A stretch of 64,000 nucleotides of DNA from Bacteroidales bacterium (GTDB lineage: Bacteria; Bacteroidota; Bacteroidia; Bacteroidales; UBA932), in assembly GCA_016282145.1 (NCBI GenBank), contig JAEEJZ010000021.1:1-64000 (forward strand), written 5' to 3'. The translations under genes were made by a program, and so were the position numbers. The notes beneath the pieces are model-generated. The model did no database searches. It saw nothing but the letters and a program-made list of their open reading frames with translations, and was not told the DNA's origin. Shown here piece after piece: positions 1 to 64,000 of this stretch; the stretch's first letter is position 1; each line of letters opens with the position of its first letter.

Positions 1-510
1 CTTCTCATCTACAATAGACGGCCTCAGCGATATGTCAACCCTGTCCTGGATGATTCCCCTGGGTCTGTATAGACTGTCACGTCTTCGTTTACGTCGCCCG
101 TGATACCTGAGGTTGCGAGCCATCTCGTCGTTGCCCCGGCGCTTCTCCTGCCAGATCCACCGGTAGATCGTCACCGCACATACCATCTCTTCCCCCTTTA
201 ACCGGAACCGACCGCAGATCTGCTCCGGACTGTACTGGCCATACACGATGAACCTCCTCACGGTCCGCTTCATCTCGTCGGTGAACTTCAGGTAGTGGCG
301 CCTGGTCTTCATCCTCCTTTCGTACTTCTTTTAAGCCAGTTGCCATCGGTACCGATGGTAGCAACGCCTATTGCAGTTCCTGCGAATCTCACGGCTCACT
401 GTACCCGTACTGACACCTATCACTTCACCTATCTCCCTTAAACTCATAGGTGTCTGCAGCAACACCTCTATCGTATATCGCTGCTCCTTTGTCAAATGCT
501 TGTATCCCAT
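1..510 (-). pseudogene. IS30-family transposase, partial, with an in-frame TAA at codon 60 (331-333)
   Basis: ATG at 508-510; the frame reads ...RRCYHRYRWQLA*KKYERRMKTRRHYLKFTDEMKRTVRRFIVYGQYSPEQICGRF... with homology continuing past the stop. Confidence 0.7.
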
Positions 511-590
511 CCTCGGTCGCTTTTTCTGGTTATGACAGTAAAGTTATCCTGTCATGCTTCAAAGCGTTGCACTTCAGAGTAGAATCCAGC
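1..590 (-). mobile_element. IS30-family insertion element, cut by the window edge; right end approximate
   Basis: Minus-strand reading gives an IS30-type HTH (MGYKHLTKEQRYTIEVLLQTPMSLREIGEVIGVSTGTVSREIRRNC) followed by typical IS30 transposase sequence; an AT-rich end with GTTGCACTTCAGAGTAGAATCC lies near 565-590. Confidence 0.75.
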
Positions 591-633
591 AGGAAATTTT
601 CAACCCAATAGCGAATTATTGAATTTAGTTTTA

Positions 634-641
634 TATATTTG
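634..641 (+). promoter_or_regulatory. Putative Bacteroidetes -7 box (TATATTTG) for the island operon
   Basis: TAnnTTTG match 16 nt before the ATG at 658. Confidence 0.5.
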
Positions 642-657
642 CAGAAAAAATGCAAAT

Positions 658-1386
658 ATGAAAAGCCAAAGCATGGTAATAATGGATTCTTATCAATTAA
701 AAGCAGGATTGACGCCGGCGGTAGTCAGCATGCTTCCATTATTCCCGATCCTCTTTTACTGTGTCCCGGACATAAACATTATAACTGATTTCGCTTTTTC
801 AATAATCATTATTTCTGCACTACTATATATATTAGCCTCAGTTTGCAGAACGTTGGGACGCGACAAAGAAAAGAAAATGTTCAAGTCCTGGGGTGGAAAA
901 CCGACAAGTGTGCTACTCAGACAAACAAATTCGATTATTGACGGCCATACGAAGGCCCGCTATTATTCAATGATTCAGATTCTTCTACCTGATCTTCATT
1001 TACCCACGAAATCAGATGAAGAAGCAGATTTGGAAAAAAGTGATGAAATCTATGACAGTGTGTCCAAATATCTTCGTGCTAACACCCGAGGCGCGGAGCA
1101 CCAGCTTCTCAATTATGAAAACGAAGAATATGGAATGTGGCGAAACATCTATGGATTGAAGTGTATTTCAATCTGGGTTGCAGCAATAGCTATTCCCATA
1201 TATGTTACTCTTATGCTTTTGGGGGTGATGTCACATCCTTTCTCCTGTTTCGGACTAGCTTTGTCCTTATGTGAAATCGCCTTTCAAAGTTTTGTAGTAA
1301 GAGAAAGTCTTATAAAGGTACACGCATTCAGATATGCCGAAAGATTGCTTGAAACATTGGACGCAAATAACAATAAACAATTATGA
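658..1386 (+). CDS. Predicted 4-TM membrane protein, first gene of the candidate defence operon
   Basis: ORF 619-1386; start moved to 658 because the -7 box is at 634-641. Two hydrophobic pairs near the N- and C-termini. ATGA overlap with the next gene. Confidence 0.65.
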   Translation: MKSQSMVIMDSYQLKAGLTPAVVSMLPLFPILFYCVPDINIITDFAFSIIIISALLYILASVCRTLGRDKEKKMFKSWGGKPTSVLLRQTNSIIDGHTKARYYSMIQILLPDLHLPTKSDEEADLEKSDEIYDSVSKYLRANTRGAEHQLLNYENEEYGMWRNIYGLKCISIWVAAIAIPIYVTLMLLGVMSHPFSCFGLALSLCEIAFQSFVVRESLIKVHAFRYAERLLETLDANNNKQL

Positions 1387-2672
1387 TACAGTACATTAAG
1401 ATAAAAAACTTCTTATCATTCAAAGACGAAGTTGTATTTAATTTCGAAGCCACAAAAGATAAAAAATACGAAGACTATCAGGTTGTAGAAATCGCGCCAG
1501 GAGTTAGAATTCTACGCATCGCCGTTGTGTATGGAGCAAATGCATCTGGGAAGACAAATCTTGTGTCTGCGATTGAATTCCTGAGGAATTTCTGGTTTCA
1601 ATATCTCGAAAACAAAGACCAACCTACTGGTGCTATCCCGTTCCTTCTGGCAAGTGAGACGCCAAATCAGCCATCTGAGTTTTCGATAGGATTCTACATC
1701 AGCCAGAAAAAATATATCTACAATCTCACCGTTAGCAATAATGTCGTATTGAATGAGAAATTGCTGATATATCCATCACAGCAGCCTGCCACCATTTATG
1801 AACGAGTTACCGTGGACGGTATATCACAAATCACATTTAATCCCAAGAGAGTTAAACTAGGACAGGCAGCGAAGGAGCAAATTTCGCTATATTGCCTCCA
1901 GAATGTCTCTGTTTTTGCTGCATACAACAAAGTAAATGTTGGGGCTGAAGAAATGGACACTGTTATGAACTGGGCTAAAGCTCATTTTACCTTCCAACAT
2001 CGAATGGGACTAGAAGACAATGTCGCATATACCGAAAGCATAATATCTCGAGACGAGAGCAAAAAGGGGGCAATTCTCAATTTCTTGCAAAGGGCTGATT
2101 ATAACATAACAGGAATAGACATCCAGCAAATTGAGAGAACAGTTCCAGATGAACTGATCCCATTGCTCATAAAAAGTTCTGAAGGAGTTCCTGTGTCAGA
2201 GATTGAACGTCTCAAAAGAGACAAGACAATCACTATGAACAAAGTTGATTTTGAGCATTGTATCACAAACGAGAACGGTGAGAAAGAATACTACAAACTG
2301 CCCAAAAATCTTCAGTCTGATGGAACAATAAGAACTTTTGGACTATCCGGAGTTATCGATCATGCGGTAGAAAGCAATTCCTTTATAACAATAGATGAGA
2401 TTGAGGATTCACTTCACCCTGCCCTTATTGAATTCATTGTGGAAGATTTCCTTAAGCACAAAGGCGAATCCCAGATGCTTGTCACTACACATTATGATGG
2501 ATTACTAGAAGCCGATGATTTGCTTCGCAACGATAGCATTTGGTTCACGAGCAAAAAGGAAAATGGTGCTACGGAGCTTTATTCTCTCGTTGATTTCAAA
2601 GGAATCAATCGTATCACATCCTTACAGAAGGCCTATCGTTTCGGGCAATTTGGTGCAATTCCTAATATATAG
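1383..2672 (+). CDS. AAA15/RloA-like (AbiLi-like) AAA family ATPase
   Basis: Walker A GANASGKTN, Walker B FITIDEIED, C-terminal TTHYDGLLE; typical N-terminus IKNFLSFKDEVVFNFEA. Confidence 0.85.
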   Translation: MIQYIKIKNFLSFKDEVVFNFEATKDKKYEDYQVVEIAPGVRILRIAVVYGANASGKTNLVSAIEFLRNFWFQYLENKDQPTGAIPFLLASETPNQPSEFSIGFYISQKKYIYNLTVSNNVVLNEKLLIYPSQQPATIYERVTVDGISQITFNPKRVKLGQAAKEQISLYCLQNVSVFAAYNKVNVGAEEMDTVMNWAKAHFTFQHRMGLEDNVAYTESIISRDESKKGAILNFLQRADYNITGIDIQQIERTVPDELIPLLIKSSEGVPVSEIERLKRDKTITMNKVDFEHCITNENGEKEYYKLPKNLQSDGTIRTFGLSGVIDHAVESNSFITIDEIEDSLHPALIEFIVEDFLKHKGESQMLVTTHYDGLLEADDLLRNDSIWFTSKKENGATELYSLVDFKGINRITSLQKAYRFGQFGAIPNI

Positions 2673-2675
2673 TCT

Positions 2676-3272
2676 ATGCCGAAACGTCAAATTCAAACAA
2701 GAAATCTGACCGGCAGTATATATATTGTCGGAGAAGGTATTACTGAGCAGTTCTATTTCACGCATCTGCGTCAGATAATGGGATATCGATGTACTATACG
2801 ACCAAGGTTCTTCGGGAACACAAGCATCAAAGAAATCCAGAAAAAAGTTGAAGAGTTGCTGTCGAATAGAGTATATGTAATTTGCGTGTTTGATGCCGAT
2901 GTCTCTGTTAGAGATGATGCTGAAAAGAAAAGACTTGCTGCCTTCATTAAGAAGCACAAAGACAAGAAAAACGTCTTGATTTGCAGCAGTTTACCATCCA
3001 TTGAATACTGGTTCCTTCTTCATTTTGAGAACAACCATTCTTATTTCAGGGATTCGAAATCAGCAGAAGATGCATTGAGAAAGCATCTTACCTCTTACAA
3101 GAAAAGCACTGAATATTTAGAGAAGGAAAAATGGGTACAAGAACTCTGCGCCGATAATAGGATAAGCTTCGCAACTGCTAACGCAAAAGTGTGCGACAAA
3201 GAAACGCATTCATATACAAATGTTTATAGAGCAATTGAAATCTTGGAAGATAAAAACAGTAAAAAAGTATGA
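2676..3272 (+). CDS. RloB-like (AbiLii-like) protein
   Basis: GEGITEQFYF, VFDADVSVRDD, SSLPSIEYWFLLHFE match the RloB family pattern; directly follows the RloA-like gene. Confidence 0.8.
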   Translation: MPKRQIQTRNLTGSIYIVGEGITEQFYFTHLRQIMGYRCTIRPRFFGNTSIKEIQKKVEELLSNRVYVICVFDADVSVRDDAEKKRLAAFIKKHKDKKNVLICSSLPSIEYWFLLHFENNHSYFRDSKSAEDALRKHLTSYKKSTEYLEKEKWVQELCADNRISFATANAKVCDKETHSYTNVYRAIEILEDKNSKKV

Positions 3273-4414
3273 GCCATAAGATAAAGTTTTACCCTGTAGG
3301 AAATGGGGACAATGTTTTGCTGAAACTCACTGATGGGTTCACTGCAATGTTTGATTGCCAGATACGCAAACCAGAGAAAAAAGATGATGGCACTGAAGTG
3401 TACGATGTGAAAAAGGACCTTATGGAAGAACTTCAAACAGTCAACGGTAAACCATTTGTTGACTTGTTTGTCAACTCTCATCCCCACGAGGACCACTGCC
3501 TTGGATATGATGCCAATTTTTATCACGGAGATCCTGATGACTATGGTGACACCAACAAGGAAAATGAAGAAATCATAATCGGCGAGCTTTGGGTGACTCA
3601 AAAGGTTTTCCAACTTAATCTGTGTGATGATGCCAATGCCATCAGGAATGAAGCGAACCGCCGTCTCAGATTATTTCGATCCGGCGATGCGAAAGCCGAC
3701 AAACTCGGCAACAGAATTCATATCATCGGGTACAATGACGAGGACAAGATTGAGGAAGGTATCCACTATATCCCAGGCTCAACCATCTATAAGATAAACG
3801 GCAAATACTTATCTGGATTGAATATTTTCATCCATGCACCATTAAAGAGCGACATTCAAACAAGTTGGGCGGATAAAGATGAAAACATTGCCAGCATTGT
3901 TATGCAGTTGAATATAAATTCAGAACAACGCGTTTCGAGAGTATTTATTTGTGGAGATGCCGACCATTATGTGTTTGAGCATATAATGGATATCTCTGAA
4001 GCAAAATCCAACGAGGATGCCCTCAAATGGGATATTTTGCTTGCTCCCCATCATTGTTCCTGGTCTTTCTTCAACGACACGCCCCAAAAAGATCATCCTG
4101 ATGTCGTCGACTCCGCGTCAAAATTTTTGGGATATGCAAATGAAGGAGCTCACATCGTATCATCATCGAACAAGATAGAAGATAATGACAACAACCCTCC
4201 TCATTTCCAAGCCCGCAAGCAATACATCAAAACGGTAACTGCTGAAAGGTTCAAGAATACAGCCATCAATGGTGGGGAGAAAAAGCCTCAGCCTATAGTC
4301 TATGAATTTGACTCAGACGGAATTACATTTAAACGTGCTCTTTCATATACGGGTACGACAACGATACTGGGCAGTTCCACTCCGCGTGCAGGTTTATGGA
4401 TGAAATCAAAATAG
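3269..4414 (+). CDS. Metallo-beta-lactamase-fold hydrolase (ComEC-type MBL domain)
   Basis: HPHEDH, GDADH and APHHCS motifs; ATGA overlap with the upstream gene. Confidence 0.85.
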   Translation: MSHKIKFYPVGNGDNVLLKLTDGFTAMFDCQIRKPEKKDDGTEVYDVKKDLMEELQTVNGKPFVDLFVNSHPHEDHCLGYDANFYHGDPDDYGDTNKENEEIIIGELWVTQKVFQLNLCDDANAIRNEANRRLRLFRSGDAKADKLGNRIHIIGYNDEDKIEEGIHYIPGSTIYKINGKYLSGLNIFIHAPLKSDIQTSWADKDENIASIVMQLNINSEQRVSRVFICGDADHYVFEHIMDISEAKSNEDALKWDILLAPHHCSWSFFNDTPQKDHPDVVDSASKFLGYANEGAHIVSSSNKIEDNDNNPPHFQARKQYIKTVTAERFKNTAINGGEKKPQPIVYEFDSDGITFKRALSYTGTTTILGSSTPRAGLWMKSK

Positions 4415-6615
4415 ATTTTGCGACTTACGAAGATATAGCTATCTCTGATTTACGCTTTCCACGTGCAAAGGAATTTGTACGTGCAGCTAGTTATGATTCT
4501 GAGATTTACAATGTCACAGGAGCAAAGCGTCACGGAAAAACCGAATACCTATTTCTTACTATTGCTGTTGACAAGCCTCAATACCCAGTAATAGATATTA
4601 GAGAATACGAAGATATTGCCATTGTTTTCGACGAAATAGAAACCGACTTTCCCATAGTGCATGCTTTGCGGCCTGACTTTCCGCAAGGAATTCCACATAC
4701 GAATATCAGGATGCACCCTGTATGGTTGTGCATTACAGAAGATTCGTTTGATGAAGTCAAGCACAGATTTACAGCGTCCCAGTTCCTTTACCAAATTAGA
4801 GAGTGGTTTAACCTTACAGCCAAAGGGAAGCTCCACAAAGATGACCAAGAATTAGAGCCGTTCTTATCAACATCAAAGTCAGTTGTTGTAAGCAAAGAGA
4901 GTCTTCAGGAAGAGATTACAAGCTTCGGCCTCAAGCCATACAATGATTATTCCGGCAAGCATTTATTCAAACTTGTTTCAGATAAAGAAGCAAAAACCAA
5001 ATATGTTTCTCTTCGGATAATTGCTGATCCTGTTGTCCATGGTGATATCAATTGGGATTTTTCTTCTTTATTAAATCTGGATAGCAGCCTCAAATATAAT
5101 AATGGCTGCACTATATTTTCCTTGCTATCAAACATCCTTTGCAATCAGGATATCGCTTCCGATGGAGATTCATACTCGGATGTCACAATTCTGTTTCTGT
5201 GTGATATCCCTCTGAAACGTTCAAATGCATCGATACCAGAGAAGGTTGACACTTTCTTTGTCAACACCGTTGAAACACTTAGAGACCTGGCTGTGAAGTC
5301 AGGATTATGGACCAAAGGCAATTCCGGTTACATCATTAACCCTATTACCCCGGCTATCAAAAAATATATTCTTGAACGTCCTATCCAACTGTTGTCGTGT
5401 ATGGAAGACTTTAGCCATTCATTTGCCGCAGAATGTAATGGAGCAACAGAGGACACTTGCTTACACACTATTATCGGAGCAGGTGCTCTTGGCTCGCAAG
5501 TATTGAATCTCTTATGTCGGACCGGTTTTGGGAAATGGATTGTCATTGACAATGATACATTATACCCACACAACTTGGCAAGGCACGAGCTCAACCGTGC
5601 CTGTATTGGATTCAATAAGGCTTTGGGCGTAGCCGTCGATATGAATAATCTTTTGGGAGACAACTCATTGTGTAAACCTATTTGTAAAAAAATATCGGAA
5701 GAAACAGTGTCGGATTCTGAAATCCTTGAAGCTTTCGCAAATTCAAAGGCAATTATCGACATTTCCACTTCCATAGCTGTAGAACGCATTCTCGCATCAG
5801 ACGTTGACAAGAAAATCAAGACAAGAAGAATCTCCGCTTTCCTGAACCCGTCAGGCAAAAGTCTAATAATCCTTGCAGAAGACACAGCAAGAGTCCACAA
5901 ACTTGATTTGCTTGAGATGGAATATTACAGAATGATTAATGAAACTCCTGAACTTCACGACCATCTTTTCCTCAAGAAAGACTCTAAAATAAGATACAGG
6001 AGGAATAGTTGCCGGGAGTTATCCGTAAAAATCAATAATGCGGACGTGGCTCAGTGTGCCGCCATTGCTGCCAAGGTGCTTCCTTCAATAATTCATTCTC
6101 AAGAGGCAAGCATCTCCTTATGGCAAATTGATGATGAATCGTGTACAACCAAGTTTTATCACAAAGCCCCAAGTTCTTGGACACGTTTCTCAACTAATGG
6201 ATATTCAGTTTATATCTGCGATAGGTTGATTAATGAGATTCAGGCCGAACGGAGTAAATACTTACCAAATGAAACTGGAGGGGTACTGATAGGATCTATT
6301 GATATCCCTAGAAAGACAATATACATATTTGATAGCATATATGCCGAGAATAGTGTAAACGAGCGAGAGTATTTCATACGAGGTGATAAGACTGTTTTAA
6401 AGCAGTATGAAGAATATCGTGAAGTGACTGATGGGCAAATATGCTATGTCGGAGAATGGCACTCACATCCGGATAGATGTCCTACAAAGCCAAGTTCATT
6501 AGATATGAAACTTCTTGTACATCTTACTGAACATATGGCACCAGATGGCCTTCCTGTCGTGATGATTATTGCAGGAAAAAGGAGACTGACTGTAATTTGC
6601 GGAATTGAACAATAG
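4396..6615 (+). CDS. E2-like + E1/ThiF-like + JAB/JAMM triple-domain protein
   Basis: E2-like HPVWLC (Cys112) with ...WFNLTAKGKLHKDDQELEPF; E1 Rossmann IIGAGALGSQVLN with VIDNDTLYPHNLARHEL and SCREL (Cys539); JAMM GGVLIG...GEWHSHPD...SSLD. Confidence 0.85.
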   Translation: MDEIKIDFATYEDIAISDLRFPRAKEFVRAASYDSEIYNVTGAKRHGKTEYLFLTIAVDKPQYPVIDIREYEDIAIVFDEIETDFPIVHALRPDFPQGIPHTNIRMHPVWLCITEDSFDEVKHRFTASQFLYQIREWFNLTAKGKLHKDDQELEPFLSTSKSVVVSKESLQEEITSFGLKPYNDYSGKHLFKLVSDKEAKTKYVSLRIIADPVVHGDINWDFSSLLNLDSSLKYNNGCTIFSLLSNILCNQDIASDGDSYSDVTILFLCDIPLKRSNASIPEKVDTFFVNTVETLRDLAVKSGLWTKGNSGYIINPITPAIKKYILERPIQLLSCMEDFSHSFAAECNGATEDTCLHTIIGAGALGSQVLNLLCRTGFGKWIVIDNDTLYPHNLARHELNRACIGFNKALGVAVDMNNLLGDNSLCKPICKKISEETVSDSEILEAFANSKAIIDISTSIAVERILASDVDKKIKTRRISAFLNPSGKSLIILAEDTARVHKLDLLEMEYYRMINETPELHDHLFLKKDSKIRYRRNSCRELSVKINNADVAQCAAIAAKVLPSIIHSQEASISLWQIDDESCTTKFYHKAPSSWTRFSTNGYSVYICDRLINEIQAERSKYLPNETGGVLIGSIDIPRKTIYIFDSIYAENSVNEREYFIRGDKTVLKQYEEYREVTDGQICYVGEWHSHPDRCPTKPSSLDMKLLVHLTEHMAPDGLPVVMIIAGKRRLTVICGIEQ

Positions 6616-6906
6616 TAGTTCAAGGGAACAACCAATAAAAGCCCAAGATTGGGATAAACTAGGTAAATGTTATATCAGCCTTGCTGCTTATGTTCTTCGG
6701 GTGTACAGGAAAAAATATTTCTAGTTCAGACTACTTGGTTGCAGCAGGAAGTCGAGCAGAGTGATATTTTGGATGCTGTTGTCATCATCCAAGATGAGGC
6801 CGGAGGGTTAAAGATATTGACGAACGATGGACCTAGATGGCAGCATTACCGTAAACATGGTTTTATTTGTTTATCCAGGACAACAACATATCTGATTCTT
6901 GTATAA
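6605..6906 (+). other. Possible small frameshifted or decaying ORF after the E2-E1-JAB gene
   Basis: Frame from TTG 6605 (LNNSSSREQPIKAQDWDKLGKCYISLAAYVLRVYRKKYF*) stops at 6722-6724; a -1 shift at the A6 run 6710-6715 continues as KIFLVQTTWLQQEVEQSDILDAVVIIQDEAGGLKILTNDGP... Confidence 0.3.
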
Positions 6907-7106
6907 AAATATCAAGCAACAAGCCCTTCTTCTCCCTGTTTGTGTCGTGGAGCTTCCACACCCTCTTGCCCAAAGGGATGACAACTACCGACTGTCGTCG
7001 ATCAACGTGTTACAATTCTTTCAAATAGATATAATGCTGTCGGCAGTGATATGGTCGGGGAAGTCAGCCCAAGGTGGCTAAGCCGAGGTCTGCATACTTG
7101 TTTTCA

Positions 7107-7258
7107 GTGTCGGTACCCTATCGTTTTTTCTTGAGGGTAGCGACAATTTTGGCGGTTTTTGAGGGTACCCTATCCAAATTTTGTGAGGGTACCGACACTC
7201 GGGAGCAAATCGACACAAGGAAGAAGTGGACTACCTCAACGCGCTCGGGAGCAAATCG
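7107..7258. repeat. Compound repeat at the island edge: 13-bp inverted repeats plus direct repeats
   Basis: GTGTCGGTACCCT (7107-7119) is inverted at 7186-7198; GGTACCCTATC at 7112 and 7164; CTCGGGAGCAAATCG at 7198-7212 and 7244-7258. Confidence 0.75.
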
Positions 7259-7333
7259 GAGGTCCCGGGGCCGCAGCCGGATAGCATTTTTCAAAACTAT
7301 TGATTACTTTTGGCAAGCGGAACAGGACATCTG

Positions 7334-7732
7334 ATGAAAAGCATAGAAGTCGTAGCGGCCATCCTACGCAAGGGAGACCGGATTTTTGCTACCCAGCGGG
7401 GATACGGGGATTTCAAAGACTATTGGGAATTCCCCGGCGGCAAGATGGAGGCCGGGGAAACGCCGGAACAGGCGCTCGTCCGAGAAATCCGCGAGGAACT
7501 GGATGCGGAGATCCGTATCGACAAAATCCTCTCCACTATCGAATGGGATTATTCCAATTTCCACCTCACGATGCACTGCTACGTCTGCAGCCTCGTTTCA
7601 AATGAACTGCACCTGAACGAGCACGAGGCGGCCAGGTGGCTAAACAAAGAAGAAATCCACTCCGTCAACTGGCTCCCGGCGGACGACCAGATCCTCCCCC
7701 TCATCGTGAAGGAACTGGCACAAGTATCTTAA
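7334..7732 (+). CDS. NUDIX/MutT-like nucleoside triphosphate pyrophosphohydrolase
   Basis: Nudix box GGKMEAGETPEQALVREIREEL; start MKSIEVVAAIL. Confidence 0.9.
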   Translation: MKSIEVVAAILRKGDRIFATQRGYGDFKDYWEFPGGKMEAGETPEQALVREIREELDAEIRIDKILSTIEWDYSNFHLTMHCYVCSLVSNELHLNEHEAARWLNKEEIHSVNWLPADDQILPLIVKELAQVS

Positions 7733-7761
7733 TTTCAATTTGCAAAAACGGCTTTAAATCG

Positions 7762-7769
7762 TACCTTTG
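7762..7769 (+). promoter_or_regulatory. Putative -7 box TACCTTTG with TTTG at 7739-7742
   Basis: 19-bp spacer between TTTG and TACCTTTG; ATG at 7775. Confidence 0.6.
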
Positions 7770-7774
7770 CGCCA

Positions 7775-8422
7775 ATGAAAAGACTTTGCATCGCCGCATC
7801 TCTCCTGCTGGCCCTGGTGTGCGGATCCGCCCGCGCCCAATCCACGACAAATGATTTCGGAACCTGGACCAGCGTACAGTTGGTCAAGTCCTTCGGCGCC
7901 CCTTATCTGATGGCGCGTTTCGAACACCGTTCCTATCACAATGTAACCGGCACGGAATGCTGGTTTGCAATGGCCGGCGGTGGCTACAATTTCACGAAAT
8001 GGCTCAAGGGCGACCTCAGTTATGAGTACTGGCAAATCCCGTCGGCGGGAAAGGTCAGCCAGCACAAGGGCGTCCTCTGTTTTACCGAAACGCTTTCCCG
8101 GGAAAACCTGTCCTTTGCGCTGAGGGAGAAGTACGAATTTGCCTGGTGTCCGGAGGCTAACAGCATCAGCAACACCCTGCGCGTCCGGCTCCGCGGGCAA
8201 TACAAGATTCCCGAAAGCGTTTTTACGCCCTATCTGATGTACGAAATCTTCAGCAGTTTCGACGGCAAGGGCTGGGTGCGTTCCCTGCACTATGCCGGCA
8301 CGGACATCTCACTGGGAAAAGGAAATTTCCTTGATATCTTCTATATGTACCACCTCTATGGCACCGACGGGCCCAATGGCTCGTGCCATCTCCTGGGTGT
8401 AGGCTACACTTTCGTTTTCTAG
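7775..8422 (+). CDS. DUF2490-like secreted/outer membrane protein
   Basis: Signal peptide; beta-strand-rich sequence ending in aromatic residues (GVGYTFVF). Confidence 0.6.
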   Translation: MKRLCIAASLLLALVCGSARAQSTTNDFGTWTSVQLVKSFGAPYLMARFEHRSYHNVTGTECWFAMAGGGYNFTKWLKGDLSYEYWQIPSAGKVSQHKGVLCFTETLSRENLSFALREKYEFAWCPEANSISNTLRVRLRGQYKIPESVFTPYLMYEIFSSFDGKGWVRSLHYAGTDISLGKGNFLDIFYMYHLYGTDGPNGSCHLLGVGYTFVF

Positions 8423-8585
8423 AAGCTGTTTAGATTTTGTTAACGAAAAGATTTATGAGGAATTTTTGAGCTATTTTCCCTGGCTGATGAAGGAGTGTAG
8501 CCGCAGCTACATGACTGAAGAAGACGGGAAAAAGAGCCAAAAAGAACCATAAAGATTGAAGTTGATAAAATTTAAACAGCTTCTT
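8420..8585. repeat. MITE-like long imperfect palindrome with ~24-bp terminal inverted repeats
   Basis: TAGAAGCTGTTTAGATTTTGTTAAC at the left; reverse complement of the right end reads TAAGAAGCTGTTTAAATTTTATCAAC; central TGTAGC-CGCA-GCTACA stem and TTTTTGAGCT/AGCCAAAAA arms. Confidence 0.8.
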
Positions 8586-10146
8586 AATCCTCTGTCAGCG
8601 AAGTGGAGGCGGGCACCGTTACCGTGCTCTCATAGCAGCTGAACATCTTTTCGACAGCCTTCTTGTCCACCTTTGTGAACAGGCTCACCAGCGGTACGAC
8701 GACCAGCCCCAGCAGCATCGCCAGCACGCCCGCGTTGATCGGAGAGGTGAAATAGGGGCTGATGAAAACCTTGCCCGTGAAAGTGCAGTACATACAGCCG
8801 CACATCACCCCCACGCCGACAATGAAGGAGGCCCAAACCGATGCCGCCGTCGCCCGCTTCCAGTACAGTCCGTAGAGGAAAGGCGCAAGGAAAGCTCCGG
8901 CAAGCGCACCCCAGGAAATACCCATCAACTGCGCGATGAAGGTAACGGAACTGCGCGCCTGGATGATCGCAATCACGGACGATACGGCAATGAAGAACAG
9001 CACCAGCAGGCGTATGCAGAGCAGTTGGCTGCGGTCGCTGAAATGTTTCTTTCCCAGCGCCGGAGCGATGATGTCCAGGGTCAGGGTAGAGCCGGAGGTC
9101 AGCACCAGCGAGGAAAGGGTCGACATCGAAGCGGAAAGGACCAGGATAATCACTACCCCGATCATCAGGTCCGGCAGCGACGAAAGCATAGACGGGACGA
9201 TGCTGTCGTAAACCGGAGTACCGGCGGCCGTATATTCGATGTTCCCGCCGTACAGACGGCCGAATCCGCCAAGGAAGTAGCAGCCGCCCGCGACGATAAT
9301 CGCAAAGAAGGTAGAGATGAAGGTGCCCTTGCGGATGGCGGCCTCGCTGCGGATGGCATAGAACTTACCCACCATCTGCGGCAGGCCCCAGGTGCCGAGC
9401 GAGGTCAAAAGCACCACGCCAAGCAGATACAGCGGCTGCGGACCGAAGAAGGAGACGAAGGCTCCGTCCAGTCCCGGCGCCGCTTCGGAGGGAATATGGG
9501 AAAGGCTTTGCAAAGCAGCGCTGAATCCGCCGTTGCCGCTCAGGACGACGCCAATCACGGCACAGATGCCGCCCAGCATAATCAGGCCCTGGATGAAGTC
9601 GTTCACGGCGGTAGCCATATAGCCGCCCACCCATACATAGATACCCGTCAGCACGGCCATCCCCAGCACGCACCAGACGTAATCTACGTTGAAGGCCATA
9701 CTGAAGAGGCGTGAGAGGCCGTTATAGAGGGAAGCCGTATAGGGAATCAGGAAAATGAAGACGATAACCGAGGCCGCTACCTTCAGGGCGCTGCTGCCGA
9801 AGCGTTTGCCGAAGAAATCCGGCATCGTGGCGCTCTCCAGGTGATGGGACATCAGGCGCGTGCGCCGGCCCAGGATCCGCCAGGCCAGCAGCGACCCGAT
9901 CAGGGCGTTGCCTATGCCGATCCAGGTGGCGGACAAGCCATATTTCCAGCCGAACTGTCCGGCGTAACCCACGAAGATCACGGCCGAGAAATAAGAAGTG
10001 CCAAAGGCAAAAGCGGTAAGCCAGGAACCCACGTTCCGGCCACCCAGCACGAATCCCTGCACGTCGGAGGCGGTCTTGCGGCAATAGACGCCCACGCCAG
10101 CCATTACGGCAAAGAACAAAACCAGAAGGAGTATCTTTAAAAACAT
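8584..10146 (-). CDS. Sodium:solute symporter family protein
   Basis: Multi-TM SSS-like sequence: VLGGRNVGSWLTAFAFGTSYFSAVIFVGYAG. Confidence 0.9.
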   Translation of the reverse strand: MFLKILLLVLFFAVMAGVGVYCRKTASDVQGFVLGGRNVGSWLTAFAFGTSYFSAVIFVGYAGQFGWKYGLSATWIGIGNALIGSLLAWRILGRRTRLMSHHLESATMPDFFGKRFGSSALKVAASVIVFIFLIPYTASLYNGLSRLFSMAFNVDYVWCVLGMAVLTGIYVWVGGYMATAVNDFIQGLIMLGGICAVIGVVLSGNGGFSAALQSLSHIPSEAAPGLDGAFVSFFGPQPLYLLGVVLLTSLGTWGLPQMVGKFYAIRSEAAIRKGTFISTFFAIIVAGGCYFLGGFGRLYGGNIEYTAAGTPVYDSIVPSMLSSLPDLMIGVVIILVLSASMSTLSSLVLTSGSTLTLDIIAPALGKKHFSDRSQLLCIRLLVLFFIAVSSVIAIIQARSSVTFIAQLMGISWGALAGAFLAPFLYGLYWKRATAASVWASFIVGVGVMCGCMYCTFTGKVFISPYFTSPINAGVLAMLLGLVVVPLVSLFTKVDKKAVEKMFSCYESTVTVPASTSLTED

Positions 10147-10207
10147 AGTGGCGCAAAAGTACGCAAAATACTGCTATTGCAAAAAAAATTCGTACCTTGC
10201 AGTCATT

Positions 10208-10744
10208 ATGAAAACAAGTACTAAAATTTGGATCGCCTTCACCGGCATCCTCCTCGTTGCCCTTGGCATCGTTTGCATTTGCAACCCTCTTGAAACCCTC
10301 TTCGCCAGTGCCTGGATCATCGGTATCCTCACGCTGCTCTCCGGAATCTCTACCTTGGTTTTCACGTTCAAGACGCAGATGTTCCTTCCCAACAGCGGCA
10401 CACGGATGCTCTCTGCCCTGCTACAGATCTTCCTGGGTATTTTCTTCCTGGTCCACAAGGGGGCGCTGACCATTTCGCTTCCGGTCGTCTTCTCCATCTG
10501 GGTGATGATCGAAGGCATCATTCTCGCCATCAACTCCTTCGATTTCAAGAAGGTAGGCTTCAAGTTCTGGTGGTGCCTCTGCCTGCTGGGACTCTGCGCC
10601 GCCGTGCTCGGCTATATGGGCATCCGCAACCCGATTGCCGCCGGACAGACGCTTTCCACCCTCATCGGACTCGCGGTCATCGCCAGCGGTCTTACCCGCT
10701 TCGTCGCCCTGGCCGGTGTCAACAAGTTTGAAAAACTCTTTTAA
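10208..10744 (+). CDS. HdeD-like/DUF308 membrane protein
   Basis: Six-TM small protein; start at MKTSTKIWIAF rather than the longer ORF. Confidence 0.65.
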   Translation: MKTSTKIWIAFTGILLVALGIVCICNPLETLFASAWIIGILTLLSGISTLVFTFKTQMFLPNSGTRMLSALLQIFLGIFFLVHKGALTISLPVVFSIWVMIEGIILAINSFDFKKVGFKFWWCLCLLGLCAAVLGYMGIRNPIAAGQTLSTLIGLAVIASGLTRFVALAGVNKFEKLF

Positions 10745-10747
10745 ACG

Positions 10748-11689
10748 CTGAAAACGATTTCAGAATTCGGGCTGATTGAGCAGATTGCGGCGATGTTTCC
10801 TGCGCCGGAGGGCGTACGGGGTATCGGCGATGACTGCGCAGTCATTCCCCGCAGCGACGGAGTGGACACGCTCGTCAGCACGGATTTGCTGACCGAGGGT
10901 GTCCATTTCCTTCGTCATCGCATAGAGCCGCGCGAGCTGGGCTGGAAAGCGGCGGCAGTGAATCTCAGCGATATCGCGGCGATGGGCGGAAAGCCCGTGG
11001 ACACCTTCCTCTCGCTGGCGATCCCAAAGGACTGCGACGAGGGCTTCATCGCGCAGATGATGGAGGGCTATGCCGATGCTTCCCGCCATTACGGCACTCC
11101 CCTGCTGGGCGGCGATACCTGCGCCTCCGCGGACGCACTGACGCTCAACGTCACCGTTCTGGGCGAATGCCCGCACGGGAAAGCGCTGCTCCGCTCCGCT
11201 GCCCTGCCGGGCGATGCCATATACGTAACGGGAACGCTCGGGGACAGCGCCGCCGGGCTGAAAGCCCTGCTGGAAGCGTTGCCCGAAACGCCGCTGACCC
11301 AGGCACTGATCCGGCGCCACTACCATCCCGTTCCCCGCATCGCGGAGGGGCAGCAAATTGCGGCCTGCACGAAGGCCGGAGCGGCGATGGACCTGTCGGA
11401 CGGGCTGGCATCGGACCTGCGGCACATTCTCAAAGCCTCCGGCTGCGGAGCCAGCATCGACCTGAAAGCCCTGCCCCTTTCGCCCGAACTGCTGGATTTT
11501 TGCCGGGAGTACGGAGCGGACCCGCTGGAACTGGCGCTCTGCGGCGGCGAGGACTACGAACTGCTATTCACCCTGCGGCCGGGCTGCGCGCCTCCGCTGC
11601 CCTGCAGCTGCATCGGCCGGATCACCTCCGGAAAGCAATTGATTTGGGAAGGCAGCGAGCGGGATTTTAAAGGATTCGAACACTTTTAA
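10748..11689 (+). CDS. thiL: Thiamine-phosphate kinase
   Basis: GIGDDCAVI, STDLLTEGVHF, AMDLSDGLASDL motifs. First ATG is 10793, but homology-like sequence KTISEFGLIEQIAA extends upstream to CTG 10748. Confidence 0.85.
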   Translation: MKTISEFGLIEQIAAMFPAPEGVRGIGDDCAVIPRSDGVDTLVSTDLLTEGVHFLRHRIEPRELGWKAAAVNLSDIAAMGGKPVDTFLSLAIPKDCDEGFIAQMMEGYADASRHYGTPLLGGDTCASADALTLNVTVLGECPHGKALLRSAALPGDAIYVTGTLGDSAAGLKALLEALPETPLTQALIRRHYHPVPRIAEGQQIAACTKAGAAMDLSDGLASDLRHILKASGCGASIDLKALPLSPELLDFCREYGADPLELALCGGEDYELLFTLRPGCAPPLPCSCIGRITSGKQLIWEGSERDFKGFEHF

Positions 11690-11725
11690 CGACAATTTTT
11701 GTAACTTGCAGAAATTTTCAACACG

Positions 11726-13111
11726 ATGCTGGGATTTTTAAAACAGCCGGCCTATAAGCCGGAACAGACCGGCCCTGAAGCCGACGCCAGGTACAAACGC
11801 CTGCGCTTGCAGGTATTTATCGGCGCATTCATCGGCTATGCCGGATTCTACCTTGTCCGCAAGAATTTCTCGATGGCGATTCCCGCGCTCGAACCGCTGG
11901 GATTCCACAAGACCGAGTTGGGTGTGGTGCTGTCGATGAACGCCATCGCCTACGCCCTGTCCAAGTTCCTGATGGGCAGCGTGTCCGACCGTTCCAACGC
12001 GCGGGTATTCCTGCCCCTGGGACTGATCCTGACGGCCATTTCGATGTGCTTTATGATCGTGCCCATCGAGTGGCTGGGAGCCTCCAACAAGGGAATGGCC
12101 ATTCTGCTGATGGCCGTGCTCAACTTCCTTGTGGGCTGGTTCAACGGGATGGGCTGGCCTCCCTGCGGACGGGTGATGACGCACTGGTTCTCCGTCAGTG
12201 AACGGGGAACGATGATGTCCATCTGGAACTGCGCCCATAACGTGGGCGGCGCCCTCGTGGGCCCGATGGCCACCTACGGTGCCGCGTGGTTCGGCAGCTG
12301 GTTCTACGGCGCACAGCACGAGATGTACTTCCTGATAGGCACCTTCGCCTTCCCGGCGGCAACGGCCCTCTTCATCGCCCTGCTGGCCTACATCCTGCTG
12401 CGTGACACTCCGCAGAGTTGCGGTCTCCCCTCCGTTGAGAAATGGCGCAACGATTATCCCAAGAACTATTCCGAGAAATCGGAAGAGACGCTGTCCGCCA
12501 AGGAAATCTTCTTCCAGCACGTGCTCAACAACAAGTTCCTCTGGTTCATCGCCCTGTCCAACGCCTTCGTCTATATGGTGCGTTACGGCTGCCTGGACTG
12601 GGCTCCGACCATCCTGACCGAAAAGGGCATCGACCTCAAGAGCGCCGGCTGGGCCTATTTCGCCTATGAGTTCGCGGCCATCCCCGGCACCCTGCTCTGC
12701 GGCTGGCTCTCGGACAAGCTCTTCCACGGGCGCCGGGCGCTCCCGACGATGATCTTCATGGCCCTGGTGGCGGCTTTCATCCTGATGTACTGGGTCTTCA
12801 TCGACGACCTGACGATGGTCATCATCGCCCTGATCGGCATCGGCTTCTTCATCTACGGTCCCGTTATGCTGATCGGCGTGCAGGCGCTTGACCTGGCCCC
12901 GAAGAACGCTGCGGGAACGGCCGCCGGCTTCACCGGCTTCTTCGGCTACTTCTTCGGTACCGCCATCCTGGCGAACATCGTCATCGGTGCGGTATCACAG
13001 GCCGTGGGCTGGAACTGGACCTTCGCGCTGCTGCTGGGCGCCTGCGTACTGGCCATCGTCTTTATGGGCTTTACCTATAAAGAAGAGCAGTACCTGGTGC
13101 ACAAGAAATAA
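11726..13111 (+). CDS. MFS transporter, glycerol-3-phosphate/hexose-phosphate (GlpT) type
   Basis: FIGAFIGYAGFYLVRKNFSMAIPAL and GWFNGMGWPPCGRVMTHWFS motifs. Confidence 0.88.
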   Translation: MLGFLKQPAYKPEQTGPEADARYKRLRLQVFIGAFIGYAGFYLVRKNFSMAIPALEPLGFHKTELGVVLSMNAIAYALSKFLMGSVSDRSNARVFLPLGLILTAISMCFMIVPIEWLGASNKGMAILLMAVLNFLVGWFNGMGWPPCGRVMTHWFSVSERGTMMSIWNCAHNVGGALVGPMATYGAAWFGSWFYGAQHEMYFLIGTFAFPAATALFIALLAYILLRDTPQSCGLPSVEKWRNDYPKNYSEKSEETLSAKEIFFQHVLNNKFLWFIALSNAFVYMVRYGCLDWAPTILTEKGIDLKSAGWAYFAYEFAAIPGTLLCGWLSDKLFHGRRALPTMIFMALVAAFILMYWVFIDDLTMVIIALIGIGFFIYGPVMLIGVQALDLAPKNAAGTAAGFTGFFGYFFGTAILANIVIGAVSQAVGWNWTFALLLGACVLAIVFMGFTYKEEQYLVHKK

Positions 13112-13465
13112 TTAGAAATCGAGCGTAAGCGCCGATGAGTCCGCCTCTCCTCCGAGGGGCGGATTTTTTTTGGCGATGCGGATGCGGGCGGGCCCCATCT
13201 CGGGGAAGGCTTCGCGCAGCGCAGCGGCAATGCGGCCGGCCACGTGCTCCAGCAAGTTCGAGGGCAGAGCCATCTCGAGCGCAATCACTTGATAGACGGC
13301 TGAATAGTCGAGCGTATCTTCAAGCGCATCGGTGTGCATCGCTTTCTCGATGGGATAAGAGCAGGAGAAATCGACGATATAGTCACCGCCGCAGCGGCGC
13401 TCGCTTTCCAGGACGCCGTGATACGCCCGGAAGTGTAATCCATTCAGTTCAATTTTGCCTTCCAT
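13112..13465 (-). CDS. folB: Dihydroneopterin aldolase
   Basis: LNGLHFRAYHGVLESER...; FolB-like length and motifs. Confidence 0.85.
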   Translation of the reverse strand: MEGKIELNGLHFRAYHGVLESERRCGGDYIVDFSCSYPIEKAMHTDALEDTLDYSAVYQVIALEMALPSNLLEHVAGRIAAALREAFPEMGPARIRIAKKNPPLGGEADSSALTLDF

Positions 13466-13516
13466 AATGTGTGGCAAAATTATGAAAAAAATATTTAGAA
13501 ACTGCGAACAGTTTCG

Positions 13517-13524
13517 TAACTTTG
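13517..13524 (+). promoter_or_regulatory. Putative -7 box TAACTTTG, 6 nt before the ligA ATG
   Basis: TAnnTTTG match. Confidence 0.55.
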
Positions 13525-13527
13525 TAA

Positions 13528-15573
<2,046 letters not shown>

Positions 15574-15574
15574 T

Positions 15575-16492
15575 ATGAGTGCCCGAAAAACGATGAAGGA
15601 TCTGTTCAGCGACAGGCTGTGGAGCATCGATACCGAAGAGATGTCCGCTGCCTGGCGGCGCTTCGCCCAGTTCATGAAACTGGCGCGGCTGACGGTGACG
15701 ACCTTTACGGAGAACCGTATGGGCTTCCAGTGCGTGGCGCTCAGTTATTTCGTGGCGCTGGCCATCGTGCCCGTCGTGGCCCTGCTCTTCGCCCTTTCCG
15801 GCGGTCTGGGACTGACGGAGCACGTCACCCAGCTGGCCTACTCCATCTTTACCGACCGCCAGGACCTGGTGGATATGGTCATCGAGAAGGCCGGCAACAT
15901 CATCAACGTGGCCAAGAGCGGGACGGTGGGCCTGATCAGTGCCCTGATGTTCCTCTGGGCCATCCTCTGGCTGATGTTCCAGGTGGAGCGGGTGTTCAAC
16001 AACGTCTGGGGCATCCTCAAGCCGCCGCGCAAACTCTACACACGCCTGGGCTTTTATGTCCTGGCCCTGTTCCTGACGCCTTTCATCGTCGTGCTCTTCG
16101 GCTCCGGCATCGCCTACTACGCCAACATCACGAAATTCATCGGCCTGGACCTTTCCGGGCTGAAGATCCTGCCGAAGCTGATCGGCTGGACGACCTTCTA
16201 CATCGTATCGGTCTTCACGCTCTCGATGATGTACAAGTGGATTCCGGCGGCGAAGGTGGATTACCGGCTGGCGCTCAGGGCGGCCGCGCTCGCGGGCGTG
16301 GTCTTCACCCTTTTCCAGTACCTGTACCTGAATACGCAGGTGTTCGTATCGCGGCTCAATGACGTATATGGCGTGATCGCTGCTTTCCCGCTCTTCCTCA
16401 TCTACCTGAATTTCAGCTGGCAGATCATCATCTACGGGGCGGAACTGACCTATGCCCTGCATAATGTGGACTTTTACAAAATTCCCGAATGA
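15575..16492 (+). CDS. YihY/BrkB-family inner membrane protein
   Basis: Multi-TM; FLIYLNFSWQIIIYGAELTYALHN C-terminal motif. Confidence 0.9.
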   Translation: MSARKTMKDLFSDRLWSIDTEEMSAAWRRFAQFMKLARLTVTTFTENRMGFQCVALSYFVALAIVPVVALLFALSGGLGLTEHVTQLAYSIFTDRQDLVDMVIEKAGNIINVAKSGTVGLISALMFLWAILWLMFQVERVFNNVWGILKPPRKLYTRLGFYVLALFLTPFIVVLFGSGIAYYANITKFIGLDLSGLKILPKLIGWTTFYIVSVFTLSMMYKWIPAAKVDYRLALRAAALAGVVFTLFQYLYLNTQVFVSRLNDVYGVIAAFPLFLIYLNFSWQIIIYGAELTYALHNVDFYKIPE

Positions 16493-19400
16493 GTTTCTCC
16501 AAATTCACCATAAAGGATAACCGGCAGATCAAGGAGGCGCGTGAGTCTCTGATGACGCTCGTGCGCCGGCGCTGCCCCGATGCCGAGGAACAGGCCACCG
16601 TCGAGCGGGCGCTCCGCTTTGTCGGCGAATCCCACAAGAACATCCGCAGAAATACCGGAGAGCCCTACATCATCCATCCCATCGAGGTGGCCAAGATCGT
16701 CATTACGGAGATCGGGCTGGGCTACAAGTCCATCTGTGCCGCGCTCCTGCACGACGTGTTCGAGGACACGGGCTACGACATCGAGGATATCCGCAGCCTG
16801 TTCGGCGACACCATCGCCGCCCTGGTGGAAGGGATGGTGAAAATCAAGAACGTGCTCGACGACGAGAGCCGCAAGGAATACAAGAGCACGGAGAACCTGC
16901 AGGCCGAGAATTTCCGCAAGATCCTCCTGACACTCAGCGACGATGTGCGCGTCATCCTCATCAAGCTCGCCGACCGCCTGCACAGTTGCCGGACGCTGGA
17001 GGCGCAGACGCCGCGCAAGCGCGACAAGATCCTCAGCGACATTATGTACATCTTCGTCCCGCTGGCCCACCGCCTGGGTCTGTACGGCATCAAATCGGAG
17101 ATGGAGAACACCTGGCTGCGCTACCGCCGTCCCGAGCAATGGGCGGACATCTCCGGCCGCATCGAACGCAGTACGGCCATCTGCATGCCCGATATCGAGA
17201 ATTTCATCGATTCCGTCCGGGAGATGCTGGATGCCGCCGGCATCAAATACACCATCCGCCAGCGGGTCAAGACGCCCTATTCCATCTGGTACAAGATGAC
17301 CGCGAAGGAGGTCAGTTTCGACGAAATCTTCGACCTGTACGCCACCCGCATCATCTTTACCCCGAAGAAAGGCGCGGAAGAGCACGCGGAAGCCCGCCGC
17401 ATCTATACCCTGCTGCGCAAGGCCTTCCCCGAGAAGCCGGAACGGCTGCGCAACTGGCTGGACAAGCCCAAGAGCAACGGCTACGAAGCCCTGCACTGCA
17501 CGCTGCAGACGCAGGGAGGCAACTGGGTGGAAGTGCAGATCCGTTCGCGAAGGATGGACGATATCGCCGAAAGGGGCATCGCCGCGCACTGGGCCTACAA
17601 GAAGGAAGGCTTCAGTTCCGAGGAGAATTCCGAGATGGACAAATGGCTCTCGCGCCTGCAGCACATCCTCTCTGCACGCGACTCCGACATCACGACCCTG
17701 CTGGATATGATGCACAAGGGCCTGACCTCCCCGGAAGTGGTGCTCTTCACGCAGTCGGGCGAGCAGCGCACGCTGCCCTCGGGCTCGACCGTCCTGGATT
17801 TCGCCTACAGCATCCACAGCGACATCGGGAACAAGGCCATCGCCGCAAAGGTCAACGGGCATCTCTGCGACCTGGATACGACGCTCTCATCGGGCGACCG
17901 CATCGAGATCATCACCGCCCGCAACGGTGCGCCCCAGCAGCAGTGGCTGGGCTTCCTGCACACCAAGGCGGCCCGGAGCCGGGTTTCGGAGTACCTGCGC
18001 AAGGCAAAGAAACTGGTTCCCCTGCTGATCTTCGCCCTGATTTTCCTGCCCATCATCTTCGCGCCCTCCTGCGCGAACACCACGCAGTCCCCTACCGGCG
18101 GGCCCAAGGACAGCATTCCGCCCTATATCACGAACATCGTTCCCCTGCCCGGTTCTCTGAACGTTCCCACGGCCAGGACCAAGATCGTCTTCACCTTCAA
18201 CGAGTTCGTGACCATCAAGGACGCCAAGAGCATCTACCTCTCCCCGCCCCTCTCGAAGCCCGCCAAAGCCCGCATCATGGGCAAGAACCTGGTCGTCACC
18301 TTCGAGGAGGACCTGCTGCCCAACACCACCTACACCCTGGACCTGACCGGGGCCCTCGCGGACAATAACGAGGGGAATATGTACCCCGGCTATACCTACG
18401 TCTTCTCGACGGGAGAGCGCATCGACTCGCTCTATATCACCGGCATCGTGCAGGAATGTACCACGCTCAAGCCGGTCAAGGGCGCCACGGTGATGCTCTA
18501 CAAGAACCACGCGGATTCTGCGATTTTCCTGGAAAGGCCCATCGCGTCGGTCCGGACCGACGACTGGGGCTACTTCTCCCTGGCCTATCTGCAGGACACG
18601 CTCTACCGCCTGTACGCCATCAAGGACGATGCCTCGGATAATATCTACGACCCGCAGGCGGACCTGATCGCGTTCTACGATTCCCTGGTCCAGCCGGTGC
18701 TGAAGGTCAACGACACCGTCCCGGAACTGATGAAGTATGAGATGAAGGACACGGCGGCCTGCCTGGCGCGAAAGACGCGCTACACCCTGAACCTCTTCCG
18801 GGAAAGGCCGACCAAGCAGTATATCGTCAACAAGGTCCGGGTGAAGGACCGCTCTTCCTATATTACCTTTATGGCGCCCGGCGCCTGGATCGATTCGCTC
18901 TGGATCAAGGGCTACCCGGACAAGCGCGTCATCACCCAGTTCAACATCCAGCAGGACAGCCTGGAAATCTGGGTCAACGATCCCCGTCCCGTGCCGGATA
19001 CCCTGCACCTCTATGTCAATTACCGGAAGACCGATACCACCGGCGCCCTGAAGCCCCATCTGGAGCACGTCAAGCTCTATCGCGAGGGGATGAAGCGGAA
19101 GGCGGTGGGCTTCAATGCCCGCAAGGAAATCAAGCACGAGGATACCATCTGCGTCTTCAAACTGGACGTCAAGGGTGAGACGGTGGAGCAGAAAGGCTTC
19201 GACCTGGAATTCCAGGAGCCCATCATCTACGAGAACTTCGACAAACTGGACTTCATCATGGTCAATCCCAAGCAGAAGATGAGCAAGGGGAAGTTCGATG
19301 TAGAGAAGGACAGCCTCAATCTCCGGCACTTCACCATCCGTCCCCGGGAGAAACTGCTCAACGGCTGGGAATACCGGCTGAAACTGCCGCACCGTGCCTT

Positions 19401-19794
19401 CCAGGACATCAACGGCTTCTTCTCCGACAGTACGGAAGTGAAGGTCACCCTGCCCACGGACGAAAATCTTTCCTCGCTGGAACTGGTGCTCAGCGACGTG
19501 CCGGGCAAAGTGCTGGTGGACCTGCTGAACGAAGCCCGCAAGGAGGTGCTGCGTTCCTATGTGATCGACGGTCCCTGTACCCTGCAATTCCCCTACCTGC
19601 GGAAGGGCAAATACTGCATCCGCTTCACGGAGGACCTCAACCGCAATTCCATTGTCGATACCGGCTCGCTGCTGGAGCATCGGCAGCCGGAAAAGGTGCG
19701 CTTCCTGAAAATCAACGGCGACATCTTCCTCGACCTGCCCGAAAAGACGGAACTGAGCCAGAAAGCCTCCGTCAGCGAAATCTTTAAAGACTGA
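16489..19794 (+). CDS. Fusion ORF: RelA/SpoT homolog (HD, synthetase, TGS) joined in frame to an Ig-like-domain lipoprotein
   Basis: LLHDVFEDT, KLADRLHSCRTL, DKPKSNGYEALH, TGS-like VVLFTQSGEQRTLPSGSTVLDFAYSIH; then a hydrophobic segment and lipobox-like FAPSCANTTQSPTGGPKDSIPPYI (Cys528). Confidence 0.85.
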   Translation: MSFSKFTIKDNRQIKEARESLMTLVRRRCPDAEEQATVERALRFVGESHKNIRRNTGEPYIIHPIEVAKIVITEIGLGYKSICAALLHDVFEDTGYDIEDIRSLFGDTIAALVEGMVKIKNVLDDESRKEYKSTENLQAENFRKILLTLSDDVRVILIKLADRLHSCRTLEAQTPRKRDKILSDIMYIFVPLAHRLGLYGIKSEMENTWLRYRRPEQWADISGRIERSTAICMPDIENFIDSVREMLDAAGIKYTIRQRVKTPYSIWYKMTAKEVSFDEIFDLYATRIIFTPKKGAEEHAEARRIYTLLRKAFPEKPERLRNWLDKPKSNGYEALHCTLQTQGGNWVEVQIRSRRMDDIAERGIAAHWAYKKEGFSSEENSEMDKWLSRLQHILSARDSDITTLLDMMHKGLTSPEVVLFTQSGEQRTLPSGSTVLDFAYSIHSDIGNKAIAAKVNGHLCDLDTTLSSGDRIEIITARNGAPQQQWLGFLHTKAARSRVSEYLRKAKKLVPLLIFALIFLPIIFAPSCANTTQSPTGGPKDSIPPYITNIVPLPGSLNVPTARTKIVFTFNEFVTIKDAKSIYLSPPLSKPAKARIMGKNLVVTFEEDLLPNTTYTLDLTGALADNNEGNMYPGYTYVFSTGERIDSLYITGIVQECTTLKPVKGATVMLYKNHADSAIFLERPIASVRTDDWGYFSLAYLQDTLYRLYAIKDDASDNIYDPQADLIAFYDSLVQPVLKVNDTVPELMKYEMKDTAACLARKTRYTLNLFRERPTKQYIVNKVRVKDRSSYITFMAPGAWIDSLWIKGYPDKRVITQFNIQQDSLEIWVNDPRPVPDTLHLYVNYRKTDTTGALKPHLEHVKLYREGMKRKAVGFNARKEIKHEDTICVFKLDVKGETVEQKGFDLEFQEPIIYENFDKLDFIMVNPKQKMSKGKFDVEKDSLNLRHFTIRPREKLLNGWEYRLKLPHRAFQDINGFFSDSTEVKVTLPTDENLSSLELVLSDVPGKVLVDLLNEARKEVLRSYVIDGPCTLQFPYLRKGKYCIRFTEDLNRNSIVDTGSLLEHRQPEKVRFLKINGDIFLDLPEKTELSQKASVSEIFKD

Positions 19795-20690
19795 TGAAAA
19801 GGAAACTCCTCATAGCCGCCATCCTCCTGCTTCCCGGACTCTGCTCCGCACGAAGCCGGCAGGCGGATACCGTACAATACAGCGCGGAATACCTAGATAC
19901 GGTCCAGGTCCGGAAAGGGACGATCATCAACGACTATACCACCCTCGGCTTCAACGCGGGCGTGACCTTTTCGCGGATGCTTTTCAATCCCGTCAAGGAC
20001 CACGATTTCGTCTTTGCGCCGCAATATTACTCCTTCTACTATACCCGGCATTGCAAGATGTTCGGCTACCTCCCCTACTTTGCCCTGAAAATCGGCGTGG
20101 AGTACGGCCACAACGGCTTCGAGTTCAAGACGAACAAGAGCACCGGCCTCATCTACCACGACAACGGCATCACCAAGTGCGATATGACGATGATCTCCGT
20201 CCCGGCGATGGCGGAAATCCACGTGGACATCGATCCCATCAAGGTTTTCGCCGATGTCGGCGCCTACGGCGGCTATCGCCTCACCATCAACCGCAGCTGG
20301 CCCGCCAGCCAGGACAAGTACATCGACGAGAAATACCATACCTCCTTCCGGGACTACGAACGCCGCTGGGACTACGGTCTGCACGGCGGCGCCGGCATCG
20401 CTTTCGTCTTCAGCCCGGTGGAAATCCACCTCGGCGCGATGGTCCGCTGGAGTTGGAGCGACCTCTATGCCCCGGATTACCTGGACGAGACCTATCACCC
20501 CTATCCCCGGAACACCTATTACTACCGCTTTGCCTCACCGCTGGACATCATGGTCTACGCCGGCGTGCACTTCCACCTGACCAAACGCAAGGGGAAGACC
20601 GTCAAGATGCTCAAGCGCGAGGCCTACGATATCGTTTATCCCAAGCCGACTGAAGATGAACCCAAGGTACCTCAATTGCCGAATCGGTAA
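19794..20690 (+). CDS. Predicted outer membrane beta-barrel protein
   Basis: Signal peptide, aromatic-rich strands; start overlaps the previous stop (TGATG). Confidence 0.6.
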   Translation: MKRKLLIAAILLLPGLCSARSRQADTVQYSAEYLDTVQVRKGTIINDYTTLGFNAGVTFSRMLFNPVKDHDFVFAPQYYSFYYTRHCKMFGYLPYFALKIGVEYGHNGFEFKTNKSTGLIYHDNGITKCDMTMISVPAMAEIHVDIDPIKVFADVGAYGGYRLTINRSWPASQDKYIDEKYHTSFRDYERRWDYGLHGGAGIAFVFSPVEIHLGAMVRWSWSDLYAPDYLDETYHPYPRNTYYYRFASPLDIMVYAGVHFHLTKRKGKTVKMLKREAYDIVYPKPTEDEPKVPQLPNR

Positions 20691-21909
20691 GGAACTGCTG
20701 ATCGGCCCCGGCGAGCCGCTGGTCATCCAGACGATGTGCAACACCCACACCTCCGATGTGGAAGCGACGCTCGCGCAATGCCTTGAACTGGCCGCCGCGG
20801 GAGCGCAGCTGATCCGGATCACCGTCCCCGGGCTCCAGGACATTCCCGCCCTGCGCGAAATCCACAGCCGCCTGCGTGCGGAAGACTGCCGGGTACCGCT
20901 CGTCGCCGATATCCACTTCTCGTCGGCAACGGCCTTCGAAGCGGCGAAGATCGTCGAGAAAGTGCGCATCAACCCCGGGAACTTCCATCCGGACCACGAG
21001 ATGGCGCGCCGCGAATTCGCCCGCTTCCTTGCGCTCTGCCGCGAACGGGGCACCGCCGTGCGCGTGGGCCTGAACCACGGCTCGCTGGGCAAGTACATCA
21101 CCGACCTCTACGGCAATACGCCCGAGGCGATGGCGCTTGCGGCGATGGAATGGCTGGAGATGTGCATCGAAGCGGAGTTCTTCAACGTGGTTGTCTCGCT
21201 CAAGGCCAGCAACACCGTGGTGATGGTGCAGGCCTACCGCGAACTGATGCGGCGGATGCAGGAACGCGGCTATGTCTTTCCCCTGCACCTGGGCGTCACG
21301 GAAGCGGGGAACGGCGAATCGGGCCGCATCAAGTCCTGCATCGGCATCGCCAGCCTGCTGCGCGAAGGCATCGGCAATACCTTGCGCGTATCGCTGACGG
21401 AACCGCCCGCAGCGGAACTGCCCGTCGCCGCCTATCTGGCCGCCCGTTACAGCCATAGGCCGATGCCGGAACTTTCCGAAGCGGAAAGGCGGATGCTCGA
21501 CGCCGCCTGCGAGTGGGGGCCGGTGCTGCTGAACCGCGAAATCGACGAAATTCCCGCTTCCGCGGGGCTGGATGCCCATCTGACGGATGAAATCATGCAG
21601 GCGGCAAGGCGCCGCTTCTACCGTCCCGAATACATCGCCTGCCCGGGCTGCGGCCGCACGATGTACGATTTGCAGGGCAGTTTCGAGCAGGTCAAGGCGC
21701 GCACCTCCCACCTCAAGGGGATGGTCATCGCCGTGATGGGCTGCATCGTCAACGGTCCCGGCGAGATGGCGGATGCCGACTGGGGCTATGTGGGAGAAGG
21801 CGGCGGCAAGGTGTCCATCTACCGCAAGGGCGAACCCGTCCTGCGGCACGTTCCCGACAGCGAGGCGATCGACCGCCTGCTGGAACTCATTGAAAAGGAA
21901 GGGGCCTAG
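20656..21909 (+). CDS. ispG: 4-hydroxy-3-methylbut-2-enyl diphosphate synthase
   Basis: VADIHF, KVRINPGN, GVTEAGNGESGRIKS, CPGCGRT, VMGCIVNGPGE. Confidence 0.95.
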   Translation: MNPRYLNCRIGKELLIGPGEPLVIQTMCNTHTSDVEATLAQCLELAAAGAQLIRITVPGLQDIPALREIHSRLRAEDCRVPLVADIHFSSATAFEAAKIVEKVRINPGNFHPDHEMARREFARFLALCRERGTAVRVGLNHGSLGKYITDLYGNTPEAMALAAMEWLEMCIEAEFFNVVVSLKASNTVVMVQAYRELMRRMQERGYVFPLHLGVTEAGNGESGRIKSCIGIASLLREGIGNTLRVSLTEPPAAELPVAAYLAARYSHRPMPELSEAERRMLDAACEWGPVLLNREIDEIPASAGLDAHLTDEIMQAARRRFYRPEYIACPGCGRTMYDLQGSFEQVKARTSHLKGMVIAVMGCIVNGPGEMADADWGYVGEGGGKVSIYRKGEPVLRHVPDSEAIDRLLELIEKEGA

Positions 21910-23369
21910 CCTTTCTTGACCGGGTCGCAGGTCAGCCCTACCCCCAGTTTCCTGAAGATTTTCTGATCCACCTCGCTGAGCATGACGGTGGAATGCACCT
22001 GGCAGCCCGCCAGTTCCGGCAGTTTGTCCAGGGCACGCCGGCAGTTCTCATCCTCGTGGCTGAGCATGGAAAGCGCGACCAGCACTTCGTCCGTATGCAG
22101 ACGCGGATTGTGGCCGTGCAGGTACTGTACCTTGGTTTTCTGGATGGGCTCGATCATCTTCTCCGGGATGAGTTTGACCTTGTGGTCGATGCCCGCGAGG
22201 TACTTGGTGGCGTTCAGGATCAACGCCGCGCTCGGGCCGAGCAGCGCGCTGGTTTCCGCGGAAAGCAGCGTGCCGTCCGCCAACTCGATGGCGGACGAAG
22301 GAACGCCGGAGCGTTCCTTCCGCTCTCGCGCGGCGACCGTCGTCCGGCGCCAGCTGGTATCGATGCCCGCCCGCTTCATCAGCAGGGAGATCTTATTGAC
22401 CTCGGCGTCGTTGCAGTCGCCTTCGGCCAGTTTGTTGAGGGCCGTATAGTAGCGGCGGATGATCTCGTCCTTCGCCGCCTTGGCGCAGACCTCATCGTCA
22501 CAGATGCAGTTGCCCACCATATTCACGCCCATATCCGTAGGCGACTTGTAGGGGCTCTCTCCGTAGATGCCCTCGAAGAGCGCGTTCAGGACGGGGAAGA
22601 TCTCGATGTCGCGGTTGTAATTCACCGCGGTCTTGCCATAGGCTTCCAGATGGAAGGGATCTATCATATTGACATCGTCCAGGTCGGCCGTGGCCGCCTC
22701 GTAGGCGATGTTGACGGGATGCATCAGGGGCATGTTCCAGACCGGGAAGGTCTCGAACTTCGCATAACCCGCCTTGACGCCCCGCTTCTGCTCCTGGTAG
22801 AGCTGGCTCAGGCAGACGGCCATCTTGCCGCTACCGGGACCGGGGGCCGTCACCACCACCAGCGGACGGGTCGTCTCCACGTAATCGTTCTTGCCGAAGC
22901 CTTCGTCGGAATCGATTAGGGCGACATTGTGCGGATAGCCTTCGATGGTATGGTGATAGTAGGTACGGATGCCCATGCGCTCCAGTTTCTGGCGGTAGGC
23001 ATCGGCACTGGACTGCCCGTTATAGTGGGTAATGACGACGGAACCGACCAGGAAACCCCGCTTGACGAATTCTTCGCGCAGGCGGAGGACGTCCATATCG
23101 TAGGTGATGCCCAGGTCGCCCCGGATCTTGTTCTTTTCGATATCGACGGCACTGATCACGATGACGATTTCCACGCAGTCCTCCAACTGGGTGAGCATCT
23201 TGAGCTTACTGTCCGGCTGGAAGCCCGGCAGCACGCGGCTGGCGTGAAAATCATCGAAGAGTTTGCCGCCGAACTCCATGTACAATTTGTCCCCGAACTG
23301 GGCAATCCGCTCACGGATGTGCTCCGACTGGATGCGCAGGTACTTGTCGTTGTCAAAACCGATTCTCAT
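21906..23369 (-). CDS. DUF1846 domain-containing protein
   Basis: Full-length family resemblance (MRIGFDNDKYLRIQSEHIRERI...). Confidence 0.85.
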   Translation of the reverse strand: MRIGFDNDKYLRIQSEHIRERIAQFGDKLYMEFGGKLFDDFHASRVLPGFQPDSKLKMLTQLEDCVEIVIVISAVDIEKNKIRGDLGITYDMDVLRLREEFVKRGFLVGSVVITHYNGQSSADAYRQKLERMGIRTYYHHTIEGYPHNVALIDSDEGFGKNDYVETTRPLVVVTAPGPGSGKMAVCLSQLYQEQKRGVKAGYAKFETFPVWNMPLMHPVNIAYEAATADLDDVNMIDPFHLEAYGKTAVNYNRDIEIFPVLNALFEGIYGESPYKSPTDMGVNMVGNCICDDEVCAKAAKDEIIRRYYTALNKLAEGDCNDAEVNKISLLMKRAGIDTSWRRTTVAARERKERSGVPSSAIELADGTLLSAETSALLGPSAALILNATKYLAGIDHKVKLIPEKMIEPIQKTKVQYLHGHNPRLHTDEVLVALSMLSHEDENCRRALDKLPELAGCQVHSTVMLSEVDQKIFRKLGVGLTCDPVKKG

Positions 23370-23379
23370 ATACTACTAA

Positions 23380-24570
23380 TTAATCTACATACAAAAGCAG
23401 GCCTTTCAGGTACTCCCCTTCCGGATGATAGATGTTCACCGGATGGTCGGCCCCCTGGCAGAGGCGGTCGAGGATGCGCACGCGGCGGCCGGTCTGCGCG
23501 GCCGCGGAGAACACGGTCAGGGCAAAGGTCTCCTTGTCCACCACCTGCGAACAGCTGAAGGTGAAGATCAGGCCACCCGGTGCCACCTTGGCGATGGCCG
23601 CGGCATTGAGGCGCTGATAGGCGCGCAGGCCGTTTTTCAGGGCGCCCCGGTGCTTGGCGAATGCCGGCGGATCGACGATCATCAGCTCGTATTCCCCTTC
23701 GCCCACCGCCGCAAGGAAGTCCAGCGCATCGCCGGTCACGTTCCGCACGGCCTCAGGGGAGGCTCCGTTCAGTTTGAGGTTCTGCTCCGTCAGCGCCATC
23801 GCGCGCGCCGAAGAATCGACGCTCGTAACGCTGAGCGCTCCGCCCGCGAGGGCATAAACCGAAAAACCGCCGGTATAGCAGAAGAGGTTGAGGACGCGCC
23901 TTCCGGCCGCCAGTTTTCCGACGAGCGCCCGGTTGTCCCGCTGATCGAGGAAGAAGCCGGTTTTCTGCCCTTCCTCCCAGTTCACCAGGAAGCAGTGGCC
24001 GTTTTCCAGCACTTCCAGCGACGAGGCCTCGAAGCCCGGCGCCTTGTAGAGATAGCCGTCCACCAGTTCCAGGCCGGCCTTGAAGGGCGCCGTATGCTCG
24101 CTTTTATTATAAACCGCTTTCAGTTCGTCTCCGAAGATTTCCTGCAGCGCGGCGCTGATGTTCTTCGCCGCCCGGAACATACCGGCACTGTGCGCCTGCA
24201 TCACGCAGACGCCATCGTACCAGTCGATGATCAGGCCGGGAAGGCCGTCGCCTTCTCCGTGCACCAGGCGGAAGGCGTTGGTGTCGCCGGCAAAGAGACC
24301 GAGGGAACGGCGGACCGCCACGGCCGCCGAGAGGGTTTCCGTCCAGAAGGAAGGGTCGTGGGGATTGGCCAGGAACGAAAGGATCCTGACGGTGATGGAG
24401 CCGATCTGATAGTGCCCGGAGGCCAGGTAATGCCCGTCCGCGGCATAGACATCCACAATGTCCCCTTCGGCGGGGTGACCGACTATCTGAGCGACTGCAC
24501 CGGAGAACACCCAGGGGTGAAAACGCATCAGAGACTCTTCCCTGCCTTTTTTGAGATAAATCTTCGTCAT
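23380..24570 (-). CDS. Class I SAM-dependent rRNA methyltransferase, RlmI-like
   Basis: N-terminal PUA-like region RFHPWVFSGA; LNLFCYTGGFSVYA; IVDPPAFAK. Confidence 0.92.
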   Translation of the reverse strand: MTKIYLKKGREESLMRFHPWVFSGAVAQIVGHPAEGDIVDVYAADGHYLASGHYQIGSITVRILSFLANPHDPSFWTETLSAAVAVRRSLGLFAGDTNAFRLVHGEGDGLPGLIIDWYDGVCVMQAHSAGMFRAAKNISAALQEIFGDELKAVYNKSEHTAPFKAGLELVDGYLYKAPGFEASSLEVLENGHCFLVNWEEGQKTGFFLDQRDNRALVGKLAAGRRVLNLFCYTGGFSVYALAGGALSVTSVDSSARAMALTEQNLKLNGASPEAVRNVTGDALDFLAAVGEGEYELMIVDPPAFAKHRGALKNGLRAYQRLNAAAIAKVAPGGLIFTFSCSQVVDKETFALTVFSAAAQTGRRVRILDRLCQGADHPVNIYHPEGEYLKGLLLYVD

Positions 24571-25190
24571 TGTCCTACGACTTCCAGATTATGTACGCCC
24601 AGCGGTGATTTCGGCGTGTCCAGCAGTTTTCTATACATCTCCAGACAGACCCAGGCATCCGTAGCCGAATACATCTTCTGGGCGGGGGTGAGCGTCTCCG
24701 CCTCCCAGTTGCTGAGCTGCTGTGCCTTGGACACCTTGAGCCCCAGGATATTGGCGGCCAGTTTCTTCACGCTCTTGTCCTTGATGCCCCATTCCCAGGC
24801 AATCATCTGCAGGTCCACGTAACCGTGGGGGTCAAAGCGGGAGAAGCGCTGGAGCCCGCGCACGTCGTCCCGCACCGCAGCCCCGATCTTCAGGATTTCG
24901 CGCGAGGACATGATCTTGCAGAGCCCCTTGGGCATACCGATCTTCTGGGTCCGGAAAAGGAAAGCGTGGTCCGGTCCGGAGAGTTGGAGCAGCGCCACGC
25001 CGTGGTTGCGCTGACCCGGCGAAAAGACGGGTCTGGACTCGGTATCGAAGCCAATCAGGGGCTGTTCTTTCAGATAGGCAATCGCGCGGTTGAGTTCCCG
25101 GCCTTCCCGATCTATCGTGTGAATCTCTCCGGGGAAGGAGCACAGGGGCATAGCCTCTATCTCTTCTGCAGCGACGCTAATCTTGAACAT
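24567..25190 (-). CDS. 3'-5' exonuclease, RNase D-like
   Basis: IGFDTESRPVF...GYVDLQMIAWEWGI...YSATDAWVCLEMY. Confidence 0.85.
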   Translation of the reverse strand: MFKISVAAEEIEAMPLCSFPGEIHTIDREGRELNRAIAYLKEQPLIGFDTESRPVFSPGQRNHGVALLQLSGPDHAFLFRTQKIGMPKGLCKIMSSREILKIGAAVRDDVRGLQRFSRFDPHGYVDLQMIAWEWGIKDKSVKKLAANILGLKVSKAQQLSNWEAETLTPAQKMYSATDAWVCLEMYRKLLDTPKSPLGVHNLEVVGQ

Positions 25191-26322
25191 AGAAGGAGCG
25201 GGTCTTTTCGGGAGCGGACTCAATGGCCTGAACCGTCAGCGGAGCCGCATAACGGTCGGAATAAGGAATCAGCGAAGGCGTAGTCAGGAACGCCTCGGCA
25301 CGGGGATGGGCGATGCGGAAGGAGAAAAGTCCCCGCTCGCGCATCAGGGCATAGCATTGGCGCAGGACGCAGTCATCCGGCACCAGGATTTTCAGATCGT
25401 CGGCGATGGAACCGCGATATTGCAGCGATTCCGGGTTCATCACGGAGAGGAGCGCGTCCACCCGTTCATACAAGGCATCGACATCCTGTCCCGGCTCGTC
25501 CACGATCAGATAATTCAGTTTACCGCGTACGCCGGAGGCGATGTAATCGTCAAAGAAGCCCGTCAGCAGGTCGCTGGAATCCCGGGGAGCAAGCACGGTG
25601 CAGGCAGAAGCATTGAGCCCTTTCTGGTGACAGCGATAGGAGAAGAGCGAAGAATAGATGCCGGAGGAGAGGTTGGCTCGGTCCGTCAGGACGCCCAGGT
25701 TGAAGTCTCCGTCCACCTGCCCGAAGATTTCATCCAGCATGCACTGCAGAGGAGAGAGCACCGGTATCCGGCAGCCCATCTGCTGGAAAAGGGTATCTAC
25801 GTCGAACTGTCCGTAAGCGGCCATGCAGGAGGAGGCCAGGATCAGCACCTTCGCAGGCGCTTTCCGCATTCCGCCTTCCAGGTCATAGGGACTCAGGTAA
25901 CAGGTGGTATCCAGGGCGGCGAGCACATCCCGCACGCAGAGTTCCCGCAGAAGGGTACCGTCATCCTGCGCAAGAAGGGCGGCATAGGGCGCGCCCGTCT
26001 CATCCAGGATTCCGGAGAAGCACTCCCCCGAGAAATCCGGCAGACCGTCCGGAATTGCACGGCTGGAGGCATTGTCAAAACGGTCCGCACAAAGGAAAGC
26101 GTCGGTCAGGGCCACCACTTCCCTCGGTTCGCCGATGATAAAAACTGAACCCTCCTTCGCGGAGGGCAGCTGTCCCTTGAGGAGACGGTGGGAGGGATTT
26201 TCCTTATCCGCGACAATCTCACGTACAATGGGGACGGCGGGACGCGGGGTGGCAACATGCACCTTGCAGGAACAAAGTGCCGCTGCAACAGCCACCAGGG
26301 AAAGTATGCTTAGTCTTCTCAT
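25177..26322 (-). CDS. Hypothetical lipoprotein
   Basis: Signal peptide with lipobox ALCSCK. Confidence 0.6.
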   Translation of the reverse strand: MRRLSILSLVAVAAALCSCKVHVATPRPAVPIVREIVADKENPSHRLLKGQLPSAKEGSVFIIGEPREVVALTDAFLCADRFDNASSRAIPDGLPDFSGECFSGILDETGAPYAALLAQDDGTLLRELCVRDVLAALDTTCYLSPYDLEGGMRKAPAKVLILASSCMAAYGQFDVDTLFQQMGCRIPVLSPLQCMLDEIFGQVDGDFNLGVLTDRANLSSGIYSSLFSYRCHQKGLNASACTVLAPRDSSDLLTGFFDDYIASGVRGKLNYLIVDEPGQDVDALYERVDALLSVMNPESLQYRGSIADDLKILVPDDCVLRQCYALMRERGLFSFRIAHPRAEAFLTTPSLIPYSDRYAAPLTVQAIESAPEKTRSFYVQD

Positions 26323-26395
26323 TACTGCAAGGTATGAATCATACAAAGATAGCGAAAAGCCGAAAAAAATCAAAAATTATTATCTTTGCACCCCT

Positions 26396-26764
26396 ATGAA
26401 CGGATTTTGGACGATATTGATGCTCGTTTTTTCGAACATCTTCATGACTTTCGCCTGGTATGGGCATCTGAAGCTCAACGAAATGAAGATCTCCGACAGC
26501 TGGCCCCTCATTGGCGTCATCCTCTTCTCCTGGGGCATCGCTTTCTTCGAATACTGCCTGACGGTTCCGGCCAACCGCATCGGTTTCAACGAGAACGGCG
26601 GTCCGTTCAACCTTATGCAACTGAAGGTCATCCAGGAGGTCATTTCGCTGATGGTGTTCACCATTGTCGTTTCCTTCGTTTTCAAGGGGCAGCCCATCCA
26701 GTGGAACCACATCGCCGCTTTCGCCTGCATCATCCTCGCCGTCTTCTTCGTCTTTCTCAAGTAG
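26396..26764 (+). CDS. DMT/DUF486-family small membrane protein
   Basis: FMTFAWYGHLK...WGIAFFEYCLTVPANRIG. Confidence 0.85.
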   Translation: MNGFWTILMLVFSNIFMTFAWYGHLKLNEMKISDSWPLIGVILFSWGIAFFEYCLTVPANRIGFNENGGPFNLMQLKVIQEVISLMVFTIVVSFVFKGQPIQWNHIAAFACIILAVFFVFLK

Positions 26765-26811
26765 AGGGCGGAACGCTTGCAACATTTCCAAGAATTTGTT
26801 TACTTTGTCAT

Positions 26812-27624
26812 ATGAAAAAACTACTTCTTACTGCGCTGATGCTGATCGCAGCGTTCAGCGGCATTTATGCACAGGAACCGGTTCAGGAGCCTGCGGAGGG
26901 ACCGGTGCAACTACTCACGGAGGAACCGAAGAACTCCACTGATAAATTCGCAGACAAAATCCTCTACGGAAAGCCCAAGAGCTGGTTTGCAAAACACTTC
27001 TTCATCGGCGCCAAATTCGGCGTTTTCAACGACTGGAAGCAGGGAGGGAGCACGAATTTCTCCTATATCATCCGCCCCTCCTTCGGTTATTATATCAATG
27101 ACCGCTGGGCCGTCGGCTTGAAGTTGAACTTCATCGACAGCCGCCTGAATCAGGGGGAAAACGGCTCCGTCTCCGTCTTCGACAACCTCAATTACACCAT
27201 CGCCGGCCTGCTGATGGGCAAAGGCTTGAACAACAACTTCCTGTCCTGGGAAGTCAAGGAGTTCGTGCGCTACCGGGCGACCAAACTCTTCTGGGACAGG
27301 CTTAACCTGTGGATTGAGGTCAATGCCTATCAGGGTATGCGCTTCCCCCGGCTCTCGGACGGAAAACTGGACAAGTCCGGGAAGAAATTCATCTACGGCG
27401 CCGCCATCTATCCGGCCATCACCTGCAACATCACGGAAAAGTGGATGCTCTATACTTCTTTTGAACTGCTTTCCCTCTCCTACGACGGCGCCGAGAAAAT
27501 CGACCTGTATTCGACAGACGCCAAAGATATGACGCAGCGTCAGGGGAACTTCACCTTCCAGGCCAATCCGCTGTACGCCATCGCCAAGGCGGTCGTCAAC
27601 ATCAGCATCATCAAGAGCTTCTAA
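26812..27624 (+). CDS. Predicted outer membrane beta-barrel protein
   Basis: Signal peptide MKKLLLTALMLIAAFSGIYAQ; beta-barrel-like strands. Confidence 0.65.
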   Translation: MKKLLLTALMLIAAFSGIYAQEPVQEPAEGPVQLLTEEPKNSTDKFADKILYGKPKSWFAKHFFIGAKFGVFNDWKQGGSTNFSYIIRPSFGYYINDRWAVGLKLNFIDSRLNQGENGSVSVFDNLNYTIAGLLMGKGLNNNFLSWEVKEFVRYRATKLFWDRLNLWIEVNAYQGMRFPRLSDGKLDKSGKKFIYGAAIYPAITCNITEKWMLYTSFELLSLSYDGAEKIDLYSTDAKDMTQRQGNFTFQANPLYAIAKAVVNISIIKSF

Positions 27625-27636
27625 GCGCAGTTCCCC

Positions 27637-28722
27637 ATGGGTAAGAAAGTCAGCATCAAGCAGATTGCCGAGATGGCCGGGGTTTCCGCCGGCACGGTTG
27701 ACCGGATTATCCATAATCGGGGAAAAGTGTCTGAACGGAATATGGAGGCGGTGGAGCGTGTCCTCAAGGAGGTCGGCTACCGCTCCAATATCCATAATTC
27801 GGCAGTCGGCTATTTCCGGCAACTGAAGGTGGCGGTCACCATGCCCCAGACCAGCTGGGGCGACTACTGGTGGCTGATCGATTCCGGCATACGGCACGCC
27901 ATCGACGAATACAACGACGTCAGTATCGAACTGGAGCTGTTCTACTACAACCAGTTCAACATCGACTCCTACCGCGAGGCTTATCGCAAGATCCTGGCGG
28001 CCCGTCCGGATGCCGTCATTATCGGTCCCTCGTTCACCGAGGAAACCCGCGAACTCTGCCGGGAACTGGACAATATGCATACGCCCTACGTGATGGTGGA
28101 TTCCGTGGTGACGGGGACCCGTCCCCTGACCTACCTGTGCGCGGACGCCCACGCCGCCGGACGCATCCAGGCGGAAATCCTGAACCAGATCACCCCTCCC
28201 GGAAAGGCCATCGCCCTGTTCGAGGCGGTGCCGGTCAACAATCGGGAACCGGTGAACACCGGCAAGCGCAAACAGGGCTGGGTAGAGTATTTTTCCCAGC
28301 AGGCCAGTCCCCGTGCGCTGATTTCCAGCACCTACTCGGTGCTCGAGAAGAACGAAGCGCATTTTGCGGCATTCTTCGAAGCGCATCCCGACATCGGCGG
28401 TATCGCCGTCCAGAATTCGCGTGCCTATATGGCGGCAGAAATGCTCAAAAAGCTGAATATCGAGAATATCGCTATCGTCGGCTTCGACCTTACGGAACGC
28501 AATGCAAGCTGCCTGCGCAACCGGGAAATCAGTGCGCTGATCTGCCAGAATCCCGAACTGCAGGGCTATCAGGCGGTCATCGCCATCCTCGAATATATGC
28601 TCTACAAGCGTCCCGGCATCCGGAAGGTGAGCTACAGTCCCATCGATATCGTACTGGCGGAGAATCTGCCTTACTACAGCGCTACTTTCGGCAGCGGCAA
28701 CAATATCTTCCCCGTCGCCTGA
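27637..28722 (+). CDS. LacI-family transcriptional regulator
   Basis: N-terminal HTH VSIKQIAEMAGVSAGTVDRIIHNRGKVSE; periplasmic-binding-like domain. Confidence 0.9.
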   Translation: MGKKVSIKQIAEMAGVSAGTVDRIIHNRGKVSERNMEAVERVLKEVGYRSNIHNSAVGYFRQLKVAVTMPQTSWGDYWWLIDSGIRHAIDEYNDVSIELELFYYNQFNIDSYREAYRKILAARPDAVIIGPSFTEETRELCRELDNMHTPYVMVDSVVTGTRPLTYLCADAHAAGRIQAEILNQITPPGKAIALFEAVPVNNREPVNTGKRKQGWVEYFSQQASPRALISSTYSVLEKNEAHFAAFFEAHPDIGGIAVQNSRAYMAAEMLKKLNIENIAIVGFDLTERNASCLRNREISALICQNPELQGYQAVIAILEYMLYKRPGIRKVSYSPIDIVLAENLPYYSATFGSGNNIFPVA

Positions 28723-29675
28723 TGAACACGAACTGGTATATCATCGCCAACGCCCGTGCCGGCTCAAGCCAGACTTTCGGCTTGTGGGAAAAGGCACAGA
28801 AGGAGTTGGACGCATATGGCGTGGGCTATACGCTCGTGCGCACGGAGCATCGGGGACATGCGCGGGAACTCGCCCGCGATGCGGCCGCCGCCGGCTGGCG
28901 CAAACTGCTTGCGGTCGGGGGTGACGGCAGTATCCACGAAGTGATGGGCGGCGTGCTGGACTGGTGCGCCGACAACGGCGGGGATCCCGCCGAATTCACG
29001 CTCGGCGTGGCTCCCATCGGCTCCGGCAACGACTGGATCAAGTCTTTCGGCATTTCCAATGACGCCATGAAGATCATTCCGCTGATGGCGGAGGGCCGCA
29101 GCGGAAAGGAAGATGTCTTCCATCTGCAATTCGGAGACGGCCGGCGGGCCTGGATGGCCAACGGCGCGGGAACGGGCTTCGATGCCCACGTCTGCCAGCG
29201 GGTGAATCACCAGAAGGAAAGGGGTCTCCGCAGCAAGATGATTTACCTGGATGCGCTGCGCTATACCATCTTCCATATCAAGCCTATCCGCGTCCGCGTC
29301 ACCGGAGACGGCAAAGAATATTTCTGCGGAGAATGCTATTCGATTGCCCTGGGCAACGGAAAATACAGCGGCGGCGGCATGCGCCAGGTCCCGCTTGCGG
29401 AGCCCGATGACGGCTTATTGGATGTACTGGTCGTCCCTAAGGCCAGGCTCGCACGCCTGGTCCCGGAAATCCCCCGCCTCTTCGCCGGCACGGTGCATCA
29501 ATCGGCCCTGACCATCAGTTTCCGTTGCAGGGAACTCAGCATAGAACCCCTGGACGATGCCTCCAGAGACATCGTGGAAGTGGACGGAGAGATCGAGGGT
29601 CAGTTGCCCCTTAGCGTGAGACTGGACGGAAGAAAGCTGAATGTCTTGTCAGCCAAAGCGCCAGTTTCCCGATAA
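28722..29675 (+). CDS. Diacylglycerol/lipid kinase family protein
   Basis: GGDGSIHEVMGG, GSGNDWIK; start MNTNWYIIANARAG. Confidence 0.9.
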   Translation: MNTNWYIIANARAGSSQTFGLWEKAQKELDAYGVGYTLVRTEHRGHARELARDAAAAGWRKLLAVGGDGSIHEVMGGVLDWCADNGGDPAEFTLGVAPIGSGNDWIKSFGISNDAMKIIPLMAEGRSGKEDVFHLQFGDGRRAWMANGAGTGFDAHVCQRVNHQKERGLRSKMIYLDALRYTIFHIKPIRVRVTGDGKEYFCGECYSIALGNGKYSGGGMRQVPLAEPDDGLLDVLVVPKARLARLVPEIPRLFAGTVHQSALTISFRCRELSIEPLDDASRDIVEVDGEIEGQLPLSVRLDGRKLNVLSAKAPVSR

Positions 29676-30210
29676 TCAGGGCGAAGAACGCACCGGCAAG
29701 GAAGCCGACCAGCACATCGCCCAGAAAATGCTTCCCTACAAATACGCGGCTGATGCCGACGAGGAAGGCCCAGATATATATCCATATAAGATAGGGCTTG
29801 CAGCGGCTGCCGTCGCAGCGGAAGGCCATGGAGGAACCGATGGCGAAGGCCAGCGTATTCGCCGCGTGGGAGGAGTAGAAACCGTAGCGTCCACCGCCTT
29901 CCAGCACCCAGAGCCCCTGTTCCAGCATATACGGGTCCTTGCAGGGCCGCAGGCGGGCCACCAGGTCCTTGATGAAGTTGGAGCCCTGATCGCAACAGAC
30001 GATCATCAGCACGATGGACACGATCCACAGCAGGCCGCAACGCCATCCCAGACGGCGGAAGAGGAAGAAGGCCACCACCGCATACATCACGAACCAGATT
30101 TCGCGGTTGGAGAACAGCAGCCAGAGATAATCCGTCGCCGTGCAGTGGAGGGAATTGATGGCCAGGGTCAGTTCCCGGTCCAGAGAATGAAGTTGCCAGA
30201 TCCAGTTCAT
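29611..30210 (-). CDS. PAP2-family phosphatase
   Basis: KDLVARLRP...[13 protein letters not shown]...[18 protein letters not shown]. Confidence 0.9.
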
Positions 30211-31199
30211 GCTTGTAATGCTTTCCAGAGTTCGTCTTTAAGGCGGTCGATGCCTTCGCCGCTGATGGAGGAGATAAAGAGATGCGGGACCCCGCGCGGC
30301 AGGTGCGGAGCGATTTCCCGCTCGATCTGCGCATCGATACAGTCGCATTTGGTCACCGCAAGGATGCGCTGCTTGGTCAGCAGTTCGGGGTTGTATTGCT
30401 TGAGTTCGGCCAGCAGGGTCTTATAGGCTGCGGCGATGTCTTCCTCCTCTACGCTGACGAGGAAAAGCAGCACCGAATTGCGCTCGATATGCCTCAGGAA
30501 GCGGATGCCGATGCCCTTGCCTTCGTGCGCGCCCTCGATGATGCCGGGGATATCCGCCATCACGAAGGAACGGCCGTCACGGTAATTCACTATACCCAGA
30601 TTGGGTTCGAGCGTCGTGAAGGCATAATCGGCGATCTTGGGCTTGGCCGCCGTCATCACGGAGAGCAGCGTGGACTTGCCCGCGTTCGGAAAGCCCACGA
30701 GCCCCACATCGGCCAGGAGCTTGAGTTCCAGGATGAACCAGCCTTCCTCCCCTTCCTCGCCGGGCTGGGCATAGCGCGGCGTCTGGTTGGTGGCGCTCTT
30801 GAAATTATCGTTGCCCAGGCCCCCGCGGCCGCCCTTGCAGAGGATGCGCTGCTCTCCCGCTTCGGTCAGTTCGAAGAGCATTTCGCCGGTCTCCCCGTCC
30901 TTCACGACCGTGCCTGCAGGTACGTCCAGGATGATATCGGCGCCGTTCTTGCCCTTGCGCAGCGCCGACGAGCCGGGAGCTCCGTCCTCGGCCTTGATGT
31001 GCTTGCGGTACTTCAGGTGGATCAGGGTCCAGAACTGCGGATCGACCCGCAGGATGATGTGCCCCCCGCGGCCGCCGTCTCCCCCGTCGGGACCTCCCTT
31101 CGGGATGTACTTCGCGCGATGCAGGTGCATCGACCCGGCGCCTCCGTGCCCGGAAGCGCAATAAATCTTGACGTAGTCTATGAAGTTGGAATCGGCCAT
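30207..31199 (-). CDS. obgE: Obg-family GTPase
   Basis: Glycine-rich N-terminal Obg domain; [23 protein letters not shown]. Confidence 0.97.
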
Positions 31200-31201
31200 A
31201 T

Positions 31202-32041
31202 CTAGGATGCGGAATGATACTCACAAAGGGCGTCGACTGGCTGGCGGACGAAGCGGGAAACGCGGATGCCGGCAGCGGCGAGCAGCGGAGTGAGGATGTC
31301 GCGGCAGGCCCATCCGAAGCCGCCGGCGATGCCGACGGGATACGCGGCGCAGTCGTAATGCCGCAGCGCGCGGTCGATGAAAGCCTGGAAATTCCCGTCC
31401 ACGAGCCCCTTGACATAGGAATCTTCGTAATGGGAAAGCAGGAACGGAGCGATGCTCCCGAGGTAGCCGGAAGGGGCGCCGCTGCGGTAGACCGCTTCGA
31501 CGATAGCGGCATAACTGCCATCAAACTGACGCCTGAAATCTTCGGCCACCGCCTCCGGAACGATACCCTTGATAAAATCGGCAAGGAACAGCCGTCCCAG
31601 CGCGGCGCCGCTCCCTTCGTCGCCGAGGATGAAGCCTCCGGAATACACCTTGCGGTGCACCGCGGTCCCGTCATAGAAGCAGGTATTGGAGCCCGTGCCC
31701 AGGATGGCGGCGATGCCGCACTGACGGCCGCAGACCGCTCGGGCCGCGCCCATCAGGTCGTCCTGGATATCCACTTCCCCCACCTGCACCCGGCTGCGGA
31801 TGAAGGCTTCCAGATCGGTCCGTATGGCATCGGTAACGACCCCTGCGGTATAGAGATAAACGCCGTCCAGGGGCCCCTCAATCTCGGAAAAGCCCTGCGC
31901 AAGCACCTCTTTCACGCGCTCGGGCGGCATCGACGAGACATTCATCCCGCCCCGGAGCACCTGCGTCGCAGGCTCCCCGCTGCGGAGCAGCCGCCAGTCG
32001 CTTTTGGTGGCGCCGCTTTCAATCAGCATACGGTCCTTCAT
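31202..32041 (-). CDS. BadF/BadG-type N-acetylglucosamine kinase-like ATPase
   Basis: [37 protein letters not shown]. Confidence 0.88.
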
Positions 32042-32112
32042 GCAAGCAAAGTTAGGGAATTTTGGCGAATCCCCTATAAAAAACTATCTTTGTCCCCTCA
32101 AACTAAATATTT

Positions 32113-33312
32113 ATGCCCCAGATTTCCAATACCGCCCGGATCATGCCGGAATCGGCTATCCGCAAACTCACCCCTTACGCCGACCAGGCGAAGGCGGACG
32201 GCGTGCACGTCTATCACCTGAACATCGGTGCACCGGACATCAAATCGCCGGAAAGTGCCGTGCAGGCGGTCAAGGATTTCGAATTCGACCATCTTCCCTA
32301 CTCGAATTCCGCGGGCACCTTCGCCCTGCGGAGGGCGCTGGTGGAGAAGTACTACCAGCCCATCGGCATCGACATCACCGTCAACGACATCCTGGCGACG
32401 GTGGCGGGCTCCGAAGCGCTGACCATGGTCTTCCAGGCAGCCTGCGACCCGGGCGACGAAGTGCTCGTGATGGAGCCCTTCTACTGCAACTACAACACCT
32501 TCACGATGATGAACCGGGTGGAAATGGTTGCGGTGCACACCGATATCAAAGACGGCTTCAAGGTCCCGCCGATGGAAGCGTTCGAAGCGGCCATCACCCC
32601 GCGGACCAAGGCCATCCTGCTCTGCAATCCGGGCAACCCCACTGGCACGCTCTACAGCAAGAAGGAAATGCTCGCCATCGGGGAACTCTGCCGCAAGCAC
32701 GACCTCTTCCTCGTTTCCGACGAGGCTTACCGCGAGTTCTGCTACACCGGGGAACCCTATTTCTCGGCGATGCAGATTCCCAACCTGCGGGACAATATCA
32801 TCCTCGTAGATTCCGCTTCAAAGCGATACAACCTCTGCGGCGCGCGCGTCGGCTGCATCATTTCCTACAACCGCGACGTGCTGGGGCTGATTACCAAGCT
32901 CGCTCAGGCGCGTCTCTGCCCTCCGGTACTCGGCCAGACGGCGCTCTACGGAGCCCTCGACGCTCCGGCCTCCTATTACGAGGATGTGCGCAAGGAGTAC
33001 ATCGCCCGGCGCGACTATACTGTCAAGGCCCTCAATGACATTCCCGGTGTCTTTTCGCCGATGCCGATGGGGGCATTCTACACCGTCGCCGAGTTGCCGG
33101 TGCACAATGCCGAGAACTTTGCCAAATGGCTGCTGACGGATTTCCGACTGGACGGGGCGACGACGATGATTACCCCCGCCGCACCCTTCTACAAGACCAA
33201 GGGCGAGGGCACGAACCAGGTCCGAATCGCCTATGTCCTGGAAGTTCCGGCACTGAAGAAGGCCATCCGCATTATCCGGGAAGGGCTGGAAATCTATCGG
33301 AAGTTAGAATAA
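32113..33312 (+). CDS. PLP-dependent class I/II aminotransferase
   Basis: NPGNPTGTLYSK; SDEAYREFCY; SASKRYNLCGARVG. Confidence 0.93.
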   Translation: MPQISNTARIMPESAIRKLTPYADQAKADGVHVYHLNIGAPDIKSPESAVQAVKDFEFDHLPYSNSAGTFALRRALVEKYYQPIGIDITVNDILATVAGSEALTMVFQAACDPGDEVLVMEPFYCNYNTFTMMNRVEMVAVHTDIKDGFKVPPMEAFEAAITPRTKAILLCNPGNPTGTLYSKKEMLAIGELCRKHDLFLVSDEAYREFCYTGEPYFSAMQIPNLRDNIILVDSASKRYNLCGARVGCIISYNRDVLGLITKLAQARLCPPVLGQTALYGALDAPASYYEDVRKEYIARRDYTVKALNDIPGVFSPMPMGAFYTVAELPVHNAENFAKWLLTDFRLDGATTMITPAAPFYKTKGEGTNQVRIAYVLEVPALKKAIRIIREGLEIYRKLE

Positions 33313-33341
33313 GCCCGTTGCCGCAGTCCCTTCGACCCAGT

Positions 33342-35063
33342 TTACGGAACTTCCAGTTCCTTCACAATCGTCTCTTTTGAACCGTCCGCGTAGGTAAGGA
33401 CGGCTTTGACGGTATGACGTCCCGAGGTCAGCGCAGGGGTCTCCTGCTCGAAAGGAACGCCGTCCAGGTACCATTGCAATTTCAGATAGGGCCGCTGCCC
33501 ATAGACGACTTCGGGCTGCCAGCGCTGTCCTTCGATGTATTGCGCTTCTTCGGAAATGAAGTAGACGTCCGGACCGGCGGAAAGGAAGCCCACCGTACCG
33601 TCGTCCAGGCTGTAAGACATCGGCAGCCACTCCTGACCGACACGGTAAAAAACCCTCAGCACGTCGCCCAGGGCAGGCTCCAGCGTAATCCGGCAGGTGT
33701 AATCCTGAACGATGGTGCCGTAGTTCGGCTCCAGGGTCATAATGCCGAGCGGATCCCCCACGAATTCGCGGAGCGTACCCGTCCTGTCCACCAGTCCGAT
33801 GCGCAGGGCACCGTCCTGATAGTCCGTCAGTCCCCTATTGGTGCAAAGGCCGAAATCCAGCGTGAAGGGTGTGCCCTTTCCGATGCTTCCTGAACTCAGC
33901 CGCATCCCTTCATAATCGCCGGAGCGACGCAGGCACAAGAGGGTTCTCGGGCGGCTGCTGCCGTTCTTGTCGGGCACGAGGTCGAAGGCGGCCGCATGCT
34001 GGTAATAATAGCCGTATTCGGCTTCCTTGGACGGATCCCCGCTGTAAGGGAAGAAGCAGTCGACACTGAAATATCCGTTGCACTCGCCCTTCCAGCCCCA
34101 GTTCACGTGCAGGCGCGAAGAATCGTCATAACCGTCCACGACAAAGGCGTGCCCGTTATTGGAAGAGTAGGCGGAATAGAGGACGGGGTGATCCGCATCG
34201 ATTTCCGCCTTCAGGCGGTCGAACCACGCAGCGGTGGAATAGTATGCGCGCTGCTCCATCAGGCCTGCAAGCGAATAGGAGAAATAAGCGGCCATCATTC
34301 CCGGCGCATCGCTGGGGAAAGCGCTGGTCCCGCCCGCATTGAAGGACGACTGTACGGCCACGCCGCAGTCATAGACCAGCTTTGCCACGCTGCGGTTATC
34401 CTCCGGAACGTGGTTCAGGGGCATATCGCTCCATTTGTAGTTGTCGCCCAGCGCGTGTCCGCTCTGGGTACGCGTATTCCCCTTGGCTGTCATATAGGTA
34501 TAGGCCGGCAGTATGCCGGAGCCCGCCTTCGGCCAGCCATAGTGGCGCATGATGATGGCCATGGAAACGGCCACGCAGCCGGCGATTGATTTTTCTCCGT
34601 CCACCGTCGGGGCGTAGTAGTTGAAGGGACTTCCCTGCCCCCAGGTCGCGGTATTGATCAAGTGCGTTCCGGCACCCGCGCGGCTGAGCACGGAGGGAGC
34701 GTCCCAGACGGCCAGGAGGCGGCTGTCAGGGGTTTTTCCTGCCGATACTACCTGACGGATCACGCGGCTCGTCGCATCGGCCCAGGCCCGCAGGTTATCC
34801 GGCGCATCGCGCAGCGTAAAGCGGCCGCCGTACGAATAGGCCAGGACGGGAAGGGCACAGTCATCCGCGGAAATAATGATGAATCCCCCGCCCTTGCGGT
34901 TGAATACATGCAGGCCCTCGGGAGCCTCGCTCAAACGCTCCCAATCCGCATTTCCGGGCATAAACGCCTGGACGACTTCACGGGCACGCTGCTCGCTGAC
35001 AGGCGCAGCGTGAAGCACGATGGCCGCCGCGAAGGCGGAGAGCAAAAGCAGCAGTCGTTTCAT
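33342..35063 (-). CDS. C10-family (streptopain-like) cysteine peptidase
   Basis: Propeptide-like N-terminus, SIAGCVAVSMAIIM (Cys), GHAFVVDGYDD (His), NWGWKGECNGYF. Confidence 0.9.
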   Translation of the reverse strand: MKRLLLLLSAFAAAIVLHAAPVSEQRAREVVQAFMPGNADWERLSEAPEGLHVFNRKGGGFIIISADDCALPVLAYSYGGRFTLRDAPDNLRAWADATSRVIRQVVSAGKTPDSRLLAVWDAPSVLSRAGAGTHLINTATWGQGSPFNYYAPTVDGEKSIAGCVAVSMAIIMRHYGWPKAGSGILPAYTYMTAKGNTRTQSGHALGDNYKWSDMPLNHVPEDNRSVAKLVYDCGVAVQSSFNAGGTSAFPSDAPGMMAAYFSYSLAGLMEQRAYYSTAAWFDRLKAEIDADHPVLYSAYSSNNGHAFVVDGYDDSSRLHVNWGWKGECNGYFSVDCFFPYSGDPSKEAEYGYYYQHAAAFDLVPDKNGSSRPRTLLCLRRSGDYEGMRLSSGSIGKGTPFTLDFGLCTNRGLTDYQDGALRIGLVDRTGTLREFVGDPLGIMTLEPNYGTIVQDYTCRITLEPALGDVLRVFYRVGQEWLPMSYSLDDGTVGFLSAGPDVYFISEEAQYIEGQRWQPEVVYGQRPYLKLQWYLDGVPFEQETPALTSGRHTVKAVLTYADGSKETIVKELEVP

Positions 35064-36181
35064 AGGGCCGTATTGAAAATGAGGAGTTTATTACCTGTAG
35101 CGTCGAGGCACCATACCAGTCCGTCCTTGCTTTGGACGCTACGCATCTGCACCATTCCCTTCAGCGAAGTGGAAAGGCCGATGGAGGAGAACTCCGCATC
35201 GAAGAGAGTCCCCCGCCTTTTCGGCAGGCTCACCCGAAGCAGCTTGCCTTCGGAAAGCCGCTGAAGCCGCCATTCGAGCGCATCGCTGGATTCCAGGAGT
35301 CCGATCTGGTCGCGCAGCGCATCGCAGGCAAAGACCGGTGTCACCATACCCTTATTAGTAATGCTATAGAGTCCCGGAACCGAAGTGCTCAGATAAGGCG
35401 GCGCTTCCTGGGCATATTGCGTTTCCGGCAGAGTAAGCAGGTCGCCGTTCGCGAGGGTTATGGGCGCGATGGAAAGGTACATCGCCCCGCCTTCGGCATC
35501 GGAAATTTTCAAATCAGCGCCGGCGGAAAGGGCTGCGGACGGCAGCACGAAGCGGAAGACGGTCGCGCTGGTGCCGGGAGTGACGCCTTTCCCGCAATCC
35601 AGGACCAGGCTGCAGGCGCCCTCCCCCTCGAAAGTAACGGCAGCATCGGCACCCAGGCGGACCAGGGCCTTTCCGCAGAGCGGGTATTCATCGGGAGTCG
35701 TGAGGGTCAGGGAAGTAATGCCCAACTGGCTTTTCAGCGGCAAACTGAGCACGGCCATCGGACAGCGCAATCGGGTAGCGACGCTACCATCGGCGGTAGC
35801 GGCATAGAGGCAGGCATCGGCATCATAGCCGTCAGCGACATAGCGCTGCACCTGCGGGAAAGTGGCGTAGAAGGTCGATGCCGTCTTGTACTCGACGGAA
35901 AGGGCTTCCGGCGCCGTCAGGATGAAGGGCGCACTGCCGGGCTTTTCGCCGCTGAAAGTTCCGCTCTCCTGCTTCGCTCCGGCACTGAGGCGGAACACTT
36001 TTCCGCTTCTGCGCGTGGAACTCAGCACCTTGACCGCATCGCCGCTCGTCCAGACGGGATCCGGAGCGAAGACTGTGCCTTCACGGGACAGCGTCAGGTT
36101 CAAATCGCTGATAAACGGCTCCACCATGGCGCAGGCCGCCGCAAATGCACAGAGCAAAATGGAAAAGAATCTCTTTTTCAT
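35060..36181 (-). CDS. Secreted lipoprotein with fimbrillin-like N-terminal domain
   Basis: Lipobox AAACAM; domain resembles those in the 57-64 kb proteins. Stop overlaps the C10 peptidase start. Confidence 0.6.
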   Translation of the reverse strand: MKKRFFSILLCAFAAACAMVEPFISDLNLTLSREGTVFAPDPVWTSGDAVKVLSSTRRSGKVFRLSAGAKQESGTFSGEKPGSAPFILTAPEALSVEYKTASTFYATFPQVQRYVADGYDADACLYAATADGSVATRLRCPMAVLSLPLKSQLGITSLTLTTPDEYPLCGKALVRLGADAAVTFEGEGACSLVLDCGKGVTPGTSATVFRFVLPSAALSAGADLKISDAEGGAMYLSIAPITLANGDLLTLPETQYAQEAPPYLSTSVPGLYSITNKGMVTPVFACDALRDQIGLLESSDALEWRLQRLSEGKLLRVSLPKRRGTLFDAEFSSIGLSTSLKGMVQMRSVQSKDGLVWCLDATGNKLLIFNTAL

Positions 36182-36219
36182 AGCACAAATATCCACAATT
36201 ATTGCTACATTCGCAAGTT

Positions 36220-37416
36220 ATGAAAAAGACCACTATTCTCATCGCCGCGGCACTGGCTTGCTTCTGCGGCGCTTCCGCCCAGAACAAGGTGAAAGCCAAT
36301 TTCCCTGAATACAGTTTCACCACGGTCAAGGCGGCTCCCATCACTTCCATTAAAAACCAATACCGCAGCGGCACCTGCTGGGCCTTTTCCACCATCGGCT
36401 TCGTGGAGTCCGAGGTCATCCGCCTGGGCGGCATCAAGGATACGCTGAAGTATCCTGATTTCTCCGAATTCTTCATCGTCAGCCATTCCTATCTGGAGCG
36501 GGCGGAGAAGTACGTGCGCCTGGACGGGCATATGGGCTTCCGGGTAGGCAGCCAGGGCGGAGACGTCCTGGATGTCATCCGCGACTGGGGCCTGGTTCCG
36601 CAGGCGGAGATGACCGGTATGCAGTACGGCACGGACAAACCTGTCCAGGCTGAACTGGACGGAGTACTCAAGGCTTACGTGGACGTGATTGTCAAGAATC
36701 CCAACAAGACCCTGACCACTGCCTGGAAGAACGGCCTTAAGGGCATCCTGGACGCTTACCTCGGTCCCTGGCCGGAGAAGTTCAGCGTGGACGGCAAGGA
36801 ATACACGCCCGCCGCTTACCGCGACGCCCTGAAGTTCAATCCTGACGACTATATCAGCCTGACCTCCTATACGCATCATCCCTTCTACAGCTGGTTCGCC
36901 GTGGAGGTCTGCGACAACTGGCGCTCCGACCTCAGTTTCAACGTCCCCATCGACGAATTCATGGAGATCGTGGAGAATGCGTTGCAGAACGGCTACACCC
37001 TCGAATGGTCCGCTGACGTGAGCGATCCGGGCTTTACCCGTGACGGTCTGGGCATCCTCGTGGATATGGATGCCAGCAGCCGCGCCGGTTCCGACCAGGA
37101 GCACTGGGTGGGCAAGTCCGCCGACAAGGGGAACGACCGCCTGTCCGTCGTCGTCGAGAAGGTTCCCACGCAGGAGAGCCGCCAGATCGAGTATGACAAC
37201 AAGACCATGACCGACGACCACGGCATGCAGCTTTACGGCATCGCCCAGGACCAGGACGGCAAGAAATTTTATATGGCCAAGAATTCCTGGGGCGAAGCCG
37301 GCAAGTATAAGGGCATCTGGTATGTGACGCCCGCATTCGTCAAGGGACAGAGCCTCGGCGTCATCGTGCACAAATCCGCCCTGCCCAAGTCCCTGCTCAA
37401 AAAGATGGGTAAATGA
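36220..37416 (+). CDS. C1-family (bleomycin hydrolase/PepC-like) cysteine peptidase
   Basis: YRSGTCWAFSTIGFVESEVIR; DDHGMQLYGIAQ; KNSWGEAGKYKGIWYV. Confidence 0.92.
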   Translation: MKKTTILIAAALACFCGASAQNKVKANFPEYSFTTVKAAPITSIKNQYRSGTCWAFSTIGFVESEVIRLGGIKDTLKYPDFSEFFIVSHSYLERAEKYVRLDGHMGFRVGSQGGDVLDVIRDWGLVPQAEMTGMQYGTDKPVQAELDGVLKAYVDVIVKNPNKTLTTAWKNGLKGILDAYLGPWPEKFSVDGKEYTPAAYRDALKFNPDDYISLTSYTHHPFYSWFAVEVCDNWRSDLSFNVPIDEFMEIVENALQNGYTLEWSADVSDPGFTRDGLGILVDMDASSRAGSDQEHWVGKSADKGNDRLSVVVEKVPTQESRQIEYDNKTMTDDHGMQLYGIAQDQDGKKFYMAKNSWGEAGKYKGIWYVTPAFVKGQSLGVIVHKSALPKSLLKKMGK

Positions 37417-38135
37417 AAAAACACATTCCGAATTTCATCACAAGCCTGAACCTGGCCTGCGGGGCCGTGGCCATCGTTTTTACCTTCCAGGGGCATTTCG
37501 AGGTCGCCTTCCCGCTGATGCTCGCCGCCGCGCTCTTCGATTTTCTGGACGGGATGGCGGCCCGCGCGCTGAAGGCCTACAGCCCGATGGGGCGGGAACT
37601 GGATTCCCTGGCCGATATGGTCAGTTTCGGCGTCCTGCCGTCGATGATGCTTTTCTGCCTGATGCGCACCTGCTCCTTCGGAGAGAATCCGCTCTGCTTC
37701 GCAGCGCTGCTCATCGCGGTATTCAGCGGGCTCCGGCTGGCGAAATTCAATATCGACGAGCGCCAGCACGAGAATTTCCTCGGGCTGCCCACGCCCGCCT
37801 GCGCCCTGCTCTGCGGTGCCCTTTGCGATTATGTCGCCTACGCGCCGGCATCGCTGCCCGCAATCTGGAGTGCCGGCGTGGTCTTCATCCCCGTGCTCAG
37901 CCTCTGCCTCAGCGCCCTGCTGGTGAGCGAGTTGCCGATGTTCTCGATGAAACTCTCCGCCGCCGCCTTCAAGACGCGTGACGCGCTCTTCTACAAGCGC
38001 ATGCTCTTTGTCCTTGAAGTAATCGTAATCGCAGTGCTTGTGGCGGTCTTCGGGGCCCACTGGTCCCTGGCCGTCCTGCTCTCCTTCGCCCTCTATATCC
38101 TCAAGAACCTGCTTTACGCATTGTTGAAGGTATAA
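37413..38135 (+). CDS. pssA: CDP-diacylglycerol--serine O-phosphatidyltransferase
   Basis: CDP-alcohol phosphatidyltransferase motif DFLDGMAARALKAYSPMGRELDSLADMVSFG. Confidence 0.92.
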   Translation: MKKHIPNFITSLNLACGAVAIVFTFQGHFEVAFPLMLAAALFDFLDGMAARALKAYSPMGRELDSLADMVSFGVLPSMMLFCLMRTCSFGENPLCFAALLIAVFSGLRLAKFNIDERQHENFLGLPTPACALLCGALCDYVAYAPASLPAIWSAGVVFIPVLSLCLSALLVSELPMFSMKLSAAAFKTRDALFYKRMLFVLEVIVIAVLVAVFGAHWSLAVLLSFALYILKNLLYALLKV

Positions 38136-38144
38136 TTCCTCCAT

Positions 38145-39416
38145 ATGACAGATAATTTTGAGCGTTTTGATATGGCGAATCCGCCGGTGCGGACACGCTG
38201 GTTCCTTCGCCCGCTGACCTACCTGCTCAGCCTTCCCGACGTTATCGCCCACAAGGTGCAGGTCCATTACCAGGGCACCAAGGAACTCAAATCTCCGTTC
38301 CTGCTGCTGAGCAACCACAACGCCTTTATGGACTTCAAGGTGTTGACCAAGGCCATTTTCCCCCGCCGCGCCAACTATGTGGTGGCCATTGACGGATTCA
38401 TCGGACGCGAATGGCTGCTTCGCAACGTCGGCGCCATCTGCAAGCGCAAATTCACTTCAGACGTGACGCTGATCCGGCAACTGAAGCGCGTGGTGGAGAA
38501 CGGAGACATCGCAGTCATCTATCCCGAAGCCCGTTACTCGCTCTGCGGTACGACGGCGGTTCTGCCGGAATCGCTCGGCAAACTCTGCAAACTGCTCAAG
38601 GTTCCCGTGACGACCTTCATCTGCCACGGACACCACGTCAATTCCCCGTTCTGGAACCTGCATCCCCGCGGCGTCAAACCCACGGAAGCAGACTTTAAAC
38701 TTCTCTACACACCGGAACAGCTGGAGTTACTGAGTGTCGATGAGATTAACGAGGGGCTAGTCCGCGCCTTCCAGTATGACGATTTTGCCTGGCTGAAGGA
38801 AAAGAAACTCGAGATGCACTATGATAAACGCGCCGAGGGACTCCACCGCGTGCTCTATCAGTGCCCGCACTGCGGCACGGAGTACGAAATGACTTCAAAG
38901 GGCAATCAGCTCATCTGCAAGCATTGCGGCAAGCGCTGGGAAATGGCTCCGGACGGAACCCTGCTCGCCCTGGAGGGCAAAACCGAATTTCCGCACGTCC
39001 CCGACTGGTACGAGTGGGAGCGGGCGCAAGTGCGTGCCGAAGTGGAAGCCGGAACCTACAGCAGCGGGGAACTTCCCGTAGAAGTATGCTCTCTGCCCAA
39101 TTCCAAGCGCTTCATTCCTTTAGGCAAAGGGACGATGACACACGATATGGAGGGGTTCCGCGTACGGGTCAAAGATTTACTGGGACGCGAGTACAAGATG
39201 GAGATTCCGGTGCCCTCAGCCTACTCCGTACACATCGAATACAACTACCTGGGCAAGTGGGGAGACTGTGTAGATCTCAACACCCTCACGGATACCTGGT
39301 ACACCTATCCAAAAGTCCCGGACTGCTCCGTCACAAAAATCGCACTGGCCACCGAAGAACTCTATTTTGCCTGGCGCAGGAGCATCGGAAAGCCCTGTAA
39401 ACCCGGATTGGCATAA
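38145..39416 (+). CDS. 1-acyl-sn-glycerol-3-phosphate acyltransferase with zinc ribbon
   Basis: NHNAFMDFKV, YPEARYS; CPHCGTEY...CKHCGKRW zinc ribbon. Confidence 0.85.
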   Translation: MTDNFERFDMANPPVRTRWFLRPLTYLLSLPDVIAHKVQVHYQGTKELKSPFLLLSNHNAFMDFKVLTKAIFPRRANYVVAIDGFIGREWLLRNVGAICKRKFTSDVTLIRQLKRVVENGDIAVIYPEARYSLCGTTAVLPESLGKLCKLLKVPVTTFICHGHHVNSPFWNLHPRGVKPTEADFKLLYTPEQLELLSVDEINEGLVRAFQYDDFAWLKEKKLEMHYDKRAEGLHRVLYQCPHCGTEYEMTSKGNQLICKHCGKRWEMAPDGTLLALEGKTEFPHVPDWYEWERAQVRAEVEAGTYSSGELPVEVCSLPNSKRFIPLGKGTMTHDMEGFRVRVKDLLGREYKMEIPVPSAYSVHIEYNYLGKWGDCVDLNTLTDTWYTYPKVPDCSVTKIALATEELYFAWRRSIGKPCKPGLA

Positions 39417-39482
39417 ATCTTATTCTCGCCCATCTTGTGAAGGATCAGGATGGCTGCGCTGTTCCCCTCATAAGGAAACAAA

Positions 39483-39518
39483 AAACCGGGCGCCGAGCGG
39501 CGTCCGGTATTTTTATTG
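39483..39518. terminator. Rho-independent-like terminator hairpin
   Basis: CCGGGCGCCGAGCGGCGTCCGG stem-loop flanked by A-rich and T-rich tracts. Confidence 0.65.
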
Positions 39519-39529
39519 AGTAGGGAAAA

Positions 39530-39904
39530 CTACTTTGCGTCTACGGGCAATCTGTAGAACATCATGTGGTCGAGGTCGAGTTCATCTTCGCTCTTGAACT
39601 CACCCACGAGGCCTTCGACCTTTTCCGACCAGTCCGTGAACACGACTTCGATAGAACTGCCTTTCAGGCTGGGCTTGTTGCCGAGGATGATGAAAGTTCC
39701 CTCGTAAGGAGAGCGGTCGTTAATCCTCATTTTGCAGCCCATCTGGGAAGTGAATTCCAGGAAATACTGATCAGCGCCATCTTGTGCTCCCCAAACAGTA
39801 TTGATCAGGGACTTGGCGTTGTCGACATTCTTCTGACAGGAAGTCAGGGAGAGGGCGCCGGCCACGAGGGCGACACCGAGAAGGATTGCAAGAATCTTTT
39901 TCAT
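39530..39904 (-). CDS. Small hypothetical lipoprotein
   Basis: Signal peptide MKKILAILLGVALVAGALSLTSCQK. Confidence 0.75.
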   Translation of the reverse strand: MKKILAILLGVALVAGALSLTSCQKNVDNAKSLINTVWGAQDGADQYFLEFTSQMGCKMRINDRSPYEGTFIILGNKPSLKGSSIEVVFTDWSEKVEGLVGEFKSEDELDLDHMMFYRLPVDAK

Positions 39905-39929
39905 TGGTTAATTATTTTAGTGAAAATGT

Positions 39930-41780
<1,851 letters not shown>

Positions 41781-41783
41781 GCG

Positions 41784-42959
41784 ATGCGATACTACCTCAT
41801 AGCCGGAGAAGCGTCCGGCGACCTGCACGCTTCGAACCTGATGCGGGGCCTCTACGCCGAGGACCCGCAGGCCTGCATCCGCTTCCGCGGCGGCGACCTG
41901 ATGAAAGCGGTCTACGACGAATCCGACAAAGGCACGGACGGCGGCCTGACCACCCACTACCGCCAGGGGGCGATGATGGGAATCGGGGAAATCCTGCGGA
42001 AGGCCGGGCAGATGTCGCGCAACCTCAGGGAATGCAAGGCGGACATCGCCGCCTGGAAGCCCGACGCCGTGATTCTCATCGACTACCCCGGCTTCAACTT
42101 CCCCATCGCCAAATTCGCCCACAAGAAAGGCTTCAAGGTATTCTGGTACATCGCCCCGAAGACCTGGGCCTCGCGCGAGGGCCGCAACAGTAAACTGCGG
42201 CAATATGTCGACCGGCTCTTCATCGTCTTCCCCTTTGAGATTCCCTATTTCACGGAGGCGGGCGTACCTTTTATATATAAGGGCAATCCCCTGCTGGACG
42301 CCATCCAGGACTCCCCCGCCCTCAACCGCAGCCGCGCGGAATTCCTCGCGGCGCACGGCCTGGAAGACAAGCCCTTCATCGCCATGCTTGCGGGGTCGCG
42401 CAAAGGCGAGATTTCCCGGATGATGCCCGTCCTGACGGAAGTGGTCCGCAGGCTCGGCGCCGACCCGCAGTTCAAAGACCATCAGTTCCTGCTCGCAGGC
42501 GCCCCTGCGCGCAGCGAAGCCGACTACCTGCCCTATATCCAGGGAAACGAAAGGATCAAACTCATCTTCGGCGACACCTACGGCATCCTTAAATTTGCGG
42601 AGGAAGCCGTCATCAACTCCGGCACGGCATCGCTGGAAGCCGCACTCATCGGTACGCCGCAGGTCGTCTGCTGGTCCACCACAGGCTTCAATATGTTCGT
42701 GGCCCTGCACATCCTGCGCATCCAGGACCGCATCAAATACATCTCCCTGGCCAATCTCATCCTGGACAAGCAGGTCTTTACCGAACTGATCCAGGACGCC
42801 TTCACGCCGGAAAATGTCATTGCAGAGTTAAAGAGCCTCACGCCGGGCGGCGAACGGGCTGCACGTATGCAGGAGGACTACGCCGCCATGCGCGAAGTCC
42901 TCGGCGGAGGCGGTGCCTCGCGCGCCGTCGCCGCCTCCATCATCAGTTTGATAAAATAA
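41784..42959 (+). CDS. lpxB: Lipid-A-disaccharide synthase
   Basis: YLIAGEASGDLHASNLMRGL; ALLAGSRKGEI-like MLAGSRKGEI; SGTASLEAAL. Confidence 0.96.
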   Translation: MRYYLIAGEASGDLHASNLMRGLYAEDPQACIRFRGGDLMKAVYDESDKGTDGGLTTHYRQGAMMGIGEILRKAGQMSRNLRECKADIAAWKPDAVILIDYPGFNFPIAKFAHKKGFKVFWYIAPKTWASREGRNSKLRQYVDRLFIVFPFEIPYFTEAGVPFIYKGNPLLDAIQDSPALNRSRAEFLAAHGLEDKPFIAMLAGSRKGEISRMMPVLTEVVRRLGADPQFKDHQFLLAGAPARSEADYLPYIQGNERIKLIFGDTYGILKFAEEAVINSGTASLEAALIGTPQVVCWSTTGFNMFVALHILRIQDRIKYISLANLILDKQVFTELIQDAFTPENVIAELKSLTPGGERAARMQEDYAAMREVLGGGGASRAVAASIISLIK

Positions 42960-42968
42960 TACAATACA

Positions 42969-43568
42969 ATGAAATTCAGTGATTTTAAATTGGAGAAGAC
43001 GGGAGACGGTCTCCTGCCGGTAATCATACAGGATGCCTGCACCCTGAAGGTGCTGATGCTCGGCTATATGAACGAAGAAGCCTTCGACAAGACGGCAAAA
43101 GAAGGCCGCGTCACCTTCTACTCCCGCAGCAAAGGCCGCCTCTGGACCAAGGGCGAAACCAGCGGCAACTTCCTGACGGTTAATGAAATGTACGCCGACT
43201 GCGACAACGATACCCTGCTGATCAAGGCCACGCCCGCCGGGCCGACCTGCCACCGCGGCACCACAGCCTGCTTCGACAGCTGCGACGACGAAGGCTTCAT
43301 CCGCACCCTGGCAAGCGTCATCCGCGGCCGCCACGCACAGATGCCCGAAGGCTCCTACACCACCAAACTCTTTGTCAAGGGAGTCAAGGCCATCTCCAAG
43401 AAAGTGGGCGAAGAAGCGGCGGAGACGATCATCGAGGCCGTCGACGGCAAACGCGACCGCTTCATCTACGAATGCTCAGACCTCATCTATCACCTGCTCG
43501 TCCTCTGTGAGCAGATGGATGTCTCAATAGAAGATTTGGAGAAAGAACTGGCGCTGCGGCACCGCTAG
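42969..43568 (+). CDS. hisIE: Bifunctional phosphoribosyl-AMP cyclohydrolase/phosphoribosyl-ATP diphosphatase
   Basis: LGYMNEEAFDKT; RSKGRLWTKGETSGNFL; KKVGEEAAETIIEA. Confidence 0.96.
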   Translation: MKFSDFKLEKTGDGLLPVIIQDACTLKVLMLGYMNEEAFDKTAKEGRVTFYSRSKGRLWTKGETSGNFLTVNEMYADCDNDTLLIKATPAGPTCHRGTTACFDSCDDEGFIRTLASVIRGRHAQMPEGSYTTKLFVKGVKAISKKVGEEAAETIIEAVDGKRDRFIYECSDLIYHLLVLCEQMDVSIEDLEKELALRHR

Positions 43569-43574
43569 CACCCC

Positions 43575-45443
43575 TTATTCCGCATTCAGGTCCTTCACCT
43601 CGTCCACACTGGGAATCGAGGCGATGTCGCTGATGGTCTGCCGGAACTCCTCCGCGGAATGCACGTAGAAGTGGATGTCGCAATTGACAATCTGGTCTTC
43701 GGTCTGCGTACAGAGTTTCGAGAGCGAAAGTTTCCGCCGCTCGACGATGCAGTCGATAATGTCCCGGAGCAGATGATAGCGGTCGATGGCGATGATGCGG
43801 ATCATAGCCGGGAAGAGATGCTGCGGATCCGGCAGGAAATCCAGTTCGACGATGCTGTCCCCGTTCTCCGAAGCCAGTTTGACCGCTTCGGAGCAATGGC
43901 GGCTGTGTACGGTGATATGCCCCTTGGAATCCCTGAAGCCGATGACCTCGTCGCCGGGAAGCGGCCGGCAGTGCTGGCAGCGCGAATAGAGCGGCTCGCC
44001 CTTATGCTTTAAATAGGCTGCGATATGCTTTTTGGCCTTGTAGGTCGTCACGTACTCCAACCAGCGCTTCTGCGGGCAGACATCGTCCGCCACCCCGATC
44101 TCCACGCAGTCTCCGCGGTGCAGTTCGGTCTTCAGCGGCGAGAGAATGCCGTTGATACGCGCGTACTTGGCCCGCTCAGCGATATCGGTATGGATCTCAT
44201 AAGCGAAATCGAGGGCCGTCGCACCTTTGGGAAGGATTACGCCCTGGCCCTTCGGCGTATAGGCGATGATATCCTCATTGTAGAGCGATGAGCTCACGCC
44301 CTCCATGAAGTCCAGGTCTCCCAGGTGCATAGCCATATCCTGCAAGACGCCCTTGAAGCGTTCCAGCCACTCCTCGTTGCGTTCCACGATGCAACCCAGG
44401 CGCGCGTTGCGGATCATCCGCTCGGAGGAAATATGCAGCTCCTCCCAGACCCCGGCGCGGTTGAGCATCTTTACGTGGAAGCCCTGATAACCGTTGTCCT
44501 TGGGATGGTCGATATAGTTGGAAATGCTGCCCGGCCGCTCCTGGAAATGTCCGGAAAGGATGGAGTAGATGTAGAGGCTCAGGTCCTTTTCCGTCCAGGG
44601 CTCCTTCGGCGCTTCATAGATGACGCGGATATAGTGCTTGAAATCAACGTGCGAGAAGTTGACGTTCTGCTCTTTCATATTGCGCCAGATGCTGTAGGGC
44701 TTGCGGTAGCGCGTCTCCATCTTCACGCTGATGCCCTTTTCGGCGAGCAGCCGCTGGATTTCTTCGGAGAAAACGCGCACGGATTCGGCGGTACGCTCCT
44801 TATCCTTCGCCAGTTGCTCCTCGAGCAGGGCGAATTCGCGCGGGCAGCGATAGCGGAAAGAGAGGTTCTCGAGTTCCGATTTGACGGGATAGAGTCCCAG
44901 GCGGTTGGCCAGCGGCGCATAAAAGAAGTCCGTCTCACCCGCGATTTTCATCTGCTTGTCCGCCCGCATGCTGTCCAGCGTACGCATATTGTTCAGGCGG
45001 TCGGACAGTTTGACGAGCAGGGCCCGGATATCGTAATGCACGGAATCCAGGATCTGCCGGAAATTATCCACCTGCTTGGTGTACTGGTATTTTTCCTTTT
45101 TCCGCTTGGTGACCGCATCCACCAGGAAGGCGACGTCATCACCAAAATGGTCGCGGATATCCTCGATGGTCACCTCGGTATCCTCGACCACGTCGTGCAG
45201 GAAGGCGGCGATGACCGGGTTCGCGTCCAGTTCCAGCTCGGCCGCGACGATATGCGCCACGGCGATGGGGTGGACGATATAGGGCTGCCCGGACATACGC
45301 ATCTGTCCGTCGTGCGCTGCAGCGGCAAACCAGAAGGCATCCTCGATGCGCTGCAAATCCTCCGCGGAGACCCGCTGACGCATCACCTCAAACACCGCTT
45401 CCGCGGACTGCAGAATCTCTTCCTGTAATACCGGTCTTTCCAT
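43575..45443 (-). CDS. RelA/SpoT-family (p)ppGpp synthetase/hydrolase with TGS and ACT-like C-terminus
   Basis: HD motif FLHDVVEDT and LSDRLNNMRTL intact; synthetase motifs weak (DHPKDNGYQGFH); start placed at MERPVLQEEI. Confidence 0.9.
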   Translation of the reverse strand: MERPVLQEEILQSAEAVFEVMRQRVSAEDLQRIEDAFWFAAAAHDGQMRMSGQPYIVHPIAVAHIVAAELELDANPVIAAFLHDVVEDTEVTIEDIRDHFGDDVAFLVDAVTKRKKEKYQYTKQVDNFRQILDSVHYDIRALLVKLSDRLNNMRTLDSMRADKQMKIAGETDFFYAPLANRLGLYPVKSELENLSFRYRCPREFALLEEQLAKDKERTAESVRVFSEEIQRLLAEKGISVKMETRYRKPYSIWRNMKEQNVNFSHVDFKHYIRVIYEAPKEPWTEKDLSLYIYSILSGHFQERPGSISNYIDHPKDNGYQGFHVKMLNRAGVWEELHISSERMIRNARLGCIVERNEEWLERFKGVLQDMAMHLGDLDFMEGVSSSLYNEDIIAYTPKGQGVILPKGATALDFAYEIHTDIAERAKYARINGILSPLKTELHRGDCVEIGVADDVCPQKRWLEYVTTYKAKKHIAAYLKHKGEPLYSRCQHCRPLPGDEVIGFRDSKGHITVHSRHCSEAVKLASENGDSIVELDFLPDPQHLFPAMIRIIAIDRYHLLRDIIDCIVERRKLSLSKLCTQTEDQIVNCDIHFYVHSAEEFRQTISDIASIPSVDEVKDLNAE

Positions 45444-45510
45444 AAGGCTTCTCAACAAAAAAGGATGCGCTAATATCGCAATTTTTTCGCAAAAATGAGT
45501 ATCTTTGTAG

Positions 45511-48168
45511 ATGCATAAAACGCAAAAAAGACTTTCCATGGCCAAAACTCTCCTTTTCGCTGCTGCGTTAATGCTCGCAGCGACAAATGTTTCCGCAAAA
45601 AGCAGCGCTTGGGCACCTGCCGGCGACAACATAAAAACGCGCTGGGCCGCTCAGGTCAACCCCAACGCTCCCCTGCCCGAATATCCGCGTCCGCAGATGG
45701 TCCGCAGCGAGTGGGCAAACCTCAACGGCCTGTGGAATTACGGCATTACCGAAGCCTCTTCCGCCGATTTCAGCGTCGAAGGGCAGATTCTCGTCCCCTT
45801 CGCCGTAGAATCCTCGCTCTCCGGTGTAGCGCGCACCGTTACCGATACTGATGCGCTTTGGTACGAACGCACATTTACCGTTCCCTCCGCCTGGAAGGGC
45901 CGCAGAATCCTGCTGCACTTCGGCGCCGTGGACTGGAAAGCCGAGGTCTGGGTCAACGGGACCAAAATCGGCGAGCATACGGGCGGCTACTCGCCCTTCA
46001 GTTTCGACATCACCCCTGCGCTGCGCAAAAGTGGCAAGCAGACCCTCCGCGTGAAAGTGCTGGACGCCACGGACACTTCCTGGCAGCCGCGCGGCAAGCA
46101 GTGGATGATTCCCGACGGCATCTGGTACACGCCCGTCACCGGCATCTGGCAGACGGTCTGGATGGAACCCGTGCAGAGCGCGCACGTGAACGGCTACTAC
46201 GCGGTTTCCGATATTGACAAAGGCAGCATCAGACTCAGCATCGATGCCGAAGGCCTGCAGAGCGGCGACGTGCTCCGTTCCCGCCTGCTCGCGGACGGCG
46301 CCGTCATTTCCGAAGGCGAAGGCGCCGAGGTGCTGTTCAGCGTTCCCGAGCCCAAGCTATGGAGCCCCGACAGTCCTTTCCTCTACGATATCGACATTAC
46401 CATCGAACGCGAAAACGCTACCGTCGATGCCGTAAAGGGCTACACCGCCATGCGGAAAGTTTCCGTGTTCGAAGAACCGAAGCCCACGAAATACCACCGG
46501 ATCGCGCTGAACAACGAACCGCTTTTCCAGTACGGTCCGCTGGACCAGGGCTGGTGGCCCGACGGCCTCTACACCGCCCCTACCGACGAAGCGCTCCGCT
46601 ACGACCTCGAGCGCACCAAGGCCTGGGGCTACAATATGATCCGCAAGCACATCAAGGTGGAACCCGCCCGCTGGTACTGGTACTGCGACAGGATGGGCAT
46701 CCTGGTCTGGCAGGATATGCCCAGCATCGGCGACCACGACAAAGATGCGACCACCCGCAGCAAGGAACTCCAAAAGGCACAGAAAAACGTCTGGTCCTAT
46801 GATTCCTGGCTCGGCGGAACCGACTGCGTCGTTCCCCAGGAGTGGAAGGACAACTACTACAAGGAGTGGGGCGAGATCATCGACGCGCTCAAGGGCTTCC
46901 AGAGCATCGTCGTCTGGGTCCCTTTCAATGAAGCCTGGGGCCAGTTCGATACGCCGGAGGCCGTGCGCTTCACCCGCAAAAAAGACCCTACCCGCCTGAT
47001 CAATCCCGCATCGGGCGGCAATTATGACCTTTCCGAACTCGGAGACATCCTGGACGTACACCACTATTCACGGCCGATGATGAACATCTTCGAGCGCAAG
47101 GTGGTCAATGTCGTCGGAGAATACGGCGGCATCGGCCTGCCGGTGGAAGGTCATCTCTGGAAAGTCACCGACAAGAACTGGGGCTACGGCGGAGTCAAGA
47201 AGAATGCGAAACAGGCGCTGGACTACTATGAAGACTATGCCGCTATGCTCAAGGACCTCATCAAGACCGGCTGCGCCGCCGCCGTCTACACCCAGACCAC
47301 GGACGTTGAAACTGAAGTGAACGGCATCATGACCTACGACCGGGAAGTCGTCAAACTGGACGAAAAGAAACTCCACGAGATCAACCTGGACGTCATCTCC
47401 TCGATGACCAACACCAAGCCCGCCTTCCCCGCCAATCCCTTCGGAGGGAAAATCGCGATTACCGCACACCGCGGCTTCTGGAACTGCGAGGCGGCCGGCT
47501 TCAGCGAGAACACCATCGCCTCGCTCAAGGCGGCACAGGATGCCGGGCTCTGGGGCTCTGAATTCGATATCCACATCACGGCGGACGATGTCGTCATCGT
47601 CAATCACGATCCCGATATCAACGGGATGAAAATCGGCGACACCCCCTATGCCGAGTTGCTGCAGTATAAACTGCCCAACGGCGAATCCCGCCCTACCCTG
47701 GACGCTTACCTCGAGCAGGGCGCCAGGTCCAGGACGATGCTGGTGATGGAACTCAAGCCGCAGAAGGACTTCGGACGGGAGGACATGATGGTGGAGAAAT
47801 CGCTCGCCGCGCTGAAGGCGCACGGGCTTTACGACCCGTCCCGAGTGATGTTCATTTCCTTCAGCTGGCACATCTGCAAGCGCCTTGCCACAGAGGCGCC
47901 GGAATTCTACAATCAGTTCCTCGACGCGTATTATGCGCCCAAACGACTGCAGGAATATGGCATCAATGGACTGGACTATAAGTACAGCAAGTTGCTCCGG
48001 CACAAGGAGTGGGTGCAGGATGCGCACGAGCGCGGAATGACCGTCAATACCTGGACGGTGAACAAGGAGGAGGATATCCGGGCCGTCATCGATGCCGGCG
48101 TGGATGTCATCACCACCAATTTCCCACTGCTCGTCCGGCAACTGCTATCAGATAAGGAGTATAAATGA
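45511..48168 (+). CDS. Secreted GH2-family glycosidase fused to a glycerophosphodiester phosphodiesterase domain
   Basis: GH2 VVWVPFNEAWGQ and VVGEYGG; GDPD ITAHRGF...SENT...SEFDIHITADDVVIVNHDP. The true start may be 45538. Confidence 0.88.
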   Translation: MHKTQKRLSMAKTLLFAAALMLAATNVSAKSSAWAPAGDNIKTRWAAQVNPNAPLPEYPRPQMVRSEWANLNGLWNYGITEASSADFSVEGQILVPFAVESSLSGVARTVTDTDALWYERTFTVPSAWKGRRILLHFGAVDWKAEVWVNGTKIGEHTGGYSPFSFDITPALRKSGKQTLRVKVLDATDTSWQPRGKQWMIPDGIWYTPVTGIWQTVWMEPVQSAHVNGYYAVSDIDKGSIRLSIDAEGLQSGDVLRSRLLADGAVISEGEGAEVLFSVPEPKLWSPDSPFLYDIDITIERENATVDAVKGYTAMRKVSVFEEPKPTKYHRIALNNEPLFQYGPLDQGWWPDGLYTAPTDEALRYDLERTKAWGYNMIRKHIKVEPARWYWYCDRMGILVWQDMPSIGDHDKDATTRSKELQKAQKNVWSYDSWLGGTDCVVPQEWKDNYYKEWGEIIDALKGFQSIVVWVPFNEAWGQFDTPEAVRFTRKKDPTRLINPASGGNYDLSELGDILDVHHYSRPMMNIFERKVVNVVGEYGGIGLPVEGHLWKVTDKNWGYGGVKKNAKQALDYYEDYAAMLKDLIKTGCAAAVYTQTTDVETEVNGIMTYDREVVKLDEKKLHEINLDVISSMTNTKPAFPANPFGGKIAITAHRGFWNCEAAGFSENTIASLKAAQDAGLWGSEFDIHITADDVVIVNHDPDINGMKIGDTPYAELLQYKLPNGESRPTLDAYLEQGARSRTMLVMELKPQKDFGREDMMVEKSLAALKAHGLYDPSRVMFISFSWHICKRLATEAPEFYNQFLDAYYAPKRLQEYGINGLDYKYSKLLRHKEWVQDAHERGMTVNTWTVNKEEDIRAVIDAGVDVITTNFPLLVRQLLSDKEYK

Positions 48169-48170
48169 TT

Positions 48171-48220
48171 GATTTGTTTGACAATTTGAGAGAGCGGTGT
48201 GCGACTTTGTCAAACAAATC
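48171..48220. promoter_or_regulatory. Hairpin with 14-bp perfect arms at the GH2-GDPD/V-ATPase junction
   Basis: GATTTGTTTGACAA (48171-48184) and TTGTCAAACAAATC (48207-48220). Confidence 0.75.
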
Positions 48221-48236
48221 AACAACAAATAGTACA

Positions 48237-48845
48237 ATGCAAGACAAACTACAAGAACTGACTGACAAACTGTATAACGAAGGTTTGTCGAAAGGAAAGG
48301 AAGAAGGCCAGCGCCTCCTGGATGAGGCGAAGGCCAAGGCGGAGGCCATCGTCGCCGAAGCCCGGGAACAGGCGGAGCAGATCGTCGAAGCGGCGAAGAA
48401 GAATGCCGCTGAACTGAAGACGAAGGCGGAATCCGATATCCGGAGTGCCTCCGCACAGGCCCTGCAGGCCACCCGCAAAGACATCGAGAACATCCTGCTG
48501 GAGGCCTCCTGCAAATCGCCGGTGAAAGCCGAACTGCGTGACACGGCCCTGCTGCAGGAAGTCATTACCGAGACGGCCCGGCATTTCAGCCCGGAAGCCC
48601 CCTGCGACCTGGCCCTCGTGCTGCCGGAGAATCTTCGCGGCGAGTTGGAGGACTGGGTAAGCGGGAAACTGGCCAAGACCCTGGACAGGGGCGTCAGCGC
48701 CACTTTCTCGAAGAAGATGGCGGGCGGATTCCGCATCGGCCCCGCGGACGGCAGTTGGTATGTCAATTTCTCCGACGAGAGTTTCAGCGCCCTGATCGCC
48801 GAATATCTGCGTCCGGTCACGAGAAAACTGCTTTTCGGTGAATAA
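48237..48845 (+). CDS. V-type ATP synthase subunit E
   Basis: Ala/Glu/Lys-rich coiled coil; first gene of the V-ATPase operon. Alternative ATG at 48165. Confidence 0.85.
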   Translation: MQDKLQELTDKLYNEGLSKGKEEGQRLLDEAKAKAEAIVAEAREQAEQIVEAAKKNAAELKTKAESDIRSASAQALQATRKDIENILLEASCKSPVKAELRDTALLQEVITETARHFSPEAPCDLALVLPENLRGELEDWVSGKLAKTLDRGVSATFSKKMAGGFRIGPADGSWYVNFSDESFSALIAEYLRPVTRKLLFGE

Positions 48846-49395
48846 TTACGCATATATCCTCGCCGCATTGCCCTCGCCGGAAGAGATCCTTTCGCTCTGC
48901 GATGAGGCCGACGCACGCCGGATCCGTTTTGTGATGGACGGATTCGAAGCGGATAAACTCGACGCAGACTTCTACGCCGAGGCGCGCCGTAGTCGCAGCC
49001 GCTTCATCCGCGAGTACTTCGACTACGACCGGCACCTGCGCAACCTCAAGGCACGCTGGCTCGGCGAAACGCTGGGGCTGGACGGCGAAAAAGACAGCAT
49101 CGTCTTCGAAGGGGATGAAAATGAATTCTTCGACGACGAAGCGCGTATCCTGGAGATTCTGCGCAGGAAAGATATCCTGGGCCGGGAGAAGGCGCTGGAC
49201 TCCCTGATGTGGGAAAAGGCGGACGAGATTACGCGGCTGGATGTTTTCAGCCTCGACCTCGTGCTCGCCTATGTCGCCAAGCAAATGACGGTGGAGCGCT
49301 GGTCGAAACTCGACGCAGAAGAGGGACGGCGCCTCCTTCGCAAACTGGTACAAGATTTAAGAAACACGAATATATGGCAACAACAGGAAAAGTGA
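48838..49395 (+). CDS. DUF2764 family protein (V-ATPase-associated)
   Basis: NNYAYILAALPSPEE...; position between subunits E and A; GTG start. Confidence 0.8.
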   Translation: MNNYAYILAALPSPEEILSLCDEADARRIRFVMDGFEADKLDADFYAEARRSRSRFIREYFDYDRHLRNLKARWLGETLGLDGEKDSIVFEGDENEFFDDEARILEILRRKDILGREKALDSLMWEKADEITRLDVFSLDLVLAYVAKQMTVERWSKLDAEEGRRLLRKLVQDLRNTNIWQQQEK

Positions 49396-51128
49396 CGGGC
49401 ATCGTCTCGAACCTCGTCACGGTGCAGGTGGACGGCCCCGTAGCGGAGAACGAACTCTGCTACGTATATCTGGGGGACACGCCCCTGCTGGCCGAGGTCA
49501 TCAAGGTAAGCGGCAACAACGCTTCCGTCCAGGTGTTTGAAAGCACCCGCGGCCTGCAGGGCGGCGACAAGGTGGAATTCCTCGGCAGGATGCTCGAGGT
49601 CACCCTCGGTCCCGGTCTGCTCTCCGGCACCTACGACGGTCTGGAAAACAACCTCGCCACGATGGAGGGTGTCTTCCTCAAGCGCGGCGAGTACACGGCG
49701 CCGCTGGACAAGAAAAAGAAGTGGGACTTCAAGCCGCTGGCCGCAGCCGGCGACAAGGTGGTGGCGGCGTCCTGGCTCGGTGAAGTCAAGGAAGGCTGGC
49801 TGCCCCATAAGATCATGGTCCCCTTCTCCTTCAAGGGAGAATATACGGTGGGCAGCATCGCTCCGGAGGGCAGCTACACCATCGAAGAGACCATTGCGAT
49901 CCTCATCGATGAGGAAGGGACCCAGGTTCCGGTCACGATGACGCAGAAATGGCCGGCGAAAATCGCCATCAAGGCCTACCGCGAAAAACCGCGTCCGCAG
50001 AAAATCATGGAGACGGGCGTGCGCGTGATCGACAGTTTCAACCCCATCGCCGAAGGCGGCACGGGCTTCATTCCCGGGCCTTTCGGCTGCGGCAAGACCG
50101 TGCTCCAGCACGCCATCGCCAAGCAGGGCGAAGCCGACGTCATCGTGATGGCCGCCTGCGGTGAGCGTGCCAACGAGGTGGTGGAAATCTTCACGGAGTT
50201 CCCGGAACTCGTCGATCCGCACACCGGCCGCAAACTGATGGAGCGTACCACCATCATCTGCAACACCTCCAATATGCCGGTCGCTGCGCGCGAGGCCTCG
50301 GTCTATACGGCGATGACGATTTGCGAATACTACCGGGCGATGGGACTTCGCTGCCTGCTGCTCGCGGATTCCACCTCGCGCTGGGCACAGGCGCTGCGAG
50401 AAATGTCCAACCGTATGGAGGAACTGCCCGGCGCCGATGCGTTCCCGGTGGACCTTTCCGCCATCATCTCGAACTTCTACGCCCGTGCGGGCATGGTCAT
50501 CCTGAACAACGGCGAGCGGGGCTCGGTCACCTTCATCGGCACCGTCTCCCCTGCCGGCGGCAACCTCAAGGAGCCCGTCACGGAGTCCACGAAGAAGGCG
50601 GCGCGCTGCTTCTACGCCCTCGAACAGAACCGGGCGGACCAGAAGCGCTACCCTGCCGTCAACCCCATCGATTCCTATTCCAAATACCTCGAATATCCCG
50701 AAATCTGCGAATGGCTCAACGCCCGCATCGAAGAGGGCTGGGTCGACAACGTGCTCAAGGCGAAGAACTACGTGCGCCGCGGCCGGGAAATGGCCGACCA
50801 GATCAACATCCTGGGTGACGACGGCGTACCCGTCTCCTACCACGAGGCCTACTGGAAGTCGGAACTGATCGACTTCGCCTTCCTCCAGCAGGACGCTTTC
50901 GACAGCATCGACGCCCTCTGCCCGATGGAAAGGCAGAAATATATGCTCGACCTGCTCCTTCAGATCTGCGACAAGGAATTCCACTTCGACGACTATGAAA
51001 AATGCCGCTCGTTCTTCAAGGAACTCATCAATACCCTGCGGCAGATGAACTACTCCGAGTGGGAGAGCGAAGATTTTTGTAAATATCAGGGTGAAATCAA
51101 GAAACGGCTTTCTGAAAATGGCAAATAA
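49374..51128 (+). CDS. V-type ATP synthase subunit A
   Basis: GPFGCGKTVLQHAIAKQ Walker A; LADSTSRWAQALREMS. Confidence 0.97.
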   Translation: MATTGKVTGIVSNLVTVQVDGPVAENELCYVYLGDTPLLAEVIKVSGNNASVQVFESTRGLQGGDKVEFLGRMLEVTLGPGLLSGTYDGLENNLATMEGVFLKRGEYTAPLDKKKKWDFKPLAAAGDKVVAASWLGEVKEGWLPHKIMVPFSFKGEYTVGSIAPEGSYTIEETIAILIDEEGTQVPVTMTQKWPAKIAIKAYREKPRPQKIMETGVRVIDSFNPIAEGGTGFIPGPFGCGKTVLQHAIAKQGEADVIVMAACGERANEVVEIFTEFPELVDPHTGRKLMERTTIICNTSNMPVAAREASVYTAMTICEYYRAMGLRCLLLADSTSRWAQALREMSNRMEELPGADAFPVDLSAIISNFYARAGMVILNNGERGSVTFIGTVSPAGGNLKEPVTESTKKAARCFYALEQNRADQKRYPAVNPIDSYSKYLEYPEICEWLNARIEEGWVDNVLKAKNYVRRGREMADQINILGDDGVPVSYHEAYWKSELIDFAFLQQDAFDSIDALCPMERQKYMLDLLLQICDKEFHFDDYEKCRSFFKELINTLRQMNYSEWESEDFCKYQGEIKKRLSENGK

Positions 51129-52440
51129 AGCATACCAGCGCACTTATACGCACCTGAGCGCCATCACCAAGGCGACGGTCTCCCTCGATGCCACGCACGT
51201 CGCCAACGACGAGCTGGCCTCCGTGGACGGACGTCTCGCCCAGGTCGTCAAGACCCGCGGAGGCAATGTCACGCTGCAGGTCTTCTCCGGTACCGAAGGC
51301 ATCCCCACCGACGCGGAAGTCTCCTTCCTCGGGGCACCTCCCTCGCTCAAGGTCGGCGAACAACTCTCCGGCCGCTTCTTCAATGCCTACGGCGCCCCCA
51401 TCGACGGCGGTCCGGAGGTGGAAGGCGAAGAGCGCGAGATCGGCGGTCCCTCGGTGAACCCCTACAAACGGCGCCAGCCCTCGGAACTGATTCCTACGGG
51501 CATCGCCGGCATCGACCTGAACAATACCCTGGTATCCGGACAGAAGATTCCTTTCTTCGCGGACCCGGACCAGCCTTATAACAAGGTGATGGCGGATGTG
51601 GCCCTGCGTGCGGACGTGGACAAGATCATCCTCGGCGGCATGGGCCTGAGCAACGACGATTATCTGTTCTTCCGGCAGCAGTTCGAGGCGGCCGGCGCAC
51701 TGGACCGCATCGTCTGCTTCATCAACACGACGGAGAATCCCCCCGTGGAGCGCCTGCTCATTCCCGACATGGCGCTGACCGCCGCGGAATACTTTGCCGT
51801 GGACAAGAACGAGAAGGTGCTGGTGCTGCTCACCGATATGACGCTCTACGCCGACGCCCTCTCCATCGTGAGCAACCGTATGGACCAGATTCCCTCGAAG
51901 GATTCGATGCCCGGTTCGCTCTACTCCGACCTCGCAAAGATTTACGAAAAGGCGGTGCAGCTGCCTTCCGGCGGCTCCATCACCATCATCGCCGTCACCA
52001 CGCTGAACGACGGGGACATCACCCACGCGATTCCGGACAATACGGGCTACATCACCGAAGGACAGCTCTTCCTTCGCGCCGACTCCGATTCCGGCTGCGT
52101 CATCGTGGACCCGTTCCGTTCGCTGAGCCGACTGAAACAACTCGTACAAGGGAAAAAGACGCGCGAGGATCACTCGCAGGTTATGAACGCCGGCGTGCGG
52201 CTCTATGCCGATGCGCAGAACGCCAAGACCAAACTCGAGAACGGATTCGACCTGTCCGACTACGACCTCCGCTGCCTCGACTACGCCAAGGAATACGCCA
52301 AGCGGCTGCTTTCCATCGACGTGAACATCCGCATCGACGAGATGCTGGATACCGCCTGGGAACTGTTCGGCAAGTATTTCAGCCCTGCCGAGACGGGCAT
52401 TAAGCAGGCTTTAGTAGACAAATACTGGAAGGGCAAATAA
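51118..52440 (+). CDS. V-type ATP synthase subunit B
   Basis: FFNAYGAPIDGGPEV; QKIPFFADPDQPYN; VLLTDMTLYADALSIVSNRMDQIPSKDSMPGSLYSDLA. Confidence 0.97.
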   Translation: MANKAYQRTYTHLSAITKATVSLDATHVANDELASVDGRLAQVVKTRGGNVTLQVFSGTEGIPTDAEVSFLGAPPSLKVGEQLSGRFFNAYGAPIDGGPEVEGEEREIGGPSVNPYKRRQPSELIPTGIAGIDLNNTLVSGQKIPFFADPDQPYNKVMADVALRADVDKIILGGMGLSNDDYLFFRQQFEAAGALDRIVCFINTTENPPVERLLIPDMALTAAEYFAVDKNEKVLVLLTDMTLYADALSIVSNRMDQIPSKDSMPGSLYSDLAKIYEKAVQLPSGGSITIIAVTTLNDGDITHAIPDNTGYITEGQLFLRADSDSGCVIVDPFRSLSRLKQLVQGKKTREDHSQVMNAGVRLYADAQNAKTKLENGFDLSDYDLRCLDYAKEYAKRLLSIDVNIRIDEMLDTAWELFGKYFSPAETGIKQALVDKYWKGK

Positions 52441-53044
52441 TGGCCATCAAGTTCCAATACAACAAGACCTCGCTGACGAACCTCGGGAAACAACTCAAGG
52501 TCCGGCAGAAAGCCCTTCCTACGTTGAAGAACAAGGAATCGGCACTGCGGGCGAGCGTACTGGGCGCCAAGGCCGAAGCCGAGCGCTATGAACGGCAACT
52601 CGAGCAGGCGATGCAGGGTTACGACTATCTCTCCGCCCTGTGGGATGAATTCGAGCCGGACCTGATCCGCATCAGCGATGTGGAGATGGGCACGGCGAAA
52701 GTGGCGGGCGTCAATACGCCGAAGATCGTCGAGATCCGCTACGAGATCCGTCCCTTCAACACCTTCGCCAAGCCCGCCTGGTTTGCCGACGGGGTGCGCA
52801 TCCTCAAGGAACTGACTCAACTTGGGCTGGAGAGCGAGGTGGCGGCCGAGAAGCGCCGCATCCTCGAATTTAACCGAAAAAAGACCACCCAGAAGGTCAA
52901 CCTGTACGAGAAAGTGCAGATTCCTGGCTACCAGGAAGCCATGCGTAAGATCAAACGCTATATGGAGGACGAGGAGAACCTCAGCAAGGCCTCGTCCAAG
53001 ATCGTCAAAACGCGGCACGCCGCTATGGAAGAGGAGGAAATGCG

Positions 53045-53048
<4 letters not shown>
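52440..53048 (+). CDS. V-type ATP synthase subunit D
   Basis: KFQYNKTSLTNLGKQLKVRQKALPTLKNKESALR. Confidence 0.93.
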
Positions 53049-55203
<2,155 letters not shown>

Positions 55204-55217
55204 ATCAGGCGAGGAAC

Positions 55218-55257
55218 GAAAAAAGAGCGGCGGGCCGGAATGGCTCGCCGCTCTTTT
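55218..55257. terminator. Strong bidirectional terminator hairpin
   Basis: AAAAAAGAGCGGCGGGCCGGAATGGCTCGCCGCTCTTTT between convergent genes. Confidence 0.85.
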
Positions 55258-55269
55258 ATGATTCGCTGC

Positions 55270-57735
55270 TTACCAGCTGACAGGACGGGTGTAGGTGTTA
55301 CCGAAGCGGTCGGTCACGCTGACCGTGCCGCTGTTAGGCGTGGCACCGACCTCCGTCGTGGTGCGGAAGAGCGTAAGAATCCGATCGGTATCCACGGTCT
55401 TGTACCCGCTGTAGCCTTTCATCAACTTGGAGTAAGTCTTATAATGCGTGCGCATCTCGTAGTCCGCCAGGTCATAGCGGTCCTCTGCGGTCCAGCGCTC
55501 CATCTCTACCGGCTCACCTCCATCGGGGGTAAAGACCGGCAGGCCCCATTTCTCGTCCCAGAGGAAGATATTGGCATAGACGTAATTGTCGCCGTATGCG
55601 CCGCGAGGATAGGCGTGCATCTGATAACTCTCGTCCAACTGGGCGCCGCCCACTTTCATATAGGCCTTGCCGCTGCTGATCGTCCAGTCTTTCGACGGAT
55701 AGGAAGGACGGACGCTGGTATATCCCGTACTTGCGCCAATCCAGCTGGGGCGCTCGTATTTGGTGGGATGGAAATGCCAGGTCACTTCTTCTCCGTCCAC
55801 TTCCACGACGGTAAAGCCGCGCGGGGTACCGCTCGCCAGGTATTCATTGGTCCAGAGTTCTCCGGTGGAACGCGCCAGGGTATGCACCTGTACGCGTCTG
55901 TGCCGGTGATCCTCCGGATAAATGTAATTGAAACCGACGTGCGAATGCCCGGCCCAGGCGTGAACCTCGCTGTAGTTGTTGATGAGGTCGCCGTAGTCGG
56001 GACCGTGCTTTGCGGTATTCGTACGCTCGCTGCCGCTGAGCTGCTTGAACATCGGCGAATGAGCGCAAACCATCAGTTTGGTGGAAGTCGGAATGTAGGA
56101 AAGGTCCGCGCAAAGCCACTCCCAGACATCGTCCGTGAGGCCCTGGTCGTAGGCGGTGAGTTGGCCGCCGTCGCCGCTATCCTTCTTCATGATCAGATTG
56201 TCCAGCATCACGAAATGGAACTTGCCGATGTTGAACGAGTAGTTCCGGGGGCCAAAGTAGGATTCCCAGGGAGCCGCACCGCCATCGTCATCCGCTGCGC
56301 TAGGGTCGTTGTCGTGATTGCCGATGATATTGTAGGTCGGGAATCCGGTGGTGGACAAGCCGTTGACGTAATTGGCATAGAGTTTCATGCTCTCGTGCAC
56401 GATGTCTCCAAGGCAGATGCCATATACCTGACGGCCGGAAATACCGGCTGCCACATCCTTGAGTTCCTGGTAAAGGTCCTCGCAGATTTCCAGCGATTTG
56501 AAAGCCGTCTTGTCCAGATTCCAAGTATTGGAACGGGGCTGCGGGTCCGCAGTAATCAGGAGCGTATAGCGGTCCGGATTCGCCACGGCGTTCAGGGTAA
56601 AGGTTCCCATATCGTACACGCCGTCCGCAGGGCTCACCGACGAAAGCAGTTTGTAGAACTTCGGCAGACCAGCCTGCACGGGAGGCATATAGCCGGACGG
56701 GGTGCTCACATAGATGAACTTTGTTTTGGCGGGATCGCTCTGAAGGTAGAAGGTCCCGTCGTGGAAGGTCCGCACGCAGTGCAGCCCGTCGCTCACGACA
56801 ACGCCCTCCAGACCGTTTCCTTCACTGTCCGCCACCCGGCCCGTCACATTGTACGGGTCCAGGAGGAGTTTGTCCACATCCACCTCGGCAAGGCCGAATT
56901 CCACGGGGGTAATGGACGGAGCAAAGGTAAACTCGGGCATCCAGTAAAGTTTGCCCGCCTCCAGGGTAATGGCAGAGGTGCGGGTCATCGTGAGTTTCGC
57001 GTCGCCGTCATCCAGCAGGTTGACGTGGAATCCCTGGGCATATTCTCTCGCAGGAACCGTGAAAATCAGTTCCACCGCTTCCGTATCGGAAAGCGTCTCC
57101 TCGGGTTGCACCAGGATCCAGGTATTACCGTACGCAGGATCGGCCGGCGTCAGCGTGGCATTGGCGTAATCCACGTTGAATGTACCGCAAATCTGCTCGC
57201 CGTCGTTCCCGTAGAAGAACGCGACATCCAGCAGCGAAGGCGCGCCGGCAACGGCGGACTTCAGGACCTTGATGCCCACGAAGGCGCAGAGGTGCTGCAT
57301 CGTGCCACCCTCGGAAACGGAGGTGAGCTGCGCCACCATCGGGGCCGTATCGGTGGAAATCCCACAAGGGGTAAATCCCTGCACGGAAGGCAGCCATATC
57401 GTGGATTCCGTACTGTAGCGAACGCTGGGGTACAGCAGGTTGTAAGGCGCCTCAAAGTCGCCGCTGAAGTAGAATTTGGCCGTCTTGCAATCCTCCGGGA
57501 CATTGGAGAGTTCTTCGGAGCAAACGCCGTTCAGCGCAAGTTGGTCTCCGTTTTTCCAGTAGGTGGGGCGAACACCATCAACGGAGGGTCCGATGTAGGT
57601 TTTCGATATCCCCGGCATCCCCACTTCGATGACCAGTTCGCCTTCCTTCGGTTCCTCGACAGGATTCACCTGACAACCCGCTACAGCGAATAGCGCCAGG
57701 GCAATGATTGAAAAATATCTTTTCATTGTTTTCAT
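55270..57735 (-). CDS. Secreted calcineurin-like metallophosphoesterase with fimbrillin-like N-terminal domain (copy 1)
   Basis: LLITADPQPR, CLGDIVH, NIIGNHDND, VCAHSPMF, WAGHSHVGFN; lipobox VAGCQ. Confidence 0.88.
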   Translation of the reverse strand: MKTMKRYFSIIALALFAVAGCQVNPVEEPKEGELVIEVGMPGISKTYIGPSVDGVRPTYWKNGDQLALNGVCSEELSNVPEDCKTAKFYFSGDFEAPYNLLYPSVRYSTESTIWLPSVQGFTPCGISTDTAPMVAQLTSVSEGGTMQHLCAFVGIKVLKSAVAGAPSLLDVAFFYGNDGEQICGTFNVDYANATLTPADPAYGNTWILVQPEETLSDTEAVELIFTVPAREYAQGFHVNLLDDGDAKLTMTRTSAITLEAGKLYWMPEFTFAPSITPVEFGLAEVDVDKLLLDPYNVTGRVADSEGNGLEGVVVSDGLHCVRTFHDGTFYLQSDPAKTKFIYVSTPSGYMPPVQAGLPKFYKLLSSVSPADGVYDMGTFTLNAVANPDRYTLLITADPQPRSNTWNLDKTAFKSLEICEDLYQELKDVAAGISGRQVYGICLGDIVHESMKLYANYVNGLSTTGFPTYNIIGNHDNDPSAADDDGGAAPWESYFGPRNYSFNIGKFHFVMLDNLIMKKDSGDGGQLTAYDQGLTDDVWEWLCADLSYIPTSTKLMVCAHSPMFKQLSGSERTNTAKHGPDYGDLINNYSEVHAWAGHSHVGFNYIYPEDHRHRRVQVHTLARSTGELWTNEYLASGTPRGFTVVEVDGEEVTWHFHPTKYERPSWIGASTGYTSVRPSYPSKDWTISSGKAYMKVGGAQLDESYQMHAYPRGAYGDNYVYANIFLWDEKWGLPVFTPDGGEPVEMERWTAEDRYDLADYEMRTHYKTYSKLMKGYSGYKTVDTDRILTLFRTTTEVGATPNSGTVSVTDRFGNTYTRPVSW

Positions 57736-57763
57736 CTTTCGATTATTAAGTCAGCAATCTGCA

Positions 57764-60700
57764 TCAAAGATCTGCGACATTGCCGCCACCATCGGTAAAG
57801 GACCCCGTACCAGCGATATTGGCTGGCGCATCGTTGATGGTCGGTTTGTAATGGCAGTTCCGGATGATGTTGCCTGATTCGGAGATACCGACGACGGCGC
57901 CACCGGCTACATTTTCTCCCGTCATCTCGAAGGCCGTGGCATAACTGGCACAACCATCCACCACACTATTATCCATTTTAGCCACGATTCCGCCAATTCC
58001 CGTACCCACGGCATTATTGGCATGTAGAGTTGCCCCCTCAAACGCACAGGAAAGAATGTTACAGTTCTGAGCCTGTCCAAGAATACCGGCAGCATAATGA
58101 CATGCGCTGACACTAATCGACTGCTTGACCGTACAAGAGGAAATATTCACATACTTTGCATAGGCAACGGCACCGGCCACCCATCCTCGCTGAGAGCGGA
58201 TTGATGCAGCATCTACGATACAGCCATTATCCCCGCCAATGATAAGCGGGCTCATCTCTGTGCCTTCAGCAAATCCTGCGATTCCTCCGGCATAGGGCGT
58301 TTCTTTATACCCGTCACTATTGTTATTGTCGATATTGAATACATTGCCGGTATTCTTACAATTCAAGATAGAGGACGCGCCTGTCACATACGCAACAATA
58401 CCGCCCACATAACTCGCTGTATTATTATGCCTGATATCATTCCCACCATGAACATAACCGGCATTGGCACATCCATCAATAACGACGTCAGCACCCTTGG
58501 CCATGATACCTCCGGCATAAGAATCCGTAAATTTCCCCTCGTCTTTCTCCGCGGTACCACCACTGTTTCCTTTGTCAAAGAACACCTCCCCGACATTGGT
58601 ACAATCCAAAAGGGAAACTTTCTTCCCGGCAGCGTGACTTCCGATAACACCGCCAACGCCTCCGTCAATCGTGGCATCAGTAAGGAGATAATTGAGCTTA
58701 TAATCTATATAACCGGCATTCGTACATTCAGAAAGGGTAACATCTGTTTCGGCATAGCCTAAAATACCACCGATAAAATTACCGGTGCCCGGGCCTACCC
58801 GGAAATACACTTGTCCTTCTGTTCCGGTGGTGTGCGCATTCTCGCAACCGGACAATGTCAAGGCCGATTTTCCGCTAACCGATCCGACAATTCCGCCTAA
58901 ATAAGCTTTACCGATGGCATTGTCAGCTGAATTCCAACGGAAATAGACCGTCCCCAGATTCTTGACATTATAGATGGAAGCTTCGGTGTCTCCCACGATT
59001 CCGCCCAATGCATAACCAAGAAATTGATTCGAGAAATTAGGAGAGAAATACACCTGCCCGTGATTTGTGATATTCTTGCTTTCACCACCATCAATTTCAG
59101 CATAGTTCAGTCCAATGACTCCCCCTATCCGGACCTGACTGGATGTTCCATCCTCCATGGAAGAAATTTCTATATTCGCGGTATTATGAACATCCGTCAC
59201 CAAGGCGGTTGCCGTATTCTGCCCGATGATGCCACCCAGACTAACGACGCGACCCGCCTTGATCGCTTGCCCGCTGCTCATTTGACTGACCGCCGCATTG
59301 TTTGTGCAGGAAGTGACAGTTCCGTCATTGTACCCGACTATACCGCCCATATCCTGGATCCTTGGATTGGAACGGTGTTCTACTGTTCCGTTGTTCTCAC
59401 ACCCTTCAATGCTGCCCTCTTTCGCACATTTTCCAACGATTCCGCCGGACTTAATATATCGGCCGGTTGCATCACCGCCCCTGAAAATGGAAACGGCAAT
59501 GGTAGCCGAGTTCTTACAATCATATACAACACCTTTATATAACTCTCCGACCAGACCGCCAATAGCGGAATGGTGAGCAATCGTCGATTTGGAGACAATC
59601 GTACCACTGAGCCCGTCATATGCGCTGGGAACCGCCTCGTGGTCAGCTGTAGCGTTGGCTGCGAACAGGGTTGCTCCACCGTTGACATGTCCCGCTATAC
59701 CGCCAATAATGGTGTAGGGGTTGCTCTTGTCGGAAGAAGTAATCCTGGCTGCATTGGAAATAGCTCCTCTGAAATAGGAGTCCTTGATGATTCCTTCATT
59801 GGTAAAGCGGCCGACAATACCTCCGATGATGAGTTTACCTGTTCCCTTGAAGTCAGCCGGAGTGGAAATCAAACCGGAATACTCACAGTTCTGGAGTGTA
59901 CCGACTGTAACCCGTCCGGCCAAACCACCCACTGTGGTCATAGCGGTGACGTCTGAAACCGGAGCAAGCGTAACATCCGCAGCAGAATTCACATTATCCA
60001 ACAGACCTTTGTGGTATCCAACGACTGCGGCAGCATACAACTCAACTGATTTTCTATGAGTAAATGTAAAGGAACAAGTATTATCCAGCGTCAGATCCTG
60101 CACCTTACCGGAACTGCCGATGGCCTTAAAGAGCGATACAGTACTCGCCAGTCCGCTGATGGTCTTGCCATTCCCATTGAGAAGACCGTCAAAATAATAA
60201 TCTTCAGTATCGTTGTATTCCGCTTTCTTCATACCGATACCGCCGGTGGCGTTGAAGGCAGCTGACGACTCAGCATCGAACTCGATATCTGCAGTCAGCG
60301 TAGCGATTGTATTGGCGCTGACTGCCTTGCTGTTGTAATTCTGCGCAAAGGCTATCAGGTCCGCGGCCGAGGAGATCTGCACGCCAAGCTCGGTGCCCGT
60401 AGGGATAAATTCGAACTCAGGCATGACATAGAGGTGTCCGGCCTCGACGGTAAAGGACACATCCTTGGAGAGTTCCATATAATGGCCTGCCACATCCACC
60501 ACCTTGATGGAGAATCCGGAGTCATAGGTCCCCGCAGGAATCACCAGCACAATGGGCAACGGCTCGGAGCCCGGCGTATGTTTGACATTGATGACAAGGC
60601 TCTTGTCCGCCTCGGCGTCGGAAGCGCCGGTGAGCGTTGCGTTAGCATAGTCGATGGTAAAATCACCGCAGACCTGCTCCCCGGCATTACCGGTAAAGGT

Positions 60701-61219
60701 AATGGTGGCAACGCGGTCGGTATCTGGCGACGTACCTGCGGCACGCTTGATGGGAAGCTTGATCATCGCACAAAGCGGAGCAAGCGTAGCCCCGGAGGCA
60801 TCCTCGGTATAGGCGGCCATCGGATAGGCACCACTGGCAAAGCCGTCCGCTTCGTATTCCTGCGTATCCGGCAGCGTAATGGTGCTTTCGTCCTTGTACA
60901 TCACCGACGGATAGAGCACATTGCAGGGCTTTGTGTAATATTCGGTGAAATCGAAGACGGCAGTAACACCGCCGGCCGCTTCTTCAGTCAGGGGTTCGGA
61001 TGCAAGGCCATTGATGGCAATGCAGTCCCCCGCCGCCCAGAAAATCTTGCGTTTGGCATTTTCTGCCGGGCCCAGCGTGGTCTTTACATCGGAGAGACCG
61101 ACACCGAACTGTGCAACGATCTTTCCGCCCTGTCCGGACTCAGAAGTTCCGGTCTCTTCCTTCGCGCAAGCCGCGAGCACTCCCGCTGCGGCGAGCAAAA
61201 TGAAAAATCTGAACTTCAT
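57764..61219 (-). CDS. GLUG-motif repeat surface lipoprotein with fimbrillin-like N-terminal domain (copy 1)
   Basis: Lipobox LAACAK; many GGI(V/A)G...-type repeats. Confidence 0.82.
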   Translation of the reverse strand: MKFRFFILLAAAGVLAACAKEETGTSESGQGGKIVAQFGVGLSDVKTTLGPAENAKRKIFWAAGDCIAINGLASEPLTEEAAGGVTAVFDFTEYYTKPCNVLYPSVMYKDESTITLPDTQEYEADGFASGAYPMAAYTEDASGATLAPLCAMIKLPIKRAAGTSPDTDRVATITFTGNAGEQVCGDFTIDYANATLTGASDAEADKSLVINVKHTPGSEPLPIVLVIPAGTYDSGFSIKVVDVAGHYMELSKDVSFTVEAGHLYVMPEFEFIPTGTELGVQISSAADLIAFAQNYNSKAVSANTIATLTADIEFDAESSAAFNATGGIGMKKAEYNDTEDYYFDGLLNGNGKTISGLASTVSLFKAIGSSGKVQDLTLDNTCSFTFTHRKSVELYAAAVVGYHKGLLDNVNSAADVTLAPVSDVTAMTTVGGLAGRVTVGTLQNCEYSGLISTPADFKGTGKLIIGGIVGRFTNEGIIKDSYFRGAISNAARITSSDKSNPYTIIGGIAGHVNGGATLFAANATADHEAVPSAYDGLSGTIVSKSTIAHHSAIGGLVGELYKGVVYDCKNSATIAVSIFRGGDATGRYIKSGGIVGKCAKEGSIEGCENNGTVEHRSNPRIQDMGGIVGYNDGTVTSCTNNAAVSQMSSGQAIKAGRVVSLGGIIGQNTATALVTDVHNTANIEISSMEDGTSSQVRIGGVIGLNYAEIDGGESKNITNHGQVYFSPNFSNQFLGYALGGIVGDTEASIYNVKNLGTVYFRWNSADNAIGKAYLGGIVGSVSGKSALTLSGCENAHTTGTEGQVYFRVGPGTGNFIGGILGYAETDVTLSECTNAGYIDYKLNYLLTDATIDGGVGGVIGSHAAGKKVSLLDCTNVGEVFFDKGNSGGTAEKDEGKFTDSYAGGIMAKGADVVIDGCANAGYVHGGNDIRHNNTASYVGGIVAYVTGASSILNCKNTGNVFNIDNNNSDGYKETPYAGGIAGFAEGTEMSPLIIGGDNGCIVDAASIRSQRGWVAGAVAYAKYVNISSCTVKQSISVSACHYAAGILGQAQNCNILSCAFEGATLHANNAVGTGIGGIVAKMDNSVVDGCASYATAFEMTGENVAGGAVVGISESGNIIRNCHYKPTINDAPANIAGTGSFTDGGGNVADL

Positions 61220-61220
61220 A

Positions 61221-61343
61221 CTACCATTCACTTACATTTTCTTCATAAACATCAGGCGTGGTCACTCCACCGCTCTGATCCAGGAGTGCCTCCTGGGGGA
61301 TAATGCAAAAAAGCATATCCGGGGATTGATAATCAGTTTTCAT
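61221..61343 (-). CDS. Unlisted 40-aa small ORF: MKTDYQSPDMLFCIIPQEALLDQSGGVTTPDVYEENVSEW
   Basis: ATG at 61341-61343, TAG at 61221-61223, one nt before the ATG of the GLUG lipoprotein gene; below the 60-aa cutoff of the ORF track. Confidence 0.6.
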   Translation of the reverse strand: MKTDYQSPDMLFCIIPQEALLDQSGGVTTPDVYEENVSEW

Positions 61344-61362
61344 TATTGAGTGGTCTAAAAAA

Positions 61363-63873
61363 TTACCATTGTACAGTCCTGCTATAAGTATTTCCGAAGC
61401 GGTCGGTCACTGATACGGTTCCGCGATTGGGCGTAGCCGTTGCCGGTGCACGGAACATCGTGGCGATTTCACCCACTTCACTGGCCGGATAGCCGTCATC
61501 GCCGGTGAGGAAACCGACATTCGCCTTATAGTGGGACTTGATCTCAGTGTTCGCGAGATCGTATATCTTTTCTACATCTTCAACATAGTCCCCCCCTACA
61601 TCGTGAAGCAGGGTCATTTGCACGGGCGTACCGCCTTCCGGGGTCCAAACGGGCAATTCCCATTTGCTGTCCCAGAGGAACACATTGGCATAGACATAGC
61701 CGTCCCCATACGCACCGCGCGGGTAGACGTGCAGTTGATAATCCTCCGTCAAGGCACCGCTGCCATCCTTCATGACCGCCACGCCGCTGCTGTTATAGTC
61801 CCAGTCGCGCCGGTTATAAGCCGGAGGGCCGGCAAGACAGATTTTGGAAGTGACACCGACAAAATCACCGGTCTGGCGGGTAAGCGGATGGAAGCGCCAA
61901 CTGATTTCGCCGTTATTCACTTCCACAATCGTAAAACCGCGAGGGGTTCCGGCCGCAAGGTACTCATTGGTCCAGAGTTCCCCGGTGGAACGCGCCAGGG
62001 TATGCACCTGCACCCTCTTGTGGCGATGATTGTCGGGATAATTATAATTGAAGCCTACGTGCGTATGGCCCGCCCAGGCGTGAACCTCCGCATAGTCGTT
62101 GAGAAGGTCTCCGTAATCCGGACCGTGCAGGGCCGTATTGGAGCGCTCGCTTCCGTTGATGTACTTGAACATCGGAGAATGAGCGCAGACCATCAGTTTG
62201 GTACTCGTCGGAATATAGGACAAATCCGCCTGCAACCAGGCCCAGATCTTATCCGTCAGGCCCTGGTCAAAACCCGTGAGCTTGTTACTGTTATCCGGGT
62301 TCGGCTTCATGATCAGATTATCCAGCATCACATAGTGGATGCCGCCGATGTTGAAGGAATAGTTTCTGGGGCCATAGTACGACTCAAAGGGCTCGGCTCC
62401 GGCATCATCGTCCGCCGCAGAGGGATTATTGTCGTGGTTGCCGATGATATTATAGGTAGGATAGCCGAGCCGTGCCAAACCCGTGTTGTAATTGTCAAAC
62501 AGGGACATCTTTTCGTGTACAATGTCACCCAGGCAAATCCCATAAACCTGCCGGCCGGAAATTCCGGCTGCCACATCAGCGAGTTCATCGTACAGGTCTT
62601 CACAGACATCCAGCGACTTGAAAGCGATGCGGTCATTGTTCCAGTCATCATACTTCCGCGGCTGCGGATCCGCCGTAATCAGCAGGGTATAGCGGTTGGG
62701 ATTCTCCACCGGCGTCAATACAAAGTCGCCAAAGTCATATACACCGCCCGAAGGAGTGATATCGGCCTTGGCCTTGTAGAACTTCGGGATGCCGTTTACC
62801 ACCTGCGGCATGTAGCCGGAAGGGGTGCTCAAATAGACAAACTTCACATCCGCAACGACACTCTCCATGTAGAAACTGCCGTCGAACATCGTCCGGACGC
62901 ACTGCGTGCCGTCGGAAACCACGACCCCTTCCAGTCCGCTGCCGGCGTTATCCACCACGCGACCGGTAATGTTGAAGCCGTCCGGCTCCAGCACCTCCTC
63001 TTCAATGGCTTCAATCTCGAAACTCGTCGCGATGGACGAAGGAACGAAAGTGAAAGCGGTCATCTTCTTCAGGCTGCCAGCATCCAGCGTAGAGGCTGTA
63101 CTTTTCACCTTGGTCATCGTCCGGTGCTGATTATCCTCGAGGACAACGCGGAAGCCGCTCGCATACTCCCCTGCAGGGACGACGAGATAGAGTTCCAGCG
63201 GAGTCCCGCTGACCAGCGGCTGCGCCACGTTCAGCACCAACTCCCTTCCCTCTCCGGACTCAGCGGCCGGAGAGAGGGAGGGAACGGTATAGTCGATGCT
63301 GAAATCGCCGCAGACCTGTTCGTCCGCATTCCCATAGAACTTCACGGTGGAAAGCGACGATGCGCTCACGCCGGCATCCTTGCTGACCGAGAGTTGCAGC
63401 ACGGCGCAAAGGTGCCCGAGCGAAATCTTTCCGGAGACAGATTCCACATAAGCGGCAAGGGGCTCCGAATTACTTGCGAAAGAACCTGCGGCGTACGCCT
63501 GCTCTGCCGGAAGGGTGATGGTCGATGCATTCTTCCAGAAAGAGGCCGGATACAAAAGGTTGAAAGGAGGGTTGTGCACGCCAGGGAAGATGAAGGACGC
63601 AGAAGAGGCCTCCTCCCCGACGCCGGATAGCGGATAGGATGCGGTACCGTCCAGGGACAGGCAGTCCCCGTCGCACCAATAAATCTTCCGCTTTCCGTCT
63701 ACAGACGGTCCCATAACCGTCTTTCCGCCCGCATCCTGAAGACTTACATCCAGGGTGGTCACACCCTCGGAAAGTCCGTCAATCATACCCGACTCCGGCT
63801 CTTCCACCGAACAGGCAAAAGCCAGGGTGGAGAGCAGGAGTACAGGAATACGCCACAAATTTCGCATACACAT
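61363..63873 (-). CDS. Secreted calcineurin-like metallophosphoesterase with fimbrillin-like N-terminal domain (copy 2)
   Basis: LLITADPQPR, NIIGNHDNN, WAGHTHVGFN; long stretches identical to 55270-57735. Confidence 0.88.
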   Translation of the reverse strand: MCMRNLWRIPVLLLSTLAFACSVEEPESGMIDGLSEGVTTLDVSLQDAGGKTVMGPSVDGKRKIYWCDGDCLSLDGTASYPLSGVGEEASSASFIFPGVHNPPFNLLYPASFWKNASTITLPAEQAYAAGSFASNSEPLAAYVESVSGKISLGHLCAVLQLSVSKDAGVSASSLSTVKFYGNADEQVCGDFSIDYTVPSLSPAAESGEGRELVLNVAQPLVSGTPLELYLVVPAGEYASGFRVVLEDNQHRTMTKVKSTASTLDAGSLKKMTAFTFVPSSIATSFEIEAIEEEVLEPDGFNITGRVVDNAGSGLEGVVVSDGTQCVRTMFDGSFYMESVVADVKFVYLSTPSGYMPQVVNGIPKFYKAKADITPSGGVYDFGDFVLTPVENPNRYTLLITADPQPRKYDDWNNDRIAFKSLDVCEDLYDELADVAAGISGRQVYGICLGDIVHEKMSLFDNYNTGLARLGYPTYNIIGNHDNNPSAADDDAGAEPFESYYGPRNYSFNIGGIHYVMLDNLIMKPNPDNSNKLTGFDQGLTDKIWAWLQADLSYIPTSTKLMVCAHSPMFKYINGSERSNTALHGPDYGDLLNDYAEVHAWAGHTHVGFNYNYPDNHRHKRVQVHTLARSTGELWTNEYLAAGTPRGFTIVEVNNGEISWRFHPLTRQTGDFVGVTSKICLAGPPAYNRRDWDYNSSGVAVMKDGSGALTEDYQLHVYPRGAYGDGYVYANVFLWDSKWELPVWTPEGGTPVQMTLLHDVGGDYVEDVEKIYDLANTEIKSHYKANVGFLTGDDGYPASEVGEIATMFRAPATATPNRGTVSVTDRFGNTYSRTVQW

Positions 63874-63881
63874 ATCAAAGA

Positions 63882-64000
63882 TTAAAGGTTAGCCACGTTG
63901 CCGCCACCGTCGGTATAGGAACCGGAGCCGACAATAGTAGCCGTCGCAGCCGTTCCTGCTTTCGGCCCTTCAACTGCAGATTTATAATGGCAATTCTGAA
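63882..64000 (-). CDS. 3' end of a second GLUG-type protein (continues outside the window)
   Basis: C-terminus ...NCHYKSAVEGPKAGTAATATIVGSGSYTDGGGNVANL* parallels ...NCHYKPTINDAPANIAGTGSFTDGGGNVADL* of 57764-61219. Confidence 0.75.
   Translation of the reverse strand, partial: QNCHYKSAVEGPKAGTAATATIVGSGSYTDGGGNVANL

What the first reader, a model, noticed from the sequence alone, without database searches (positions are those of the whole stretch)
658..6615. Compact five-gene operon: 4-TM protein, RloA/RloB-like pair, MBL hydrolase and E2-E1-JAB protein
Seen: five same-strand ORFs joined by ATGA overlaps (1383-1386, 3269-3272), a 3-nt gap (2673-2675) and a 19-nt overlap (4396-4414), with one putative promoter before gene 1 and AT-rich composition against a GC-rich backbone. 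Known: RloA/RloB-like (AbiL-type) pairs are linked to phage exclusion, and bacterial E1/E2/JAB modules, some next to MBL proteins, are described from comparative genomics and in antiphage operons such as Bil and CBASS Cap2/Cap3. Inference: joining both modules with a 4-TM protein in one coupled operon suggests a single antiphage system with sensor, conjugation and effector parts. I cannot tell from sequence alone whether this exact five-gene layout has been reported.
Basis: partly seen in the sequence, partly recalled or inferred. Interest (0 to 1): 0.9.

Follow-up and report, generated by a model that had tools for sequence, protein, structure and literature searches.

The report
Antiphage-like operon with ubiquitin-style machinery
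A Bacteroidales genome carries a five-gene mobile cassette that joins a recently catalogued bacterial "ubiquitin-like" antiphage module to an AbiL pair and a membrane protein, and comparison with relatives suggests that the module's own metallo-hydrolase is the protein it attaches to targets, through a conserved glycine tail.

Summary
In detail: five tightly coupled, intact ORFs at 658-6615. The last two genes are not new. They exceed NCBIfam's cut-offs for the "anti-phage 6A-MBL system" (MBL enzyme; fused E2-E1-JAB), described as type 6a by Iyer et al. 2006. Genes 2-3 are AbiLi and AbiLii/RloB. Gene 1 is a 4-TM family without a Pfam, NCBIfam or PADLOC model; it recurs beside 6A-MBL cores in 13 lineages and beside a paralogous MBL in two-gene loci, so it is probably the membrane effector (other 6A-MBL loci use a patatin phospholipase). 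The five genes form one mobile unit (93-96% identical in four MAGs, unrelated flanks, all genes under purifying selection). AbiL adjacency recurs in only two other lineages, so that pair is a recurrent but optional addition. The most informative result: every MBL paired with E2-E1-JAB ends in a flexible Ala/Gly/Ser tail with a terminal Gly motif (PRAG, xHG, xQG or GYG), absent from MBLs without E2-E1-JAB. This predicts that the MBL is conjugated through its C-terminus, like the cyclase in type II CBASS, with JAB maturing or removing it. Antiphage activity, MBL chemistry and the conjugation itself are untested.

The parts
1..515 (-). Degenerate IS30-family-like transposase (HTH end) at the contig edge, left of the cassette
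   Evidence: reverse-frame reading MGYKHLTKEQRYTIEVLLQTPMSLREIGEVIGVSTGTVSREIRR..., with an internal stop; family named from general knowledge
590..6631 (+). The mobile unit: homology to three other MAGs starts and stops here, flanks unrelated
   Evidence: blastn; edges compared
634..641 (+). TATATTTG, a match to the Bacteroidetes -7 promoter box TAnnTTTG
   Evidence: sequence; same region conserved in the relatives
635..659 (.). Perfect 9-bp inverted repeat ATATTTGCA-N7-TGCAAATAT overlapping the -7 box and the start codon; possible operator
   Evidence: arms kept in all four cassettes
658..1386 (+). g1, 242 aa 4-TM protein with a conserved linker of about 100 residues between TM2 and TM3; proposed membrane effector
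   Evidence: hydropathy, family alignment, recurrent neighbour of MBLs; no Pfam/NCBIfam/PADLOC model
1383..2672 (+). g2, AbiLi/RloA-like ATPase (AAA_21), Walker A GANASGKT at residues 51-58
   Evidence: PADLOC AbiLi 2.7e-72, Pfam AAA_21 4.6e-30
2676..3272 (+). g3, AbiLii/RloB-like protein with TOPRIM-like conserved acids E20, E24, D73, D75
   Evidence: Pfam RloB 1e-22, PADLOC AbiLii 3.6e-21; conservation over 28 sequences
3269..4414 (+). g4, 6A-MBL metallo-beta-lactamase-fold enzyme, 381 aa
   Evidence: NCBIfam NF058524 348.5 bits, cut-off 220; closest solved relative the ComEC MBL domain
4340..4411 (+). Flexible C-terminal tail of the MBL (residues 358-381)
   Evidence: pLDDT below 50 over 358-381; Ala/Gly/Ser-rich tail in all E2E1JAB-linked MBLs
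4382..4393 (+). Proposed conjugation motif PRAG (residues 372-375); the following LWMKSK would have to be trimmed
4396..6615 (+). g5, fused E2-E1-JAB protein, 739 aa
   Evidence: NCBIfam NF058523 513.6 bits, cut-off 320; Prok-E2_A, ThiF, Prok-JAB
4729..4731 (+). E2 catalytic Cys112 codon
   Evidence: C in 37/37 homologues
6010..6012 (+). E1 Cys539 codon (probable E1 catalytic cysteine)
   Evidence: C in 37/37; role inferred
6226..6579 (+). JAB (JAMM) peptidase domain; E626, H689, H691, S700, D703
   Evidence: all invariant in 37/37

Best explanation
The cassette is a composite 6A-MBL antiphage system. Proposed mechanism: the E1 domain adenylates the C-terminal glycine of the MBL (PRAG, after the JAB domain trims LWMKSK), the E2 cysteine transfers the MBL to a lysine of a target, and JAB can remove it, as Cap2/Cap3 do with the cyclase in type II CBASS. 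Conjugation sets the state or location of the MBL, and phage infection shifts it. The MBL (a ComEC-like metallo-hydrolase) then, directly or through its product, releases the 4-TM membrane protein, which disrupts the membrane in the way patatin phospholipase or other TM proteins would in sister loci. The AbiLi ATPase with its TOPRIM-like AbiLii adds a second, sensor-plus-nuclease arm that is co-transcribed here. Shown: gene identities, intact catalytic residues, the tail and its co-occurrence with E2-E1-JAB, the 4-TM/MBL partnership, mobility and purifying selection. Inferred: antiphage function, conjugation, effector role, cross-talk with AbiL.
For: Family membership over cut-off. E2/E1/JAMM residues invariant in 37/37. 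All 39 E2E1JAB-linked MBLs with a complete C-terminus end in an Ala/Gly/Ser-rich tail whose last Gly is 0-6 residues from the end. In 29 non-redundant tails this Gly is on average 1.79 residues from the end against 5.18 +/- 0.86 for shuffled tails (0 of 5000), and the four residues before it carry 5.98 bits against at most 5.84 in 5000 shuffles. Ten MBL2 paralogues (PADLOC PDC-M48B type) lack the tail, Ala/Gly/Ser 0.20 against 0.46, p = 8e-6. The RAG motif is kept with five Arg, four Ala and three Gly codons, so selection acts on the protein and not on the downstream ribosome site. Motif class follows the E2-E1-JAB tree with the minimum number of changes. The tail is disordered in the model. 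In type II CBASS the cyclase's terminal Ala/Gly is conjugated and mutating it abolishes immunity (PMC11153139). No Ub-like protein or CD-NTase is in the operon. 4-TM gene beside 6A cores in 13 lineages and beside MBL2 without E2-E1-JAB in Bacillus, Rhodococcus, Staphylococcus, Burkholderia and Curtobacterium. Purifying selection on all five genes.
Against: No experiment. MBL and E2-E1-JAB share a history, so motif class following the tree is expected even without contact. The fixed tail could be a docking linker rather than a conjugation site. AbiL is next to the core in only 3 lineages, on long separate branches, so functional integration is weakly supported outside the window's own cassette. 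The 4-TM model is poor (pLDDT 58) and Foldseek found nothing. The MBL substrate is unknown. The NCBIfam name says what members are called, not that this one was tested.
Confidence: 0.6

Rival explanations
1. Two independent defence systems, AbiL (g2-g3) and 6A-MBL with its 4-TM effector (g1, g4, g5), were brought together in one operon for shared regulation and mobility, without a joint mechanism.
For: AbiLi mostly occurs without 6A-MBL (53 places in 42 of 249 Bacteroidota genomes); the 6A-linked AbiLi proteins are three separate lineages; most 6A loci lack AbiL.
Against: AbiL is inserted between the 4-TM gene and the MBL with translational coupling on both sides, and this order is kept in four MAGs with every gene under purifying selection; AbiL adjacency recurs twice elsewhere (L038, L056), above a rough background of under 0.1% per locus, though defence islands inflate this.
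Confidence: 0.4
2. The MBL tail is a non-covalent docking or localisation peptide for the E2-E1-JAB protein or the membrane, and the conjugated substrate is something else.
For: A conserved C-terminal motif on a flexible linker also fits docking; many tails carry 1-6 residues after the Gly and would need trimming.
Against: The conserved position is a terminal or near-terminal Gly in every clade, as E1 adenylation would need; 11 of 29 tails end exactly at the Gly; no other protein of the operon ends in Gly, and a JAB domain able to trim is always fused in.
Confidence: 0.25
3. The 4-TM protein is a sensor or membrane anchor for the MBL, and killing is done by the MBL (a ComEC-like nuclease) or by AbiLii.
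For: The MBL's closest solved relative is the ComEC hydrolase domain; RloB keeps TOPRIM-like acids; L038 holds both patatin and 4-TM.
Against: Other 6A loci place patatin, DUF6338 or unrelated TM proteins in the same slot, the usual pattern of exchangeable membrane effectors.
Confidence: 0.3
4. The system is not for phage defence but for competition between mobile elements or a stress response.
For: Relatives are frequent on conjugative plasmids and none was found in the phage collection.
Against: AbiL and 6A-MBL are both listed as antiphage families, and relatives sit beside restriction-modification genes.
Confidence: 0.1

Closest known systems
6A-MBL anti-phage system (NCBIfam NF058523/NF058524); type 6a operon of Iyer et al. 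2006 (PMC1779556)
   Same: MBL gene followed by a fused E2-E1-JAB gene, both over the curated cut-offs
   Different: Here 4-TM and the AbiL pair precede the core in the same coupled operon and there is no patatin; Iyer describes usually two genes, and many Bacteroidota relatives carry MBL + E2-E1-JAB + patatin
AbiL (AbiLi/AbiLii), alias RloA/RloB
   Same: Both proteins detected, adjacent and in order
   Different: Normally a free-standing pair; here embedded between a 4-TM gene and the 6A-MBL core
Type II CBASS (Cap2 E2-E1, Cap3 JAB, CD-NTase)
   Same: E2-E1 and JAB activities; partner enzyme upstream with a conserved terminal Gly/Ala; membrane or phospholipase effectors
   Different: MBL instead of CD-NTase, JAB fused to E2-E1, residues often present after the Gly
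Bil operon
   Same: E1, E2 and JAB used in phage defence
   Different: No Ub-like protein here; single fused enzyme
PADLOC candidate PDC-M48 (PDC-M48B is an MBL)
   Same: Its MBL family is the MBL2 that pairs with 4-TM homologues in two-gene loci
   Different: The window MBL is a different branch with a tail and an E2-E1-JAB partner

Membership tests
6A-MBL system | MBL enzyme over NF058524 cut-off | tested here: met
   348.5 against 220 bits
6A-MBL system | Fused E2-E1-JAB over NF058523 cut-off, next to the MBL | tested here: met
   513.6 against 320 bits; 19-nt overlap
6A-MBL system | Intact E2, E1 and JAMM catalytic residues | tested here: met
   C112, GxGxxG, C539, E626/H689/H691/S700/D703 in 37/37
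6A-MBL system | Patatin third gene (frequent in Bacteroidota, not defining) | tested here: not met
   no patatin in the operon; present in L035-L040 and L052
6A-MBL system | Protection against phage | not testable with these tools
   needs plaque assays
AbiL | AbiLi ATPase | tested here: met
   PADLOC 2.7e-72; Walker A GANASGKT
AbiL | AbiLii/RloB immediately downstream | tested here: met
   PADLOC 3.6e-21, Pfam RloB 1e-22; 3-nt gap
AbiL | Phage exclusion | not testable with these tools
   needs experiment
Type II CBASS | CD-NTase gene in the operon | tested here: not met
   none of the five proteins matches a nucleotidyltransferase family
Type II CBASS | Partner enzyme with conserved C-terminal Ala/Gly tail | tested here: met
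   tail on the MBL instead of a cyclase; likeness of mechanism, not membership
Bil | Ubiquitin-like protein | tested here: not met
   no Ub-like domain found in the five genes
PARIS | AriA ATPase with AriB TOPRIM nuclease | tested here: not met
   AriA model matches only at the generic AAA_21 level (9e-29, far weaker than AbiLi) and AriB is not hit; g3 is RloB/AbiLii

The most novel reading that the evidence does not exclude
6A-MBL systems are 'MBL-ylation' systems: a whole metallo-hydrolase acts as the ubiquitin-like modifier, matured by JAB at a conserved Gly and attached to targets by E2-E1. In this cassette the targets include the AbiL proteins or the 4-TM effector, making one integrated five-gene sensor-conjugation-effector machine.
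Probability: 0.3. Interest if true: 0.85.

Novelty: new variant of a known kind. Interest (0 to 1): 0.62.

Why it matters
Bacterial E1-E2-JAB enzymes are thought to be antecedents of the eukaryotic ubiquitin system, but type 6a operons have no visible modifier, so what they conjugate has been open since 2006 as far as the open literature searched here shows. The tail found here gives a specific answer (the MBL) and a single-residue test (Gly375). The 4-TM family and its two-gene MBL2 loci add an unmodelled candidate effector family, and the composite cassette shows how AbiL and 6A-MBL modules can be combined.

Tried and rejected
E2-E1-JAB in viral contigs: nothing; with an MBL profile, five viral contigs. 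MBL in phages: no match. 4-TM profile too diverged for a contig scan. 4-TM structure: low confidence, Foldseek meaningless; PDB profile hits weak and spurious. The 239-aa TM protein of Burkholderia and Acinetobacter loci as a remote 4-TM homologue: rejected, hhalign probability 0.7%. Emticicia "ATP-binding protein" upstream of the MBL as AbiLi: rejected, no AbiLi match. AAA ATPases near L052, L069, L072 and L083 match the AbiLi profile only weakly and were not counted as AbiL. PRAG as a by-product of the downstream ribosome site: rejected by codon variety. Open-access searches for "6A-MBL", for MBL with E1/E2 and CBASS, and for AbiL mechanism gave nothing beyond Iyer 2006 and background papers; subscription papers and preprints were not searchable. 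A search centred on a plasmid locus is not accepted, so phyla other than Bacteroidota were sampled only through plasmids and viral contigs.
Full report
Observation. The E2 cysteine and JAMM residues are intact and invariant in 37 of 37 homologues.

One mobile unit. Three public MAGs (goat reticulum, goat omasum, horse faeces) carry the same gene order at 93-96% DNA identity. Homology starts at window 589-597 in all three and ends at 6625-6631 in the two whose contig reaches that far; the flanks are unrelated. The fourth copy (L004) is cut off by its contig end inside the MBL. In the window a degenerate IS30-like transposase lies to the left at the contig edge. There are no stops in any copy, and dN/dS between diverged copies is 0.02-0.24 for all genes, lowest (0.02-0.04) for AbiLi. 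dS differs strongly between genes in the same pair of MAGs (window against L002: 0.35 for g1, 0.01 for g4), so copies have recombined.

Gene identities. g4 and g5 exceed NCBIfam cut-offs for the anti-phage 6A-MBL system. The core was described by Iyer et al. 2006 as type 6a, an MBL next to a triple-module E2-E1-JAB protein, usually as two genes and without a named modifier (PMC1779556). g2-g3 are AbiLi/AbiLii. g3 keeps TOPRIM-like acids E20, E24, D73 and D75 over 28 sequences. g1 has no model in Pfam, NCBIfam or PADLOC.

What relatives show. Neighbourhoods of about 36 distinct 6A-MBL loci from Bacteroidota genomes, plasmids of several phyla and viral contigs were annotated. Most with complete flanks carry a membrane-acting or multi-TM partner: patatin (L035-L040, L052), the g1 4-TM family (window, L038, L042, L046, L048, L049, L055, L056, L069, L075, L076, L079, L084), DUF6338 (L043), an unrelated 3-4 TM protein of 211-247 aa (L043, L054, L082, L083), or a short TM protein next to a divergent WYL regulator (L050, L080, L081, L085). 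The partners look exchangeable, as effectors in CBASS are. The 4-TM family also pairs with a different MBL (MBL2, PADLOC PDC-M48B) in loci with no E2-E1-JAB: Staphylococcus, Bacillus, Rhodococcus, Burkholderia, Curtobacterium. So MBL plus 4-TM may be the basic unit and E2-E1-JAB an added control layer (inference).

AbiL. AbiLi occurs in 42 of 249 Bacteroidota genomes, 53 places. None of the 30 fetched AbiLi loci holds a 4-TM gene within 1.5 kb, and only the one of G191 (L112, the same place as L038) shows the 6A core. Among 6A loci AbiL is adjacent in the window cassette, in L038 (same strand, directly upstream) and in Rhizobium leguminosarum L056 (upstream, across a divergent WYL/nucleotidyltransferase pair). 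Two of about 18 Bacteroidota loci is far above a rough random expectation of under 0.1% per locus (53 places in 249 genomes of a few Mb, within 5 kb either side), but defence islands raise the background, and the three AbiLi lineages are deeply separate. AbiL is therefore a recurrent, optional neighbour, most tightly integrated in this cassette.

The tail. NF058524 ends at MBL residue 351 of 381. Beyond it every MBL with an E2-E1-JAB partner has a tail of 23-44 residues, rich in Ala/Gly/Ser, with a last Gly 0-6 residues from the end. Motifs fall in classes: RAG (mostly PRAG), xHG, xQG/TG, GYG. The linker varies in length and sequence while the end is fixed. Shuffling the 29 non-redundant tails never reproduces the position of the Gly or the information before it. 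MBL2 paralogues have no such tail. Codon variety excludes a ribosome-site artefact. Motif class needs only the minimum of four changes on the E2-E1-JAB tree (shuffled mean 14.9); this fits co-evolution but is also expected from shared descent. The AlphaFold model gives pLDDT below 50 over residues 358-381. In type II CBASS, cyclase tails are conserved, end in Ala or Gly, are conjugated to lysines by Cap2, and the mutation A331E abolishes immunity (PMC11153139). By analogy the MBL is the conjugated protein of type 6a systems. In the window LWMKSK follows the Gly and overlaps the start of g5, so the fused JAB would have to trim it, as ubiquitin precursors are trimmed (general knowledge).

MBL chemistry. 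Sequence profile and fold both point to the ComEC MBL domain; ComEC is a DNA-uptake protein whose MBL domain is regarded as a nuclease (general knowledge). Nuclease activity is one guess; the substrate is open.

Verdict. Known core, known AbiL pair, new composite arrangement with an unmodelled candidate effector family, and a specific, cheaply testable prediction about what type 6a E2-E1-JAB enzymes conjugate. My confidence that the locus is a 6A-MBL variant is about 0.95; that the MBL tail is the E1/E2 substrate, about 0.7; that 4-TM is the effector, about 0.6; that AbiL is functionally integrated, about 0.5.

Noticed in passing
window 635-659: Perfect 9-bp inverted repeat over the -7 box and start codon, kept in all four cassettes; possible operator of an unknown repressor (no WYL gene in this cassette).
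   Followed up: partly
window 1-515: IS30-like transposase remnant at the contig start; two relatives (L003, L004) also have contigs that begin close to the cassette's left edge, which suggests repeats there.
   Followed up: partly
window 7310-7732: NUDIX (MutT-like) protein matching PADLOC candidate PDC-S07 at 3.9e-49 just after the cassette; probably a housekeeping MutT.
   Followed up: no
L044, L045, L047, L053, L057: Two-gene loci of a PDC-M48B-type MBL (MBL2) with a g1-family 4-TM protein, without E2-E1-JAB, in Bacillota, Actinomycetota and Burkholderia: a candidate minimal defence pair.
   Followed up: partly
L050, L080, L081, L085 (Enterobacteria, Vibrio, viral contig): Gammaproteobacterial 6A-MBL loci keep a divergent WYL regulator followed by a short 2-3 TM protein, a likely alternative effector. 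tblastn with the Sphingobium MBL finds the family on many Klebsiella and E. coli plasmids.
   Followed up: partly
window and L002-L004: dS varies between genes of the cassette for the same genome pair (about 0.01 to 0.35), a sign of recombination between cassettes.
   Followed up: partly
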